Source: Leuconostoc pseudomesenteroides KCTC 3652
GTDB taxonomy: Bacteria > Bacillota > Bacilli > Lactobacillales > Lactobacillaceae
Length of the DNA: 64,000 bases
NCBI RefSeq assembly: GCF_014634745.1
Contig: NZ_BMBP01000007.1
Coordinates: 1 to 64,000, forward strand
Direction of reading: 5' to 3'
Under the pieces are notes generated by a model, which saw only the letters and a list, made by a program, of their open reading frames with translations, did not search any database and was not told the origin of the DNA. Positions 1 to 64,000 of the stretch are shown here, piece after piece. Every line of letters starts with the position of its first letter. Within the stretch, counting starts at the first letter, position 1. The translations under genes were made by a program, and so were the position numbers.

Positions 1-68
1 AAGGAGCACGGTTGGAAACCGTGTAAGCGTGGCGACACGTTTCGAGGGTTCGAATCCCTTCCTCTCCA
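1..68 (+). tRNA. tRNA-Ser(GGA), 5' end cut by window edge
   Basis: The visible part has an anticodon stem CACGG/CCGTG around loop TTGGAAA (anticodon GGA), a long variable arm typical of class II tRNAs, the TTCGAAT T-loop, and the 3' acceptor strand CCTCTCC. The D arm lies outside the window. The base after the acceptor strand is A, whereas tRNA-Ser usually carries G. CCA is not encoded. Confidence 0.9.
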
Positions 69-72
69 TCAT

Positions 73-145
73 GGACGCTTAGCTCAGCTGGGAGAGCACC
101 TGCCTTACAAGCAGGGGGTCACAGGTTCGATCCCTGTAGCGTCCA
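73..145 (+). tRNA. tRNA-Val(TAC)
   Basis: Complete cloverleaf: acceptor GGACGCT/AGCGTCC with discriminator A, anticodon stem CCTGC/GCAGG, loop CTTACAA (anticodon TAC), T-loop TTCGATC. CCA is not encoded. It lies four bases after tRNA-Ser, so the two are probably cotranscribed. Confidence 0.95.
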
Positions 146-147
146 TT

Positions 148-221
148 GGTCGCATGGTCTAGCTGGTTAGGACGCCTGCCTGTCACGCAGGAGATCGCGG
201 GTTCGAGCCCCGCTGTGACCG
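148..221 (+). tRNA. tRNA-Asp(GTC)
   Basis: Complete cloverleaf with acceptor GGTCGCA/TGTGACC, anticodon loop CTGTCAC (GTC) and discriminator G. It follows tRNA-Val by two bases. About 100 bp without a recognisable gene follow (222-324). Confidence 0.95.
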
Positions 222-324
222 CTACAAGTTTTAAAAAGACATGTACAATTTTCAGTGTAAAGTAAGGCGCAATTCCTTACCATGTTATTTCGGCCTTGAG
301 TCGATATATATTTTATTTAGTATT

Positions 325-395
325 AGGGATATAGTTAAACGGTAGAATAGCGGTCTCCAAAACCGTTGATGGGGGTTCGATTCCCTCTATCCCTG
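325..395 (+). tRNA. tRNA-Trp(CCA)
   Basis: Complete cloverleaf with acceptor AGGGATA/TATCCCT, anticodon loop TCTCCAA (CCA) and discriminator G. It is separated from tRNA-Asp by a 103-bp spacer and is followed four bases later by tRNA-His. Confidence 0.95.
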
Positions 396-399
396 CCAT

Positions 400-473
400 G
401 GCGGTAGTGGTGAAGTGGTTAACACACTGGTTTGTGGATCCAGCATGCGAGGGTTCGATCCCCTTCTACCGCC
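400..473 (+). tRNA. tRNA-His(GTG)
   Basis: Acceptor GCGGTAG/CTACCGC with the extra G-1 at 400 opposite C73, the hallmark of tRNA-His. The anticodon loop contains GTG. The T-loop is TTCGATC. Confidence 0.95.
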
Positions 474-497
474 CTAAGCTTTAGGGCTTTATCATAT

Positions 498-581
498 GCC
501 GCTGTGGCGGAATTGGCAGACGCGCTGGACTCAAAATCCAGTGGTGGCAACACCGTGTGGGTTCGACTCCCACCGGCGGCA
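498..581 (+). tRNA. tRNA-Leu(CAA)
   Basis: Class II tRNA with acceptor GCCGCTG/CGGCGGC, anticodon CAA inside ACTCAAAAT, a long variable arm, T-loop TTCGACT and discriminator A. It is the last tRNA of the cluster. Confidence 0.95.
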
Positions 582-587
582 TTATTA

Positions 588-613
588 AACAACCTTTCAG
601 GTTGTTTTTTTTT
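588..613 (+). terminator. Rho-independent terminator of the tRNA cluster
   Basis: Stem AACAACCT / AGGTTGTT with loop TTC, followed by seven more T. It lies directly after tRNA-Leu. Confidence 0.9.
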
Positions 614-827
614 ATATTTCATGTATAATTAGTACCTGTAGTACTGTGAATAAATATGATTTTTGCGAAATATTGTCCGCAAGTTCTTTATATTGAAGCA
701 AACGTTATCTGCGGAAACAGGGGCGATTGCTTTTTTTGTGCTCATAGGTTACTTTTTCAAGCCACATAGCTTGATTTGTAATCAAACAGTAATGTAAACA
801 CGGTAAATAATTAATGAGGTGATAAGT
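602..827 (+). promoter_or_regulatory. rpoBC promoter and about 190-nt structured leader
   Basis: An extended -10 (TGTATAAT, 622-629) follows a weak -35 (TTGTTT, 602-607; 16-bp spacer) that overlaps the tRNA terminator. The start point is expected near 636, leaving a leader of about 190 nt. The leader can fold: GTAC-5-GTAC near 631-643 and TCCGCA (676-681) with TGCGGA (710-715). Long structured rpoB leaders (the Lacto-rpoB motif class) are known in lactic acid bacteria. Whether this matches that consensus was not tested. Confidence 0.6.
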
Positions 828-3800
828 GTGGCAGGACATTTAGTTAAGTACGGTAAGCACCGTACTCGTCGGTCTTATGCAAGTATCAAAGAGGTCTTAG
901 ATGTACCAAATTTGATTGAAATTCAAACGGCATCATATCAATGGTTCTTAGATGATGGTATCAAAGAAATGTTTGGAGACATCATGCCAATCGATGATTT
1001 CCAAGGAACATTATCATTGGAATATGTTGATTATCAGTTGATGGAACCCAAATATAACATTGATGAAGCACGTGAACATGATGCTAACTACTCAGCACCA
1101 TTACACGTAACTTTGCGTTTGACTAACCATGAAACTGGTGAAATCAAGTCTCAAGATGTTTTCTTTGGTGATTTTCCATTGATGACGGAGCAAGGAACGT
1201 TCATTATCAACGGTGCTGAACGTGTTATTGTTTCTCAATTAGTGCGTTCACCAGGTATCTATTACAATCAAGAAACAGATAAAAATGGTCGTCCTCATTA
1301 TGGCACAACCGTCATTCCTAACCGTGGTGCATGGTTAGAATATGAAACTGATGCAAAAGGTATTGCAAACGTTCGTATTGATCGTACACGTAAATTGCTC
1401 ATGACTGAGTTGGTTCGCGCGTTGGGATTTGGCTCTGATTCTGATATTATTGATATTTTTTCAGATCAGTATGATGCTTTGAATATGACTTTGGAAAAAG
1501 ACGTTCACAAAGACATGTCTGATTCTCGTGTCGAAGAATCTTTGAAAGATATCTATGAACGCTTGCGTCCTGGTGAACCCAAAACGGCAGATTCATCACG
1601 TGCGTTGTTGGTTGCACGTTTCTTTGATCCAAAACGTTATGATTTAGCATCTGTTGGTCGTTACAAAATCAACAAAAAGTTGTCTTTGAAGACACGCTTG
1701 TTAAATCAGACATTAGCAGAGACTTTGGCTGATCCTGATTCAGGTGAAATTATTGCCGAAAAAGGAACCTTAGTTGACAAGTCAGTGATGGCTAAATTAT
1801 CACCATTTTTGGATCGTGATGATTTCAAGACAACAACTTATACACCTTCTGGTGATGCTGTTCTTGAAGAACCTGTAACATTACAAAAGATTAAAATTGA
1901 AGCACCTGAAAATCCTGATAAGACGCTGCTGTTGATCGGAAACGGTCATATTGATGAACATGATCGTACAGTTCGTCCAGCCGACATTTTGGCTGGCATG
2001 AACTACTTCTTGAACTTACAAGAAGGTGTTGGATCAGTCGATGATATTGATCATCTTGGAAATCGTCGTATTCGATCAGTTGGAGAATTACTACAAAACC
2101 AATTCCGTATTGGATTAACGCGTATGGAACGTGTTGTACGCGAACGTATGTCAATTCAAGACGCCAATACAGTTACGCCGCAACAATTGATTAATATTCG
2201 TCCTGTTGTTGCTGCTGTTAAGGAATTTTTTGGTTCTTCACAGTTGTCACAGTTTATGGATCAAACCAACCCACTGGGTGAAATGAACCATAAGCGTCGT
2301 TTGTCAGCTCTTGGACCAGGTGGTTTGACACGTGATCGTGCCGGTGTTGAAGTCCGAGATGTTCATTACACGCACTATGGCCGAATTGACCCAATTGAAA
2401 CACCTGAAGGTCCTAACATTGGTTTGATTAACTCACTGGCTACTTATGGCCGTATTAACAAGTATGGTTTTGTTGAAACACCATACCGTCGTGTTGATTG
2501 GACAACTCACAAAGTTACCGACAAAATTGACTATTTGACGGCTGATGAAGAAGATAATTACATTGTTGCACAAGCCAACTCACCATTGAATGAAGATGGT
2601 AGCTTTGTACACAATACGGTTATGGCGCGTTTTGGTGAAGAAAACATTGAAACACCAATTGATCGCATTGATTACATGGACGTTTCGCCTAAACAAGTTG
2701 TTTCCGTTGGAACAGCTGCAATTCCTTTCTTGGAAAACGATGATTCCAACCGTGCTTTGATGGGTGCCAACATGCAACGTCAAGCTGTACCATTGCTTGA
2801 TCCACATGCGCCACTTGTTGGTACAGGTATTGAATACAAGGCCGCGCACGATTCAGGTGTTGCTATGATTTCTCGTGCAGCTGGTGAAGTTGAATATGTT
2901 GATGGACGTCAAATTCGTGTGCGTCGTGAAGATGGACAACTTGACACCTATGAATTGATGAAGTTCCGTCGTTCAAATGGTGGTAAAAACTATAACCAAA
3001 AGCCAATTGTTCATGCTGGTGAGCACGTTGAAGCTGATGAAGTTTTGGCTGATGGTCCATCAATGGAACAAGGAGAGTTAGCTTTGGGTCAAAACCCACT
3101 GATTGCTTTCATGACTTGGCAAGGTTACAACTTCGAAGATGCTATCGTTTTGAATGAACGTTTGGTTCGCGAAGATGTTTATACATCAATTCATATTGAA
3201 GAATATGACTCAGAAGCGCGTGACACAAAACTTGGACCGGAAGAAATGACACGCGAAATTCCTAATACTGGTGAAGACCAGTTGAAGGATTTGGATGCTG
3301 ATGGTATTATTCGTGTCGGTGCTGAAGTTCATGATGGTGATATTTTGGTTGGTAAAGTGACACCAAAGGGTGTCACAGAATTATCTGCCGAAGAACGCTT
3401 GCTTCATGCTATCTTTGGAGAAAAAGCACGTGAAGTGCGTGATACATCATTACGTGTCCCTCACGGTGGCGGTGGTGTTGTTCAAAACGTACGTATTTAT
3501 ACACCAGAAAATGGTGATGAGTTAGCACCAGGTGTTAATATGATGGTACGTGTCTACATTGCTCAGAAGCGTAAGATTCAAGTTGGTGATAAAATGGCTG
3601 GCCGTCATGGAAACAAAGGAACTGTTTCTGTGGTTGTCCCTGAAGAAGATATGCCATACATGCCAGATGGCACACCAATTGACATTTTGCTCTCACCAAT
3701 GGGCGTGCCTTCACGTATGAACATTGGGCAAGTTTTGGAACTTCACTTAGGATTTGCTGCAAAACAACTTGGTATTCACGTTGCCTCACCTGTCTTTGAC

Positions 3801-4442
3801 GGTGCTAGTGATGATGAAATTGAAGCCGCATTACGCGAAGCCGGCTTGCCACAAGATGGTAAATCAGTTGTTTATGATGGCCGTACGGGTGAAGCATTCG
3901 ACAAACGTGTTGGCGTTGGTGTCATGCACTATATGAAGTTAGCCCACATGGTCGACGATAAGATACACGCGCGTTCTATTGGACCATACTCGCTTGTTAC
4001 GCAACAGCCTTTGGGTGGTAAAGCGCAATTTGGTGGACAGCGTTTCGGTGAAATGGAAGTTTGGGCATTGGAAGCTTATGGTGCTGCTTATACCTTGCAA
4101 GAAATCTTGACATACAAGTCAGATGATGTTGCTGGACGTGTTAAAGTTTATGAGTCAATCATCAAGGGTGAACCAATTCCACGCCCTGGTGTGCCAGAAT
4201 CATTCCGTGTCTTGGTAAAAGAATTGCAAGCACTTGGTCTAGACATGCAGGTCTTGGATGGATCGGGCGATGAAGTAGAATTGCGTCAAATGGATGAAGA
4301 TGATTCGATTTTACCAGTTGATGCACTTGAAAAATTGGCTCGTACAAATCCAGATTTGTTAAATAAAGAAGACGAAGAAGTTGCAGCAGCCTTTTCTAAG
4401 GTTGAAGCACAAGATACAGCTGCATCAGACGGCAATAATTAA
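828..4442 (+). CDS. rpoB: DNA-directed RNA polymerase subunit beta
   Basis: The 1204-residue beta subunit of RNA polymerase, forming the fork loop and one side of the active cleft. The rifampicin region (about residues 468-500) reads [15 protein letters not shown] then [17 protein letters not shown], wild-type-like at the main resistance positions (D516, H526 and S531 equivalents are present). The switch and flap regions ([20 protein letters not shown]) are intact. The start is set at GTG 828 because GAGGTGAT (816-823) is a good ribosome site for it. An in-frame GTG at 819 would overlap that site. It is transcribed with rpoC, which starts 19 bp downstream. Length is normal for Lactobacillales. 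Confidence 0.98.
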
Positions 4443-4461
4443 GAAAGGTAACAGCAAATAG

Positions 4462-7400
4462 ATGGCAATCGATGTTAACAAGTTTGAAAGTATGCAAATC
4501 GGTTTGGCATCACCAGATAAGATTCGTTCATGGTCTTATGGTGAAGTAAAAAAGCCAGAAACGATTAATTATCGAACATTAAAGCCTGAAAAAGACGGTT
4601 TGTTCGATGAACGCATTTTCGGACCTACAAAAGATTATGAATGTGCCTGTGGTAAATACAAGCGAATCCGATATAAAGGTATCGTCTGCGACCGTTGTGG
4701 TGTTGAAGTAACATCATCAAAAGTACGTCGCGAGCGTATGGGTCACATCGAATTGGCTGCACCTGTTACACATATTTGGTATTTCAAAGGTATTCCTTCA
4801 CGAATGGGTCTTGTTTTGGATATGTCACCTCGTTCACTTGAAGAAATTATCTACTTTGCGTCATACGTTGTCATTGAACCTGGTGATGCACCAGTTGAGA
4901 AGAAGCAAATGGTGACGGAACGCGAATACCGCCAATTGAAAAAAGAATATGGTGCTGGCTTTAAGGCTGGTATGGGTGCGGAAGCAATTAAAGAATTGTT
5001 GGCTAATGTTGATTTAGCTGGCGAAGCTGATGAGTTGAAGCGCGAATTGCAAGAAGCTACTGGTCAAAAACGTGTACGCGCTGTACGTCGTTTGGACATT
5101 GTTGAAGCGTTCTTACAATCTGACAATAAGCCTGAATGGATGGTAATGGACGTTGTGCCTGTTATCCCACCAGACTTGCGTCCAATGGTCCAATTGGAAG
5201 GTGGTCGTTTTGCGACTTCTGATTTGAATGATTTGTATCGCCGTGTGATTAACCGCAACAATCGTTTGAAGCGTTTGTTGGACTTAAATGCCCCAGGTAT
5301 TATTGTTCAAAACGAAAAGCGTATGTTACAAGAAGCTGTTGACGCCTTGATTGATAATGGTCGTCGTGGTCGTCCAGTGGCTGGTCCTGGTAACCGTCCA
5401 TTGAAATCACTTTCACACATGCTAAAAGGTAAGCAAGGTCGTTTCCGTCAAAACTTGCTTGGTAAGCGTGTCGATTATTCTGGTCGTTCAGTTATTGATG
5501 TTGGACCTTTCTTGAAGATGAACCAAATGGGATTGCCTGTACCAATGGCAATCGAATTGTTCCGTCCATTTATCATGAAAGAATTAACAACACGTAAGTT
5601 GGCTGGTAACGTCAAATCTGCTAAGCGTAAGATTGATAAAGCTGACGGCGATGTCATGGATGTTTTGGAAGATGTTATTAAAGAACACCCTGTTTTGTTA
5701 AACCGTGCACCTACGTTGCACCGTTTAGGCATTCAAGCGTTTGAGCCAGTGTTAGTTTCAGGTAAAGCAATGCGTTTGCATCCGCTGGTTACTGAAGCCT
5801 ATAACGCAGACTTTGATGGTGATCAGATGGCGATTCACGTGCCATTATCTGATGAAGCACAAGCTGAAGCACGTTTACTAATGCTTGCCGCTGGGCACAT
5901 TTTGGCACCAAAAGATGGAAAGCCAATCGTTGCGCCATCACAGGACATGGTTATTGGTAACTATTACCTAACTACTGAGGAAGCTGGTCGCGAAGGCGAA
6001 GGGATGATTTTCTCAAGTGTTGATGAAGCACGCATTGCTTTTGCAAGTAAAGTTGTTCATTATCATACACGTGTTGGAATCCAAACGTCTTCATTCCCAG
6101 CTGAAAAGCCATTTACAGACGAACAACGTTCTAAAGTAATGGTTACATCAGTTGGAAAGCTAATTTTTAATGAAATTTTACCAACTGATTTTCCGTTTAT
6201 CAACGAACCATCTGAGGATAACTTTAAGGGCGTCGATGATCGTTTCTTCATTGAGTCAGGTGAAGATATTCATGATTATCTAGCAGAAACGCCAATCATT
6301 GGTGCTTTCAAAAAAGGATTCTTATCAGATATTATTGCTGAAGTTTACAAGCGCTACAAAGTGACGGAAACGTCACTGTTACTGGATCGCATGAAAGACT
6401 TAGGCTATGAAAAGTCAACTGAATCTGGTTTGACAGTTGCTATGACTGATGTGACAGATTTGAAAGAAAAGCCTGCTATTCTTGAAGATGCGCATAACCA
6501 AGTTGCTACTGTAACCAAGCAATTCCGTCGAGGACTGATTACGGATGATGAGCGCTACCAACGAGTTACTGAAATTTGGACAAAAGCCAAGGATATCATT
6601 CAAGATAAGCTGATTGAATCATTTGAACCAACTAATCCAATTTTCATGATGCAAGACTCAGGTGCTCGTGGTAACATTTCAAACTTCGTTCAATTGGCTG
6701 GTATGCGTGGTCTGATGGCCGGACCTGGTGGTAAAATTATTGAATTGCCAGTTACAGCTAACTTCCGTGAAGGTTTGACAGTGATGGAAATGTTTATTTC
6801 TACTCACGGGGCCCGAAAGGGAATGTCAGATACAGCCTTGAAGACGGCTAACTCAGGATACTTGACGCGTCGACTAGTTGATGTTGCGCAAGATGTTATT
6901 GTTCGTGAATTCGACAATGATTCTGATCGTGGTGTTGCCGTTAAAGCAATCATGGATGGCACATCAGTTGTTGAACCACTTTACGATCGTATTTTGGGAC
7001 GTTATGCAATGAAGTCAGTGTTTGATCCAGAAACTGGTGAAAAGATTGTTTCTCGTAATGAAATGATTGATGAAGATGTTGCCAAAGCGATTGTCAATGC
7101 TGGCATTGAAGAAGTAACGATTCGTTCTGTCTTTACGTCAACAACAGAGCACGGTGTTTCAGTACTCGACTATGGTCGTAACTTAGCATCTGGTGAAGAA
7201 GTTGAAGTGGGTGAAGCTGTTGGAACTGTTGCTGCACAATCAATTGGTGAACCAGGTACGCAATTGACAATGCGTAACTTCCATACAGGTGGTGTTGCCG
7301 GTGGTAATGATATTACGCAAGGTTTGCCTCGTGTCCAAGAAATTGTTGAAGCACGTATTCCTAAGGGACGTGCAGAAATTTCTGAAGTGACTGGTGTTGT

Positions 7401-8124
7401 GACTGCAATTGAAGAAAACCCAGCAGAACGTACGAAAGCTGTCACTATTGAAGGTGAAACGGATACGCGTACGTATACTTTGCCGCTCACTGCACGCATG
7501 CGTTTTGCAGAAGGTGACGAGATCCAACGTGGTGATGCTATTAATGAAGGACCAATTGATCCTAAGGAATTATTAGCTGTTACAGATACGTTAACAACAG
7601 AATCATACATGTTAACAGAAATTCAAAAAGTTTACCGTTTACAAGGTATTGAAGTTTCGGATAAGCATATTGAAGTTATGATTCGTCAAATGTTGCGTAA
7701 AGTGCGTGTGATGGATCCGGGCGAAACAGACTTATTGCCAGGAACATTGATGGATATTGCTGATTTCAAGCGCGCTAATGAACCAGCATTGTTTGAAGGT
7801 CTTGTGCCGGCAACTGCTCGTCCAGTTTTGCTTGGTATTACTAAGGCTGCGTTAGAAACAAATTCATTCTTGTCAGCTGCGTCATTCCAAGAAACAACAC
7901 GTGTCTTGACTGATGCTGCTATTCGTGGTAAAAATGATCCACTAGTTGGTTTGAAAGAAAACGTTATTATTGGAAAGATCATTCCTGCCGGAACGGGTAT
8001 GGCGGAATATCGTAAGATTAAGAGTAAGGTTGTTGGTGATGTTATCGCACAACCTGAACTTGAGACAGAAGATACACCCGACATTCCAAAATTAGATGAT
8101 GTCGCTAAGGCATTTGAAGATTAA
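4462..8124 (+). CDS. rpoC: DNA-directed RNA polymerase subunit beta'
   Basis: The 1220-residue beta' subunit. It carries the N-terminal zinc-binding CxC...CxxC pattern (about residues 60-78; CACGKY and CDRCG), the absolutely conserved Mg-binding NADFDGD loop (about residue 447), the bridge-helix and trigger-loop region ([27 protein letters not shown]), and the C-terminal [19 protein letters not shown] motif. It is 19 bp downstream of rpoB, with GAAAGG (4443-4448) as a rather distant ribosome site. It is followed by a strong terminator, so rpoBC is a closed unit. Confidence 0.98.
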
Positions 8125-8141
8125 TAGTGATGACTACAAAG

Positions 8142-8171
8142 CCGCTCATTTTTCGAATGAGCGGTTTTTTT
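8142..8171 (+). terminator. Terminator of rpoBC
   Basis: A 9-bp stem CCGCTCATT / AATGAGCGG with loop TTTCG and a seven-T run, 17 bp after the rpoC stop. Confidence 0.93.
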
Positions 8172-8209
8172 GATTTAAAGAAAATAAAATCAACAGGCGA
8201 ATGTGCACG

Positions 8210-8241
8210 TTATGCCAAAAATGATGTCGATTATGCCAAAA
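8210..8241. repeat. Tandem 11-bp direct repeat upstream of mrnC
   Basis: TTATGCCAAAA occurs at 8210-8220 and again at 8231-8241, 21 bp apart (two helical turns). It sits about 60-90 bp upstream of the proposed mrnC promoter. The spacing suits a dimeric DNA-binding protein. No regulator is identified. Confidence 0.55.
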
Positions 8242-8297
8242 GGGTATGTGTTTTCAGTTGTTTAAGATAAACTAATTATTGTTCTGCAGAACGATGT

Positions 8298-8336
8298 TTG
8301 AAAAGTTATACGCAATCTATCATAATTGCGTATAAT
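8298..8336 (+). promoter_or_regulatory. mrnC promoter overlapped by an 11-bp inverted repeat
   Basis: TTGAAA (8298-8303), a 17-bp spacer and CATAAT (8321-8326). A second -10-like TATAAT lies at 8331-8336. A perfect inverted repeat TTATACGCAAT (8306-8316) / ATTGCGTATAA (8325-8335) covers spacer and -10. It could be an operator. Either -10 puts the start point within about 10 bases of the mrnC ATG, and no Shine-Dalgarno site is present. Confidence 0.6.
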
Positions 8337-8342
8337 TGAATT

Positions 8343-8750
8343 ATGCATAATTTAAATTACGAACAAATGAACGGATTGGCATTGGCTTATATTGGAGATG
8401 CAATTTATGAATTAGAAGTGCGACAACATTTGTTAGCAATGGGTTTGACAAAGGTAAATGATCTTCAAAAAAGAAGTAAACATTACGTGTCGGCTAAAGC
8501 CCACGCAGCAATTTTTCAACGCATGTCAGACGATCAAATTCTTTTCGAAGATGAACTAATCTACTTTAAGCGTGGTCGAAACGCCAAATCACACACGAAA
8601 GCAAAAAATACTGATGTCGTTACCTATAGAATTTCGACAGGCATTGAAGCATTGTTTGGTTATTTATATTTGTCTAACCGTCAAAAACGATTGCAAACGT
8701 TAATGGCATGGATCTTTGACGAAATTGAAACTGGGAGAATAAAGAAATGA
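8343..8750 (+). CDS. mrnC: Mini-ribonuclease III (23S rRNA maturation)
   Basis: A 135-residue dimeric RNase III catalytic domain without the dsRNA-binding domain, which matures 23S rRNA ends. The signature AYIGDAIYELEVRQHLL (about residues 15-31) holds the conserved catalytic Asp and Glu region. The positive HYVSAKAHA segment and the GRNAKSHTKAKNTD motif are typical. The mrnC-rlmB-sigH order is conserved from Bacillus. No ribosome site precedes ATG 8343, and the promoter lies so close that the mRNA may be leaderless. Its stop overlaps the rlmB start (ATGA). Confidence 0.93.
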   Translation: MHNLNYEQMNGLALAYIGDAIYELEVRQHLLAMGLTKVNDLQKRSKHYVSAKAHAAIFQRMSDDQILFEDELIYFKRGRNAKSHTKAKNTDVVTYRISTGIEALFGYLYLSNRQKRLQTLMAWIFDEIETGRIKK

Positions 8751-9496
8751 AACGTGATGAAGCAGGTGAATTCATTTATGGTCATCATGCCAGTGTTGAA
8801 GCACTAAAAAGCAAACAAGAAATCAACAAAGTTTTGGTACAAACTGGCCTGCAAGATAAAATGCGCAATGAAGTTTTGCAGTTTGCAAAAAAAAGGGGAT
8901 TAGTTGTTCAGCAAGCCCCTAAATCGAAATTAGATGAATTAACTGATGGCGGGAACCATCAAGGTGTTGTGCTGAGTGTTGCCGCTTTTGAGTATGCCTC
9001 AATTGATGATTTATTTGATCGAGCCAGTCAACAAGATGAAGAGCCATTTTTTTTGATTTTAGATGGTATTGAGGATCCACATAATTTAGGATCAATTTTA
9101 AGAACGGCCGACGCTGCTGGCGTCCACGGTATTATCATTCCTAAACGTCGCGCGGTTCAACTGACCGCGACAGTGGCCAAAACATCCACGGGTGCTATCG
9201 AACACGTGCCAGTCGCTCGTGTGACTAATTTGGCAGCAGTTGTCGAGTCACTCAAAAAGCGTGGCGTCTGGATATTTGGTACCGACATGTCTGGTGAAGA
9301 TTATCGTCGCTTGGATGCCAAGGGAGCCACGGCTTTAATCATTGGCAACGAGGGGAAGGGCATTTCGCCACTTTTGAAGAAAAAGGTGGATGGTATGTTA
9401 ACAATTCCAATGATTGGGCATGTTCAGAGTTTAAATGCCAGTGTTGCAGCTAGTTTATTGATATATCAAGGATATAATTCACGTCATCCGTTATAA
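8747..9496 (+). CDS. rlmB: 23S rRNA (guanosine-2'-O)-methyltransferase RlmB/TrmH family
   Basis: A 249-residue SPOUT-class methyltransferase. The N-terminal substrate-binding domain (about 1-80) begins IYGHHASVEAL. The C-terminal knotted SAM domain carries LDGIEDPHNLGSILRTADAAGVHG, GNEGKGIS and IPMIGHVQSLNASVAAS, the three canonical motifs. It likely 2'-O-methylates a guanosine in 23S rRNA, G2251 by family. ATG 8747 overlaps the mrnC stop by four bases and is preceded by GGGAGAATAAAGAA. The two genes are translationally coupled. Confidence 0.95.
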   Translation: MKRDEAGEFIYGHHASVEALKSKQEINKVLVQTGLQDKMRNEVLQFAKKRGLVVQQAPKSKLDELTDGGNHQGVVLSVAAFEYASIDDLFDRASQQDEEPFFLILDGIEDPHNLGSILRTADAAGVHGIIIPKRRAVQLTATVAKTSTGAIEHVPVARVTNLAAVVESLKKRGVWIFGTDMSGEDYRRLDAKGATALIIGNEGKGISPLLKKKVDGMLTIPMIGHVQSLNASVAASLLIYQGYNSRHPL

Positions 9497-9577
9497 TACG
9501 CATACCAAATAAACAGAATAGCACGATGATATCTATCTTATATTCTGTTAATGTATGCGACAAACGGGAGCATAATA

Positions 9578-10126
9578 TTGACGAAAGATAGGCTGTTAGC
9601 CACAGTAATTGCGGCAAAAAAAGGACATGATTGTGCATACAGTGTGCTAATAAAACATTTAAAACCTGCTATTTTTAACGTTCATAAGCGAAAAATAAGT
9701 GGGCATATTAAAAAGGATGATTGGTATTCCGAGGGACTTGAAATACTAATGAAGTGTGTGAAACGGTATGAAGTAGCATGCCCACGTGCAAAATTTTCGA
9801 CTTACTTTATTACTGCGCTATCAAATCGAGCTATTGATTTGTTGCGACATCATAACACTGAAAAAGCACAGTTTTGTCAAAAGATGATTTGGGTCGATGA
9901 TGATGAAAAACCCATAGATATTGCTACAGACACGTATAATCCAGAAGTTATTGTTGGTTTACGAGAGTCTATTAACCAATTAAGTTTAGCAAAATCGACT
10001 TCATTCAAGCATGCAGTCCTACAAATGATAGGTGCTTTGAAATACGATATTGCTGAGAGTGATAAACGGCGGTTTGAACAAATGCAATATCGTCTCAAAA
10101 AAATGATAGAAGCTGGTGTGAAATAA
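9578..10126 (+). CDS. SigH/ComX-like alternative sigma factor
   Basis: A 182-residue sigma-70-family protein with a recognisable region 2: DWYSEGLEILMKCVKRYE then FSTYFITALSNRAIDLLRHH (about residues 49-98). The C-terminal region 4 is short and divergent. The place after mrnC-rlmB is that of sigH in Bacillus and of comX/sigX-type genes in lactic acid bacteria, which control competence genes. The yacP gene normally between rlmB and sigH is absent. The start is taken as TTG 9578, seven bases after CGGGAG. The in-frame ATG 9551 has no ribosome site. A 9-bp inverted repeat AACAGAATA (9512-9520) / TATTCTGTT (9541-9549) lies in the leader. Confidence 0.8.
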   Translation: MTKDRLLATVIAAKKGHDCAYSVLIKHLKPAIFNVHKRKISGHIKKDDWYSEGLEILMKCVKRYEVACPRAKFSTYFITALSNRAIDLLRHHNTEKAQFCQKMIWVDDDEKPIDIATDTYNPEVIVGLRESINQLSLAKSTSFKHAVLQMIGALKYDIAESDKRRFEQMQYRLKKMIEAGVK

Positions 10127-10128
10127 TG

Positions 10129-10174
10129 AAAAAAGCCTTGTAACGTGATTATTATTCACGCTACAAGGCTTTTT
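10129..10174. terminator. Bidirectional terminator between sigH-like and DUF915 genes
   Basis: A long stem AAAAAGCCTTGTA...TACAAGGCTTTTT with an inner CGTG/CACG stem. A-runs on one side and T-runs on the other serve both convergent genes. Confidence 0.9.
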
Positions 10175-10187
10175 GAGTGTAGGAGTT

Positions 10188-11021
10188 TTAAGGTGTTGGA
10201 CGGCCAGTATTATCTGTTTTTGTCAACAAATACTCTTGAATTAGTGAAACAACTTCACTATTTTCCGGTAAGCTTGAATGTTGGGCATCACTGCCAGAAA
10301 CAGTGATTTGGGTATAGGCTTTAACATGTTTTTGAAAGATGTATTTTCCAGCGATGACACTTTGTACAGGCACAATACCGTCGTCTGTATAATCTTCTGT
10401 GCCGGCAATTGAGTAAACCGACAATCCTTTGGGCAAGTTTTTACTCTTGTTGATATAATCAGTTAACATCACTGTCCGACGAGCCAACGTCACTTCAGAA
10501 AAATTATAAGGCGTGCCTAACGTCATGAGCGTTGTCATGTTAAAATTGTCAGAGCTATAATAGTTTTCCAAAAATCCAGTCCAAATCAAACCGCCGTTGG
10601 AATGCCCGATTGCTTGAAAATTTCTAAAATGATAACGTTCTTGCAAATCGGTCATGGCTGTGTTTAGCCAACGATATTGTTTTTTGATATTATCATATCC
10701 ATCTCGATTGTTTTGAAAACCAATGACGATAAATGGTTGTTCATCATTAGCTCTAATATGCCCTGAGTATACTAATTTGCCATCAGTATTGACTTGGACC
10801 TTTAAAATGCTGTGCGTTGATTTAGGATTATTTAATTTACTTAGTAAATTATCAAACCGATTAATTGTGGCGCTAGATCCGGGAATAAAAATAATCGGTG
10901 CCATTCGAGAGTTTTGAATTTTTGCTTGATTATTATTAGTATGTGTTACCCAATCGTGACCAAAAAAACCAATGATAGCCATGAGTAACAAACTTAATAT
11001 GATAATTACTTTATTTCTCAT
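10188..11021 (-). CDS. Membrane-anchored or secreted alpha/beta hydrolase (DUF915 family)
   Basis: A 277-residue protein with an N-terminal hydrophobic segment (about residues 4-22, signal peptide or anchor) and an extracellular alpha/beta-hydrolase domain. It shows PIIFIPGSSAT near residue 42 and the nucleophile elbow GHSNGG (Ser about residue 140). The family contains lipase/esterase-like enzymes of unknown natural substrate. GAGGTCAGCT before ATG is a good ribosome site. The start overlaps the end of the upstream EIIC-like gene by 11 bp, so the two are coupled. Confidence 0.85.
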   Translation of the reverse strand: MRNKVIIILSLLLMAIIGFFGHDWVTHTNNNQAKIQNSRMAPIIFIPGSSATINRFDNLLSKLNNPKSTHSILKVQVNTDGKLVYSGHIRANDEQPFIVIGFQNNRDGYDNIKKQYRWLNTAMTDLQERYHFRNFQAIGHSNGGLIWTGFLENYYSSDNFNMTTLMTLGTPYNFSEVTLARRTVMLTDYINKSKNLPKGLSVYSIAGTEDYTDDGIVPVQSVIAGKYIFQKHVKAYTQITVSGSDAQHSSLPENSEVVSLIQEYLLTKTDNTGRPTP

Positions 11022-12219
11022 AGCTGACCTCGGATGTTTCTATGACAATAAATGGTCTGTAAATAACAACGGATAGTGCAAAAATGATAACGACAATTAG
11101 CAATGACCAACTGTCATTACTCCCCAAGAAAGAAACGAGTGTGCTTGGTGTCGTGTTGGGTGTTGAAAGTGTTGCTGGCTTAATGAGATGGGTCACAATA
11201 GCGGTATAACCGATTAATGTGCCAAGTAGGCTTGTCAAAATCATGGGGACAAGCATTAACGGTCGTAAAAATATTGGTAAGCCAAAGTATAACAGCTGAT
11301 TACTATTGAATAAGCTAGGTAGGAGTGACAGCATACCTAAATGCTGTTGCTTTTTTCTAATGGAGAATAGGAGAATAAAGCTGATTGCTAATGTGCTGCC
11401 AACACCACCAAATAAAGAAAAAGCTGTGTAGACACTATAAAGGTTAGTTGGATAAGGCAGTGTAGCATTTGTGTTTGTCAAAATTGTATCTAAATTTTTA
11501 ATGACAGCATTAATAGTGCTGGGATTATTAATTAATTCACGCGGCAAACCAATTCCTAGCCACCACAGTAGTGGCGCCACTACGCTAATAATCACCAGAC
11601 CAATGAAGGTTGTAAAAAAATTGTTAGATAACAAGGTATTCAATGCAGATCGAACCACGCTGCGTTGAATAGCAAAATGTAAAGCAACATCAATTAGTAA
11701 AATCAGGGCAGCCCAAATCAAAAATCTGACAGCAAACGGTTGCGGATTATCACCGCTGACAAATTTTTGATAAAAATAGAAACTTTCACAACTAATGAAA
11801 GACAGCAGAATGACTAACAAATACTGTGAAGTATCATAAGTTGGTGTTTGGCCTTTACCTAAAAATAAAAAATAAGTGCCTAAAAAATTAGTGAGGGTGG
11901 GTAAGGTCGTTTGCGTTACTTTCCGAACCGACAAATAGCGTTTGGTAAAAGTTGCTGATAGAATCATCAGAACAAATACTTCTAACAAGGAGAGCATTTC
12001 TTGTAATTGGAAAATAGCAGGTATTCTTAATCGCCAATCAAATAGTGTTACGAACAACGCATTTGGTGACAAGATGAGCTGCGAGATAAGTCGTGCGTAG
12101 ACACAAACTGCCAGAAGAGGGAGTGTCTGTTTCATGGCGAAGAGCGTGGTACTAATCATCCTATTTTTAAGGACGAAGTTATCTAGTTTCGTAGTGATAT
12201 CGATTGTTTTTTTTATCAT
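11011..12219 (-). CDS. Degenerate PTS EIIC-like membrane protein (cellobiose/lactose family)
   Basis: A 402-residue polytopic protein resembling the EIIC porter domain of the chitobiose/cellobiose family. The family's LWxxGIHG segment reads LLWWLGIGLP, and the NEP motif reads FNSNQLLYFGLP. The sugar-binding His and Glu (His250 and Glu334 in ChbC) are therefore both replaced, by Gly and Gln. No EIIA or EIIB gene is nearby. The start is ATG 12219 (GGAG just upstream) rather than the in-frame GTG 12240, which lacks a ribosome site. It is coupled to the DUF915 hydrolase. A non-PTS role is inferred. Confidence 0.75.
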   Translation of the reverse strand: MIKKTIDITTKLDNFVLKNRMISTTLFAMKQTLPLLAVCVYARLISQLILSPNALFVTLFDWRLRIPAIFQLQEMLSLLEVFVLMILSATFTKRYLSVRKVTQTTLPTLTNFLGTYFLFLGKGQTPTYDTSQYLLVILLSFISCESFYFYQKFVSGDNPQPFAVRFLIWAALILLIDVALHFAIQRSVVRSALNTLLSNNFFTTFIGLVIISVVAPLLWWLGIGLPRELINNPSTINAVIKNLDTILTNTNATLPYPTNLYSVYTAFSLFGGVGSTLAISFILLFSIRKKQQHLGMLSLLPSLFNSNQLLYFGLPIFLRPLMLVPMILTSLLGTLIGYTAIVTHLIKPATLSTPNTTPSTLVSFLGSNDSWSLLIVVIIFALSVVIYRPFIVIETSEVSYEK

Positions 12220-12244
12220 GTTGCTCCAGTATTGAAACACAATA

Positions 12245-12273
12245 TTAACATTTTGAAATATATGTGTTATAAT
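12245..12273 (+). promoter_or_regulatory. Promoter of the dlt operon
   Basis: TTAACA (12245-12250), 17-bp spacer, perfect TATAAT (12268-12273). It leaves a leader of about 70 nt before dltX and lies in the divergent region shared with the EIIC-like gene. Confidence 0.8.
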
Positions 12274-12352
12274 TAGTTCTATTATGTCGTTGTAACTGTA
12301 TTTTTTTGTTACTTCGATTATACATTAATCCATTCAGATGGGGGTATTTTGA

Positions 12353-12493
12353 ATGATAAAACAGTTCTTTCAGCGTCCAATAGTTAATTTCATTGGTCGT
12401 ACACTCTTTTATTTCATCATCATTTTGGTATTATTATACCTTTATGGTTATTCAGGTGTTGGTGAGGGGCACTTTATCTATAACGAGTTTTAA
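12353..12493 (+). CDS. dltX: DltX, small membrane protein of the D-alanylation operon
   Basis: A 46-residue peptide with one transmembrane helix (about residues 18-33) and the diagnostic C-terminus FIYNEF. DltX is the short first gene of most Firmicute dlt operons. Its C-terminal motif is proposed to interact with DltB and act in passing D-alanine across the membrane. A GGGGG stretch lies about 8 bases before ATG 12353. dltA follows 14 bp later. Confidence 0.92.
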   Translation: MIKQFFQRPIVNFIGRTLFYFIIILVLLYLYGYSGVGEGHFIYNEF

Positions 12494-12507
12494 ATGGGGG
12501 AATTAAC

Positions 12508-14037
12508 ATGATTAGTAACGTGATTAATCAAATTGATGCAATTGCGCAAAACACCGGTGACTTGATTGCATACGATGAATTAGGACGTACACACACATAT
12601 GCGCAGCTAAAGTCAGGATCAGACAGTCTGGCGGCTCATATTGATAGCCTTAATTTACCAACTGGAGCGCCAATTATGGTTTATGGCGGGCAACAGTTTG
12701 AGATGATTGCTAGCTTTTTAGGTAGTACCAAGTCAGGACACGCTTATATTCCAGTTGACAAGAGTTCTGCTGATGAGCGTCTAACCGACATATTAGAGAT
12801 TGGCAAGCCAGCGCTTGTGATTGCTGTTGATGAGTTGCCGATTGAGATTACTTCAGTGCCGGTGATTGATCCAAAAGCACTTACCAGTATTTTTGACAAT
12901 GAAACGTCTTATCAAATAACACATCCAGTTGAGGGTGACGATAATTTCTATATCATATTCACATCTGGTACAACAGGTAAACCGAAGGGCGTTCAGATCT
13001 CACATCGTAACCTAATTAGTTTTGCAGATTGGATGTTGAGCGATGACTTCAATTGGCCAGAAAAAAGCCAAGTTTTGTCACAGCCACCTTACTCATTTGA
13101 CCTATCTGTTATGGATTGGGCACCAGCACTATTGTCTAGCAGCACACTAAAAGCGCTGCCAAAAGAAACGGCAGATGATTTCAAAACATTATTTGGAACA
13201 TTGCCTAAATTGGACCTCAATATTTGGGTTTCGACACCATAGTTTGCTGATGTCGCTTTGCTGGATCCTAATTTTACTCAAGAAAATTTGCCACAGTTGA
13301 CGCATTTTCTTTTCTGTGGTGAAGTGCTGACGAGTACAACTGCTCAAAAGTTACTATCACGATTTCCAAATGCAACAGTATATAACACCTATGGTCCAAC
13401 AGAAGCGACGGTAGCGGTTTCTGGTTTGCCAATTACCGAAGCGGTTATTGCAACTAACGACAAGATGCCAATCGGCTACGTCAAATCAGATACAACAATC
13501 AAAATTCAGGATCCCGATGGGCAAGACGTGCCAGCCGGAGAAACTGGCGAAATTGTAATTTGTGGACCTTCTGTTTCAAAGGGATACCTTAATAATCCTG
13601 AAAAAACGGCACAAGCTTTTAAACAAATTGATGGACATCAGGCTTATAAAACTGGTGATTTGGCAACCATGGATTCTTCTGGATTGTTGCATTATCGTGG
13701 TAGAAGTGATTTTCAAATAAAGTTGCATGGTTTCAGAATTGAACTAGAAGAGGTTGCACAACAGTTGCAACAGAGTCACTTTGTGGCACAAGCAGCAGCA
13801 GTACCACGCTATGATGACGAAGGAAAAGTGAAACAATTGCTAGCCGTCATTGTTGCTAGCGACAACTCATTTGAAAAGCCTATGCAATTAACCAATGCCA
13901 TTAAAGACGAATTGAAAGACATTATGATGCCTTATATGGTACCTGGTCGTTTTATCTATCGAGAAGCGATGCCGCTCACACCCAACGGCAAAATTGATTT
14001 AAAAGGATTGATTGCTGAGGTGAATGGGGATGCTTAA
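12508..14037 (+). pseudogene. dltA: D-alanine--D-alanyl carrier protein ligase, interrupted by an in-frame TAG
   Basis: Adenylation-domain enzyme that activates D-Ala with ATP and loads it onto DltC. The reading frame is continuous apart from TAG at 13240-13242 (codon 245), inside NIWVSTP-*-FADVALLDPNF. The family has Ser at this place, so one C-to-A change (TCG to TAG) explains the stop. The N-terminal part keeps the ATP motif YIIFTSGTTGKPKG. The downstream part keeps YNTYGPTEATV, the YKTGDL motif and the C-terminal catalytic Lys region (TPNGKIDLKGL). No ribosome site lies near the downstream TTG 13258. Intact length would be about 509 codons, the normal size. It is either a recent nonsense mutation or a sequencing error. 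Readthrough is possible. Confidence 0.9.
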
Positions 14038-15244
14038 TTTACAACCTTATGCTGATCCAAAATATTTTATTATTTTGTTACTGGCATTATTGCCCTTGGC
14101 TATCGGCTTGTACTTTGGCAAGCGTTTTGCCTGGTATGAAGTAATAGTCTCAGTTGTCTTTATCTTTTTGATGTTTGATGGGCATAAGTATCATGAAGGA
14201 TTCGCCTTAATTGGTTATATGATCTGGCAATGGTTACTAGTCTGGGCTTATACGATATATCGTAAAAAAGCTAACAATAGCTGGGTATTTTATGGCGCAA
14301 CAGTCTTGGCGATTGTGCCACTGGCACTCGTAAAAATTGCTCCTGCTGCACATTGGACACATGTTACGACGCTGCTTGGTTTTATGGGAATTTCATATTT
14401 AACTTTCCGATCAGTTGCCATGATTATGGAAACGCGAGATGGGACTATTAAAGCGTTTAACCCTTGGCTGTTCCTGCGCTTCATGCTTTTCTTACCAACA
14501 ATATCATCCGGACCGATTGATCGATATCGTCGTTTTGTGAAAGATATTGAAAGTGTACCGGCGCGAGAAAAATACTTAGACATGCTTGGAAAAGCTGTTC
14601 ACTTTTTCTTTCTTGGATTTTTGTACAAATTTGTTTTATCTTACATTTTTGGCACCTTGCTTCTGCCAAGAGTTGAACATATGGCAATGCTATCGGCGCA
14701 TGCTAATGGTGGATGGTCTTGGTGGCTAATTGGTGTCATGTATGCGTATGGATTTGATTTGTTCTTTGACTTTGCTGGATACTCATTGTTTGCAGTTGCA
14801 ACTGGTTATGTCATGGGTATAGAAGTGCCAATGAACTTTAATTTGCCATTCTTGTCCAAAAACTTGAAAGAATTTTGGAATCGTTGGCACATGACACTAT
14901 CATTTTGGTTCCGTGATTTTGTTTTCATGAGGTTGGTCTTCATGATGATGAAAAACAAATGGTTCAAGAGTCGAATTACGACTTCTAACGTGGCTTATAT
15001 AGCCAATATGTTGTTAATGGGCTTCTGGCACGGATTAACTTGGTATTATATCGCCTATGGTTTATTCCATGGTGTTGGCCTAGTGGTCAACGATGCATGG
15101 TTGCGATATAAGAAAAAGCATCATGTACCGCATAATAAGTTTACAGAAGCGTTCGCCATTGTCTTGACGTTCCACGTCGTGATGATTAGTTTCTTACTCT
15201 TTAGTGGTTTTTTGGATACCTTATGGTTCCATCATCATCATTAA
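14030..15244 (+). CDS. dltB: D-alanyl transfer protein DltB (MBOAT family)
   Basis: A 404-residue membrane-bound O-acyltransferase that moves D-Ala from DltC to the outer face. Multiple membrane helices and the MBOAT core FWNRWHMTLSFWFRDFVF plus MGFWHGLTWYYIAYG, whose His is the catalytic residue, are intact. ATG 14030 (MLNLQPYADP) is preferred. ATG 14024, two codons earlier, lies too close to GAGGTG. The gene overlaps the end of dltA by 8 bp, so premature termination in dltA could reduce its translation. Confidence 0.93.
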   Translation: MLNLQPYADPKYFIILLLALLPLAIGLYFGKRFAWYEVIVSVVFIFLMFDGHKYHEGFALIGYMIWQWLLVWAYTIYRKKANNSWVFYGATVLAIVPLALVKIAPAAHWTHVTTLLGFMGISYLTFRSVAMIMETRDGTIKAFNPWLFLRFMLFLPTISSGPIDRYRRFVKDIESVPAREKYLDMLGKAVHFFFLGFLYKFVLSYIFGTLLLPRVEHMAMLSAHANGGWSWWLIGVMYAYGFDLFFDFAGYSLFAVATGYVMGIEVPMNFNLPFLSKNLKEFWNRWHMTLSFWFRDFVFMRLVFMMMKNKWFKSRITTSNVAYIANMLLMGFWHGLTWYYIAYGLFHGVGLVVNDAWLRYKKKHHVPHNKFTEAFAIVLTFHVVMISFLLFSGFLDTLWFHHHH

Positions 15245-15281
15245 TCGTTAGTAGTACAATATAACTTACAGGAGAAATAAC

Positions 15282-15518
15282 ATGGATGTAAAAACAGAAG
15301 TAGTAGAAATTTTAAACACTATTATTGGTGAAGACATTTCAGATCAAATGGACGACGATTTTTTTGAAAGTGGATTGCTCGATTCAATGGCAACTGTTGA
15401 ATTGCTACTTGATTTAGAAACCAAGTTCGACATTCAAGCACCAGTTTCAGAATTTGATCGCAATGATTGGAACACGCCTAATAAGGTGATTGCTAAAGTT
15501 GAATCTTTGATGGGTTAA
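15282..15518 (+). CDS. dltC: D-alanyl carrier protein
   Basis: A 78-residue acyl-carrier-like protein. Ser35 in LLDSMATVEL is the phosphopantetheine attachment site, preceded by the acidic FFESGLLD. It carries D-Ala as a thioester between DltA and DltB. GGAG lies eight bases upstream of ATG. The holo-synthase gene acpS lies three genes downstream. Confidence 0.96.
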   Translation: MDVKTEVVEILNTIIGEDISDQMDDDFFESGLLDSMATVELLLDLETKFDIQAPVSEFDRNDWNTPNKVIAKVESLMG

Positions 15519-15522
15519 TACG

Positions 15523-16809
15523 ATGAATAAAAAGCGGGGGCTGTGGTGGATTTTTGGTCCGGTAATTTTGGCATTTGTCATGGTTACTGTACTGTTATTA
15601 GTACCATTTTCATTAAGTCAAATCTCAAATAAAGATATTCAAGAGGCGTCGGTTTCATTCTCAAAAAATGTGTTTAAAGGTGAAACAGTTAAAATGCAAG
15701 CATTTAATGATCCGGATACGCACTATGTGCCATTCTTTGGATCAAGTGAATTATTGCGATTAGATACGATGCATCCTAGCATGTTAGCAGAGAAGTATGA
15801 TCGTAATTATCGACCATTTTTACTTGGACAGGCAGGAACTGAGTCATTGGCGCATTATTTGGGGATGCAGGAAATGACGCCAGCATTGCATAAAAAGCAG
15901 GCAGTTTTTGTTATTTCGCAACAATGGTTCACTAAGCGGGATACAAAATGGGCATTTCCAGAATTTTACTCACCTTTGCAAACCGTGAACTGGTTGCGTA
16001 ATATTACTAAAATCACACCAACTGATCGGTTCATTGCGCGCCGATTGTTACAGCAAAAGCAAGTGTGCGATAGTGATTTTTATGCTAACCTAATCACTAA
16101 AATTAAGAATAATCAACCACTATCTGAAACTGATCAGAATATGTTGATTATTCGTAATCGTATGTTGGTTCGTGAAGATCAATTGTTCTCAAATATAACG
16201 CTAACGAATAACTGGAACAAAAAAGTTAAGCCGGCGTTAAAAAGATTACCAAATGCTGATAATCAAAGTCTTTTGATTAAACAGGCGGATAAGTTTGCTA
16301 AAAAGCAAACAAGCAATAATCCGTTTGGCATTAAAAATAGTTTCTTTAAACAACGTGTTAAGCCGCGATTGAAGCGCTTAGCACAATCACAGACAAACTT
16401 TGATTACCGCCAGTCGGAAGAATATGGTGATTTTCAAGCAGTTTTACAAGAATTTGCTAAGGAACATACAGATGTGTTGTTTATTATTCAACCTGTGAAC
16501 CAAAAATGGTCAAAATATACAGGGTTGAATACTGAGATGTACTATCAAAGTGTTAACAAAGTTAAAAAGCAATTGAAGTCGCAAGGATTCAATAATATTG
16601 CTGACTTTTCACACGATGGTGGGAAAAAGTATTTCATGCAGGATACTATTCATATGGGCTGGCGTGGTTGGCTGGCAACCGATCAGGCTCTCAAACCTTT
16701 TTTTGCGAAAGGGTATCAAGCACCTAAATACAAAATTAACAATAATTATTTATCAGAAAAATGGCAAAATTTAATGCCAACGACTAATAATTTAGCTAAT
16801 TTTAAATAA
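15523..16809 (+). CDS. dltD: D-alanyl-lipoteichoic acid biosynthesis protein DltD
   Basis: A 428-residue protein with one N-terminal membrane helix (about residues 9-29) and an extracellular SGNH-like esterase/transferase domain: FFGSSELLRLD (nucleophile Ser) near residue 73 and DTIHMGWRGW (Asp/His pair) near residue 375. It transfers D-Ala from DltB to lipoteichoic acid. It starts 4 bp after dltC and appears full length, in contrast to the broken dltA. Confidence 0.94.
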   Translation: MNKKRGLWWIFGPVILAFVMVTVLLLVPFSLSQISNKDIQEASVSFSKNVFKGETVKMQAFNDPDTHYVPFFGSSELLRLDTMHPSMLAEKYDRNYRPFLLGQAGTESLAHYLGMQEMTPALHKKQAVFVISQQWFTKRDTKWAFPEFYSPLQTVNWLRNITKITPTDRFIARRLLQQKQVCDSDFYANLITKIKNNQPLSETDQNMLIIRNRMLVREDQLFSNITLTNNWNKKVKPALKRLPNADNQSLLIKQADKFAKKQTSNNPFGIKNSFFKQRVKPRLKRLAQSQTNFDYRQSEEYGDFQAVLQEFAKEHTDVLFIIQPVNQKWSKYTGLNTEMYYQSVNKVKKQLKSQGFNNIADFSHDGGKKYFMQDTIHMGWRGWLATDQALKPFFAKGYQAPKYKINNNYLSEKWQNLMPTTNNLANFK

Positions 16810-16822
16810 AACAGGAATGTAG

Positions 16823-16866
16823 AAGGTTAAGTGAGACAAATTAGTATTGTCATTGCTTAACCTTTT
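16823..16866 (+). terminator. Weak terminator after dltD overlapping the acpS promoter
   Basis: Inverted repeat AAGGTTAAG (16823-16831) / CTTAACCTT (16856-16864) followed by a short T stretch. The 3' arm lies inside the spacer of the acpS promoter. Confidence 0.55.
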
Positions 16867-16874
16867 GCTACAAT
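16847..16874 (+). promoter_or_regulatory. acpS promoter predicting a leaderless mRNA
   Basis: TTGTCA (16847-16852), 16-bp spacer, TACAAT (16869-16874). Only six bases separate the -10 from ATG 16881, so transcription should begin at or next to the start codon. No ribosome site is present. Confidence 0.65.
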
Positions 16875-16880
16875 AGAGAC

Positions 16881-17291
16881 ATGATAATAGGAATTGGGAA
16901 CGATACGGAATCAATTAGTCGCGTGAGACAAATTGTTGACCGACAATCAAACTTCATGCTGTCAATATTGACACCGGCAGAGCAAGAAGCGGCTAAACAG
17001 CGAAATGGTAAACATTTTGCTGAATTTGTTGCGGGCAGATTTTCCGCTAAAGAAGCGTTCTCAAAAGCTACTGGTTATGGCATTGGTGAAAAAGTTCATT
17101 GGCAGGATATTGAAATTCTAAATGAAACTAATGGACGACCAGTTATGACTGTTAAAAATTTTCCGTACCATACTTATGTTGCCATCACCCATAGTGGCGA
17201 TCAAGTTAACACAATTGTTATTATTGAGCGTTTGACAATTTGGGAAAAAATAAGTGTAAGGTTATTGCCAAAAAGGGGTGTTCTCTCATGA
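16881..17291 (+). CDS. acpS: Holo-[acyl-carrier-protein] synthase
   Basis: A 136-residue phosphopantetheinyl transferase that activates ACP and DltC. The motifs IGIGNDTESISRV (N-terminus, metal-binding Asp) and FVAGRFSAKEAFSKA (about residues 49-63) are canonical, and VAITHSGD closes the domain. About 15 extra C-terminal residues overlap the region before alr. The stop overlaps the alr start (ATGA). It makes functional sense beside dltC. Confidence 0.94.
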   Translation: MIIGIGNDTESISRVRQIVDRQSNFMLSILTPAEQEAAKQRNGKHFAEFVAGRFSAKEAFSKATGYGIGEKVHWQDIEILNETNGRPVMTVKNFPYHTYVAITHSGDQVNTIVIIERLTIWEKISVRLLPKRGVLS

Positions 17292-18409
17292 CAAATGATG
17301 AGATTTTAAATTTGAGACCAACATGGCTTGAGATTGATTTGAAGGCCATACAAGAAAATGCAAAAAAAGTTATGAGTTATGCCGGGGCAAAACGTTTAAT
17401 TGCAGTGGTAAAGGCTAATGCATACGGGCATGGCATGGCGGCTGTTGCTCAAGCATTATTAGAGATTGGTGTGACGGACTTTGCTGTTGCAACAGTGGGT
17501 GAAGGTGTTGCATTACGCGAAAAACTGTCACAGGAAAATGTGACCATCACATTATTGGGTGTTCAAGATGTTAAGCAGACACCTATCATGGTTAAATATA
17601 GGCTGGCTCCTGCTGTGGGGACGACTGCTTGGTTAGAAGAGGCAATGAGCCAAATTACAAGTGGGCAACAGTTAAATGTTCAATTAGCGGTTGACACTGG
17701 TATGGGAAGAATGGGCGCACATTCTGAAGCAGCGGTTAAATCGCTCTATGATGTGATTAAATCTTCTGAACAGCTTGTTTTGTCAGGGGTATTCACGCAT
17801 TTTGCAACCGCAGATGACAATAACGAGACCTATTATAAAAAACAAGTGGATAGCTTTTATCAATGGGTACAGGCGGCTAATATTCCCGCGGATTACTGGC
17901 ATTTAGCTAATTCAGGTTCAGCAATTTGGCATCACAATGAAATTGATACTAATACTATTCGCGTCGGATCAGTTTTATATGGCTATAATCCAGGAACACC
18001 TGATTTGCCAATGCCTTTTGAGTTATCATCTGTTCTCTCACTAAAGTCTAAAATTGGTTCTGTACACCGCCTAGAAACAGGTGAATCTGTCAGTTATGGT
18101 GCAACATATACTGCAGAAATGCCACAATGGGTGGCCACACTACCAATCGGTTATGCCGATGGTTATTTACGCCGCATGTCGGGGATGAAAGTATTAGTTG
18201 ATGGGCATATCGAGCATGTGATTGGACGTGTCACTATGGACCAAATTGTGATAACATTAAATAAAATGTATCCTGTTGGCACGGTAGTTACATTGATTGG
18301 TCAAGATGGTGAGCAGAAAATTACGTTAGAAGATGTTGCAAACTATGCAAAGTCTATCCCACATGAAATTTTAACAACGTTAGGGCCAAGGTTGCCCCGA
18401 CACTACTAA
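17288..18409 (+). CDS. alr: Alanine racemase
   Basis: A 373-residue PLP enzyme interconverting L- and D-alanine for peptidoglycan and the dlt pathway. Lys42 in AVVKANAYGHG binds PLP. The catalytic Tyr lies in SVSYGATYTAEMPQW (about residue 269). ATG 17288 is chosen because it follows AAAGGGGTG at proper distance. The upstream ATG 17240 would add 16 residues without a good ribosome site. ATGA overlap with acpS. Confidence 0.96.
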   Translation: MTNDEILNLRPTWLEIDLKAIQENAKKVMSYAGAKRLIAVVKANAYGHGMAAVAQALLEIGVTDFAVATVGEGVALREKLSQENVTITLLGVQDVKQTPIMVKYRLAPAVGTTAWLEEAMSQITSGQQLNVQLAVDTGMGRMGAHSEAAVKSLYDVIKSSEQLVLSGVFTHFATADDNNETYYKKQVDSFYQWVQAANIPADYWHLANSGSAIWHHNEIDTNTIRVGSVLYGYNPGTPDLPMPFELSSVLSLKSKIGSVHRLETGESVSYGATYTAEMPQWVATLPIGYADGYLRRMSGMKVLVDGHIEHVIGRVTMDQIVITLNKMYPVGTVVTLIGQDGEQKITLEDVANYAKSIPHEILTTLGPRLPRHY

Positions 18410-18452
18410 AACAAAGCGCCAACTGGCGTGTACATATTAAAGCGAGAATATT

Positions 18453-18818
18453 ATGACAATAGAACAACAAACAGTAATGCGTGGCGATGTTTTTTACGCC
18501 GATCTCAAACAGGGGCTTGGTTCTGAGCAAGCTGGTGTCCGACCTGTGTTAATCATTCAAAATGATGTTGGTAATGCTAATTCACCAACAACAATTATAG
18601 CGGCGATTACCTCACAGATTACGAAGCCAAAGTTACCAACGCATGTTTTACTTCCTGCACATTTAGGTGGGATGAAAAAAGATTCTGTCATTTTAGCGGA
18701 ACAAGTTAGAACAATTGATAAACGCCGACTACGAGATAAAATTGCTCATATTCAGGCTAACTCTAAGGAAATGCAACAAGTTGCGCATGCTCTACGCATT
18801 AGCGTTGGGTTAAAATAA
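18453..18818 (+). CDS. MazF/PemK-family endoribonuclease toxin, no antitoxin gene adjacent
   Basis: A 121-residue mRNA interferase-like protein. It carries RGDVFYADL then GSEQAGVRPVLIIQNDVGN, typical of the EndoA/NdoA group. In Bacillus the order is alr-ndoAI-ndoA. Here only 43 bp lie between alr and the toxin, so the antitoxin gene is missing. The positively charged DKRRLRDKIA helix is conserved. An alternative start at 18477 (MRGDVFYADL) is possible, and neither start has a strong ribosome site. Confidence 0.9.
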   Translation: MTIEQQTVMRGDVFYADLKQGLGSEQAGVRPVLIIQNDVGNANSPTTIIAAITSQITKPKLPTHVLLPAHLGGMKKDSVILAEQVRTIDKRRLRDKIAHIQANSKEMQQVAHALRISVGLK

Positions 18819-18845
18819 AAAACCGATTGATTTTATCGGTTTTTT
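18817..18845. terminator. Bidirectional terminator between mazF and tetR-family gene
   Basis: Stem AAAAACCGAT / ATCGGTTTTT around a short loop. A-run and T-run serve both directions. Confidence 0.9.
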
Positions 18846-19420
18846 GGTTGGTTTAAATTTGATATAGATGTATTGAATAAAATATCAGCACGATGTATGA
18901 GTTGGGGTACTGGTAAAAGAACGTCTGCTGTTAGCCAATCAACCATCAGCTTAATTAGCATTTGACTTAGAATGTTTGCAACAAATTTTTGTTCAGTTGT
19001 ATGGCAGTTCTTAAATGGTAACCAATCACGGCGTAGGCGGGCGAGAAAGTCATCGAATAACTCGAAATCTAGGCCACCAGCATTTTGATAGGCAGCGGTG
19101 ATAGCTTCACGGTAACGAATTAAAACGTTAAGGACAATTTTTGTTTGTTTATGATTGGTAACATCAAGTGTATGACCAATAGGATCGCAAGTTTGCTGTG
19201 TTAATTCATACAAAATTTCAGATAAAATTTTGTCCTCTAAACGGACGAGGAGAACTTGAGTGGGTGTATCAAAATATTTGTAAAAAGTTTTGCGATTGAT
19301 GTTGGCACGTCGGGCAATTTCGGCAACTGTGATTTTTGATAATGGAACCTCGTGAAGTATGTCAATGACAGTCTCAAGAATTTTGTCTTGAGTTGCTTCA
19401 CGACTTGCATTTTTCGACAT
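18833..19420 (-). CDS. TetR/AcrR-family transcriptional regulator
   Basis: A 195-residue protein with an N-terminal helix-turn-helix (about residues 25-47): KITVAEIARRANINRKTFYKYF, the TetR signature. The C-terminal ligand domain is not recognisable. AGGAGAT lies 9 bases before ATG. No obvious target gene is adjacent. The divergent neighbour is the CiaRH-like operon. Confidence 0.85.
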   Translation of the reverse strand: MSKNASREATQDKILETVIDILHEVPLSKITVAEIARRANINRKTFYKYFDTPTQVLLVRLEDKILSEILYELTQQTCDPIGHTLDVTNHKQTKIVLNVLIRYREAITAAYQNAGGLDFELFDDFLARLRRDWLPFKNCHTTEQKFVANILSQMLIKLMVDWLTADVLLPVPQLIHRADILFNTSISNLNQPKNR

Positions 19421-19612
19421 TGTATTCTATCTCCTGATACACCAATAATCATATTATATGAGTTATTTTTTCATTTAAAATGGTCATATTATCGAAATGT
19501 GTCCAGTGGTTGAAACGATAACTATATTATTTTTGGTGCATATTTACTGAAATAGGCGTTTTGAATGCAAGAGAAAATATTGAAAATCATGGTAAAATGA
19601 CGTGTAGTGTTA

Positions 19613-19656
19613 TTTAACTTCCTTTTAACTTTGAATTCGTATAATAACGGTATAAA
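19613..19656 (+). promoter_or_regulatory. CiaR-type box and promoter of the two-component operon
   Basis: TTTAAC-N5-TTTAAC (repeats at 19613-19618 and 19624-19629) has the same layout as the streptococcal CiaR site TTTAAG-N5-TTTAAG. It lies just upstream of -10 candidates TATAAT (19640-19645) and TATAAA (19651-19656). Autoregulation is inferred. Confidence 0.65.
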
Positions 19657-19679
19657 ATAGGTACAATGGAGATATGAAA

Positions 19680-20369
19680 ATGTCTAAAGCAATCAAAATA
19701 TTATTAATCGAAGATGATGTCAATTTAGCGGATAACGTGGTTGGATTTTTGCAGGATTTTGCTGATGTTCAGGCAGTTACGGATGGTTTGGATGGTGAAT
19801 TTGAGGCGCAAGAAGTGCCTTACGATCTGATTATTTCTGATTTAATGTTGCCTGGCGAGAATGGACTTGAGGTCATTAAGAATTTAAGGCATCACAATGT
19901 TGAGACACCAGTGCTCATTTTAACGGCGAAAAGCTCACTAGACGATAAAATTGAAGGCTTTAACGTTGGTGCTGATGACTATTTGACTAAGCCATTTCAC
20001 AGAGAAGAATTGTTAGTGAGAGTGAAGGCTTTGTTACGTCGATCAGGTGTTTATTCTGAGGATAATACGATTACAGTTGGTGATGTGTTAATTAACTTGG
20101 AAAATAGAGGTGTCCAAGTTCATGGGCAACAAGTTAAATTAGTTGGTAAAGAATTTGATATATTAACTTATTTAGCTCAAAATAAAAATATCATTGTGAC
20201 GCGCGATCAAATATTTGATCGCGTTTGGGGCATTGATTCTGATACCACAATCAATGTTGTTAATATTTATTTGAATAATTTACGTCGTAAACTAGAGGCG
20301 GTTGGTCAAAATGACTTAATCAAAACACTACGAAATATTGGATTTATTTTAGAGGTAAGCGATGCCTAG
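19680..20369 (+). CDS. ciaR: CiaR-like OmpR-family response regulator
   Basis: A 229-residue regulator with receiver (acidic EDD, phospho-Asp in IISDLMLPGENG, Lys in DDYLTKPF) and winged-helix DNA-binding domain. Several segments recall streptococcal CiaR closely: FLQDFADV, SLDDKIEGFNVGADDYLTKPF, LVGKEFDIL and FDRVWGIDSDTTINVV. The linked kinase and htrA support the name. Start ATG 19680 lies eight bases after GGAG. ATG 19674 is too close. The gene overlaps the kinase by 8 bp. Confidence 0.8.
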   Translation: MSKAIKILLIEDDVNLADNVVGFLQDFADVQAVTDGLDGEFEAQEVPYDLIISDLMLPGENGLEVIKNLRHHNVETPVLILTAKSSLDDKIEGFNVGADDYLTKPFHREELLVRVKALLRRSGVYSEDNTITVGDVLINLENRGVQVHGQQVKLVGKEFDILTYLAQNKNIIVTRDQIFDRVWGIDSDTTINVVNIYLNNLRRKLEAVGQNDLIKTLRNIGFILEVSDA

Positions 20370-21657
20370 TATTATTAACAAAAAGCAGCAAGTCCGTGGA
20401 TTTATTTGGCTCCTCGCCAGCTTTTTTGTTATCTTTTCGATTTTGGCCAGTGTGATTTTTCTATCGTACACACGGACAGTTTTTCAAAGCGCTGATAATG
20501 CAATTAACGAAGCCATTCGATTGTACGATAATCAAGGCCTATTATCGACCTCAGACAATAACGTAAAAAAATCTCAACCAATTGTAAGTTCGAGTACACG
20601 CGCAGATACTTGGTCATTTGATAAAAATGGCAAGTTGATTGTCGACACCTCTGTTACTGATCCAAGACAAAAAGCAATGCAGAAAGCGCTGCAAGCCACG
20701 GTTAAGTTTAAAAAGTCTACGTTAACGGACAAAGCGGAAACCTATAAAATAGCTGGAAACTATTATCGCGTTATTGGCGTTAAATTCAAAAAGAATGCGG
20801 CTAAAAGTTATGATACCATTGCTGCAAATGGCTTAATCATGGTAAATGTGACGGATACGATGATTAATTTAGCCCACTTCAAAAAAGTTCTTTTTTGGTC
20901 CTTTGGATTGTTTGGTTTACTAGCAGTGTTGGTTTCTTATATTATTTCACGTTTCAATATGCGACCTATATTGAAATCTTGGCAGCAACAACAAGATTTT
21001 GTCAATAATGCGGCACATGAGTTGCGGACACCAATGGCGGTCATACAAGGTAAGCTGGAAAATATGCTGATGAAGCCTGAGTCAACTGTGCGTGACCAAT
21101 CGAATGCCATTATTTTGTCACTTTCAGAAGTTCGCCGATTAACTTCTTTAACTAACAATATGTTAACTTTGGCAAAATCTGGATCAAATATGACTAAAAT
21201 CGAGAAAAAAGCGACGAATGTGTCGGAATTTTTGGGTGAAATCATTGCACCATACGAAGAAATGGCACAGTTTGATGGTAAGAAGGTGACGTTAAACGTT
21301 GATGTGGATCAAGAAGTTTTTATTGATCAAAAACGAATTCATCAATTGTTGGTACTGTTGCTTGATAATGCATTAAAATATTCAGATGAGGGCGCATTGG
21401 TCTCGGTTAAGGCCGGAATTGAAAAGAAAAAGTTCATTTTAAGTGTTGCGGATACTGGTCGCGGCATTAGTGATGAAGCTAAGAAACATGTTTTTGACCG
21501 CTTTTATCGCGAAGACAAGACTGGAAATCGTGAAACAGGTGGGACTGGATTAGGCTTATCAATTGCTGAATGGGTTGTACAGGCGCATGGTGGTAAAATA
21601 ACGGTTTTGGATAATACCCCACAAGGTACTATTTTTAGGATTGCCCTACCACTTTAA
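20362..21657 (+). CDS. ciaH: CiaH-like sensor histidine kinase
   Basis: A 431-residue kinase with two membrane helices (about 14-36 and 173-196) bracketing a roughly 135-residue extracytoplasmic domain. HisKA follows with NNAAHELRTPMAVIQGKL (phospho-His), then HATPase with the N box LLDNALKYS, G1 DTGRGIS and G2 GGTGLGLSI. ATG 20362 follows GAGGTAAGCG and overlaps ciaR. In streptococci CiaRH responds to envelope stress and controls htrA, the next gene here. Confidence 0.82.
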   Translation: MPSIINKKQQVRGFIWLLASFFVIFSILASVIFLSYTRTVFQSADNAINEAIRLYDNQGLLSTSDNNVKKSQPIVSSSTRADTWSFDKNGKLIVDTSVTDPRQKAMQKALQATVKFKKSTLTDKAETYKIAGNYYRVIGVKFKKNAAKSYDTIAANGLIMVNVTDTMINLAHFKKVLFWSFGLFGLLAVLVSYIISRFNMRPILKSWQQQQDFVNNAAHELRTPMAVIQGKLENMLMKPESTVRDQSNAIILSLSEVRRLTSLTNNMLTLAKSGSNMTKIEKKATNVSEFLGEIIAPYEEMAQFDGKKVTLNVDVDQEVFIDQKRIHQLLVLLLDNALKYSDEGALVSVKAGIEKKKFILSVADTGRGISDEAKKHVFDRFYREDKTGNRETGGTGLGLSIAEWVVQAHGGKITVLDNTPQGTIFRIALPL

Positions 21658-21750
21658 TATAGAATTTATGTTGATTAAATATGATAAACATATCAAATAT
21701 GTTCACTGACATTTTTTTGAGCGACAGGGAACCAAAATGGAGGAAAAAAC

Positions 21751-22611
21751 ATGAAAAAATATTCTCTTTTTGTCGTTGCAATCGTTTCAGCTTTAGTCGC
21801 CAGTTTGACAGTATATACAGGCATGCAATCAAACTCATGGTTTCAACAAACAACTAAACAGTCAAAAACTTCGAACTCGGCTGGAACTGCAACGGTAGCG
21901 ACTACCGCCTACACAAGTAGTGACACGGCAACGACGGCTTACAATAAGGTGAAGAATGCCGTTGTTACGGTACAAAATTTGCAAAAAGCAGCCACGCTGA
22001 GCGACGGGTGGTCGTCTTTCTTTAATCAAGAAGAACAAAGTAGTAGTTCAGAGCTAGAGACAGCTTCAGAAGGATCTGGTGTTGTTTATAAAATTGCTGA
22101 TGGATATGCTTATATTATCACAAACAATCACGTTGTCGCTGATTCAGATAAGTTGCAGCTAATTACGGCTAGCGGGAAAAAAGTTGAGGCAACTATTGTC
22201 GGCACTGATACAACAAAAGACTTAGCATTGTTAAAGGCCACAGCGACTGACATCAAAGTATCCGCATCATTTGGTAATTCTAAATCACTACTAGCAGGAC
22301 AACAAGTATTAGCGATTGGGTCACCTTTAGGATCGGATTATGCTACTTCATTAACTAGTGGTATCGTCTCAGCACCGCGTCGAGAACTCACAGCAGAGGA
22401 GACCGGCTCATCTGCTACGACGGCAATTCAAACCGATACAGCTATTAACCCTGGTAACTCTGGGGGCCCGTTGATTAATCTTAAAGGACAGGTTATAGGG
22501 ATTACCTCCTCAAAAATTGTTTCATCGACTGATGGCACAAGTGTTGAAGGCATGGGATTTGCTATCCCTGCTGATATTGTTCAATCCTTTATTGCTAAAA
22601 CAGAAAAGTAA
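21751..22611 (+). CDS. htrA: HtrA-like serine protease lacking a PDZ domain
   Basis: A 286-residue membrane-anchored trypsin-like protease. It has an N-terminal helix (about 5-23), a Ser/Thr-rich linker, and catalytic triad His127 (NNHVVA), Asp157 (TKDLALL) and Ser237 (GNSGGP). The protein ends at FAIPADIVQSFIAKTEK, exactly where related HtrA proteins continue into a C-terminal PDZ domain. No PDZ-like reading frame follows, only a hairpin. GGAGG lies seven bases before ATG. Its place after CiaRH suggests regulation by that system. Confidence 0.88.
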   Translation: MKKYSLFVVAIVSALVASLTVYTGMQSNSWFQQTTKQSKTSNSAGTATVATTAYTSSDTATTAYNKVKNAVVTVQNLQKAATLSDGWSSFFNQEEQSSSSELETASEGSGVVYKIADGYAYIITNNHVVADSDKLQLITASGKKVEATIVGTDTTKDLALLKATATDIKVSASFGNSKSLLAGQQVLAIGSPLGSDYATSLTSGIVSAPRRELTAEETGSSATTAIQTDTAINPGNSGGPLINLKGQVIGITSSKIVSSTDGTSVEGMGFAIPADIVQSFIAKTEK

Positions 22612-22696
22612 AAACCACTGTCTCGTTTTGAATTAAACCTGCTAACTTGATGATTGTCAAGTTAGCAGGTTTAATTTAGTTTAGACAGCGGTTTTT
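22610..22696. terminator. Nested 20-bp plus 14-bp inverted repeat between htrA and trx gene
   Basis: A perfect 20-bp stem (22631-22650 with 22657-22676, 6-nt loop) sits inside an outer 14-bp stem (22610-22623 with 22683-22696, one mismatch). The outer arms carry AAAAACC and GGTTTTT, so the whole could terminate both convergent genes. It is longer than a usual terminator. Confidence 0.8.
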
Positions 22697-23021
22697 ATAT
22701 TGTACTTTGATACCAATCCAGTACTTGCTGCGGTGTTAAGCGTTCACCATGACCAACACGAGAAATTTCTTTTCCATTTTCAAATAAAACAAAAGATGGA
22801 ATGCCTCGCATGTTGTGACTCGTAGCAAAGTCGATGTTGTCATCACGATCTGCATCAATCCAATCGGCAGTGGTTGTAACGGTATCTTTAATATTTTGAA
22901 CAAAGGGTTTAATTGCTTTACAATCACCACACCAGTCGGCCGATAAGAATAAGACGTGGCGACCAGATTGGGCGATAGTGCGATCGAGTTCTTCGTTTGT
23001 GTGATGTAATTGTTCGTACAT
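22695..23021 (-). CDS. Thioredoxin-like protein
   Basis: A 108-residue thioredoxin fold with active site WCGDC (about residues 30-34) and the cis-Pro segment RGIPSFVLF. The WCGDC variant marks a thioredoxin-like protein of lactic acid bacteria rather than the canonical WCGPC TrxA. The start is the ATG preceded by AAAGGATG, 30 bases inside the longest frame. Confidence 0.88.
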   Translation of the reverse strand: MYEQLHHTNEELDRTIAQSGRHVLFLSADWCGDCKAIKPFVQNIKDTVTTTADWIDADRDDNIDFATSHNMRGIPSFVLFENGKEISRVGHGERLTPQQVLDWYQSTI

Positions 23022-23098
23022 GTTTTCATCCTTTCTAATACTTGTCAGCATTATAGCATATTTTTCAGGGCATAATAAGGTGAATGATTATAACTTTA

Positions 23099-23126
23099 TT
23101 GACATCTAATCTCATATCTGTATAAT
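23099..23126 (+). promoter_or_regulatory. Promoter of the leader/ABC-2 transporter operon
   Basis: Consensus TTGACA (23099-23104), 16-bp spacer, TATAAT (23121-23126). It leaves a leader of about 270 nt before the ATPase gene. Confidence 0.8.
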
Positions 23127-23132
23127 AAAAAT

Positions 23133-23400
23133 GTGATATCACTTGATATCAAAACGTTTTTAAATTAACTACGATGATGTTTGTCATCGTCCAACCCGTG
23201 TTTGGAGGTAGCGCAATGATTGCGATGAATAATAATTTTGATGTTGAGTGTGCACAATTTATGCAAGCATAACTTTCAAAATTGTGCACTAGATTGCATG
23301 TAGGTTGTTCGAAAGTTTGACCTACTTATTTAGAGTACAAGGATAAAAAAATTGAATAAAATAAAACAATATCATGTCTCTTGCTTGGTGGAGGTGCGTC
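23133..23400 (+). promoter_or_regulatory. Structured leader of the ABC-2 transporter operon
   Basis: The leader contains hairpin ACGATGA/TCATCGT (23171-23177/23184-23190), an 18-codon ORF with a perfect ribosome site, and an 11-bp stem GTGCACAATTT (23250-23260)/AAATTGTGCAC (23279-23289) whose left arm lies within that ORF. ATGCAA (23261-23266) could alternatively pair with TTGCAT (23294-23299). A further hairpin GTAGGT/ACCTAC spans 23300-23325. No T-run follows, so control of translation or RNA stability is more likely than termination. Confidence 0.6.
23216..23272 (+). CDS. 18-residue leader peptide (uORF)
   Basis: MIAMNNNFDVECAQFMQA, preceded by GGAGGT with 6-nt spacing, one of the best ribosome sites in the window. 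A ribosome on its last codons would melt the 11-bp stem that starts at 23250. The layout resembles leader peptides that induce ribosome-antibiotic resistance or efflux genes. A role in sensing translation stress is inference. Confidence 0.55.
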   Translation: MIAMNNNFDVECAQFMQA

Positions 23401-24171
23401 ATGACAACGATTGAGGTACGTCACTTAAGAAGAACATTTACCGAAGTAAGCGAATTTGTGGCAGTTGATGATGTCTCTTTTAAGATTGAATCTGGCCAAA
23501 TAGTAGCGTTATTAGGACCAAATGGTGCTGGGAAAACGACGACTGTCAAAATGATTTCTGGTTATCTGGCACCAACGAGTGGTGATGTATTAGTCGACGG
23601 TGTGAATATACTAACGCATCAAAAATTAATGGCTACAAATATTGCTACGGTTTTTGGGGGTGAATTAGGTTTTTATGCACGAGCCACAGCCTATGATAAT
23701 TTGAACTTTTTTGCAACATTGTTTGGTATTTCCCGTCGAGAGCGACGTAACCGAATATCTCAGGCACTACAAGATGTTGACCTCGCCAATGTTAGTGACA
23801 AACAATTAGGGCAATTTTCTCGTGGTATGCGACAGAGAATGCATATCGCTCGTGCTTTATTGAAAGCAACAAATGTTATTTTGCTTGACGAACCCACCAG
23901 CGGATTGGATGTGGAAATTTCCCATGAAATACGACGATTAATACGCAAATTAGCAGATCAAGGAAAGACAATTTTGCTGACGAGTCATACAATGACTGAG
24001 GTTGAAGATTTAGCAGATCGGGTCTTGTTAATCGGTGGAGGTAAAATTCTTCATGATGGAACGGTGGCAAGCGTTGTAGCTTTATCAGGTGTCACCAAAG
24101 TTGACCGTCCAGCAACGCTTGAAGAGTCCTATTTGGCGCTTGCGCCAGAATTGAGGCGTCAACATGATTGA
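23401..24171 (+). CDS. ABC-2-type transporter ATP-binding protein
   Basis: A 256-residue ATPase with Walker A GPNGAGKTTT (about residue 44), signature variant GQFSRGMRQR, Walker B VILLDEPTSGLD and the switch His in LLTSHTMTEVEDLADR. It belongs to the drug/antibiotic/lantibiotic exporter type. ATG 23401 follows GGAGGTG. The longer frame from 23374 would place that site inside the gene. It overlaps the first permease. Confidence 0.93.
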   Translation: MTTIEVRHLRRTFTEVSEFVAVDDVSFKIESGQIVALLGPNGAGKTTTVKMISGYLAPTSGDVLVDGVNILTHQKLMATNIATVFGGELGFYARATAYDNLNFFATLFGISRRERRNRISQALQDVDLANVSDKQLGQFSRGMRQRMHIARALLKATNVILLDEPTSGLDVEISHEIRRLIRKLADQGKTILLTSHTMTEVEDLADRVLLIGGGKILHDGTVASVVALSGVTKVDRPATLEESYLALAPELRRQHD

Positions 24172-24907
24172 CTTTATGACGTTGACTTGGTTTCATTTGA
24201 AGTTGTTTGCTCAAAACAGCTATTTTCGTACGATTGTTTTTGTGACCACGATTGGTTATGTATTGATGCAATATGTCGCTGCAAACGCTGTTCATGATTT
24301 GGGGAACCAAACGATTTGGTTGCGAGCAGGCATTATCGGTACTTGGGCGGCTGGTACTTCTGCAGCAGGTGTCATACCATATCAACGTGCACAAGGTACA
24401 TTGGCTTATATTCTTGACACCACTAAAGGAGAAGCGATTAGCTTAGCGACTCTGATAATACCGGCAGCCTGTTTTGGTTTGTTAGCTTTTCCTGTGGCTT
24501 GGCTGACGAGTTTGGTCTTAGGAGTTAGTACTACAGGCATTACTTGGATTTTGGTGTTAGGGGTTATAACGCTGTGGTTAAGTGTCATATTACTAGATTT
24601 TGTTGTAGCCGGTTTATTTGTATTAACGCCAAATGCCATGCTGTACGAAAGTCTTTTATTAATACCGATTTTGATTGGTGCTGGCATCTACACTGTTCCG
24701 CAACGCTATCAAATGGTAGTCGAAGTATTAGGGTTGTTTCTGCCTATGGCAACACCTGTAAAAATGATTTTACAGCCTAACTTAGTCACGGGTATCGATG
24801 TGTTGCAAATGTTAATACTCAGTGTAGTATGGTTAATAATGGCACATTTTTTGTTGAAAATTTCTTTACGGCGACTACGTGTTACTGGCGATATGGCGGT
24901 GATCTAA
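24164..24907 (+). CDS. ABC-2-type permease, first subunit
   Basis: A 247-residue membrane protein with about six hydrophobic segments. Its start overlaps the ATPase by 8 bp and its stop overlaps the next permease (TAATG). No substrate can be deduced from the sequence. Two dissimilar permeases with one ATPase form a typical heterodimeric exporter. Confidence 0.82.
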   Translation: MIDFMTLTWFHLKLFAQNSYFRTIVFVTTIGYVLMQYVAANAVHDLGNQTIWLRAGIIGTWAAGTSAAGVIPYQRAQGTLAYILDTTKGEAISLATLIIPAACFGLLAFPVAWLTSLVLGVSTTGITWILVLGVITLWLSVILLDFVVAGLFVLTPNAMLYESLLLIPILIGAGIYTVPQRYQMVVEVLGLFLPMATPVKMILQPNLVTGIDVLQMLILSVVWLIMAHFLLKISLRRLRVTGDMAVI

Positions 24908-25623
24908 TGTTAAAAATAGACTTGCTTTCATTGCCTTATTTCAGAAATTGGCGAACGTTTGTTGTTAGTTTTGTGATTACACCCGTTTTAGAAATTTTAA
25001 TGATTGGATTATTGCGTGCCCAATTTAGTTCAATTGCAGCGATTAAATCAGTGGTTGCCATTAGTTTAATGACCGCTGTTGGCACACTACTAGGCAGTTT
25101 ATCAGCGCTTTTTGTTAACGATCAAGTCCGCGGAGTTGCCTTGGAGATGGCTGTTGAATCACCATACTCAATAAAATACTGGACCAGTAAATTTACCGCA
25201 GCCTTGATTGTTGCGTTAGGGCAGGTAATCATTACCTTATTTTTAGTGACAATTGTAACGCGAGATACTTCGTGGATAAGTCGAGCTGCTCTAGTGTTAC
25301 CATTACTCTTGATTTATGGTGAAATCATTGCTTTTGTGGCGATTATTATATCGTGGCAACATGACGACCCTTATTTGACTGCAAACATTTTAGGGACAGT
25401 TATCATATTATTGAGTGGTGTTATTGTACCGGTATCACTTTATCCCAAATGGTTGGCTTTTCTCACGCAATGCTTACCTTTTTCTCAGACGATGCAATGG
25501 TTTTTAACTGGATCAGGGAGTCTATTCCTTGATAGTATTGTTGCGGGAATCTGGCTGTTGCTAGGAATCAGCATGTATCACTATCAAATTAAACGTGTTA
25601 AACGGCATGCCATGATTCAGTGA
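24907..25623 (+). CDS. ABC-2-type permease, second subunit
   Basis: A 238-residue polytopic protein with a typical ABC-2 segment NILGTVIILLSGVIVPVSLYPKWL. The start is ATG 24907, overlapping the previous stop. An in-frame GTG-type extension to 24829 lies inside the previous gene and is not needed. Last gene of this operon. Confidence 0.82.
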   Translation: MLKIDLLSLPYFRNWRTFVVSFVITPVLEILMIGLLRAQFSSIAAIKSVVAISLMTAVGTLLGSLSALFVNDQVRGVALEMAVESPYSIKYWTSKFTAALIVALGQVIITLFLVTIVTRDTSWISRAALVLPLLLIYGEIIAFVAIIISWQHDDPYLTANILGTVIILLSGVIVPVSLYPKWLAFLTQCLPFSQTMQWFLTGSGSLFLDSIVAGIWLLLGISMYHYQIKRVKRHAMIQ

Positions 25624-25678
25624 TATCTTTTTTTATGTGGTTATTGTGAGATTTCATTTGTTAATTATGAAAATGCTA

Positions 25679-25707
25679 TTGACATTATGTGGATATAAAG
25701 TTATAGT
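25679..25707 (+). promoter_or_regulatory. Promoter of the metA T-box transcript
   Basis: Consensus TTGACA (25679-25684), 17-bp spacer, TATAGT (25702-25707), leading into the T-box element. Confidence 0.8.
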
Positions 25708-25713
25708 TAAAAG

Positions 25714-26041
25714 CAACATAAACGTTGAAGAGATAAGTACCATAAAATGCCTTAAAAAGAGAGTCTGTCGTTGGTGAAAGCAGATAAGGTTGCTTCTGGG
25801 AAAATGGTCTTGGAGTTTTCACGGATACGAGCAGGCGTACACTCATATGTGCAACGCAGTAAGTTGAAATCGGGTGTCACCCGTTACCAGACAACGTATT
25901 ACCAAAGACTTTCACAGATGTTCTCGACGAAAGATTAGCGGCGTACGTTTGGAGGTGTGGGTGCGAGAACCTACATGAACACCGGGTGGTAACACGTTTT
26001 TCACGTCCCGCAATCTATTATTAATAGATTGCGGTTTTTTT
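25714..26041 (+). ncRNA. T-box riboswitch, Met-specific, controlling metA-luxS
   Basis: A leader of about 330 nt with specifier ATG (25804-25806) in the context ATGGTCTTGGAG, also found in the second T-box. The conserved T-box core CACCGGGTGGTAACACG is at about 25977-25996. A terminator stem CCGCAATCTATTA / TAATAGATTGCGG (26008-26034) with a T-run follows. Uncharged tRNA-Met should stabilise the antiterminator and switch on the methionine operon. The core deviates slightly from the usual GGGTGGNACCGCG. Confidence 0.88.
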
Positions 26042-26080
26042 GTGTTATTTTGCTAAATTGTCAAATTAAGGAGGTAAGTT

Positions 26081-26953
26081 ATGAGTGTTATTTTAGAAAA
26101 TGGCTTGTTAAAACAGCAGCAAACAATTATTGGTTCATACAAATTACTACAACCAACAATAACCATTTTATTAGTTAATCTGATGCCTAATCGTTTACAA
26201 ACAGAAAAACAATTTGTCCGGCTGTTGAATTTTCTGCCAGTCAACGTGCGGGTTACTTTTGCAATACCAGCCACTCATAATTTAAGACATAATGCAGTCG
26301 AAGTGACTAATCATTATTTGACATTAGGGGGCGTTTGGCACCAACAATATGATGGGTTGATCGTAACTGGCGCGCCTGTTGACCAAATTAAGTTTGAGCA
26401 AGTCGATTATTGGCAAGAATTTCAACATTTATTGGAATGGCGAAAAACGCATGTTACGGAAAGCTTATTTGCCTGTTGGGCAACTTATGCGGCAGGTTAT
26501 ACTGAAAGAAATTTTCCAGTCAAAGCGATTAAAAACAAAGTGTCGGGCGTCTATCGCCCTGGGCATGTCGCGCAAAGCGAGCTAACTTGGGACTTAGATG
26601 TGTTGAAAATGCCACAATCTCGATACTTTACTATACCGTCATTGGGTATACCACGACGGCTAAGAGTGGCTGATGATGACGAATTGGGTGCTTTTATTCT
26701 CCGAGATGAAAGCGTGAACTCGACGTATATCAGCGGTCATCTGGAGTATGACACAACAACTCTGGCTGATGAATATTATCGGGACTCAGCCGGTGACAAT
26801 CAGACACTTGAACCGGAAAATTATTTTGTTAATGGGCGTCCACGCAACAGTTGGCAAGACACAGCAAACCAATTTTTTAAAAATTGGGGGCAACTAATTG
26901 TGGCAAAGACAAACAAAATAACAGCAATTAACCTAATATCAGCATTGAATTGA
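26081..26953 (+). CDS. metA: MetA-family homoserine (or serine) O-acyltransferase
   Basis: A 290-residue enzyme that acylates homoserine to enter methionine synthesis. The catalytic Cys132 (FACWATYAAGY) and the His220/Glu222 pair (SGHLEYD) are present. At the residue after TGAPV that separates acetyl-type (Glu) from succinyl-type (Gly) enzymes, this protein has Asp101. An acidic residue favours acetyl-CoA, but this is inference. Some lactic-acid-bacterial MetA relatives acylate serine instead. AAGGAGGT precedes ATG. First gene after the T-box. Confidence 0.88.
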   Translation: MSVILENGLLKQQQTIIGSYKLLQPTITILLVNLMPNRLQTEKQFVRLLNFLPVNVRVTFAIPATHNLRHNAVEVTNHYLTLGGVWHQQYDGLIVTGAPVDQIKFEQVDYWQEFQHLLEWRKTHVTESLFACWATYAAGYTERNFPVKAIKNKVSGVYRPGHVAQSELTWDLDVLKMPQSRYFTIPSLGIPRRLRVADDDELGAFILRDESVNSTYISGHLEYDTTTLADEYYRDSAGDNQTLEPENYFVNGRPRNSWQDTANQFFKNWGQLIVAKTNKITAINLISALN

Positions 26954-26960
26954 GAAACTT

Positions 26961-28067
26961 ATGACAAATATAGATACTTTATTAGCACAAGGTGGTAATG
27001 GCACCGATGACATGAAAACTGGCGCCGTTGTAAGTCCACTGTATTTTTCAACGGCTTATCGGCATCCAGGTTTAGGAGAATCAACAGGATTTGACTACGC
27101 CCGAATGAATACACCAACCAGAAGCATTTTGGAAGAACAATTGGCCGAGTTAGAGCATGGTCGGCAAGCATTTGCTACAAGTTCCGGCATGGCGGCAATT
27201 GACCTAGTGTTTGATGCTTTAATTCAATCAGGTAATCATTTTATTACATCTGATGATTTATATGGTGGCACATATCGCTATTTTGATGGATTGGTCGAAC
27301 ATAATGGTGTGACCTATGACGTCTGGACAGATGGGGATGATATTTTGAAACTCATTAAACCAGAGACCAAGTTAATCTGGATTGAGACACCTTCCAATCC
27401 AACTATGAAAGTTATTGACATTCATTGGTTATGTGAAACGGTTAAAGCGGTGCGTCCGGATATACTAGTCGCGGTAGACAACACATTTTTAACACCCATT
27501 TTCCAAAATCCGATACCACTCGGCGCTGATATTGTCGTTCATTCTGCTACAAAGTATTTAGGTGGGCACAATGATATTTTAGCTGGTGTTGTCGTTGCTG
27601 GGCGAGATGATTTAGCCCAAAAAATTGAAGATACATTGGTCACACGTGGGCAGGTGCTAGATTCATTTAGTGCTTGGTTGTTGTTAAGAAGCCTGAAAAC
27701 CTTACATTTGAGAATGGCAAGGCATAATGAAAATGGTCATTTTCTAGCTGAAAAATTAGCAAGTGTTTCAGGAGTAGATCACGTTTTGTATGCAGGATTA
27801 GGTGGTATGGTGAGTTTTTATTTGTCAGAAGATTATGATGTTGATCGTTTTTTAAAAGGGCTTAATATTTGTTCATTTGCTGAGAGTCTAGGTGGACCTG
27901 AGACGTTGATTACAATACCGTCTGTTCAAACACATCATGATATGACAGCCGAGCAACGAGAAAAACTCGGAATTACGGATCATCTTGTGCGTGTCAGTGC
28001 AGGTCTTGAGGAAAAACATGATATTCTAGATGATTTGGTAAATGCAATACAGGGGGCAAGGCAATGA
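26961..28067 (+). CDS. Cys/Met metabolism PLP enzyme (MetI/cystathionine gamma-synthase-like)
   Basis: A 368-residue PLP-dependent trans-sulfuration enzyme. The PLP Lys lies in HSATKYLGGHNDILAG (about residue 196). The cofactor-binding TSSGMAAIDLVF and DNTFLTPIFQNP segments are intact. By position after metA and similarity to MetI it likely joins acylhomoserine with cysteine or sulfide. The family does not allow a sure assignment between cystathionine synthase, lyase and sulfhydrylase. ATGA overlap with the next gene. Confidence 0.82.
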   Translation: MTNIDTLLAQGGNGTDDMKTGAVVSPLYFSTAYRHPGLGESTGFDYARMNTPTRSILEEQLAELEHGRQAFATSSGMAAIDLVFDALIQSGNHFITSDDLYGGTYRYFDGLVEHNGVTYDVWTDGDDILKLIKPETKLIWIETPSNPTMKVIDIHWLCETVKAVRPDILVAVDNTFLTPIFQNPIPLGADIVVHSATKYLGGHNDILAGVVVAGRDDLAQKIEDTLVTRGQVLDSFSAWLLLRSLKTLHLRMARHNENGHFLAEKLASVSGVDHVLYAGLGGMVSFYLSEDYDVDRFLKGLNICSFAESLGGPETLITIPSVQTHHDMTAEQREKLGITDHLVRVSAGLEEKHDILDDLVNAIQGARQ

Positions 28068-29203
28068 GCGAGTGGACAGATATTATTCAGGCAGCAACTG
28101 TGCACGATCCTATATCTGGTGCGATTAACACGCCTATTCAATTAAGTTCGACATTTGATCAACCATCATTTGATCAGTTTGGTGAATATGACTACGCACG
28201 ATCCGGCAATCCGACACGCGAGGCAGGCGAACAAGCAATTGCAACACTAGAGCATGGAAAATATGGTTATTTGTTTAGTACTGGCATGGCGGCAATCAGC
28301 AGTGTGTTGTTTACCTTATCGGCTGGGGATCATTTAGTTGTAAGTCAGCATGTATACGGTGGGACATTTCGCGTGTTAGAAGAAATTTTACCGCGTTGGG
28401 GGATTACACATGACTTTGTCGATTTTGCTGATGAATCGGCTATTGAAGCAGCTATTAAACCAGAAACCAAAGCGCTGTATATTGAAACACCATCCAATCC
28501 CATTTTGCATATTACGGATATTAAAGCAGTGGTAGCCATTGCTAAAGCACACGGGTTACTCACAATTGCTGATAATACATTTATGTCACCATTTCTGCAA
28601 AAGCCATTAGATTTAGGTGTAGATATCGTTGTCCACTCAGCAACCAAATTTTTGGCGGGGCATTCAGATATTTTGGCAGGTGCAGTAGTGGTCAATGACC
28701 AGCAATTAGCTGATAAAATTTATTTTATTCAAAATGCCGTCGGTGCAACACTTGGTGTTTTGGATACATGGTTATTATTACGAGGTATTAAGACATTGGG
28801 AGTTCGAATGTCTCACGCTGCTCATTCTGCACAAGAAATTGCGGAACATTTAGCACAACATCCTAAAATCGTCAACGTACTATATCCCGGCCTGGCAACA
28901 CATCCAGGGCACGATGTTCACTTAGCACAAGCAAAAAATGGTGGCGCTGTACTGAGTTTTGATGTTGGTAGTGAAGCCAATGCCAGACGACTCGTTTCCG
29001 CACTTAAAATACCCGCATTTTCAGTTAGCTTGGGTGCAGTGGAAAGTATCATCAGCTATCCACCTAAAATGAGCCACGCTGAACTCAATCAAACAGAATT
29101 GGACAAGACTGGTATTAGCCCTGGATTATTGAGATTTTCAGTGGGATTAGAAGATGTGGCTGATTTAATTAGTGACTTAGACGCTGGATTGGCAACAATT
29201 TGA
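28064..29203 (+). CDS. Cystathionine beta-lyase-like PLP enzyme (MetC type)
   Basis: A 379-residue paralogue of the preceding gene with PLP Lys in HSATKFLAGHSDILAG and the DNTFMSPFLQKPLDLG motif. In Bacillus the metI-metC pair has the same order, suggesting that this one releases homocysteine from cystathionine. Starts by ATGA overlap with its neighbour. Confidence 0.82.
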   Translation: MSEWTDIIQAATVHDPISGAINTPIQLSSTFDQPSFDQFGEYDYARSGNPTREAGEQAIATLEHGKYGYLFSTGMAAISSVLFTLSAGDHLVVSQHVYGGTFRVLEEILPRWGITHDFVDFADESAIEAAIKPETKALYIETPSNPILHITDIKAVVAIAKAHGLLTIADNTFMSPFLQKPLDLGVDIVVHSATKFLAGHSDILAGAVVVNDQQLADKIYFIQNAVGATLGVLDTWLLLRGIKTLGVRMSHAAHSAQEIAEHLAQHPKIVNVLYPGLATHPGHDVHLAQAKNGGAVLSFDVGSEANARRLVSALKIPAFSVSLGAVESIISYPPKMSHAELNQTELDKTGISPGLLRFSVGLEDVADLISDLDAGLATI

Positions 29204-29223
29204 ATATTAGAAGGAGAGAAAAC

Positions 29224-30345
29224 ATGACAACTGCAGGAAAATTAAACTATCATTTTGACCAAGTAGGTTCGTATTTGCGTCCCAAAAACTTGAAAGAGGC
29301 ACGTGAACAGTACGCTGATGGTGAAATCACAGCTGATGCATTGCGCGAGGTACAACAGACAGAAATTAAAAAGTTAGTAACTAAGCAAGTAGAAGCTGGT
29401 CTATTGGCAGTGACTGACGGTGAATTTAATCGTTCATGGTGGCATTTGGATTTCTTGGGTCAATTGGGTGGTTTTGAATTTTATGATCAAGCAGATTCTT
29501 ACAAATTTCATGGTGAAAAAACACGGTCTACTAACGTACGTATCAATGGTAAGGTCCATGCTAATTTGGATCATCCATTCTTTAAAGATTTTCAATATTT
29601 GAAATCAATCGTGCCAGACGGTGTGGAACCTAAACAGACGATTCCATCACCTAGTTTAATCATCAATCGTGATCACCGTTCTGATTTGTGGTCAAAGTAT
29701 TATGATACATGGGAAGCCTTTTTAGATGATTTGGCACAAGCTTATCATGACACGTTACAACATTTTTATGATTTGGGCGCCCGTTATATTCAACTCGATG
29801 ATACAACTTGGGCATATTTGATTTCACAACTCAATGCGAGTGCAGAAAATCCAGAACAACACGCACAATTTGTTAAGACTGCTGAAGATGATGTCTATGT
29901 CATTAATAAAGCACTAGCAGGGCTACCTGATGATCTTAAATTATCGACGCACATTTGTCGTGGTAACTTTAAGTCAACTTATTTATTTGAGGGTGGCTAT
30001 GAACCGGTGGCTAAATATTTGGGCCAACTAAACTATGACGCTTTTTTCTTGGAATATGATAATGATCGTTCCGGTGATTTTGAACCTTTGACGACCATTT
30101 ATAACGGACGAGACAATGTGGAAATTGTGCTAGGTTTGTTGACGTCTAAATCTGCGGATTTAGAAAATGTTGACGATGTGGTGGCACGGATTAACGAAGC
30201 TGCCAGATTTGTACCTAAAAAGCAATTAGCATTGTCAACACAATGTGGTTTTTCGTCCACTGAAGAAGGAAATATTTTGACAATTCCTGATCAGTGGCGC
30301 AAACTTGACTTGATTAAGCGGATTGCGGATGCAGAATTAGCTTAA
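29224..30345 (+). CDS. YxjG/YxjH-type cobalamin-independent methionine synthase-like protein (copy 1)
   Basis: A 373-residue protein resembling the C-terminal catalytic half of MetE. The zinc-site pattern HICRGNF (about residue 240) and QCGFSSTEEGN near the C-terminus keep the His and both Cys. Stand-alone proteins of this family methylate homocysteine with an uncertain methyl donor. The start is ATG 29224 after AAGGAGAG. The upstream TTG lacks a ribosome site. A second copy lies at 32247. Confidence 0.87.
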   Translation: MTTAGKLNYHFDQVGSYLRPKNLKEAREQYADGEITADALREVQQTEIKKLVTKQVEAGLLAVTDGEFNRSWWHLDFLGQLGGFEFYDQADSYKFHGEKTRSTNVRINGKVHANLDHPFFKDFQYLKSIVPDGVEPKQTIPSPSLIINRDHRSDLWSKYYDTWEAFLDDLAQAYHDTLQHFYDLGARYIQLDDTTWAYLISQLNASAENPEQHAQFVKTAEDDVYVINKALAGLPDDLKLSTHICRGNFKSTYLFEGGYEPVAKYLGQLNYDAFFLEYDNDRSGDFEPLTTIYNGRDNVEIVLGLLTSKSADLENVDDVVARINEAARFVPKKQLALSTQCGFSSTEEGNILTIPDQWRKLDLIKRIADAELA

Positions 30346-30367
30346 TTAGACTAAATAAGGAGATGGT

Positions 30368-31228
30368 ATGGGCAAAAAAACTTGGTTTGTGATATTGGCC
30401 GTTTTGGTCATTATTGTGGGTGGTGTGACATATGCAAAGGCCTCAAAAAGGGCATCAACTAACACCATTACAATTGGTTCAGTCACCAGTGACGCCGATA
30501 TTTGGCGACATTTAGCGAAAAGTGATGCTGCCAAACGCTTAAAATTAAACATCAAAGTCAAAGAGTTTACAGATGGCTTGACGCTTAACAAAGCAACCGC
30601 GGAGGGGCAAGTAGATGTTAACGCTTTTCAGTCATATAGCTACTTTCAAGCATTTAATCAAGACAGTAAAGATGGAAAGTTAGTTGCAATTGGAACAACT
30701 TATTTGGAACCGCTGGGTATTTATTCTGGTAAATATAAGTCGGTAAAAGATATTCCGGATGGGGCAACGATTGCGATTGCCAAGGACCAAGCAGATGAAG
30801 CGCGTGGGTTAAAATTATTAGCCGATGCTGGTTTGATTAAAATTGCGTCTAATTTTGGCGCTTTAGATGGTTTGGAAAAAGTAACATCTAACCCGCACCA
30901 TTTCAAATTTAAAGAAATTGATGATACAACCGGTGGGCGGCTACTAAATGACAATGGCGTCGATGCTGTATTGATATCTAATTCGGTTTCACAAGCTGCT
31001 GGATTAAATGTTTTAAAGGATGCCATTTACTATGAACACATCAATAATCACACCCGCGCAAATGTCAATATTTTAGCAACAGCAGCTAAAAATAAAGGCA
31101 ATAAGACGTATCAAAAGTTGTTAACGCTATACCGTGATAAAGCGTCACAAAAATACATCACCGACAAATATCATGGTACAAAAACTGAAGTGGTTAAGCC
31201 ACTATCGTATTTTAAAGGAGTGAAATAA
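30368..31228 (+). CDS. metQ: MetQ/NlpA-family methionine-binding protein without lipobox
   Basis: A 286-residue substrate-binding protein. It shows [35 protein letters not shown] and [19 protein letters not shown], typical of MetQ. The N-terminal segment (about 5-24) is a hydrophobic helix ending [10 protein letters not shown] with no Cys, so it is probably anchored by an uncleaved helix instead of lipid. metN and metP are not adjacent. AAGGAG precedes ATG. Confidence 0.88.
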
Positions 31229-31704
31229 TGTCAGAAACAGTTGTTGAAAGTTTTACCTTAGATCATACAAAAGTTAAAGCGCCTTATGTGCGTGTGATTG
31301 AAACACAAGCCGGTCCCAATGGTGGCAGTATTACCAACTATGATTTGCGCCTCACGCAACCTAACGAAACAGCCATTGAAACTGGTGGGTTACATACTTT
31401 AGAGCATCTTTTTGCGGGTCTAGTACGTGATGAAATTGATGGTATTATTGATATTTCGCCATTTGGTTGCCGCACTGGTTTCCATGTTATTTCGTGGGTA
31501 AACTATGATTCTGAAACATTGGCTAAGGTTTTCAAAAAGGTTTTGGAAAAAATTGTCAGTGATGAAGTGACTGAAGTACCAGCCGCTGAAATTGAAAGCT
31601 GTGGGAACTTTAAAGACCACAGTCTTCATTCTGCCAAAGAATGGGCTAAAATTATTTTGGCGCAAGGCATTTCAAGTGATGCCTTTGAACGCAAAATTGT
31701 TTAG
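31228..31704 (+). CDS. luxS: S-ribosylhomocysteine lyase LuxS
   Basis: A 158-residue metal enzyme that splits S-ribosylhomocysteine into homocysteine and the AI-2 precursor. The metal ligands are in HTLEHLFAG (HxxEH) and [11 protein letters not shown] (Cys), and GCRTGFH carries the catalytic Cys. TAATG overlap with metQ and a good AAAGGAG site. Its place in a methionine operon stresses homocysteine recycling. Confidence 0.96.
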
Positions 31705-31721
31705 ATTTAAATGAAAATAAG

Positions 31722-31750
31722 TTGACAAAATAATTAAAATAAGATATATT
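31722..31750 (+). promoter_or_regulatory. Promoter of the second T-box transcript
   Basis: TTGACA (31722-31727), 17-bp spacer, TATATT (31745-31750). Confidence 0.8.
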
Positions 31751-31756
31751 ATTTCT

Positions 31757-32045
31757 AACGTAGAAAAGATAAGTAGTATTCTATCAGATAAAGAGAGTTC
31801 GCGTTTGGTGAGAGCGGATTGTGAGAAAATACGAATATGGTCTTGGAGTGATTAATAGTGTGAGTGATCATTAGATATGAACACAAGCATTGTTCGGGTG
31901 CGCCCGTTATAGCCGCGCCAATTCTTAATTGTTTTTCAGCAATTGATGATTGATGTTGAGGTGTGCTCGCGTGAGCAGCACATAAACACCGGGTGGTAAC
32001 ACGACAAGTCGTCCCGCAGTCTATTAATTTAGACTGCGGTTTTTT
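31757..32045 (+). ncRNA. T-box riboswitch, Met-specific, upstream of second YxjH-type gene
   Basis: Specifier ATG (31837-31839) in the same ATGGTCTTGGAG context as the first element. The T-box core AACACCGGGTGGTAACACG is at 31985-32003. Terminator CCGCAGTCTA/TAGACTGCGG (32014-32039) with a T-run follows. Core and specifier surroundings nearly match the first T-box, pointing to duplication of the regulatory unit together with the gene. Confidence 0.88.
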
Positions 32046-32098
32046 GATGGTTGCATTTAGAAAAGGCAGCGCGGTGTGTCATTAGAAAGGAAGTCGCA

Positions 32099-32191
32099 AT
32101 GACTAGATACCAAAAAATACAGTATTTACACGCAGATAAAGTTGCGACAGCAGTGTTTTTACGAGGCAGTGGTGCTCAAATGAGTGGGTAA
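32099..32191 (+). CDS. Possible 30-residue peptide between T-box and methyltransferase gene
   Basis: A short ORF (begins MTRYQKIQYLHADK, ends GAQMSG) preceded by AAAGGA with 8-nt spacing. It would be translated only when the T-box reads through. No similarity is recognised. It may be a leader peptide, a small protein or a chance ORF. Confidence 0.4.
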   Translation: MTRYQKIQYLHADKVATAVFLRGSGAQMSG

Positions 32192-32246
32192 ATGCTTACT
32201 AATTTGATGTCAAAAAATATTGCATGATAACAACAGGAGAATAATA

Positions 32247-33374
32247 ATGACAACACAAACATTACAAAAAATTGGATTCCAACATGTCGGTTCATTTCTA
32301 AGACCAGAAGCATTGAAGGAGGCACGGCAATCGTTTGCTGCAGGTAATATCACAGCTGAGGAACTCGAAGGTGTCGAAAATGCAGCAATCACAGAACTTG
32401 TGAACAAAGAAGTTGAGGCAGGTTTAGATGTCGTCACAGATGGTGAGTTTCGTCGTTCTTATTGGCATTTGGACAATTTCTGGGGATTTGATGGTGTAGA
32501 ACGCTTTAATTACGGCGAAGGCTATTTCTTTGCACATGAAGAAACGCGTGATGATTCAGCGCGTTTGACGGGAAAATTAGGTTTTAATGCGGATACGCAT
32601 CCATTTATCCAACACTTTAAATTCGTCAAAGCTTTGGCAGATGAAGCTGGTGTGGCAGCTAAAATCACGATTCCATCACCCTCGCAATTCTATGGTGAGC
32701 TGAGCCGTGGCGTTAATGTGGAACGCATTGCCGAACATTATGATAGTAATGAAGAATTGTTTGAAGATATTAAACGCGTCTACCATGAAGAAATACTAGC
32801 TTTGTACAATGCTGGTGCACGAACTGTTCAGCTTGACGACTGTACTTGGGGGTTGCTAGTTGATCCAAAGTTTAAGGATGTCTATGCCGCAACTGGATTT
32901 GATATTAATGATTTGAAAAGATTATACCTTGATTTGAATAATGGTGCGATTGCTGATTTGCCTGACGATTTAACCATTAATACACACGTTTGTCGCGGTA
33001 ATTATCATTCTGATTGGGCAACAAGTGGTGGCTATGATGATGTAGCAGATGAGTTATTTGGTCAAGAAAATGTAACCAATTACTTCCTCGAATATGATTC
33101 TGAACGCGCGGGTGGCTTTGCACCGTTGGCAAAAGTATCTGGCGACAAGCAGGTTGTGCTGGGATTAATCACCACAAAATCTGGTGAACTGGAAGATAAG
33201 GGAACTATCATCGCAAGAATCCACGAAGCGACTAAATATTTGCCATTGGATCGGCTTTGGTTATCAACCCAGTGTGGCTTTGCGTCAACCGAAGAAGGGA
33301 ACATTTTGACTGATGCACAACAATGGGCTAAATTACAGTTGGTAAAAGAAATTTTAGATGAACTTTGGGGATAA
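32247..33374 (+). CDS. YxjG/YxjH-type cobalamin-independent methionine synthase-like protein (copy 2)
   Basis: A 375-residue paralogue of the gene at 29224. Same catalytic features: HVCRGNY and QCGFASTEEGN, with QLDDCTWG where copy 1 has QLDDTTWA. The start is ATG 32247 after AGGAG. The in-frame upstream ATG 32220 lacks a ribosome site. It has its own Met T-box, so both copies answer to methionine starvation. Substrate differences between copies are not predictable here. Confidence 0.87.
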   Translation: MTTQTLQKIGFQHVGSFLRPEALKEARQSFAAGNITAEELEGVENAAITELVNKEVEAGLDVVTDGEFRRSYWHLDNFWGFDGVERFNYGEGYFFAHEETRDDSARLTGKLGFNADTHPFIQHFKFVKALADEAGVAAKITIPSPSQFYGELSRGVNVERIAEHYDSNEELFEDIKRVYHEEILALYNAGARTVQLDDCTWGLLVDPKFKDVYAATGFDINDLKRLYLDLNNGAIADLPDDLTINTHVCRGNYHSDWATSGGYDDVADELFGQENVTNYFLEYDSERAGGFAPLAKVSGDKQVVLGLITTKSGELEDKGTIIARIHEATKYLPLDRLWLSTQCGFASTEEGNILTDAQQWAKLQLVKEILDELWG

Positions 33375-33381
33375 GCGAATT

Positions 33382-33439
33382 ATTGTTTTAAAATTAAATT
33401 TATCTTTTTTAAATTAGACTATTGACATTTTAAAACAAT
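33382..33439. repeat. 13-bp perfect inverted repeat around the -35 of the leader promoter
   Basis: ATTGTTTTAAAAT (33382-33394) and ATTTTAAAACAAT (33427-33439), 32 bp apart. The right arm overlaps the last base of the -35 and the spacer. It could be an operator or an AT-rich terminator of the preceding gene. Confidence 0.55.
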
Positions 33440-33450
33440 GGTGTCATAAT
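33422..33450 (+). promoter_or_regulatory. Promoter of the PfoR-like gene leader
   Basis: TTGACA (33422-33427), 17-bp spacer, CATAAT (33445-33450). Start point expected near 33457. Confidence 0.75.
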
Positions 33451-33456
33451 AATTTT

Positions 33457-33663
33457 ATTAACTTAAAGGAAAAATGTTACATGCAACGTCTCAGTGTAAA
33501 CAACTTCACACAAAGCATTCAAATCAACATTGTCGTCATTATTATTTGACTTCAAGGTTGGTTCACTTTGTGATGCTAGCCTTTGATAAAAAGGCTGGCG
33601 TGAAGTTGTCGACTTGAGTCGTATAACTTAAAGGAGCGCTAGTATATCTAGCGCTCCTTTTTT
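33457..33663 (+). ncRNA. Riboswitch-like three-way-junction leader with terminator
   Basis: P1 33500-33509/33600-33609 (10 bp) closes a compact junction. P2 33510-33515/33566-33571 (6 bp, with an inner 6-bp helix 33519-33524/33544-33549) starts directly after P1. P3 33575-33584/33590-33599 (10 bp with one G-U, 5-nt loop) ends directly before P1 returns. A 13-bp terminator hairpin (33630-33642/33648-33660) with T-run follows. It matches none of the T-box, SAM-I or TPP signatures that I know. Two overlapping short ORFs (from 33474 and 33481, after AAAGGA) offer leader-peptide attenuation as an alternative. Confidence 0.6.
33481..33549 (+). CDS. Possible 22-residue leader peptide
   Basis: A short ORF rich in Ile, Val and Asn (begins MQRLSVNNFT). 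AAAGGA lies 10 bases upstream. It overlaps P1, P2 and the inner helix of the leader. A second frame from ATG 33474 runs to 33617 (47 residues, rich in His and Gln). Neither is recognisable as a protein. Confidence 0.3.
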   Translation: MQRLSVNNFTQSIQINIVVIII

Positions 33664-33740
33664 CTTAGAGTTTTTTCATAAGATGCGCAGCTTATGAGCA
33701 AAAAATGGAGCAAGGGCAACAAGCCCAAAGGGGAATTATT

Positions 33741-34880
33741 ATGGACGCAACAGTATCAAAAACGCAATCATCACATGCGACTGACAAAACTGAAAAATTA
33801 CGTGATCGCAAAGCAAATCCGCGAACTGTTCGAGAAGTTGTTTATGACGTCTCACAAGGCATTTCACACGCCATCCTTGCCGTCTTGGGTATGGGATTAT
33901 TAATGGCATCGCTTGGTAACGCATTTCATTTCACACCATTAGTACAGGCTGGATTGATGGGTCAAAAAATGTTGGCACCTGCTTTGGGTGTTGGTATCGC
34001 AATTGCGATGCGTTCAAATTTGCTCACAACTGGTGCTGCCTTAATTGCGGCCACTGTTGGATCTAACGCTGTTTACTTTACTTCGGCAGTTGCACCAGCT
34101 ACCCATACTGCTACGGGATGGGCTGCAGATCAGGCCGCTGGTTCACTAGTGATGACGTCTGGACAACCTATTTCTGCGGTGTTAGCTGCTTTGATGGCAG
34201 TGCTTGTCGGTAATTGGTTAACAGGCAAAACGCCTTTGGACATGATGCTAGTACCATTTGGTGCTGTGTTGGCTGGTACATTCTTTGGCTTAGCTACTGC
34301 ATCTGTGACAACGCCATTCTTGAATTGGGTATCAGAATCACTTGCCTCAACCATGAAAATCAATCCATTCTTGGGTGCGTTTGTTGTCTCAGTTGTTTGG
34401 TTCTTGTTTTTGATGACACCTGCTTCTTCTGCAGCGCTGGCAATTGCGGTTATGCTTGATCCACTATCTGGTGGTGCTGCATTAATTGGTACCACTGCAG
34501 GGTTTGTCGTTTATACAGCAATGGGTTGGAAGCAAAATGATTTGGGTGCCAATTTTGCACAAACGATTGTCACGCCAAAAGTGCAATTTCCAAACTTGCT
34601 TAAGAGTCCGTTATTGATGTTTGGTCCAGCTTTGATTGCCGGAGTTTCTGCGATGGTAGCTGTTGGTATCTTCGGATTGAAAGTTCCATTTGCCATTGCT
34701 GGATTAGGATTGAATGGCTTTATCGCACCGATTGCTTTAGCCTCAAGTGACCCTCGCGGATTGCTGTTAGTGGCAGTCTTTGGTATTGTTGTACCAGTTG
34801 TTGCTTCATTAACCTTTTATTATTTCTTGCGCAAAACAGGACACACTAAAGAAAACGATTTGCATCTTGAAGTTGTTTAA
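33741..34880 (+). CDS. PfoR-like (PTS_EIIC_2, COG3641) membrane protein
   Basis: A 379-residue polytopic protein with about eight to ten hydrophobic segments. It resembles PfoR, the putative toxin-regulator/EIIC-like family, as seen in VSQGISHAILAVLGMGLLMASLGNAF. It lacks EIIA and EIIB partners, and the transported solute is unknown. Placement at the end of the methionine regulon suggests a sulfur amino-acid or related solute (inference). ATG 33741 follows AAAGGGG. The frame from 33705 is longer but lacks a ribosome site. Confidence 0.72.
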   Translation: MDATVSKTQSSHATDKTEKLRDRKANPRTVREVVYDVSQGISHAILAVLGMGLLMASLGNAFHFTPLVQAGLMGQKMLAPALGVGIAIAMRSNLLTTGAALIAATVGSNAVYFTSAVAPATHTATGWAADQAAGSLVMTSGQPISAVLAALMAVLVGNWLTGKTPLDMMLVPFGAVLAGTFFGLATASVTTPFLNWVSESLASTMKINPFLGAFVVSVVWFLFLMTPASSAALAIAVMLDPLSGGAALIGTTAGFVVYTAMGWKQNDLGANFAQTIVTPKVQFPNLLKSPLLMFGPALIAGVSAMVAVGIFGLKVPFAIAGLGLNGFIAPIALASSDPRGLLLVAVFGIVVPVVASLTFYYFLRKTGHTKENDLHLEVV

Positions 34881-34901
34881 CAATGTGTGTTGTTTGTTAC
34901 A

Positions 34902-34926
34902 AAGTCGTCATATTGACGGCTTTTTT
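34902..34926 (+). terminator. Terminator after the PfoR-like gene
   Basis: AGTCGTCA / TGACGGCT stem with a 3-nt loop and a T-run. Confidence 0.8.
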
Positions 34927-34987
34927 AATACATAAAAGTAGCGTAGAATATGTTGAGTAATAAATAAATGTATTGAGAGATTATGAT

Positions 34988-36832
34988 ATGTTTCAAAATA
35001 TCAAACGCATCTTGATTGGAAAGCCATTAAAAACGTTGGACGAGGGTGGGCAGTCTTTGTCAAAGACAAAAGCCTTGGCGTTGCTTTCATCAGATGCTTT
35101 ATCATCAGTTGCTTATGGAACAGAGTCAATTACAACAGCCTTATTGGCTGCAGGTGCGGTTGCACTGTGGCTGCAGGTACCAATCGCATTGCTTGTTTTG
35201 GTGCTGTTAGCGGCTATTGTAATGAGTTATCGACAAATTATTCACGCTTACCCATCGGGTGGTGGTGCATATGCTGTGGCAAGTGAAAATTGGGGATCTA
35301 AGGCTGGTTTAGTGGCTGGTGGCTCACTGTTAGTTGACTATATGCTAACGGTTGCCGTTTCAGCGTCGGCAGCGGCAGACGCAATTACGGCAGCTGTGCC
35401 TGCGATTCTACCATTTACGGTACCACTGTCGATTATTGTGGTTTTGCTTTTAACTGGTATGAACTTGCGTGGCCTTCGGGAGAGCGCCAATTTCTTAATG
35501 ATTCCAGTCTATTTTTTTATAACGGTTTTGGCGATTATGATTGCTTGGGGTGTTTTTCAAGCAGTGACTGGACAGTTGCCTTATCATGCTGCGGCTAAAA
35601 TTGGGACTAGCTTTAGTGGCTTATCATTTGTCTTGTTCATGCGTGCCTTTTCAAGTGGGTCATCTTCTTTAACTGGAGTTGAAGCAATTTCCAATGCGGT
35701 ACCTAATTTTAAGGTACCTAAAGAGAAGCACGCGGCATCAACATTAGCTTTGATGGCATTAATTTTGGCAGCATTCTTTGGTGGTATTACTTTTCTAAGT
35801 TATTGGTATGGCATCCACCCTAATGCCCATTCAACGGTATTATCACAGATTGCAATGACAACATTTGGGGGACAAAATATTGGCTTCTATATTGTGCAAT
35901 TAGCGACAGCGATGATTTTAGCTGTTGCGGCGAATACTGGATTTTCGGCTTTTCCGATGTTGGCATTGAACCTAGCGCGTGATAAATATTTGCCACATCT
36001 TTACATGGATAAAGGTGATCGTTTAGGATATTCAAATGGTATTTTGTCATTATCTTTTGGGGCAATCATCTTATTGCTTATTTTTCATGGTTCTACGGAT
36101 GCCTTGATTCCACTGTATGCTGTTGGTGTCTTTGTACCATTTACATTGTCACAATCAGGCATGATAATTCACTGGTGGCATAAAAAACCAAAAAATTGGG
36201 TTTTGAAAGCAGTTATTAATTTTGTTGGCGCCTTTATTTCAGCTGTTTTGGTGATAACGTTGTTTGCCACCAGAATTGAACATGTCTGGCCATACTTGTT
36301 GATTATGCCTGTGGTGATGTTTACTTTTCTAAAAATCAAACATCATTATTTGAGCATTGGTAAACAGTTGAGGCTCCAGTATGCCAAAAATGATAACGCC
36401 GTTCGTCATCATTACGATGGCGCAACGGTAATTGTATTGGTGTCAAATATTACTAAGGTGACGACTGAAGCGATTGATTATGCACAATCAATTGGCGATT
36501 ATGTTGTTGCTATGCATGTTAGTTTTGATGTTAATCCAAAAAAAGAGCTGGAAACTTCAACACAATTTAAGTTGGACTTTCCAGATGTGAGATATGTCGA
36601 TATTCATTCGTCGTATCGTTCCATTGTCAAACCAGCATTGAGCTTCGTTGACGCAGTGGCAAAACAAGCCAAAAAGCGCAATCATTCAGTCACTGTTTTG
36701 GTGCCACAATTCGTGCCTAAAAAGCCTTGGCAAAACGTTTTGCATAACCAAAACTCTTTACGCTTACGAACGGCATTTGCTTCGCGAGAAGATATTTCTG
36801 TTTCAACATATTATTATCATTTAACTGAGTAA
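34988..36832 (+). CDS. KimA-type potassium importer (APC superfamily)
   Basis: A 614-residue protein with about 12 membrane helices and a C-terminal cytoplasmic domain of roughly 150 residues. The N-terminus FQNIKRILIGKPLKT and SSDALSSVAYGTES match KimA (YdaO) of Bacillus, and the K+-binding Asp36 falls at the same position. KimA is a high-affinity K+/H+ symporter inhibited by c-di-AMP. The ydaO riboswitch of Bacillus is not present in the short upstream region. ATG 34988 follows GAGAG. The upstream TTG adds five residues without benefit. Confidence 0.82.
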   Translation: MFQNIKRILIGKPLKTLDEGGQSLSKTKALALLSSDALSSVAYGTESITTALLAAGAVALWLQVPIALLVLVLLAAIVMSYRQIIHAYPSGGGAYAVASENWGSKAGLVAGGSLLVDYMLTVAVSASAAADAITAAVPAILPFTVPLSIIVVLLLTGMNLRGLRESANFLMIPVYFFITVLAIMIAWGVFQAVTGQLPYHAAAKIGTSFSGLSFVLFMRAFSSGSSSLTGVEAISNAVPNFKVPKEKHAASTLALMALILAAFFGGITFLSYWYGIHPNAHSTVLSQIAMTTFGGQNIGFYIVQLATAMILAVAANTGFSAFPMLALNLARDKYLPHLYMDKGDRLGYSNGILSLSFGAIILLLIFHGSTDALIPLYAVGVFVPFTLSQSGMIIHWWHKKPKNWVLKAVINFVGAFISAVLVITLFATRIEHVWPYLLIMPVVMFTFLKIKHHYLSIGKQLRLQYAKNDNAVRHHYDGATVIVLVSNITKVTTEAIDYAQSIGDYVVAMHVSFDVNPKKELETSTQFKLDFPDVRYVDIHSSYRSIVKPALSFVDAVAKQAKKRNHSVTVLVPQFVPKKPWQNVLHNQNSLRLRTAFASREDISVSTYYYHLTE

Positions 36833-36921
36833 TGTGGTCTGCATCGGTGTCTCGACCGGTGCATCACGTACATAAATGTGCTATTTAGGCACAATTTTTA
36901 CCATTATAGGAGGCTATAACC

Positions 36922-37080
36922 ATGTCAATGGAAACAAAATGGACGCTATTTTTTATTTGGGTGGTCATTGCAATGACAATCTCAACCGTTGGTTTAGTTA
37001 TGATTATACGGTGGTACCATCGTGAAGTTAAAAAGGTCAAAGCACAAAAACATGAAGAAACAGACCAAAAAAAATCATAA
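36922..37080 (+). CDS. Small single-pass membrane protein (hypothetical)
   Basis: A 52-residue protein with one transmembrane helix (about residues 7-31) and a strongly charged C-terminal tail (REVKKVKAQKHEETDQKK). AGGAGG lies 8 bases before ATG, so translation is likely. It sits between kimA and a two-component system and could be a small regulator of either. No family recognised. Confidence 0.7.
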   Translation: MSMETKWTLFFIWVVIAMTISTVGLVMIIRWYHREVKKVKAQKHEETDQKKS

Positions 37081-37178
37081 TTTCTACAAAAATAGGTGTT
37101 CATGTATGAATATACGTGCATAAAATGCTATCATGACGTATAATCTTAGATATAAGATAATAATTAAGGATAATTGCG

Positions 37179-37895
37179 ATGAAAATTTTGATGATTGAAG
37201 ACAATAAATCTGTATCCGAGATGATGAGCATGTTTTTCAAAAAGGAAGGTTGGCAAGCAACATACAGCTATGATGGTAATCAAGCAGTTGTACTATTCGC
37301 TGAAGATCCTTTCGCATTTGATTTAATTACATTGGATCTCAATTTACCGGGATTAGGTGGCATGCAGGTAGCGGCAAAAATACGTGAGATGAATGATAAC
37401 GTGCCACTAATCATGTTAACTGCAAGAGACAGTGAATCAGATCAGGTATTAGGTCTTGAAATGGGAGCTGATGATTACGTCACCAAGCCCTTTAGTCCGA
37501 TTACATTAATTGCTCGTATTAAAGCGATTGCCCGCCGTGCAGAAAAGGCGGCCATCAATTCCCAACCGACCCACGAAAAATTTGACGTGACAACGGAACA
37601 TTTCCAACTTAATTCGAATACTCGTGAGGCATTCTTGGATGGCAAACCAGTTAAAGCATTGACACCAAAGGAATTCGAATTACTCAAGACGCTAGCGCTT
37701 AAACCTCGACAAGTGTTTTCTCGAGAACAATTGTTGCAGATGGTGTGGGATTATGAATATTTTGGGGATGAACGTACCGTTGATGCTCATGTGAAAAAGT
37801 TACGTCAAAAAATTGAAAAAGCTGGACCTCAAGTTATTCAGACAGTTTGGGGAGTCGGTTATAAGTTCGATGATTCAGGAGTTGAACCAGAATGA
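37179..37895 (+). CDS. OmpR-family response regulator
   Basis: A 238-residue regulator. Receiver with acidic IEDN, phospho-Asp in LITLDLNLPGLGG and Lys in DDYVTKPF. The C-terminal winged helix contains LTPKEFELLKTLA and DERTVDAHVKKLRQKIE, giving the recognition helix. AAGGA precedes ATG. ATGA overlap with the kinase. The stimulus is unknown. Confidence 0.92.
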   Translation: MKILMIEDNKSVSEMMSMFFKKEGWQATYSYDGNQAVVLFAEDPFAFDLITLDLNLPGLGGMQVAAKIREMNDNVPLIMLTARDSESDQVLGLEMGADDYVTKPFSPITLIARIKAIARRAEKAAINSQPTHEKFDVTTEHFQLNSNTREAFLDGKPVKALTPKEFELLKTLALKPRQVFSREQLLQMVWDYEYFGDERTVDAHVKKLRQKIEKAGPQVIQTVWGVGYKFDDSGVEPE

Positions 37896-39304
37896 AAATT
37901 ATGCACCAACAGATGCTCGCTTTTCTCGCCATCCTTATGACGATGATTGTCATTGTTGGTTTTTTATTTGCGCAATTTATGTTTCACTCTGTTTACGAAC
38001 AGACATACAGTAATCTCAATAATTACGCGACGACTTTTTTTTCATTGGTGGTTGATACTGAAGATGACAGTGGCAACAAATTAAATGTAGATCCTAGTGC
38101 ATTTAAAACTGCTAAAAAAGTCATGTCAGATCAAGGTGTTGAAGTGTCGATTTATGATAACAAGACCCACAAGCGCGTTTATGGTAATACTGGCCCTAAA
38201 AAGATTAGTGAAACACTTTGGCAAGAAACTTTTTCTGGTGACTCACGAGTTAAACGAACACGAACAGGTGAACAACTATCAGTGTATCGTGGTTGGATGT
38301 ATGGTGGTGAAAAACTAGGTGTGGTTCGTGTTTCACGCCAAATTGTAGGACGCAGTGCGCAATCAACAATGTTGTTAGAAGAAATGGTTGCTGCCATGGT
38401 GATAGGTGGTACGTTAGCAATGTCATTAGCAGCTGTTATTTCGTGGCGTTGGTCACACGTGATTACAGATATGCAACAAGCCACAGAGCAAATGGCCGAA
38501 GGTAATTATGAACTCAAGCTAAAGCGAACTGGTAAAGACGAACTCGGTCATTTAGCCGGTGATATCAATAATTTATCATTAGCATTACGCGCCCAAAGTG
38601 ATGAAATTATTGAGCAAGAGGAACGACGAAAGCAATTTATGGCTAATGCCTCGCATGAAATGCGTACACCACTGACGACTATGTCAGGTCTGCTAGAAGG
38701 ATTGGCTTATGATGTTTTTCCGGAAGAAGAAAAGTCGCGTGCTTATGCATTGATGCAAAAAGAGACACAACGGCTCATTCGTTTGGTAGAAGAAAATCTT
38801 GACTATGAAAAGTTAAGGGCGAATAAAATTGTCTTACGAAAACAAAAAATTGATGCTTACAAAATGATTAGTGATTTAAGCAACCAGTTAGCTAGTAAAG
38901 CAGCCCATGAAGAGACGACTATTGAGATTTCAGGTGATCAACAAGCTACGGTTTTTGGCGATCAGGATAGACTGACGCAGGTGCTTTTTAATTTGATCAA
39001 TAATGCTATCCAATTCACGCAGAGGGGACAAATTAAGGTGTCAGTGGCCCGCCAAGGTAATGCCACAATCTTTAAGGTGGCAGATACTGGCATTGGCATG
39101 ACAGCTGAACAAGTTGACAATGTTTTTGAGCGTTACTATAAGGCTGATCCGTCCCGTATGTCAACTAAGGGTGAATCAGGCATTGGTATGGCGATTGTCA
39201 AACAGATTGTCACATTGCATGATGGTGATATCACGATTGATTCCACACCAAAAGTTGGTACGACAATCACTGTTACTATACCAGATCAGCAGACTGTCAA
39301 TTAA
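37892..39304 (+). CDS. Sensor histidine kinase with HAMP domain
   Basis: A 470-residue kinase with two membrane helices (about 8-30 and 165-188) flanking an extracellular domain. HAMP follows (about 190-240), then HisKA with NASHEMRTPLTTMSGLLEGL (phospho-His), then HATPase with N box LINNAIQFT, G1 DTGIGMT and G2 GESGIGMAI. Forms an operon with the overlapping response regulator. Confidence 0.92.
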   Translation: MKIMHQQMLAFLAILMTMIVIVGFLFAQFMFHSVYEQTYSNLNNYATTFFSLVVDTEDDSGNKLNVDPSAFKTAKKVMSDQGVEVSIYDNKTHKRVYGNTGPKKISETLWQETFSGDSRVKRTRTGEQLSVYRGWMYGGEKLGVVRVSRQIVGRSAQSTMLLEEMVAAMVIGGTLAMSLAAVISWRWSHVITDMQQATEQMAEGNYELKLKRTGKDELGHLAGDINNLSLALRAQSDEIIEQEERRKQFMANASHEMRTPLTTMSGLLEGLAYDVFPEEEKSRAYALMQKETQRLIRLVEENLDYEKLRANKIVLRKQKIDAYKMISDLSNQLASKAAHEETTIEISGDQQATVFGDQDRLTQVLFNLINNAIQFTQRGQIKVSVARQGNATIFKVADTGIGMTAEQVDNVFERYYKADPSRMSTKGESGIGMAIVKQIVTLHDGDITIDSTPKVGTTITVTIPDQQTVN

Positions 39305-39393
39305 TTTTCGTCAAGGGCATGTTTACAAGATTTTGACGGAAATATAACATCAATCCCTTATACTGAAACTATCAGATATGAGGAGATTGAGCC

Positions 39394-40374
39394 ATGCAAT
39401 TAACAGGCAACGATGCCAACATTAAGGCATTTGACACGACAGATACTGATTTTCAAACGACGGCCAGCGAGAAAAAAATACTCACAATTTTATTAGGTGT
39501 GGGTGTGCTGAGTCTCTTGGTGGCGACATTTTTTGATAAGAACGTCACTAATGCAGTTATGGACCAAAATTCAATTTTTGGTAATGTTTTTCAAAACTAT
39601 GCCGACCAAGGCGCTGGCATTGTATTGTTTGCTGCATTTGAAATTATTGCGTGGACTATCTGGCGACGGGTACAAGATGATGTTTTGCGCTATGTGATGA
39701 CGATTGGTGCGCTAGCGTTTGCGTTTAATCAAATGTTGGCTATTTTGCAAGATATGTTGAGCTATACTTATTCAATGTTGAATAATTTATCTAAGGGTAT
39801 TCCAATGGGCGTGGCAAACAATACTTCTGCGGTGAAAAATTATCCCGAAGTTTTGCGCTGGGGACTGGCTGTCGTTTTAACCGTTGTGCTGTCATTCTTC
39901 TTTTATAATTGGTTACAAAGTAAAAGCGATGCAGACATTCGTTACTTGGTCACAGCGGCGTTAGTTGGTATTGCAGTGGTCTTTATCGCGCAAACGACGA
40001 TTGGTGAAATGAAGTCATTATGGGGACGCTTTCGACCTTATGAAATGACGACAGTTGCCGGCAATACGATGAGTGAATTTACCCCGTGGTATCATTTAAA
40101 TGGTATTAATGGTCATAACTCATTTCCCTCAGGTCATACCATGTCTGGGTGGTTATTCCTCTTCTTGGTTTTCTTTGTTCCTCGTGGCAACATTAGTGCT
40201 CAGAAGAAAATGACGATTTTTGGGATTGCTATGGGAATATTGACCGCAATGAGTCGTGTGCGCATTGGTGCTCACTGGTTGAGTGATGTTACGGTTTCAA
40301 GTATTATTGTTGGCTTGATTATTTTCATGGCAAGCCGCTTATTAGCTGCACACTTTGTTGAACCAACAAAATAA
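39394..40374 (+). CDS. PAP2-family membrane phosphatase
   Basis: A 326-residue membrane protein with the full type-2 phosphatidic acid phosphatase signature: LWGRFRPYE, then NSFPSGHTMSGW (PSGH) and SRVRIGAHWLSDV. About six membrane helices. It may dephosphorylate undecaprenyl pyrophosphate or lipid phosphates. Which one cannot be decided from sequence. GAGGAG lies upstream of ATG. Confidence 0.9.
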   Translation: MQLTGNDANIKAFDTTDTDFQTTASEKKILTILLGVGVLSLLVATFFDKNVTNAVMDQNSIFGNVFQNYADQGAGIVLFAAFEIIAWTIWRRVQDDVLRYVMTIGALAFAFNQMLAILQDMLSYTYSMLNNLSKGIPMGVANNTSAVKNYPEVLRWGLAVVLTVVLSFFFYNWLQSKSDADIRYLVTAALVGIAVVFIAQTTIGEMKSLWGRFRPYEMTTVAGNTMSEFTPWYHLNGINGHNSFPSGHTMSGWLFLFLVFFVPRGNISAQKKMTIFGIAMGILTAMSRVRIGAHWLSDVTVSSIIVGLIIFMASRLLAAHFVEPTK

Positions 40375-40380
40375 ATATTT

Positions 40381-40431
40381 TAAAGCATACAAAAAGCGGT
40401 AATCAATGATTGCCGCTTTTTGTATGCTTTA
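40381..40431. terminator. Bidirectional terminator between PAP2 gene and gatD
   Basis: A 25-bp stem (40381-40405 with 40407-40431) with one G-U pair, containing AAAAAGCGG and CCGCTTTTT. Serves both convergent genes. Confidence 0.92.
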
Positions 40432-41160
40432 AAATGTTTCGGTTGGAATAGCGTTGAGTTTTGATTGCCAGTCAATGGTTGGATATTTACGCGTTAACGC
40501 AGTGGTTAAGACGCGCTTTGCTAAATTGCCATTGCGGGTAAAAATAGGGCCGTGGAAGTAGGAACCGTAAACGTTACGGTAAATTACACCTTCTGTTTGA
40601 TCCATACCATTATTACCATTTCCAGAAACGATAGTACCTAAGGCACGTTCACTTTCACCTAGAAATGTGCGGCCCTGGTGGTTTTCAAACCCATGATATT
40701 CTTCACCAGTTTCGTTATTTTTAATCACAATGTTGCCAGTCAAACGTTCATTGTTGCGCACAGTTAATTTAGGATCGTGCATATTGGTTGTGTAGTGATC
40801 CATGACACCAATACCGTCAACTTTTGTACCGTCAGCCATCATCATATAGTGACCTAGTAATTGGAAACCACCACAAACGGCCAATAACGGTCCGTCATTT
40901 TCAATATATTGTTTCACTTGAATTGCCTTGTCTTGTAAATCATGGGCAACGATTGTTTCTTCGTAATCTTGCCCACCACCGAAAAGAACAAAATCATATT
41001 TGTCAGCGTCAAAATCATCGCCTAATGATACTAATTGATAGTCAACATCTACATCAATTTGTTTGGCGTAGTAGGTTAACGCGATAATGTTGCCATAATC
41101 GCCATAAGTGTTCATTAAGTCGCCATAAAGATGGGCTACGGCAATCGTATAATCAGCCAT
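40429..41160 (-). CDS. gatD: Lipid II isoglutaminyl synthase, glutaminase subunit GatD
   Basis: A 243-residue class I glutamine amidotransferase of the CobB/CobQ type. The nucleophile Cys96 lies in LLAVCGGFQLLG, and a His in SYFHGPIF completes the site. It feeds ammonia to MurT for amidation of D-Glu in peptidoglycan stems. TAATG overlap with murT and an AGGAGGAT site. Confidence 0.94.
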   Translation of the reverse strand: MADYTIAVAHLYGDLMNTYGDYGNIIALTYYAKQIDVDVDYQLVSLGDDFDADKYDFVLFGGGQDYEETIVAHDLQDKAIQVKQYIENDGPLLAVCGGFQLLGHYMMMADGTKVDGIGVMDHYTTNMHDPKLTVRNNERLTGNIVIKNNETGEEYHGFENHQGRTFLGESERALGTIVSGNGNNGMDQTEGVIYRNVYGSYFHGPIFTRNGNLAKRVLTTALTRKYPTIDWQSKLNAIPTETF

Positions 41161-42515
41161 TAGAATCCTCCTTTAATATAACCAGCGCTACGCAATTGTT
41201 CGCGTAATTGTAACATTGCAGTATAAGTGGCTGCAATGTAAACCTTTTGTGTGGGTAGCGACTTGATAGCATCAACAACTTTTGTCAAATCCTCGTAGAC
41301 ACTTTGGTCAGCAAATCCAGCCATTTTGAGACGAACCTGCATGTCACGGTAACGCTCACCACCAGTGGCGATGGCTTTTAAATGTGACTCATGTAATTTT
41401 TCAAACTCTGCATCCCAAATCCAACTTGTGTCAATGCCATCGGCATAGTTTGCGTTAAGTAGTGCCAATAATGAAAAATCATCGTTTTCAGTCAGCATCA
41501 TATCAATCACTGAGTTAGTGCCAACTGGATTTTTGATTAGGACAATGGTGACGTCCTTGCCGTCAACATTAATGGCTTCTTGGCGACCAAAAATTTGTGC
41601 ATTGGATTCAAAAGCTGCTTTGATGTCTCTGGCTGGCACTTCAAATTCTCGACCAACGGCAAATGCAGCCAGCGCATTATAGATATTGTACAAACCACCA
41701 ATTTCAATTCGTAAAGGGGTATTGTCAATACTAAATTCAGAATATTTTGGCGTCAATTTGGTGACGTCGGTGACTTGATAGCGTAAGTTAGGTCGTGCAA
41801 ATTGATCGGTTACGCTGAAATATTTGCCTAAATTAGCATAAGTGATGAAATCGTAATGTAGTACTGAATCATCGGTTGGTGACAGAATGCCATCAGTGTT
41901 AGTGGGTGCTTTACTTGGTTGGTAATCCTCAGGAGACACGTGGTTAAATCCGAAGTAAAGACGCTCATTTGGAAAATCACCACGCGTGAAAATGGGTGAA
42001 TCACCGTTGGACAAGACCACTGCTTGTGGGGCGTTTCGGATACCTGCGACAATTTTGTCGTAGGTCGTATAAATTTCACCATAGCGGTCCATTTGATCGC
42101 GGAAAATGTTGGTCAATACAAACATTCTTGGTTTGATGGCGCTAGAGACTTTTTCGACATTGGCTTCATCAACTTCTAGCACCGCGATTGGTTTCTTGCC
42201 ATTGTTTGATGTCACACGACTTGTTACCAGTGTGCCCGTGATGCCTTGAATCATGTTAGAACCAGATGGATTAGTAATCACTTGGTGACCACCAGCCTCT
42301 AGGACACGGGTGATCAGTGCTGTGGTCAAGGTTTTTCCGTTGGTGCCAGTTACAATCACCAAATCAAAGTCTTGTTGAATACTTTTTAAAATATCTGGGT
42401 CGATTGCCACGGCGAGCTTGCCGGGCAAACTTGTACCCCCGCGATGCAAAACATCATGTAACAGCCAATATGCTGATTTAGCTGTTGCTTTGGCTAATGA
42501 ATTTTTAAGTGTCAT
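41160..42515 (-). CDS. murT: Lipid II isoglutaminyl synthase subunit MurT, zinc-ribbon cysteines lost
   Basis: A 451-residue Mur-ligase-like protein with P-loop GTNGKT (57-62), central domain and the C-terminal DUF1727 domain with a Gly-Ile-Asp-x-Ser-Trp-Ile-Trp-Asp segment that carries the catalytic Asp. In known MurT proteins the middle domain holds a Cys4 ribbon of form CPxC...CPxCGF. Here the matching segments read SPTD (212-215) and SVTDQF (234-239), and I find no Cys in the whole protein. Paired with gatD. GTGGGGA precedes ATG. Confidence 0.93.
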   Translation of the reverse strand: MTLKNSLAKATAKSAYWLLHDVLHRGGTSLPGKLAVAIDPDILKSIQQDFDLVIVTGTNGKTLTTALITRVLEAGGHQVITNPSGSNMIQGITGTLVTSRVTSNNGKKPIAVLEVDEANVEKVSSAIKPRMFVLTNIFRDQMDRYGEIYTTYDKIVAGIRNAPQAVVLSNGDSPIFTRGDFPNERLYFGFNHVSPEDYQPSKAPTNTDGILSPTDDSVLHYDFITYANLGKYFSVTDQFARPNLRYQVTDVTKLTPKYSEFSIDNTPLRIEIGGLYNIYNALAAFAVGREFEVPARDIKAAFESNAQIFGRQEAINVDGKDVTIVLIKNPVGTNSVIDMMLTENDDFSLLALLNANYADGIDTSWIWDAEFEKLHESHLKAIATGGERYRDMQVRLKMAGFADQSVYEDLTKVVDAIKSLPTQKVYIAATYTAMLQLREQLRSAGYIKGGF

Positions 42516-42570
42516 AATATCCCCACTTTCATAAATATCATTTTAACATATCCCAAGCGGTGATGACGTG

Positions 42571-42662
42571 GTTTGTGAAAGGGGTAAGTGCCGTTGGACA
42601 CAACTTCTTCACAAACTGTTTGATCTTTCTTCACACCCCCCCGAATTTTTAGCATATTCACA
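42571..42662. promoter_or_regulatory. Repeat-rich divergent control region (murT / WxL gene)
   Basis: A 9-bp inverted repeat GTTTGTGAA (42571-42579)/TTCACAAAC (42608-42616), three TTCACA copies (42608, 42630, 42657), and a C7 tract in ACACCCCCCCG (42633-42643). The region ends about 40 bp before the WxL-protein start. A likely -10 is GTAAAAT near 42664. Confidence 0.5.
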
Positions 42663-42703
42663 CTGTAAAATGGCATTAAGGTCTGAAACTAAGGAGAAGC
42701 GCT

Positions 42704-45700
42704 GTGAAGGTGAGACAATTATTTTTGATAACAGTACTGATTATGAACAGTTTACTACCATTGATGTCTGTACAGGCAGACGCTATTGAAAAGCCACAGG
42801 CTAGTGCGAGTAGTAGTGCTGAAAAAACGATTGCGGATGTTAAAACGGTCACACAAGAACCTCAAACGAGTTCATCAGTAACTATTGCGTCGGAAAATAA
42901 GACAGAATTAAAAGCGCCAGAAAATCAGGCAATCACTTCTGAAACCACACCGCTGCAAAAAGCGGCAGGTATCGTAGAAGTAACTGACTCTGAAAGCTTT
43001 GTAGCGGCTTGGAACGATCCTGATACACAAAAGATTATTGTGACAGACAATTTCGATTACACACAAAGCGCAGTGACTCAGCCACGTCAAACTGATATTG
43101 AGATTACGAGCGATTCAACTTATCCGACTAACAAGACCATTACATTTGTTAATAACACAGTTTATGGCTTACAAGTTGATGGCACAGGTAGTGTTAGTCC
43201 TAATATTAGTATTCACGATATTAATTTTAAATCGACTAGTGGTGATAATAGTTTGCCAACTATCCAAAGATTATCCGATGTTCAGAACAGTATTCTGTAC
43301 CGTAACACCTCAGAAAGTAACAGTAATACGGCTGGCACATTAACTTTGTCTAATGTGACCTGTGAGTTAGACAATAACAGCGCCCAACTTTCTGGAAATG
43401 CCATGTCAGCTTTTGTGGTGCCTGGCATGCAGATTACGCTGCAAAACCATTTAGCAATGTCCACCCGTGGCACGCAACTCGTTGGTTTGAGTATTCATGC
43501 TGAAGATACTGTTCGCTATAAAGGGGTTCACGATAATTTAGATTTATATTCAGGTAATACTCATAGTTTTTCTTTCCTGGCAGCGACTTGGAGCACTTAT
43601 GCGAACTTAGCATACATTGGCACGCCCAGCAATGAGTATTTCTATAATACTAATGCTTCTTCTGGTGATATTGATATTGACTCAGGGGCAAAAGTTTATT
43701 TATCGCGATTAAATGATAGTTGTGGTGACGCCAATCTGTTGGCGGCTCAAACAGGTGTAATTGCCGGTGAGTACACTTCAGTCACAATTAAAGGACAGCT
43801 TGTAATGTCTGCTAAAGATGCTGCTTTTGTCTTTAAGTCGAGTCGTGGCCCAAATGCACCAGAAAAAATTGTTGAAATTAATGTCAACTCTGGTGGCGTC
43901 CTTGCAATTCAAGGGACAAAAACTTCGGCACCATCAACTGGGCAGAGGTCAGCATTGGGCGTTATTCAAGCGTTTGGGGATAAACAATTAGGGCGAATCA
44001 ACATTAGAAAAAATGCAACTTTTTATCTGAAAACAGCTAATGGTTATGGGCAAACTTTTGTTTCTTATGCCCAAACGCGTAATTGTCGTGGGATTGAATT
44101 AAATATTGATTCCCCGAGATATGTTTTGATAGCAGATGCAGGGACGAGTTCTAGCACAGGTACTTGGGCCGGATATTGCCGTAGTGGTTCTAGTGGCGCG
44201 TTTAATGCCAATTTCAAAGCCGATATTACTGATTCTAATGTGAGTTTTTATCAGAATATTTCCAGTTTCAACAGTGGCAGTTATTTGACGAATAACCCAC
44301 CTGCTGATTCTAGTAATTGGGGTAACATCGATATCAAGCAAATCTCACAGCGTAACGACGGTACAACGAAAAATGGTTACTACCAATTAACTGGGGCAAC
44401 AGAAGCTGTTGAACAAGATTTAATGGTCAGAGGACAACAACATGTCCTTGAAATTACATCACATAAAATGAACTTTTTGGACTATGCATCAATAACTGAC
44501 GCTGATACTGCAGCAAAACGAGCGGGAATACCTAACGCATCCGATCAGGCTAACGCTGTTAGTGATGCTGATCACTTCATTCGTGGTCAAATGTCAGCGA
44601 CATCAAAATTAGTCCCTGTATTTACCACGCCAGATAGTGAGTGCAGTGGAATGGCTAATTTCGCAACTGAAAATGAAAACGATGGCATTACAGTAACATG
44701 GCAGTCACCCGGTTCACCTGGGGTAGTTGATGATACGGTGACAACTGATAGTAATGGTATCTTTGTATTTGAAAGTAAGAAAAGCATGGATGATTCTGTT
44801 CCTGAGGGGGTAGCAACAAGTCACGTTAAGTACCAAATAGGTAATAATGCTATCAGTGTGAGCGCTGGTGGTCAGACTTATGAAACTAATGTGCGCAAAA
44901 CGCCAACTTATGCCCCTCCGGTATATGATTTGGCTTCAATGGTTATTGTCGGCATGCCAAATATTACGTTTAAAACAGCGATTGCTGCTGACGAGATAAT
45001 ACTTAATGCCGAAGACAGTGCTGAACAGTATGTACCATTGGTCACACTGACTAAAGCAGCTAACTCGGAAAATGGTGAAGGAAAAAATTGGACGTTTGAT
45101 ATGGCGGCGTACAATAATGACTATCCTGACAAACCAATTACGGCTAATATGGGAATTGAATTTTGGGTTAAAGCACAGCGTGATGGCGAATCCATTGAAT
45201 CAACACGTATTACTCATGTTTATCATGATTATACGGCTGAGGCAGTAACATATCGCAATATTGCCCCAGATGCCGCAATGCCATTTATCAGTGACACAAT
45301 TGAAATGATGCGTTTTAATCCGTTAAAACGTGGTAAAAACGGTATGTTTAACGTGGAACACCTTGATTTAAGTCGAAATTATGGTTATTTAACCGTAGAT
45401 GATGGCTCGGTACATCACAACAAGCCATGGCAAATGACTGCTCGCTTAGAGTCAACGGGTGCTTTTGCAGATACAGGGTTACAACTACAATATGTTGATG
45501 AACAAGAAAATACTTCAACTTTGTCAAGTGCTGGGGACAGTTTGATAGTTGCAACCGCTCCTCAAGGAAATAATGGAGCATCCAGCGTGCGTTTAGACAC
45601 ATTGTGGAATCAAACAGCAAACGGGCACGGATGGTATTTGACGCTGAATAGTTGGCGCACTGATTATTCGCCGGCTAAGTTCAATTACGATGATGACGAT

Positions 45701-45748
45701 GGACCGGTGCTATTATGGCAACTTGGTGACGTACCGGACATTGAATAA
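42704..45748 (+). CDS. Large surface protein with beta-helix-like region and WxL domain
   Basis: A 1014-residue protein with a signal peptide (about 1-26, cleavage after VQA), a Ser/Thr-rich spacer, and a long region (about 85-480) of short Asn/Ser/Gly-rich strands resembling a pectate-lyase-like beta-helix. Bacterial Ig-like stretches follow (about 620-850), then a C-terminal WxL domain with PWQMTARL and LLWQLGDVPD. WxL domains bind peptidoglycan non-covalently. GTG start 42704 follows AAGGAG. Role in adhesion or plant-polymer binding is inference. Confidence 0.8.
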   Translation: MKVRQLFLITVLIMNSLLPLMSVQADAIEKPQASASSSAEKTIADVKTVTQEPQTSSSVTIASENKTELKAPENQAITSETTPLQKAAGIVEVTDSESFVAAWNDPDTQKIIVTDNFDYTQSAVTQPRQTDIEITSDSTYPTNKTITFVNNTVYGLQVDGTGSVSPNISIHDINFKSTSGDNSLPTIQRLSDVQNSILYRNTSESNSNTAGTLTLSNVTCELDNNSAQLSGNAMSAFVVPGMQITLQNHLAMSTRGTQLVGLSIHAEDTVRYKGVHDNLDLYSGNTHSFSFLAATWSTYANLAYIGTPSNEYFYNTNASSGDIDIDSGAKVYLSRLNDSCGDANLLAAQTGVIAGEYTSVTIKGQLVMSAKDAAFVFKSSRGPNAPEKIVEINVNSGGVLAIQGTKTSAPSTGQRSALGVIQAFGDKQLGRINIRKNATFYLKTANGYGQTFVSYAQTRNCRGIELNIDSPRYVLIADAGTSSSTGTWAGYCRSGSSGAFNANFKADITDSNVSFYQNISSFNSGSYLTNNPPADSSNWGNIDIKQISQRNDGTTKNGYYQLTGATEAVEQDLMVRGQQHVLEITSHKMNFLDYASITDADTAAKRAGIPNASDQANAVSDADHFIRGQMSATSKLVPVFTTPDSECSGMANFATENENDGITVTWQSPGSPGVVDDTVTTDSNGIFVFESKKSMDDSVPEGVATSHVKYQIGNNAISVSAGGQTYETNVRKTPTYAPPVYDLASMVIVGMPNITFKTAIAADEIILNAEDSAEQYVPLVTLTKAANSENGEGKNWTFDMAAYNNDYPDKPITANMGIEFWVKAQRDGESIESTRITHVYHDYTAEAVTYRNIAPDAAMPFISDTIEMMRFNPLKRGKNGMFNVEHLDLSRNYGYLTVDDGSVHHNKPWQMTARLESTGAFADTGLQLQYVDEQENTSTLSSAGDSLIVATAPQGNNGASSVRLDTLWNQTANGHGWYLTLNSWRTDYSPAKFNYDDDDGPVLLWQLGDVPDIE

Positions 45749-45867
45749 GGTGATGAGTAGAATATTCTGAATTTAGTCGATAATTCCTCGCAAAATGATC
45801 ACAATTTTAAAGTATCCTAAAACACACGGCGTCATGACCAAAGTGTATGGGTCAAAATTGAAGTAAG

Positions 45868-45897
45868 CGGGGGGTGTATGAAATAAAATAATTATAA
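45868..45897 (+). promoter_or_regulatory. G6 tract and -10 region of second WxL gene
   Basis: CGGGGGGTGT (45868-45877) is the reverse complement of ACACCCCCC(C)G in front of the first WxL gene. TATAAA follows near 45892. In both genes the tract lies at or just upstream of the expected -35. Confidence 0.45.
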
Positions 45898-45969
45898 ATG
45901 TGCATAGCATTGCGCTTTTAACGGCTAAATGACTAGTGAAAGAAAACAAGTAGTGTGATAGGAGAAAAC

Positions 45970-46893
45970 ATGATTAAGGCTAAAATTTTAATGACGTGTT
46001 TAGTGGCTATAATTTTGGCCCCGATAACTGTTTCTGCTGATAACTATGGTTCGATTTCAAACGGTTTTACATTTGACGTTGAAGACAACAACACGTTGCA
46101 CACAACAAATACCAATCCAGATTGGGGCGATATGGGCGCTGCAATCAACGATTCTGAAATAAACTTAGTTGGTGGAGAAGGTTTTGGTATCTCTCATTTG
46201 CCAGTTTACAATTTTGGTGAAATTAGTGCTAATGATCTGCGAAACGAAAACATTGCTACTGATGTGGGTGGATCGTACCACATCAAGCCAATGGTCAATG
46301 CCAATCAAATTGCTACAAGCACAGGATACCAAACCAAGTATCTACGTCCATTTGTGCAATTGGTTGATCAACGTGCAGGAAAAGTGGCTGACTCACAACT
46401 AAATGTTTCAATTAGAATGTCACAACCGTTTACAGGTAGCTATACAGGTGATGATAGCGAGACATCTTTTGATATTCAACCGGGTATTTTACTGAAAGCA
46501 GATGCAGGATTTGACTACACAATTTCGGGTAATATGGTGGTTGCTGGAGATACTGGTCATGCAACACAATTCAAGTCAAGTTGGCATGGTGATTTGGGCG
46601 CCGGTCCTGCAACAACACTAAATGATAGTGTTACAACCATGGCTAGTGGTATGTCGGCAGCTAGTTTTGGCACGATTACTTATGAGTATGGCTCACTGAA
46701 AGGACAAATTAATAATCCAGATAGTGATAACTGGGCAACGGCAGGCAATATTGTTGGTAGTTCATTGTTTTCACAAGGGGATCGTGTTAATAACGGTTTT
46801 TACCTAGAAATTCCAAAGAACATCACGCTCAAAGCAAAATCATATCAGGCTGAATATACGTGGACGATGGGAGACACACCAACAGGTACTTGA
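45970..46893 (+). CDS. WxL-domain surface protein
   Basis: A 307-residue protein with a signal peptide (about 1-23, SVSA-D) and a WxL-type domain over most of its length. It ends in YQAEYTWTMGDTP, the distal motif with Met in place of Leu. FVQLVDQRAG matches the usual proximal L-V-D-R segment. The partner DUF916/CscA membrane protein of complete csc clusters is missing here. ATG 45970 follows GGAG. An upstream in-frame GTG has no such site. Confidence 0.82.
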   Translation: MIKAKILMTCLVAIILAPITVSADNYGSISNGFTFDVEDNNTLHTTNTNPDWGDMGAAINDSEINLVGGEGFGISHLPVYNFGEISANDLRNENIATDVGGSYHIKPMVNANQIATSTGYQTKYLRPFVQLVDQRAGKVADSQLNVSIRMSQPFTGSYTGDDSETSFDIQPGILLKADAGFDYTISGNMVVAGDTGHATQFKSSWHGDLGAGPATTLNDSVTTMASGMSAASFGTITYEYGSLKGQINNPDSDNWATAGNIVGSSLFSQGDRVNNGFYLEIPKNITLKAKSYQAEYTWTMGDTPTGT

Positions 46894-46932
46894 AGCGGTA
46901 GTGACCTATAAATCACGAATGCGAGAAAAGAG

Positions 46933-48288
46933 ATGAATCCATTTAAGTTTTTAATGGCGGCACCAGATGCCACCCAAAAAGTACCACAAGAAAAAATTGC
47001 AGCCACCTATAAGTGGCGCCAAGCAGGCGTACTATTTTCAGCTGTGGTGGGTTATATAGGTTACTATATTATTCGCTTGATTTTTACCACTGAGCAAAAT
47101 GATATTATGAAAGCTTATCATTTTACGACCGCAGATATTGGTTTAGTATTAGCCTGTTTCGGTGTAGGATATGGGATTTCCAAGTTGTTTATGGGTGCGT
47201 TGAGTGACAAATCTAATCCACGTTATTATTTAGCAGCAGGATTAATGGGCTCAGCAATTTTGAATTTATTCCTCGGTTCAACTCGAAATATTTATGTCAT
47301 GATGTTTCTGATGATTTTGATTTCTGTGACACAGGGGATGGGGGCACCTGCTGCTCAAAAACTCATTCAATTATGGTGGGGTAAAAAATGGCGTGGGACT
47401 GTTTATGCTGTTTGGTCTTCCGCCCATAATGCGGGCGCCTTTGCTTGTGTGGCAATTGTTGAGTTTTCGATTTTGATGTTTTCACACTCAATAGCTGCTA
47501 TCTTTTACACAGCATCAGCCGTTTCTGCTATTATTGCGATTTTGATTGCGATTTTAGGCGCCGATCGGCCAGCAACCGTCGGATTGCCGTCGATTGCTGA
47601 ATATACAGGTGAAGTGACTGTCCTACAAGATGGTGAGACAGTTGAAGGCGACACCACGCAACATTCAATTTGGTTTGTTTTCCGACACTATATTTTAAAT
47701 AATAAAATTGTTTGGGCAATTACGTTGACGTCAATGTCACTTTACTTAGTGCGGTATGGTGTCATGTCTTGGATACCAAGCTACTTACATCAATTTAAAG
47801 GTTTTGATGCTTCATGGGCAAAATGGTTGGTTGGTATTTTTGAATTAGCGGCTGTACCAGGTGTGATTATTTTAGGTGCAGTCTCAGATTTTTTGAAAGG
47901 CAAACGTGCATTAGTATGTATCGTCTCAGTTTTGGCGCTGATTGGTTGCTTGACGGTCTATTTCACCGCAACTAATCATACGGTCATTGTCGTTGCGTTG
48001 ATCTTGATGAGTACTTTAATTTATGCTCCGCTGACTTTGGTGGGTTTAATGGTTAACGAAGCAGTTCCAAAGTTTGCTGTTGGGTCATCAACAGGATTTA
48101 TGGGATTTTTCCAATATTTAGTTGGTGAAGTGGCGGCGACGGCACTAATTGGTATTTTAGTGGCTCATTTTGGATGGACGGCTAGTAATACAGTGCTTTA
48201 CTCGGCGGCAGGTTTGGCATTTGTATTATTAATTCTAATCATGATTTGGCAAAAGCAAGCGTTAAACAAAGCAAAGCGCGATAAGTAA
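46933..48288 (+). CDS. Organophosphate:phosphate antiporter (GlpT/UhpT/UhpC family MFS)
   Basis: A 451-residue MFS protein with 12 expected helices. The OPA-family features are WRQAGVLFSAVVGYIGYYIIR at the N-terminus, GKLSD-like FMGALSDKSNPRYYL, and WSSAHNAGAF where GlpT has its substrate-site His. It probably exchanges a sugar phosphate or glycerol-3-phosphate for phosphate. Substrate not assignable. ATG follows GAGAAAAGAG. A terminator follows. Confidence 0.88.
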   Translation: MNPFKFLMAAPDATQKVPQEKIAATYKWRQAGVLFSAVVGYIGYYIIRLIFTTEQNDIMKAYHFTTADIGLVLACFGVGYGISKLFMGALSDKSNPRYYLAAGLMGSAILNLFLGSTRNIYVMMFLMILISVTQGMGAPAAQKLIQLWWGKKWRGTVYAVWSSAHNAGAFACVAIVEFSILMFSHSIAAIFYTASAVSAIIAILIAILGADRPATVGLPSIAEYTGEVTVLQDGETVEGDTTQHSIWFVFRHYILNNKIVWAITLTSMSLYLVRYGVMSWIPSYLHQFKGFDASWAKWLVGIFELAAVPGVIILGAVSDFLKGKRALVCIVSVLALIGCLTVYFTATNHTVIVVALILMSTLIYAPLTLVGLMVNEAVPKFAVGSSTGFMGFFQYLVGEVAATALIGILVAHFGWTASNTVLYSAAGLAFVLLILIMIWQKQALNKAKRDK

Positions 48289-48293
48289 TATGC

Positions 48294-48331
48294 AAAGGAT
48301 TCTGAATAATGACTATTCAGAATCCTTTTTG
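48294..48331 (+). terminator. Terminator after the OPA transporter
   Basis: A 15-bp perfect stem AAAGGATTCTGAATA / TATTCAGAATCCTTT with loop ATGAC and a T-run. Confidence 0.93.
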
Positions 48332-48405
48332 CTTGAGATAATTTTAAACAATTATTATCAGGGTAATAGTGAGTAAATTCACGATTACATTAACTTGACC
48401 TTTTG

Positions 48406-48434
48406 TTGACATTAACCAAATATTGGTTTAGTAA
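48406..48434 (+). promoter_or_regulatory. Promoter with palindromic operator for the large secreted protein
   Basis: TTGACA (48406-48411), 17-bp spacer, weak TAGTAA (48429-48434). The spacer is filled by AACCAA-ATA-TTGGTT (48414-48428), a palindrome well placed for repression. A further -10-like GATAAT lies at 48439-48444. Confidence 0.5.
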
Positions 48435-48524
48435 CATTGATAATAGAGGTAAATCAAACGAACAGAAAATTTATCTCTTAAAAATAATTACTACGCTGCA
48501 ACGTCCATGAGAAGGGAATCACAA

Positions 48525-51500
48525 ATGATTAACAGCAAGCGCAAAAATATTTTACTTACTTCTGTCCTTTGTTTTAATGTATTGGCAACAGCGATCACAC
48601 CAACTGCGGTTATGGCTGATACAGTGACAAATAATGACTTAAAAGCAACGAAGTCGGTGGTGTCAACCGGTAATGCTGACCATGCTTTATTGTCGATTGT
48701 TTCGGGCAATGATGTCAACCGTCCGATTAATCTACGGACACTGTTTCCTGATGACAGATTGCGATCGGCAGTCGTTGAAGCAGTTAAAAAATTAGGCTAC
48801 AAAATTACAGTGAGCGCTAATAATGTTACATGGGATCAGTTACTATCTATTCATGAACTCGAAATTCACAATACCGATTTGAAAAACTTGGACGGTATTG
48901 AATGGTTAGTTAACTTGGAAAGTTTGGATGTATCAGACTCAGGTTTGTCAGGCACACTAGTACTCAAAAATTTGTCAACATTAAAAGAAATTGATATTAG
49001 TCGGACAAAGGTAATGAAACTTGATACTACTAGTGAGTTAAATGTGCATGCTGATGGTTTACAATTGGATGATCAAGTTAGCTTGAATCACCAAAAGTTA
49101 ACTTATGAAGCTAAAGCTTTTTTGGAAAATGGTTTGAGTTTTAGTGAACTAACAGTGGCTCAAAATAGTCAACAGGACTGGTCACTCGAAAATGGCGAAT
49201 TTGTCAGTCAGAATCAGAATGTGGATCAGAGTAAAGGCATTGACATTTTAGCTCATCAGGAAAATGGTGTTGTATTGCCCATTCATGTTTGCTTCACAAA
49301 CGCTGTGGCACCAAGCCAATTGACTGAACCAGCACCTGTGCCAAAAACAGATCCGGAAATGACGATCAGTCATTTTAAAATTGGTGGACAGACTGAACAA
49401 AATGATTCAAAAAATCTCACACTATTTGATGATACAAAAGACGTATCGTTCGATTTGAAATTATCCGATGGTGTTAAACATGATTACGTCTTCTTGAACA
49501 AAATAGTGACACAAAATGTTGTGCCTAAACTCGTGCTAGGCGGTACGCTTTTTGGTGCTAATCAAGAAGTCACAATTGATGACAATGACAATAGTTTGTT
49601 GCACGTGAAGCTGACGGGTTTTGATGCACAGATTGGTGATGATTTTTCAATTGCTGTTGCAGAAAATAACAGTCGCTTCAATCAGAATTTTGTAATTGCC
49701 GGAAAAACGCAACAAATTAAATTGCAGCTTGACGCCAATGGTGTCAAGTCCGACTTCAAAGATGGTGAGGCACCTGAAGAAAGGCCGCATTACACAGCTA
49801 ATCTCACTGTTAAATCTGGTCTTTTAGTAAATGATTTGAATGCCGGAGACATTAGCTTTGGTGGCGTTTTCAGCGATGCAAAAATTGAAAAGCTGACAAC
49901 CGATATCACTCATAATCAAATTGTTGTACAGTTTAGCCATCCAGCTGTACGCTATATGGATCAAAGTCGAAATGGTCAAATTACGATTAAAAACGGTTTA
50001 GGTTATGCTGATAAACAAAATCGTAATGTTACGCGTCCAATTACCGTTAATGTTACAGACCCGTACCGACCAAAACTGCAATATGACAACTCAAATGCTA
50101 ATACACCAAATATTAATGGCACTTTTATTGCCCAAACGGTCACAAATTCGGTCATCAAAGCCGTCTGTGATACTTTAAAAGAGTATGGTAAAGGTGCATG
50201 GTTGAAGGCTAATCCGTTGTTGACGGGTATGTCAAGCATACTATTTTCAATATTTGGGGATGACAAGAATCCCGTCATGGACAAACTCAATGAGATGGAT
50301 AAAAAGCTTGATGACATTAAAGCAGGGATTGATCATCTCAGTACAGCGGTCATGGACGAAAATAAGAAATCAGAATTAAAAAATAGTATTGATAAAGTAG
50401 AAGATAAAGTACGAAATTTGTTAGAACCAGGTATTTCGGCGCGTATCAATAATGCTGGGCATGCCATTGATAGATTGAAAAAATATGAGGGTGACGTGAC
50501 AAATAAAAATGATTCTCAGACGATTGATGATTATTTTCAGCAACTCTATTCAACAGGACGCAATGGCAAGAACACGCATTATGAAGATTTACGATCATTG
50601 CAAGATTTCATGTATGATGCCACCGGTATGAAAGCATTGACAACAACAAATTCGATTATGAATAAATTTGCAGAATATCAGTCTTATGAAAAGGATTTTA
50701 GCACGCAAGCTACCAACGACAGAAAGCAATTTGATACAGCGTTGAGTAATGCTTATGAACCGGCCTACCTCACAATCATGGCAGCTATTCAGTATGATAG
50801 GAATAAAATTGAACAAGAAGATGCGGCTGCTGATAAGTGGGCGGACCAATTAGCTGACGAAGCCAAAAAAGACCCTACTCAAAAAGCTAAGCTAGAAGCT
50901 ACTGTGGCAAATATCAAAAACCAGATTAAAAAAGATACAGAGGATAACATTAAACAAGATAATAAATACTTAGATATGAGTGAGCAGCCCAATGCTGATA
51001 GCATGGTAAAACGAGATGATACATTTGTTAAAAATATTGAAACAGATGTGAATAATATCAAAAAAATTGACGATGATTTGAAAAATGGTAAAATTTACAG
51101 TTATCGTTTGAAAAAAGATTTAAACAAAACACTGGGGAACGATAGTGATTTACATTTTTATAAATTGAGTGGTAAACGAATTCCTGATGGTGACTGCAAA
51201 ATTACTTGGCAGGGTAAAAGTCGGACAATCAATGATATTTGTAATGGTTCGATGCCCTCCTTGGGTGATTTTAATAAGCGTGTTAGCACTGAAGATATCA
51301 AAACACTAGTTAGTAATCAAAATGCACGTGCCAACTGCGATCCAGTTGGGGCGAATTTGGTCAAAGATTTGAAGTCAGCAGGTTTCGTGGTACCTAGTCA
51401 GGTGCAGTATTATGATAATATCTGGAATGGGACACTTGACGATTCCGACTATGAGCCATGGGGCCCTTTGTTTGATACAGGCCATTTGAAAGCAAAAGTT

Positions 51501-51632
51501 GGTGTCATTAAAGAAGATTCACCAAAAGAGGTGTTGCACCAAGTGATTGATTACAACATTGGTGCATTTAATAATATTACATCATGCCATTTTGAGGAAT
51601 GGCAAATGAATTTTTTGCAATATGCTAATTAA
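48525..51632 (+). CDS. Very large secreted protein: LRR, beta domains and long helical module (unknown function)
   Basis: A 1035-residue protein with a signal peptide (about 1-31, AVMA-D). Leucine-rich-repeat-like turns span about 95-165 (LEIHNTDLKNLDGIEWL, LESLDVSDSGLSG). Beta-rich domains span about 270-515. A long helical region (about 530-900) has a hydrophobic stretch GMSSILFSIFG followed by coiled-coil-like DKLNEMDKKLDDIKAGIDHL. The C-terminus holds four Cys. No LPXTG, WxL, LysM or transmembrane anchor is seen. ATG 48525 follows GAAGGGA. An insecticidal or pore-forming-like helical module is one possibility, not shown. Confidence 0.7.
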   Translation: MINSKRKNILLTSVLCFNVLATAITPTAVMADTVTNNDLKATKSVVSTGNADHALLSIVSGNDVNRPINLRTLFPDDRLRSAVVEAVKKLGYKITVSANNVTWDQLLSIHELEIHNTDLKNLDGIEWLVNLESLDVSDSGLSGTLVLKNLSTLKEIDISRTKVMKLDTTSELNVHADGLQLDDQVSLNHQKLTYEAKAFLENGLSFSELTVAQNSQQDWSLENGEFVSQNQNVDQSKGIDILAHQENGVVLPIHVCFTNAVAPSQLTEPAPVPKTDPEMTISHFKIGGQTEQNDSKNLTLFDDTKDVSFDLKLSDGVKHDYVFLNKIVTQNVVPKLVLGGTLFGANQEVTIDDNDNSLLHVKLTGFDAQIGDDFSIAVAENNSRFNQNFVIAGKTQQIKLQLDANGVKSDFKDGEAPEERPHYTANLTVKSGLLVNDLNAGDISFGGVFSDAKIEKLTTDITHNQIVVQFSHPAVRYMDQSRNGQITIKNGLGYADKQNRNVTRPITVNVTDPYRPKLQYDNSNANTPNINGTFIAQTVTNSVIKAVCDTLKEYGKGAWLKANPLLTGMSSILFSIFGDDKNPVMDKLNEMDKKLDDIKAGIDHLSTAVMDENKKSELKNSIDKVEDKVRNLLEPGISARINNAGHAIDRLKKYEGDVTNKNDSQTIDDYFQQLYSTGRNGKNTHYEDLRSLQDFMYDATGMKALTTTNSIMNKFAEYQSYEKDFSTQATNDRKQFDTALSNAYEPAYLTIMAAIQYDRNKIEQEDAAADKWADQLADEAKKDPTQKAKLEATVANIKNQIKKDTEDNIKQDNKYLDMSEQPNADSMVKRDDTFVKNIETDVNNIKKIDDDLKNGKIYSYRLKKDLNKTLGNDSDLHFYKLSGKRIPDGDCKITWQGKSRTINDICNGSMPSLGDFNKRVSTEDIKTLVSNQNARANCDPVGANLVKDLKSAGFVVPSQVQYYDNIWNGTLDDSDYEPWGPLFDTGHLKAKVGVIKEDSPKEVLHQVIDYNIGAFNNITSCHFEEWQMNFLQYAN

Positions 51633-51751
51633 CTACAGTCATTTCATTAAATCATGGGAAACTTAATTGTTTATCATGATTTTTTTGTTACTTACTGATT
51701 TGGTGTAATTTGGTATAATTGAAATAGTTTGATTTGAGAAGAGGTAGTGAT

Positions 51752-52351
51752 TTGGCACAATTATTTTTTGAATACGGCGCAATGAGCTCGGGCAAGTCAA
51801 TTGAAATTTTAAAAGTGGCGCACAATTATGAATCGCAGGGACGCAAGGTGCTGTTAATGACACCAAGTGTCGATACGCGTGATGGTGTTGGCAAAATTGC
51901 TAGTCGTATTGGTATGTCGCGCGACGCCATGGCCGTACACGAAACAGAAAATTTGTACGAAGTGATTAAAGCGGCCAAAGATGATAAGTTAGCCGCAGTA
52001 TTGGTAGATGAAGCACAATTTTTGCAGCCAGAACAAGTCGACCAATTGGCTTATGCGGTGGACACGCTACACATACCGGTCATGGCCTTTGGACTGAAAC
52101 AAGACGCGTTCAATCAGTTGTTTGCTGGTTCCAAGCGCTTGATCGAAATGGCTGACAAATTAGAAGAAATGAAAACGATTTGTTCTTTCTGTGGCAAAAA
52201 AGCAACGACACAACTGCGAATTGTTGATGGCAAACCGCAACGTGAAGGGGCGCAAGTGTTTATCGGTGGTGATGAAGCGTATATTCCAACTTGCCGTTTT
52301 CACTGGTATCACCCCGATCAAGACAAAATTGACCAACTACTATCGCATTAA
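51752..52351 (+). CDS. tdk: Thymidine kinase
   Basis: A 199-residue TK1-type kinase with P-loop GAMSSGKS (9-16), the DEAQF segment and a zinc site CSFC...CRFH. It phosphorylates thymidine for salvage. The start is TTG 51752 (MAQLFFEYG, matching relatives) after GAGGTAGTGA. The six-residue extension from 51734 overlaps the ribosome site. It begins the tdk-prfA-prmC-sua5 unit, conserved in Firmicutes. Confidence 0.95.
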   Translation: MAQLFFEYGAMSSGKSIEILKVAHNYESQGRKVLLMTPSVDTRDGVGKIASRIGMSRDAMAVHETENLYEVIKAAKDDKLAAVLVDEAQFLQPEQVDQLAYAVDTLHIPVMAFGLKQDAFNQLFAGSKRLIEMADKLEEMKTICSFCGKKATTQLRIVDGKPQREGAQVFIGGDEAYIPTCRFHWYHPDQDKIDQLLSH

Positions 52352-52396
52352 TTTGATGAGAACTAATTGTTCTCGTACATAATAACGGAGGAAAAT

Positions 52397-53467
52397 ATGA
52401 ATCCAATCTTTCAACAATTACAAACCGTCGTTGATCGTTACGACGAATTAAATGAACAACTCGCTGATCCCGAAGTGATGAATGATGGTCAGCACTACAT
52501 GGCACTCTCAAAAGAAGCGGGTAGTATCCGTGAAACAGTAGAGGTCTATCATCGTTATCAGCAAGTTATCCAAGATATTCAAGATGCGCAGGATTTGTTA
52601 GATGATCCTGAAATGGCGCCATTAGCCAAAGAAGATTTGAATAGTCTCAAGCCTGAACAAGAAGAACTAGAAGATAAACTCAAGGTTTTGATGCTACCTC
52701 AAGATCCCAATGATGACAAAAATATTATCATGGAAATTCGTGGTGCTGCTGGTGGTGACGAATCATCTTTGTTTGCAGCCGATTTGTTAGATATGTATCG
52801 TCGCTATGCTGAACGGCAAAATTGGTCATTGAGTATTATTGATGAGTCCACAACAGAAGTTGGTGGTTACAAGGAAGTTGCGGTGATGATTACTGGTGAC
52901 AGTGTCTACTCGAAGTTAAAGTTTGAAAGCGGTGCGCATCGTGTGCAACGTGTCCCTGCAACAGAAACACAAGGACGCGTCCATACCTCAACAGCAACGG
53001 TTGGTGTGATGCCAGAATTTGAAGATATTGATTTTGAGCTTAATGAAGCCGATTTGGAAGAAGAGTTCTTCCGTTCAGGTGGTGCCGGTGGTCAAAACGT
53101 CAATAAAGTTTCAACAGCAGTGCGCTTAATCCATAAACCTACGGGTATTATGGTTAAAATGCAAGAAGAACGCACACAAATTAAAAACCGTGATAAAGCG
53201 CGAAAGCTATTAGCGAGTCGTGTCTATGATTTTTACGCGCAACAAAATGAAGCAGAATATGCCGAAAAACGTAAATCTGCAGTGGGAACGGGAGATCGCT
53301 CTGAACGGATTCGGACTTATAATTATCCGCAAAATCGTGTTACCGATCACCGCATTGGTCTCACGTTGAACAAGCTTGACCGAATCATGAATGGTGATTT
53401 AGGTGAAGTTATTGACGCCCTTGTCATTGCTGATCAGACAGCAAAACTGGCGGAATTAAACAAATGA
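52397..53467 (+). CDS. prfA: Peptide chain release factor 1
   Basis: A 356-residue class I release factor reading UAA and UAG. It has the GGQ motif in [14 protein letters not shown] (about residue 231) and a codon-recognition P-A-T-like segment at [14 protein letters not shown] (PAT). Start ATG 52397 after GGAGG. ATGA overlap with prmC, whose product methylates the GGQ glutamine. This factor would terminate at the dltA TAG. Confidence 0.97.
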
Positions 53468-54456
53468 CAGATAAGCATTTTGATACGCCGCCACAATTTG
53501 GTTCATCCAAGCCACAAGTCAACAATCAATCGGGCAAGCTAAATGCACCAAAATGGTTTGAATGGGATGACATTAAAAAGCCAACTGACTTAAGTCATGT
53601 CAAAATTTCATTAATTGAGGCCAAAAAGTGGGCGTTAATTGAATTGCGTCAAGCTGGTATGTCTGAGCAAGATGCGAAAGACAATCTGGACTTTTTGCTA
53701 AGTGGTGCGCTTAATATTAACTATGGCATGTTGCGCGCTAACATGAGTCGACAAATGCCAGCAGCACTAGCAACCATTTGGCCCAAGTGGGTCTCTGAGT
53801 TGGTAAAGAATCGGCCGCCACAATACATTTTAGGTCATGCCCCTTTCTTTGGTCGTGAGTTTTTAGTAGATGAACGGGTGTTGATTCCAAGACCGGAAAC
53901 CGAGGAGTTAGTAGATTGGATTCTAAAAGACGCTGGATCAGGCGTTCAACCGGTCTCTGTGTTAGACATTGGTACTGGTAGTGGTGCTATTATTGAAACA
54001 TTAATGTTGGAAAATCAGCGTGTGCGTGGCTTTGCAACAGACATTTCTGATGATGCACTAACTGTTGCACAAGCTAATGCCCAACGCTTTGAATTGTCAT
54101 TCTTACACTTTGCCAAAAGTGATGTGTACAATCAATTAGATGGTCTGGTATTTGACATTATTGTTAGTAATCCGCCTTATATTGCGACTCAAGATAAGCA
54201 CGAGATGGATGCGAGTGTGTTGACATTTGAACCGCATAACGCGTTATTTGCGGAACATGATGGTTTGGATATATATGAACGAATCGCTGCTGGTTTAGAT
54301 GAACATTTAACAGCACACGGGCGTGCGTACTTCGAAATCGGTTATCAACAAGGACCGGCGGTAGTTGATATGATGCAAGCGGCGTTACCCAACGCCAAAA
54401 TAACATTGCGGCAAGACTTTGCGGGACTTGATCGCATGATTCGAGTGGAGAAATGA
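53464..54456 (+). CDS. prmC: Release factor glutamine methyltransferase PrmC
   Basis: A 330-residue enzyme methylating the GGQ Gln of release factors. SAM motif [11 protein letters not shown] (about residue 163) and catalytic NPPYI (about residue 236) are intact. It has a 45-50 residue polar N-terminal extension (rich in Gln, Lys, Pro) before the usual helical domain, longer than typical 280-residue PrmC. Overlaps both neighbours by ATGA. Confidence 0.95.
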
Positions 54457-55466
54457 AAACAACAATTTTTAAAACAGATGAACAATCGTTAGCTGAAGCA
54501 AGTGCATTATTACAACAAGGTGAGGTTGTCGCATTTCCAACAGAGACGGTCTATGGTTTGGGTGCTGATGCCACAAATGAAGCAGCAGTGCAAAAGGTAT
54601 TTACTGCAAAGGGACGTCCAAGTGATAACCCGTTGATTATGACTGTTGCTGATGAATCGCAATTAGATGAGTTTGTGGTGATTTCTGAAGCTGCTAAGAC
54701 TTTGATGGCGGCATTTTGGCCGGGTTCTCTGACCATTATTTTACCTATCAAGCCAGGACGTGTTGAGATGATCGTCACTGGTGGTTTGCAAACAGTGGCC
54801 TTTCGACTACCAGATAATGAAGCCGCGCGTCAATTAATCCGCGTGGCTGGTGTACCAATTGTCGGACCAAGCGCTAATATTTCTGGCAAGCCATCACCTA
54901 CAACGGCGCAACACGTATGGCATGATATGCAGGGCAAAATTGCAGGAATTGTGGATGATGGTCCGACAACTGTGGGTGTTGAATCGACAGTAATTGATAT
55001 GTCAGCAACGACACCCACAATTCTTCGTCCCGGTGCGGTGACACAACAACAGTTAGAAGCGGTATTAGGTGTCAGGGTTGTTGACGCAACCAGTACGAAA
55101 TCAGTTGCTAGTGATGTCACACCAAAAGCACCAGGTATGAAATATCGTCACTATGCGCCAGACAAAAATGTGGTGATGTTTGACCGATTAGATGCACTGA
55201 CATTAAAAGAAGTGTTGCAAAAAAATGATGTTGTGATGGCACAAGATGCAACGATTGCAGCAATGGCAATTCCCCAAGATAAAACATGGTCACTTGGCGA
55301 GTCATTAGAAACAGCCACAGAACAACTATTTGCTGGTTTACGTTATTATGACGATGAAGCCACAGTTGCTACCATCTATGTTGAAAAAATGCCACCAATT
55401 GGCATTGGTAAGGCATTTAACAATCGGCTGGGTAAAGCGGCAGGAAATCAAGAGTTTAACATCTAA
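54453..55466 (+). CDS. L-threonylcarbamoyladenylate synthase (Sua5/YwlC type)
   Basis: A 337-residue enzyme making threonylcarbamoyl-AMP for the t6A37 modification of tRNA. The N-terminal TsaC domain (VVAFPTETVYGLGADA, KGRPSDNPLI, GPSANISGKPSPT) is joined to a C-terminal Sua5 domain (about 215-337), starting near the linker PKAPGMKYRHYAP. Works with TsaB and TsaD, whose genes lie 5-7 kb downstream. ATGA overlap with prmC. Confidence 0.95.
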   Translation: MKTTIFKTDEQSLAEASALLQQGEVVAFPTETVYGLGADATNEAAVQKVFTAKGRPSDNPLIMTVADESQLDEFVVISEAAKTLMAAFWPGSLTIILPIKPGRVEMIVTGGLQTVAFRLPDNEAARQLIRVAGVPIVGPSANISGKPSPTTAQHVWHDMQGKIAGIVDDGPTTVGVESTVIDMSATTPTILRPGAVTQQQLEAVLGVRVVDATSTKSVASDVTPKAPGMKYRHYAPDKNVVMFDRLDALTLKEVLQKNDVVMAQDATIAAMAIPQDKTWSLGESLETATEQLFAGLRYYDDEATVATIYVEKMPPIGIGKAFNNRLGKAAGNQEFNI

Positions 55467-55468
55467 AC

Positions 55469-55500
55469 TAAACAGAGCGCCTAAGGACGCTCTGTTTTAA
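55469..55500. terminator. Bidirectional terminator between sua5 and rgg-like gene
   Basis: Stem AAACAGAGCG / CGCTCTGTTT with an 8-nt loop. The 3' arm lies inside the end of the minus-strand gene. Confidence 0.82.
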
Positions 55501-56449
55501 TTTGCGCTAATATTTCCGACGCGGTTTTTGAAGGGTGATTGACGAAGTTGGTCAATTGACCATGAGTATTATAAAAAGGATGTTTAATATTATTCATTTG
55601 TGTTTGGTGGACTAGTAGTAGCGAACGAATGTTGGGATAGTTTATCGTTTGTAACGCACGATAAAATTCGTATGCTTCTGACTGCGTATTTTGATAATCT
55701 ATGTAAAGATTGGTATAAAGTAATGTGGCCTTTAGGGTGATCTGAACTTCGGCATTACTATCATTTTGGAACAATTCTTGGCTGTGTTTCATGACCTGTT
55801 CTAAAAGCGTTTTTGAAAAATGTCTGAGTAAAATATTTTGGACCGTGTTGAAATAATGAGTGGCATGTTGCGTGATGATTTTGCTATCAAGTGCGTGAAA
55901 TTTGAGGTATTGACGATCAACTGCCCAAAATAGTTTGGCAAATTCATTCTCATTTTCAATTGTCATGAAATAATTATCGGCGAGCTGTAATTCAAATAAT
56001 GTCCAGCCATCCACGTCGGTTTCTCTCATAAAAGTGATGAGTTCAGTTAACGGTTCTAAAGAATACAAATTTTGATTGTTACCAGTGCCATAAAAAAGTA
56101 GATAGGCGCGCATCGCGACAAAACGAATATTGCGTGATCGATCATGTCGATATTTTTCAGACAATGGTAACAGGGCGGAGATGTTTCTTTCATTGTATAA
56201 ATCATTCACGAGTTGCGTCAATTCATTTTCGTCATCAAAATCGTAATGATTAGCGATGAAAAGAAATTCTGATATATCAACGTTGAGATTCTTTAAGAGG
56301 GCGATGAATTGATCGACACGTATGTGGTGACGGTTATGTTCAAACTCACTATAAAACGATCTTGACATCACACCAGCATAAATTTCAGGTTGTGTAATAC
56401 CTTTAGCAAGACGAATTTGTCTAATTGTTTGACCAAAGTTAATTGTCAT
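55481..56449 (-). CDS. Rgg/GadR/MutR-family transcriptional regulator
   Basis: A 322-residue protein with an N-terminal Cro/XRE helix-turn-helix (about residues 5-60: FGQTIRQIRLAKGITQPEIYAG then MSRSFYSEFEHNRHHI) and a long C-terminal TPR-like helical region, the Rgg layout. Rgg proteins often bind peptide pheromones. No SHP-like peptide gene is found in the divergent region. The start is ATG 56449 (MTINFGQ). It probably controls the divergent ABC exporter. Confidence 0.85.
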   Translation of the reverse strand: MTINFGQTIRQIRLAKGITQPEIYAGVMSRSFYSEFEHNRHHIRVDQFIALLKNLNVDISEFLFIANHYDFDDENELTQLVNDLYNERNISALLPLSEKYRHDRSRNIRFVAMRAYLLFYGTGNNQNLYSLEPLTELITFMRETDVDGWTLFELQLADNYFMTIENENEFAKLFWAVDRQYLKFHALDSKIITQHATHYFNTVQNILLRHFSKTLLEQVMKHSQELFQNDSNAEVQITLKATLLYTNLYIDYQNTQSEAYEFYRALQTINYPNIRSLLLVHQTQMNNIKHPFYNTHGQLTNFVNHPSKTASEILAQIKTERP

Positions 56450-56477
56450 CACACTATTTCTCTCTAAATTAAAATAT

Positions 56478-56493
56478 GTCGCCAATTGGCGAC
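56478..56493. promoter_or_regulatory. Perfect 16-bp palindrome, likely Rgg operator
   Basis: GTCGCCAATTGGCGAC between the divergent rgg-like and ABC exporter genes. For the exporter, TTGTAA (56504-56509) and GATAAT (56527-56532; 17-bp spacer) put its centre about 53 bp before the start point, an activator position. Confidence 0.7.
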
Positions 56494-56564
56494 GTTTGTT
56501 TTATTGTAACACGATAATAAAAAGATGATAATCGTTTTATAAATTTTATAGTGAGGGCATGATC

Positions 56565-58148
56565 ATGTGGCAAATTATTAAAAAATTCAAGCGATTAAAC
56601 ATATTACTTTTACTAGGTCTTTTGATTCAACCTTTAGCGCAAACACTCGCCTCAGTGACGATTTCACAATCGATTAACGCATTGGCAGGCCACCACGTAG
56701 CAACTTATCTGTTTTATGTGATTTTAAACCTTATTGCATGGGTTGTTTTGCTTTATTGTGGCTATTATTTTGTGCCAAAATTTGAGGAGAAAGTGGTCCA
56801 AATTCAAAGCAATTATATTCGAAATCAGGTGATGAATCGACTATCACAAACTGATTTTCATCAGTTTCATCAAAAATCATCAGATGTATACGTCTCATAT
56901 TTTACAAATGATATTAATCGGATTCAACAAGAGGGTATGTCAGCACTTTATAGCACTATTAATGCAACGGCACTCGCTATTTTTTCGGGTTTGGCTTTGA
57001 TTTATTTTGACTGGCGCTTGTTAGTTTATGCCATAGTGTTTGGGGCGTTTTTAACGTGGTTGCCAAGGCTTTTTGCTAAAAGAATGCAAACCGTAACACA
57101 GAAACAAAGCGCTGCAAATGAGACTTATACCGGCAGACTCGCGGACATTTTAGCGGGATTTGATACCTTTAAACAGTTCAATCGCAGTTCGTTAATGGTA
57201 GATAAAATGCAATCGACTCAAGATAAAGTGATGACACAAAACATTGCTTATACGAAACAGCGTGGCGCTATGCAAGCCAATATTTCAATGGTTAATGTTT
57301 TAACGCAAGTTGGCATGAGTCTGTTGAGCGCAATTTTATTTTTTAATCATGACATAAAAATTGGGGCACTATTTTCGGTTGGTACTTTATCGGGACTGTT
57401 ATTTAGTTCTGCCGCAACAGCTGCTGCGAGCTACGCTCAAATTGCCGGAACGCAAGCAATTTTTCAAAAATATCAGACGATTATCGTAGCACCAAATCAA
57501 GGGCATAGTATCAAAACAATTAAAAAAATTACGTTGCAAGATGTCGTTGTGCGATTTAAAAATGATGACACAATTCATTTTCCACCGTTAACATTCTTAG
57601 CTAATCAAAAATATATGATTGTCGGACCAAGTGGCAGTGGTAAATCAACACTACTCAGAGTAATTGCTGGTCAATTAGTGCCGGAACATGGTCACGTTTT
57701 GTATAATGACCGACCTGAAGAACTCATTGACAACCAATCCTTACGTCAAGGCATTGTTTTTGTCACACAAACGCCTTATTTATTTTCTGGTACATTGAAA
57801 GAAAACATCACTCTGGATCGCAACATTCCTGAAGCACAGTTAAGGCAAGCAATTAAACAGTCTGGTCTATCAGAATTTGTATCTGAAAAAGGATTAGACT
57901 GTCAAATTAAAAGTGGTGCAGAAAATTTATCAGGTGGTCAAAAACAACGGATTGCGTTAGCACGGGGATTGGCACTGAATTGTCAGGTCATTTTACTGGA
58001 TGAGGTAAGCTCAGCTATTGATCAACAGGCTGCTGTCGCCATTGAGCGTGATATTTTATCAATGTCAAATAAAACAGTGCTGATGATCACACATCAGCAA
58101 CATGCTGCTGTTTTACCACTAATTGATAAGGTGGTTTCGATTTCCTAA
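56565..58148 (+). CDS. ABC exporter with fused membrane and ATPase domains
   Basis: A 527-residue type I exporter half-molecule: an N-terminal six-helix domain (about 1-310) and an ATPase domain with Walker A GPSGSGKST, signature NLSGGQKQR, Walker B VILLDEVSSAID and the switch His in MITHQQH. It lacks an N-terminal C39 peptidase. It may act as homodimer. The start is ATG 56565, 7 bases after GAGGG. ATG 56559 is too close to that site. Confidence 0.9.
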   Translation: MWQIIKKFKRLNILLLLGLLIQPLAQTLASVTISQSINALAGHHVATYLFYVILNLIAWVVLLYCGYYFVPKFEEKVVQIQSNYIRNQVMNRLSQTDFHQFHQKSSDVYVSYFTNDINRIQQEGMSALYSTINATALAIFSGLALIYFDWRLLVYAIVFGAFLTWLPRLFAKRMQTVTQKQSAANETYTGRLADILAGFDTFKQFNRSSLMVDKMQSTQDKVMTQNIAYTKQRGAMQANISMVNVLTQVGMSLLSAILFFNHDIKIGALFSVGTLSGLLFSSAATAAASYAQIAGTQAIFQKYQTIIVAPNQGHSIKTIKKITLQDVVVRFKNDDTIHFPPLTFLANQKYMIVGPSGSGKSTLLRVIAGQLVPEHGHVLYNDRPEELIDNQSLRQGIVFVTQTPYLFSGTLKENITLDRNIPEAQLRQAIKQSGLSEFVSEKGLDCQIKSGAENLSGGQKQRIALARGLALNCQVILLDEVSSAIDQQAAVAIERDILSMSNKTVLMITHQQHAAVLPLIDKVVSIS

Positions 58149-58206
58149 TAAAGCGCTGAGATGACAGATATATTTTCAATTTACAGAAAATAAATTGTGA
58201 ACAAAA

Positions 58207-58220
58207 TGTAAACGTTTACA
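58207..58220. promoter_or_regulatory. CRE site 1 (CcpA) upstream of ptsHI
   Basis: TGTAAACGTTTACA, a perfect palindrome fitting the catabolite-responsive element consensus TGWAANCGNTNWCA. Confidence 0.75.
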
Positions 58221-58291
58221 TTTAAAACGTTGTTAGATAGGCGTTTTCAGCGTTATGGCTTGATACAACGGCGATTTGTGCTTTTTTTTAC

Positions 58292-58320
58292 TTGATATTT
58301 TGTAAGCGCTTTGATAAACT
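58292..58320 (+). promoter_or_regulatory. ptsH: ptsHI promoter with CRE site 2 in its spacer
   Basis: TTGATA (58292-58297), 17-bp spacer, TAAACT (58315-58320). TGTAAGCGCTTTGA (58301-58314) fills the spacer and fits the CRE consensus in all but one half-site base. CcpA binding here would block polymerase. Confidence 0.7.
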
Positions 58321-58362
58321 ATATTCAGAAGCTGATTAACAGCTAAAAAGGAGAAATTAATC

Positions 58363-58632
58363 ATGGCACAATCAAAAGATTTTCATATCGTAGCAGAAAC
58401 TGGTATTCACGCACGTCCAGCAACTTTGTTGGTTCAAGCAGCTTCAAAGTTTGCTTCTGATGTTACTTTGTCATATCAAGGTAAGGATGTTAACTTGAAG
58501 TCAATCATGGGTGTGATGTCATTGGGTGTTGGCCAAGGTGCTGATGTTACAATCAAAACTGAAGGTGATGATGAAGAAGCTGCTATGGCAGCTATCGTAG
58601 AAGCAATGGGCACAGAAGGACTCGCAGAATAA
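58363..58632 (+). CDS. ptsH: Phosphocarrier protein HPr
   Basis: An 89-residue protein. His16 ([10 protein letters not shown]; His15 by usual numbering) takes phosphate from Enzyme I. Ser47 ([11 protein letters not shown]; Ser46) is the HPr-kinase site that makes it a CcpA co-effector. AAAGGAG precedes ATG. ptsI follows after two bases. Confidence 0.98.
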
Positions 58633-58634
58633 CA

Positions 58635-60350
58635 ATGACTAAGAACTTCAAAGGAATCGCGGCAAGTAATGGTGTGGCAATCGCCAAAGCCTACTTGTTA
58701 GTTGATCCTGATTTGTCTTTTGACAAAAAAACAATTAATGATGTGACGGCTGAACAAGCACGTGTCGACGATGCTTTGAAGGCTTCTAGTGAAGATGTAA
58801 CTTTAATTAAATCAAAAGCTGAAAAAAACCTTGGTGCGTCTGAAGCACAAGTTTTTGAAGCGCATTTGATGGTGTTAGCTGACCCTGAAATGTCTGGCGC
58901 AATTAAGCAAAAGATTGCTGACGATAAGGTTAACGCTGAAACTGCTGTCAAAGAAGTAACAGATATGTATATTAGCATGTTTGAAGCGATGACAGACAAT
59001 GAGTACATGCAAGAACGTGCAGCAGATATTCGCGATGTGACGAAGCGAATTATGTCGCATTTGTTGCATGTTTCGCTACCTAATCCTGCGCTGATTGATG
59101 AAGAAGTGGTGCTAGTCTCAAAGGATTTGACACCATCTGACACAGCACAGTTAGATCGCCAATTTGTTAAGGGTATTTTAACTGATTTAGGTGGTCGTAC
59201 AGCGCATGCTTCAATCATGGCGCGTACATTGGAAATTCCTGCTGTTGTTGGTTCTGATGTAGCCACAAAGGAAATTGCTGCAGGTGATTTGGTCATTGTT
59301 GATGGTTTGACTGGGGATGTGATTGCCGATCCAGACGACGATACATTAGCAGCGTATCAAAAAAAGGCTGATGACTATCTCGCACAACGCGCTGAGTGGG
59401 CAAAGCTTAAAGATGAACAATCTGTCTCCGCGGACGGTAAAGAGTTTGTCGTTGGTGCCAATATTGGTTCACCAAAGGATATGGCTGCAGTCTTGGATAA
59501 TGGTTCTGAAGGAATTGGGCTTTATCGTACAGAATTCCTTTATATGGAATCAGACCATTTGCCAACTGAAGATGAACAGTTTGAAGCCTATAAAGCTGTT
59601 GTTGAAAAGATGGGTGACAAGCCGGTTACTGTTAGAACAATGGATATTGGCGGTGACAAGCATTTGAGCTATTGGCAATTGCCAGAAGAAGAAAATCCTT
59701 TCTTAGGCTACCGTGCCATCCGAATTTCATTGGATCAAACTGAAATATTTAGAACACAATTACGTGCGTTACTAAGAGCGTCAGCCTTTGGTAATCTGTG
59801 GATTATGTTCCCAATGATTGCGACACTTGGTGAATTCCGTGCCGCCAAGAAAATCTACGTTGAAGAACGAACTAAGCTTGAAGAATCCGGTGTTAAAGTT
59901 GGTGACATTAAGCTTGGCATCATGATTGAAATTCCGGCAGCTGCCATGTTAGCGGATAAATTTGCTAAAGAAGTTGACTTTTTCTCAATTGGTACCAATG
60001 ATTTGATTGGTTATACAATGGCTGCTGATCGTGGTAATGATCGGGTTGCCTATCTTTACCAACCTTACAATCCATCAATTTTGCGTTTGATTAATAATGT
60101 CATTGCTGCGGCACACAACGAAGGCAAGTTTGTTGCGATGTGTGGCGAGATGGCTGGCGATCCAATCGCTGTTCCTGTTTTGATGGGTATGGGCTTAGAT
60201 GAATTTTCAATGAGCGCCCCATCAGTTTTGCAAACACGTTCATTGATGAAAAAATTAGATACAACAAAAATGGCTGAATTGGCTAAGCAAGCATTAGATG
60301 CTGAAACCAACGACGAAGTGATTGCACTCGTTAAAGAAGTCACACAATAA
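58635..60350 (+). CDS. ptsI: PTS Enzyme I (PEP-protein phosphotransferase)
   Basis: A 571-residue enzyme of normal length that transfers phosphate from PEP to HPr. The active-site His lies in [12 protein letters not shown] (about residue 190). The PEP-binding C-terminal domain holds [28 protein letters not shown] and the Cys-containing MCGEMAGD. Two bases after ptsH, with a terminator downstream. Confidence 0.98.
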
Positions 60351-60360
60351 TGTATTGAAC

Positions 60361-60383
60361 GGCTGCCTTATGGCAGCTTTTTT
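60361..60383 (+). terminator. Terminator of ptsHI
   Basis: GCTGCC / GGCAGC stem with a 4-nt loop and a T-run, 10 bases after the ptsI stop. Confidence 0.9.
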
Positions 60384-60385
60384 GT

Positions 60386-60393
60386 GATAAAAT
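60386..60393 (+). promoter_or_regulatory. -10 element for tsaB predicting a leaderless mRNA
   Basis: TAAAAT (60388-60393) within TGTGATAAAAT lies seven bases before ATG 60401. It directly follows the ptsHI terminator, and there is no ribosome site. Confidence 0.45.
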
Positions 60394-60400
60394 TAAACCT

Positions 60401-61111
60401 ATGAAGATTTTAGCATTTGATACAAGTAACCAACCACTGACAGTGAGTTTGGCAGAAGACGAACAAATTAAACAGATTTTTACGACCAATATAGCGCGAA
60501 ATCACTCGATTCAGTTGTTGCCGGCTATTAAGTCTGCTTTGGCAAGTCAAAAATGGCAGCTACAAGAGATTGATCGGATTGTTGTGGCACAGGGACCGGG
60601 CTCATTTACTGGATTACGAATTGGTGTTACCGTGGCGAAAGTTTTAGCGGATACATTAAATACCGAATTAGTTGGTGTTTCCAGTCTTGCTATTTTGGCA
60701 TCACAAATTTCTTTTAATGGTCTTGTTGTGCCATTATTTGATGCACGTAATCAAAATGTTTTTGCTGGTGTTTATCAAGAAGAAAAGTCAATTTTTCCAG
60801 AGTCTCATCAACCTATTAGTAACCTATTTGCTTTTTTGCAGACGCAACCAGGTAATATTTTATTCATGGGTGATACGACACCGTTCCTTGACCAAATTCA
60901 CGACCAATTTGGTGATCGTGCGTCAGTATTGACGCCTGAAGATAGTTTACCTGAGGGAGAAAGCATCATCAAATTAGGTATTGCCGCAACGCCAACGTCT
61001 CATATTGCCAATTTCAATCCTAATTATTTACGGAAAACGCAAGCCGAATTGAATTGGCTTGCAGCCCATCCCGGTGAGGACAAGCCAGAAAATTATGTTT
61101 TTGAAGTTTAA
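60401..61111 (+). CDS. tsaB: tRNA threonylcarbamoyladenosine biosynthesis protein TsaB
   Basis: A 236-residue ASKHA-fold partner of TsaD in t6A37 synthesis. It shows ILAFDTSNQPLTVSL at the N-terminus, RNHSIQLLPAI and VAQGPGSFTGLRIGVTVAKVLA (about 62-83). No Shine-Dalgarno before ATG. Its end overlaps the following acetyltransferase gene. Confidence 0.95.
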   Translation: MKILAFDTSNQPLTVSLAEDEQIKQIFTTNIARNHSIQLLPAIKSALASQKWQLQEIDRIVVAQGPGSFTGLRIGVTVAKVLADTLNTELVGVSSLAILASQISFNGLVVPLFDARNQNVFAGVYQEEKSIFPESHQPISNLFAFLQTQPGNILFMGDTTPFLDQIHDQFGDRASVLTPEDSLPEGESIIKLGIAATPTSHIANFNPNYLRKTQAELNWLAAHPGEDKPENYVFEV

Positions 61112-61652
61112 ACGACAACAGCATTTACCGTTTAATTTACCAAAATTTGAGGCACAACAGGTCGAAATTGGTGGGGTATCTTTTGCTTTGCGTCGTGCAA
61201 CACTAAAAGATATCGATACTTTAATCAAGATAGAAGAAGCGGTTTATGAGGGCGTTGCACCGTGGTTATTGCGTGATTTCATGAGTGAATTATCGCGACC
61301 ACATGTCCGTTTATATTTAGTCGTTGAACGTCGCGGACAAGTAATCGCTTTTGCCGGCGCAGCGTATCGCTCAGACATTGGTGATATGCATATTACTAAT
61401 ATTGCTGTGGTTCCAATTTGGCAGAAACACGGTATTGGTACGATGTTACTTGAATCAATTCACGAATTTGCACACAACATGCACATGTCGACAATGACAT
61501 TAGAAGCGCGTCGATCTAACACCAATGCGCAGACATTATATCGTAAATTGGGTTATGAGCAAACAGAAATTAAGAAGGGCTATTATCTTGGTGACCACGA
61601 AGATGCGGTCTCAATGACATTAAATTTTGATAATCAGACGGGCAACAATTGA
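61095..61652 (+). CDS. rimI: GNAT acetyltransferase, RimI-like (copy 1)
   Basis: A 185-residue GNAT protein with a roughly 35-residue N-terminal extension before the domain. Acetyl-CoA site is IAVVPIWQKHGIGTMLLESI, and the late motif is LEARRSNTNAQTLYRKLGYEQ. RimI acetylates N-termini of ribosomal proteins and sits between tsaB and tsaD in many Firmicutes. ATG 61095 lies inside the tsaB end. A longer frame from 61059 is possible. Confidence 0.88.
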   Translation: MFLKFKRQQHLPFNLPKFEAQQVEIGGVSFALRRATLKDIDTLIKIEEAVYEGVAPWLLRDFMSELSRPHVRLYLVVERRGQVIAFAGAAYRSDIGDMHITNIAVVPIWQKHGIGTMLLESIHEFAHNMHMSTMTLEARRSNTNAQTLYRKLGYEQTEIKKGYYLGDHEDAVSMTLNFDNQTGNN

Positions 61653-62040
61653 AGATCTTGATGACATTTGGCAATTAGCAAATGAGTCTTTTGCGCCGTC
61701 TCCTTGGCCAAAAGAAGTATTTGAGCATGAACTTGGTAGTCCACGTTCTATTTATTTTGTGACGACAGGTGGCTTTCTTGGCGCGACGCAAATCTTAGAT
61801 GAGGTTGAAGTTGGTAGTTTAGGTGTTTCGCCTAAATTTCAACATCAAGGCATTGGACAAGCCTTACTGATGGCGGTCTTTGCTTTGCCTAAAACGAAGC
61901 GCGTACTTTTAGAAGTAGCTAGCACTAATACAGCAGCACAGGCACTGTATCACAAAGTTGGTTTTCAACCTTATTATCGACGAGAAAAATATTACAAAAA
62001 TGGTGATGATGCCATTATGATGGAGCGAAAAATTGACTAA
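61627..62040 (+). CDS. GNAT acetyltransferase, RimI-like (copy 2)
   Basis: A 137-residue GNAT protein: [20 protein letters not shown] (acetyl-CoA loop) and [25 protein letters not shown]. It overlaps copy 1 by 26 bp and starts at TTG 61627 without a clear ribosome site. Two RimI-like genes in tandem are found in some lactic acid bacteria. Their division of labour is unknown. Confidence 0.86.
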
Positions 62041-63049
62041 AATAATTGCATTTGAATCGAGTGCTGATGAAACCAGTGTAGCAGTAGTTGAAGACGGGCA
62101 TATTGTGTTGAGTAATAGTGTTGCGACGCAAATCAATTCCCACCAACGCTTTGGCGGTATTGTACCTGAAGTAGCGAGTCGTCATCATATTGAGTGGATC
62201 ACCAGAGTGCTTGATGATGCCTTGGCGCAAGCTCAGGTTAAACCATCTGATTTAGATGCGGTTGCAGTGACTTATGGCCCCGGTCTTGTTGGGTCGCTGC
62301 TGGTTGGATTGATGGGGGCCAAAACGTTTGCCTTGGCGCACGACTTGCCAATCATACCCGTTAATCATCTAGCAGGACACATTTCTGCTGCCAATTTTAA
62401 TCAACCAATCGTATATCCAGCTATGGCCCTGATGGTTTCTGGTGGTCATACTGAATTAGTTTTAATGACATCTGAGAATAAGTTTGAAGTATTAGGTGAA
62501 ACGAGAGATGATGCCGCTGGTGAAAGCTTTGACAAAGTCGGAAGGCTATTAAAACTACCTTATCCAGCCGGTAAAACCATTGATGAAATGGCACACCGAG
62601 GTAAAGCAACCATTAAATTTCCAACGGCTATGGCCCACGAAGATAACTATGATTTTAGTTTTTCAGGATTAAAGAGTGCCGTTATTAATTACGTGCATCA
62701 TGCCGAACAAAAACAAGAAACGATTAATCAAGATGACTTAGCCACCAGCTTTCAAAATGCTGTTGTGGATGCGTTGATCGGTCGCACGGAGCGCGCATTA
62801 CGTCATTATCCAGTTAAAAGCTTTGTTTTGGCTGGTGGTGTTGCCGCTAATTCACAATTGCGCGAGTCACTAACGACACTTTTAAATGACTTCAATGATA
62901 CAATATTTATTCCAGTCCCACTGACATATACCGGCGATAATGCTGCGATGATTGGTGCTGCTGGTTACTGGAATTATAAACAAAATATCTTTGCGGATTT
63001 GGATCTTAACACGGATCCAGGATTAGATTTTGAATTGTTACAATCGTGA
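62033..63049 (+). CDS. tsaD: tRNA N6-adenosine threonylcarbamoyltransferase TsaD
   Basis: A 338-residue enzyme that transfers threonylcarbamoyl to A37 of ANN-decoding tRNAs. It carries [15 protein letters not shown] at the N-terminus, the metal-binding HLAGH (about 110-114) and the [14 protein letters not shown] nucleotide motif. Starts at TTG 62033 with GGAG six bases upstream, overlapping the previous stop. Completes the TsaB/TsaD/Sua5 set of this window. Confidence 0.96.
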
Positions 63050-63054
63050 CATCA

Positions 63055-63071
63055 TTGTGAATATTTCACTA
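63055..63071. promoter_or_regulatory. Rex box upstream of rex
   Basis: TTGTGAATATTTCACTA matches the Rex operator TTGTGAnnnnnTCACAA with one changed base. It lies about 30 bp upstream of the extended -10 TGGTACAAT (63097-63105), consistent with autoregulation by NADH/NAD+ ratio. Confidence 0.8.
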
Positions 63072-63147
63072 TCTTTTCGCAAAAGCCTTAAATATATGGT
63101 ACAATTACTATGCAAAAGTTCACAAGTGAAATTACTGGAGATATATT

Positions 63148-63798
63148 ATGACGCAACAACCAAAAATACCACGCGCAACCGCTAAGCGGTTACCAATTTA
63201 TTTTCGTTATCTAACTTTCTTACATGATGCTGGTACAGATCGTATTTCATCATCAGAATTAAGTGATGCCATTAAGTTCGATGCTGCGACAATTCGTCGT
63301 GATTTTTCTTATTTTGGTGCACTAGGTAAAAGAGGTTATGGATATGAAGTTAAAGCGTTACTAGACTTTTTTGCCAATGTTTTGGACCAAGATAGTTTGA
63401 TTAACGTTGCTTTGATTGGTGCTGGAAATTTGGGACAAGCCTTACTTAACTTTAACTTCCATCAATCGTCAAATATGCGCATTTCTGCTGCCTTTGATGC
63501 TGATGAAAAGCGAACAGGCACTATTTTAGCCGGTGTTCCAATTTATAAAATGAGTGAATTGAAGGAACAGATTAGTGCACAGCGCATTAACATTGCGATT
63601 TTAACCGTGCCACAAGGTGTTGCTCAAGATATTACAGATCAATTAGTGAGTGCCGGCGTTAAAGGTATTTTGAATTTTACGCCTTTACGTGTCACAGTAC
63701 CTGCCAACGTTCGTGTTCAAAACGTTGACTTAACCAACGAATTGCAAACGTTGGTTTACTTCATTGAAAATTACGGTTCAATTACGACAGGATTATAA
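63148..63798 (+). CDS. rex: Redox-sensing transcriptional repressor Rex
   Basis: A 216-residue protein with an N-terminal winged helix ([33 protein letters not shown], about 35-70) and a Rossmann NAD(H) domain ([16 protein letters not shown], about 92-107). Represses fermentation genes until NADH rises. GGAG precedes ATG. The upstream Rex box indicates self-control. Confidence 0.96.
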
Positions 63799-63803
63799 GT
63801 TAA

Positions 63804-64000
63804 ATGACAATTTTAAATTTAGATGATCAAGCAAAAGTCTCAGCATATCAAAAGTTTGTGCGTGAAAATCCAAGAGGACAAGTCACACAAGATCCACTAT
63901 GGGGTGAATTGAAAGCAAACTGGAACCACGTGTATGTTTATCATGAAACAGATGGTCAAATTGATGCAGTTATGTCAGTGCTAACAGTTGAGGCCGTCCC
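63804..64000 (+). CDS. FemABX-type aminoacyltransferase, 3' end outside window
   Basis: The first 65 residues of a protein beginning MTILNLDDQAKVSAY, with the FemABX N-terminal hallmark QVTQDPLWGELKANW (about residues 28-42). FemX/MurM-type enzymes add the first interpeptide amino acid to lipid II from aminoacyl-tRNA. It starts 5 bp after rex. The remainder lies beyond the window. Confidence 0.85.
   Translation, partial: MTILNLDDQAKVSAYQKFVRENPRGQVTQDPLWGELKANWNHVYVYHETDGQIDAVMSVLTVEAV

What the first reader, a model, noticed from the sequence alone, without database searches (positions are those of the whole stretch)
33457..33663. Unassigned three-way-junction leader with terminator before a PfoR-like membrane protein
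P1 (33500-33509/33600-33609), P2 (33510-33515/33566-33571) and P3 (33575-33584/33590-33599) abut with almost no linker, which is hard to get by chance. A 13-bp terminator follows, and a consensus promoter precedes. It is not a T-box and does not show the SAM-I, TPP or purine signatures I know. It sits at the end of a Met regulon, so the ligand may be a sulfur metabolite. Short ORFs overlapping the helices leave leader-peptide attenuation as the rival explanation.
Basis: partly seen in the sequence, partly recalled or inferred. Interest (0 to 1): 0.8.

Follow-up and report, generated by a model that had tools for sequence, protein, structure and literature searches.

The report
Isoleucine/valine leader-peptide attenuator before transporter gene
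The stretch is probably not a new riboswitch but a ribosome-sensed switch: a tiny gene full of isoleucine and valine codons whose translation decides whether RNA polymerase goes on into a membrane-protein gene, which suggests that this poorly known protein family takes up branched-chain amino acids.

Summary
The helices, promoter and 13-bp terminator are real (fold z = -10.1), but the three-way junction is not the conserved part: P1 and P2 show little covariation. What is conserved is a short ORF, 33481-33549, MQRLSVNNFTQSIQINIVVIII*, ending in Ile/Val codons. A matching leader lies in all 19 Leuconostoc genomes searched (one cut by a contig end) and in related genera, with differing upstream genes. 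After the ORF lie competing helices A:B, B:C, C:D, D:E, E:F (terminator), the layout of the his attenuator; both mutually exclusive sets covary. [quoted passage not shown] A PF13303 paralogue carries a leucine leader in 19 of 19 Leuconostoc; three Ligilactobacillus PF13303 genes carry T-box-like leaders that I read as Leu. The genome lacks ilvD. Best explanation: Ile/Val-tRNA-sensing attenuation of a PF13303 (PfoR-like) protein, probably a BCAA importer. A new member of a known kind of regulator; the PF13303 link is the new part. Nothing was tested at the bench.

The parts
33422..33450 (+). Promoter TTGACA-17-CATAAT
   Evidence: 11 of 12 matches, TG before second hexamer; conserved in the alignment of 18 leaders
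33465..33470 (+). Shine-Dalgarno AAAGGA of the leader ORF
   Evidence: read from sequence; similar in the 18 aligned leaders
33481..33549 (+). Leader peptide ORF MQRLSVNNFTQSIQINIVVIII*, Ile/Val codon run directly before the stop
33522..33538 (+). Segment A (Ile/Val codons); pairs with B
   Evidence: covariation
33547..33566 (+). Segment B (stop codon and just after); pairs with A, or with C (33555-33566 with 33570-33582)
   Evidence: covariation
33570..33584 (+).
33590..33601 (+). Segment D (3' arm of P3); pairs with C, or with E as antiterminator (33595-33601 with 33636-33642)
   Evidence: D:E; C:D
33561..33569 (+). Alternative partner of the terminator 5' arm (33630-33637) in the MFE of the stalled-ribosome state of this sequence
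   Evidence: prediction only
33603..33629 (+). Inner stem of the antiterminator (33603-33612 with 33619-33629)
   Evidence: covarying helices 4 and 5
33630..33660 (+). Intrinsic terminator E:F, 13 bp, then a T run
33738..34880 (+). Regulated gene: PF13303 (PTS_EIIC_2, PfoR-like) membrane protein, 380 aa
   Evidence: 225 bits; predicted fold nearest to glucose PTS IIC

Best explanation
A his-type, ribosome-mediated transcription attenuator that senses charged Ile- and Val-tRNA and controls a PF13303 transporter. When Ile/Val-tRNA is scarce, the ribosome stalls on the IVVIII codons; B is free and pairs with C, so D is free and pairs with the terminator's 5' arm E, and polymerase reads into the gene. 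When Ile/Val is plentiful, the ribosome reaches the stop codon and covers B; C pairs with D, E pairs with F, and transcription ends. Without translation, A:B and C:D form and, in the window sequence, transcription should also end. The product is most likely an importer of branched-chain amino acids, made on starvation. Shown computationally: the ORF, its conservation, competing helices with covariation, and the association with BCAA transporter genes. Inferred: the stalling, the direction of the response, and the substrate.
For: (1) In 24 PF13303 leaders the last 9 codons hold at least 5 and on average 6.75 I/V/L in this frame, against 3.0 and 1.0 in the other two, and no earlier stop in 24 of 24 (other frames: stops in 18 and 12). 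The 24 came from DNA, model or gene searches and were placed by their tails, so the contrast between frames is the evidence, not the count. (2) Both alternative sets covary on A1: antiterminator set 87.7% cells paired (shuffled 80.8) and 31 double-change cells (12.7); terminator-side set 92.4% (88.9) and 13 (3.7); 0 of 500 shuffles reach these values or the covariation scores. RNAalifold unaided gave B:C and D:E, on an alignment cut before the terminator's 3' arm. (3) Duplex z below -1: A:B 39 of 39, B:C 35 of 39, D:E 32 of 39 leaders, near-duplicates included. (4) The terminator's 5' arm pairs more upstream with the ribosome at the Ile/Val codons than at the stop in 38 of 39 leaders, by 2 nt or more in 25, by under 1 nt in 5. 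(5) Same leader type before genes of PF05525 (BrnQ) in two other genera, before brnQ2 in this genome, and before a hydratase-like gene plus brnQ in 8 other Leuconostoc loci. (6) Paralogue of the same clade (44% identity) with a Leu leader, 19 of 19 genomes. (7) T-box-like leaders before the PF13303 gene in 3 Ligilactobacillus loci, specifier read as CUC (register from a legend in PMC5794164). (8) No ilvD in the own genome.
Against: No expression data. In the window the MFE of the stalled-state RNA keeps C:D and pairs E with 33561-33569, not with D, so B:C and D:E there need kinetic formation. D:E duplex z is above -1 in 7 of 39 leaders (both Convivina, G019, Fructobacillus L071, L164, L002, the own Leu leader) and only -1.1 in the window. 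In 6 of 39 the untranslated RNA pairs E upstream by 1 nt or more beyond the stop state, against termination without translation there. G019 shows the reverse order (its PF13303 gene is a 98-aa remnant). D:E itself hardly varies, and 'further pair types' is no better than shuffles for A:B+C:D (498 of 500) and modest for the other set (23 of 500). 62 of 80 PF13303 relatives show neither leader nor T-box. At the gathering score no T-box is found before those three Ligilactobacillus genes; L091 scores 45.3 bits against 93, and the specifier is my reading.
Confidence: 0.87

Rival explanations
1. A metabolite-binding riboswitch (three-way junction P1/P2/P3) with a terminator, ligand perhaps a sulfur compound.
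For: Very stable fold in this sequence, helices abut; metE-like and luxS genes nearby; P1/P2 pair better than slid partners.
Against: P1 and P2 covary little and P1 is weak in several relatives; the stretch shared by the more distant Leuconostoc hits of the DNA search is the ORF's end and just after it (query about 44-97); the leader goes with the PF13303 gene, not with Met genes; no Rfam match at gathering score.
Confidence: 0.03
2. The nascent peptide itself, not tRNA charging, stalls the ribosome (as in tnaC or erm leaders, recalled) in response to another signal.
For: NFT and other residues are also conserved in most Leuconostoc leaders.
Against: Peptide sequence outside the I/V run differs between genera; the paralogue has Leu codons instead; other targets are BCAA transporters.
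Confidence: 0.05
3. A constitutive or protein-regulated premature terminator with a chance short ORF.
For: The terminator is strong by itself.
Against: Covarying mutually exclusive helices and codon conservation over genera; in the own genome only 1 of 12 sites with five Ile/Val codons plus stop passed a script that asked for a Shine-Dalgarno site and a terminator.
Confidence: 0.05

Closest known systems
his operon attenuator of enteric bacteria (A-F layout recalled; general account in PMC9413887 passages)
   Same: Leader peptide with control codons; alternating pairings A:B/C:D/E:F versus B:C/D:E; intrinsic terminator.
   Different: Ile/Val instead of His; before a transporter gene in a Gram-positive; no Rfam match to the window leader.
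BCAA leader-peptide attenuators of ilv operons in Firmicutes (S. aureus ilvD, L. monocytogenes; predicted in L. lactis and Streptococcus; PMC5794164 and PMC6123439 passages)
   Same: BCAA-rich leader peptide, terminator/antiterminator, Gram-positive.
   Different: Those control biosynthesis; here uptake-type genes are controlled. My script found no such leader on ilvD's own strand in the 6 of 19 Leuconostoc that have ilvD.
T-box riboswitches of BCAA transporters (PMC2494555 passages)
   Same: Same signal (uncharged BCAA tRNA) and transporter classes; three PF13303 relatives carry a T-box-like leader.
   Different: No ribosome or leader peptide; no T-box match over the window leader.

Membership tests
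Ribosome-mediated (leader-peptide) transcription attenuator | Translatable short ORF with start, SD and a run of control codons near its end | tested here: met
   translation itself not assayed
Ribosome-mediated (leader-peptide) transcription attenuator | Mutually exclusive terminator and antiterminator pairings supported by covariation | tested here: met
   (A:B, B:C, C:D, inner stem); D:E itself is nearly invariant, supported
Ribosome-mediated (leader-peptide) transcription attenuator | Intrinsic terminator between leader ORF and regulated gene | tested here: met
Ribosome-mediated (leader-peptide) transcription attenuator | Read-through rises when the cognate charged tRNA falls | not testable with these tools
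   needs reporter or transcription assay
Ribosome-mediated (leader-peptide) transcription attenuator | Regulated gene belongs to the metabolism of the sensed amino acid | tested here: inconclusive
   PF13303 function unknown; brnQ with the same leader type fits
Metabolite riboswitch / known Rfam family | Match to a described family, or covarying junction helices | tested here: not met
T-box riboswitch | Rfam T-box match over the leader | tested here: not met
   T-box only at 31752-32019, none over 33457-33663
PTS enzyme IIC (sugar transport) | IIC fold and a IIB partner | tested here: inconclusive
   Nearest solved fold is glucose IICB, TM 0.55, E 1.1e-5; the protein matches PF13303 alone and the next gene is an amino acid permease; IIB was not sought elsewhere

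The most novel reading that the evidence does not exclude
One clade of PF13303 (PTS_EIIC_2/PfoR-like) proteins, with an EIIC-like fold but working outside the sugar PTS, are branched-chain amino acid importers; in Leuconostoc two paralogues are wired to different amino acids by different leader peptides (Ile/Val and Leu), and in Ligilactobacillus the leader is replaced by a Leu T-box.
Probability: 0.6. Interest if true: 0.65.

Novelty: new member of a known kind. Interest (0 to 1): 0.5.

Why it matters
It gives a function to test for a widespread membrane family: 188 of 295 genomes sampled from the window's order have a PF13303 match, 173 over the cut-off, and the one paper found by searching for PF13303 mentions it only as a PTS motif. 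It also suggests leader-peptide attenuation of several uptake genes in bacteria where T-boxes often do this work, in a genus where 13 of 19 genomes lack ilvD, and offers a clean case of two paralogues that differ in the amino acid sensed.

Tried and rejected
Riboswitch reading: rejected on P1/P2 covariation and conservation pattern. The other possible start, ATG 33474, opens a His-rich frame (MLHATSQCKQLHTKH...): rejected because the ATG 33481 frame is the one kept open and I/V-rich in relatives. Rfam low-score hits: weak, most over the terminator. L020-L022 left out: L020 is a weak hit with no such leader, L021/L022 are the terminator palindrome on the other strand. L019 (G018) was left out of alignment A1 because its contig ends inside the leader; L142 (G011) came later and is not in A1. 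T-box motif hits in L082 (-611) and L086 (in what looks like coding sequence) not counted. Other I/V/L-rich peptides flagged by the script (for example L074, L103, L119, L121, L133) were judged chance and not followed. Own-genome R1 hits L245-L247: no leader seen; L248 not looked at. DNA search of plasmids: no match. Sequence search of solved structures: no match. NCBIfam: no family for the window protein. Literature: 10 searches; none of the titles listed concerned this leader or PF13303 as an amino acid transporter. Only passages of PMC5794164, PMC6123439, PMC2494555, PMC2965389, PMC3766115, PMC9413887 and PMC6952197 were seen, no whole text.

Full report
Observation. The fold is far more stable than shuffles (z -10.1, 0 of 200). 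No Rfam family matches the leader at its gathering score.

The short ORF. From ATG 33481, behind AAAGGA, runs MQRLSVNNFTQSIQINIVVIII*. A DNA search of 60 genomes matched 20, among them 18 of 19 of the window's genus. A covariance model built from 18 of these leaders, 17 of the genus and one of another (A1), matched 29 of 397 family genomes, including all 19 of the genus (G018's copy is cut by a contig end). Named loci point to Leuconostoc: G014, 99% identical in the leader, has the contig length of the L. falkenbergense record. Relatives carry MHMSSSYNFTNLITISVVIII*, MYLSATDNFTIVIKINAVIIM*, MSYLNANNFTAIIVVNIIVIII* and others; Convivina MKTISTSQLNQIIVISQIVIII* and Fructobacillus ...NNSNIIVAIIIIT*. 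Over 24 PF13303 leaders (near-duplicates L002, L005 and L161 left out; one, G019, precedes a gene remnant) the last nine codons hold on average 6.75 Ile/Val/Leu in this frame, at least 5, against 3.0 and 1.0 in the others; 0 of 24 have a stop inside the 19 codons before the real stop, against 18 and 12 of 24. These leaders were placed by their tails, so only the contrast between frames counts. In the own genome five Ile/Val codons plus a stop occur 12 times (13 for the reversed pattern); only the window site passed a script that asked for a Shine-Dalgarno site and a terminator. That pattern cannot find the brnQ2 leader of this genome, whose Ile run ends in Ser before the stop.

The switch. In window coordinates A is 33522-33538, B 33547-33566, C 33570-33584, D 33590-33601, E 33630-33642 and F 33648-33660. 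Pairings are A:B, B:C (33555-33566 with 33570-33582), C:D (33573-33584 with 33590-33601), D:E (33595-33601 with 33636-33642, inner stem 33603-33612 with 33619-33629) and E:F. On A1 the antiterminator set (structure taken from L012) pairs in 87.7% of cells, has 10 of 29 pairs with double changes (15 of 500 shuffles as many), 31 double-change cells against 12.7, and 30 further pair types (23 of 500). The A:B plus C:D set pairs in 92.4%, 5 of 19 pairs with double changes (2 of 500), 13 cells against 3.7, but 12 further pair types, below the shuffled mean of 13.5 (498 of 500). For both sets 0 of 500 shuffles reach the paired percentage, the double-change cells or the covariation score. D:E is nearly invariant (5 of 6 pairs never vary), so it gains no covariation support; the inner stem does. 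RNAalifold unaided gave B:C and D:E, on sequence that ends before the terminator's 3' arm. Shuffles do not remove relatedness; sliding the partners by 1-3 columns cuts paired cells to 20.8-47.1% and 15.6-45.8% for the two sets, and to 37.4-55.3% for P1+P2.

Ribosome positions. With the RNA folded up to the terminator's 5' arm and the ribosome at the Ile/Val codons or at the stop, the arm pairs more with upstream RNA in the stalled case in 38 of 39 leaders: by 2 nt or more in 25, by under 1 nt in 5 (L012, L014, L157, L164, L025); G019 is reversed, and its PF13303 gene is a 98-aa remnant. In 6 of 39 the untranslated RNA pairs the arm upstream by 1 nt or more beyond the stop state. In the window the stalled-state MFE keeps C:D and pairs the arm with 33561-33569, a stretch the ribosome at the stop would start to cover, rather than with D; B:C plus D:E there would have to form kinetically. 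Duplex energies against 200 shuffles of one segment: A:B z below -1 in 39 of 39, B:C in 35, D:E in 32. The 39 include near-duplicates.

Company it keeps. The same leader type precedes genes of PF05525 (BrnQ) in G325 and G385 (402.2 and 388.9 bits). Among 23 Leuconostoc brnQ loci scanned, 8 have such a leader about 970 nt upstream, before a hydratase-like gene seen in L166; the script missed brnQ2 of the window's own genome, which by eye and by tail search has MTNQFATTKQIIISIIIIS* and a terminator; for the other 14 it listed none. brnQ1 of this genome has a T-box (98.4 bits) whose specifier I read as GUA, Val. Of four PF13303 genes in this genome, the window's and the one on C2 are 44% identical, the other two about 25%. 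The C2 gene has the leader MTKHMTIKFNNALLLNLQLI*, and all 19 Leuconostoc searched have a Leu leader there, LLLNLLLI* in 16 of 19. Of 80 PF13303 relatives (the best 80 of 92), 14 carry a readable Ile/Val leader (13 by script, L062 by eye), one (L064) is cut by the contig end inside the leader, three Ligilactobacillus loci (L075, L091, L092) carry a T-box motif and terminator with a specifier that reads CUC in the register codon-A (register from the legend cited), and 62 show neither. None of the three T-boxes before PF13303 reaches Rfam's gathering score; the one scored, L091, has 45.3 bits, E 9.1e-9, and simple folding does not show a canonical Stem I.

Need for uptake. ilvD (PF00920) is absent from 13 of 19 Leuconostoc, the own genome among them, while all 14 control genomes have it. 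In the six that have it the script found no leader on ilvD's own strand.

The protein. PF13303, 225 bits; AlphaFold model pLDDT 76.6, pTM 0.70 from 17 sequences; the three solved structures with E <= 0.001 are all glucose PTS transporters or models of them (best 8qsr, E 1.1e-5, TM 0.55, 12% identity). So an EIIC-like carrier fold is likely; the substrate is inferred only from regulation.

Novelty. BCAA leader-peptide attenuators in Firmicutes are known or predicted for ilv operons (PMC5794164, PMC6123439; passages seen), and switches between T-boxes and leader peptides have been described (PMC2965389 passages). None of ten searches of an open-access library listed a paper on this leader or this function of PF13303; that library lacks most subscription papers. 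I therefore call it a new member of a known kind, with a new and testable functional prediction.

Noticed in passing
L249, L252, L254 (Leuconostoc), divergent from ilvD: An HTH_3-type regulator gene (PF01381 scanned in L249 only) divergent from ilvD appears to have its own BCAA leader (MNNTYQPNNQNNILVLLVITR* in L249, MKNVKNNQIILSLLIIC* in L254; in L252 an Ile/Leu run seen by eye), suggesting a leader-controlled regulator of BCAA synthesis.
   Followed up: partly
L189 (G016) and L191 (G017): Orphan leaders MNKIISATTKLILSVIVIIT* / MNKTMSVTNQLILSVIVIIT* with a terminator; my scan listed no ORF of 80 aa or more downstream on that strand within the locus: perhaps attenuators whose gene was lost.
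   Followed up: partly
L203 (G000:C2, brnQ1): T-box before brnQ1 with a specifier I read as GUA (Val), so in this genome several different RNA sensors appear to serve BCAA uptake genes.
   Followed up: partly
L159 (G019): The leader is kept but the PF13303 gene behind it is shortened to 98 aa (only the C-terminal part matches the family), and the predicted switch runs the wrong way there.
   Followed up: partly
window 31752-32019: T-box (94.5 bits; AUG in the specifier loop by my reading) upstream of the metE-like gene at 32247.
   Followed up: no
L166 1669-2460: A 2-keto-4-pentenoate hydratase-like protein (below NCBIfam cut-offs) sits between the Ile leader and brnQ; its role there is unexplained.
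   Followed up: no
window 34973-36832: An amino acid permease gene (PF13520) follows the PF13303 gene directly; whether it is co-transcribed was not examined.
   Followed up: no
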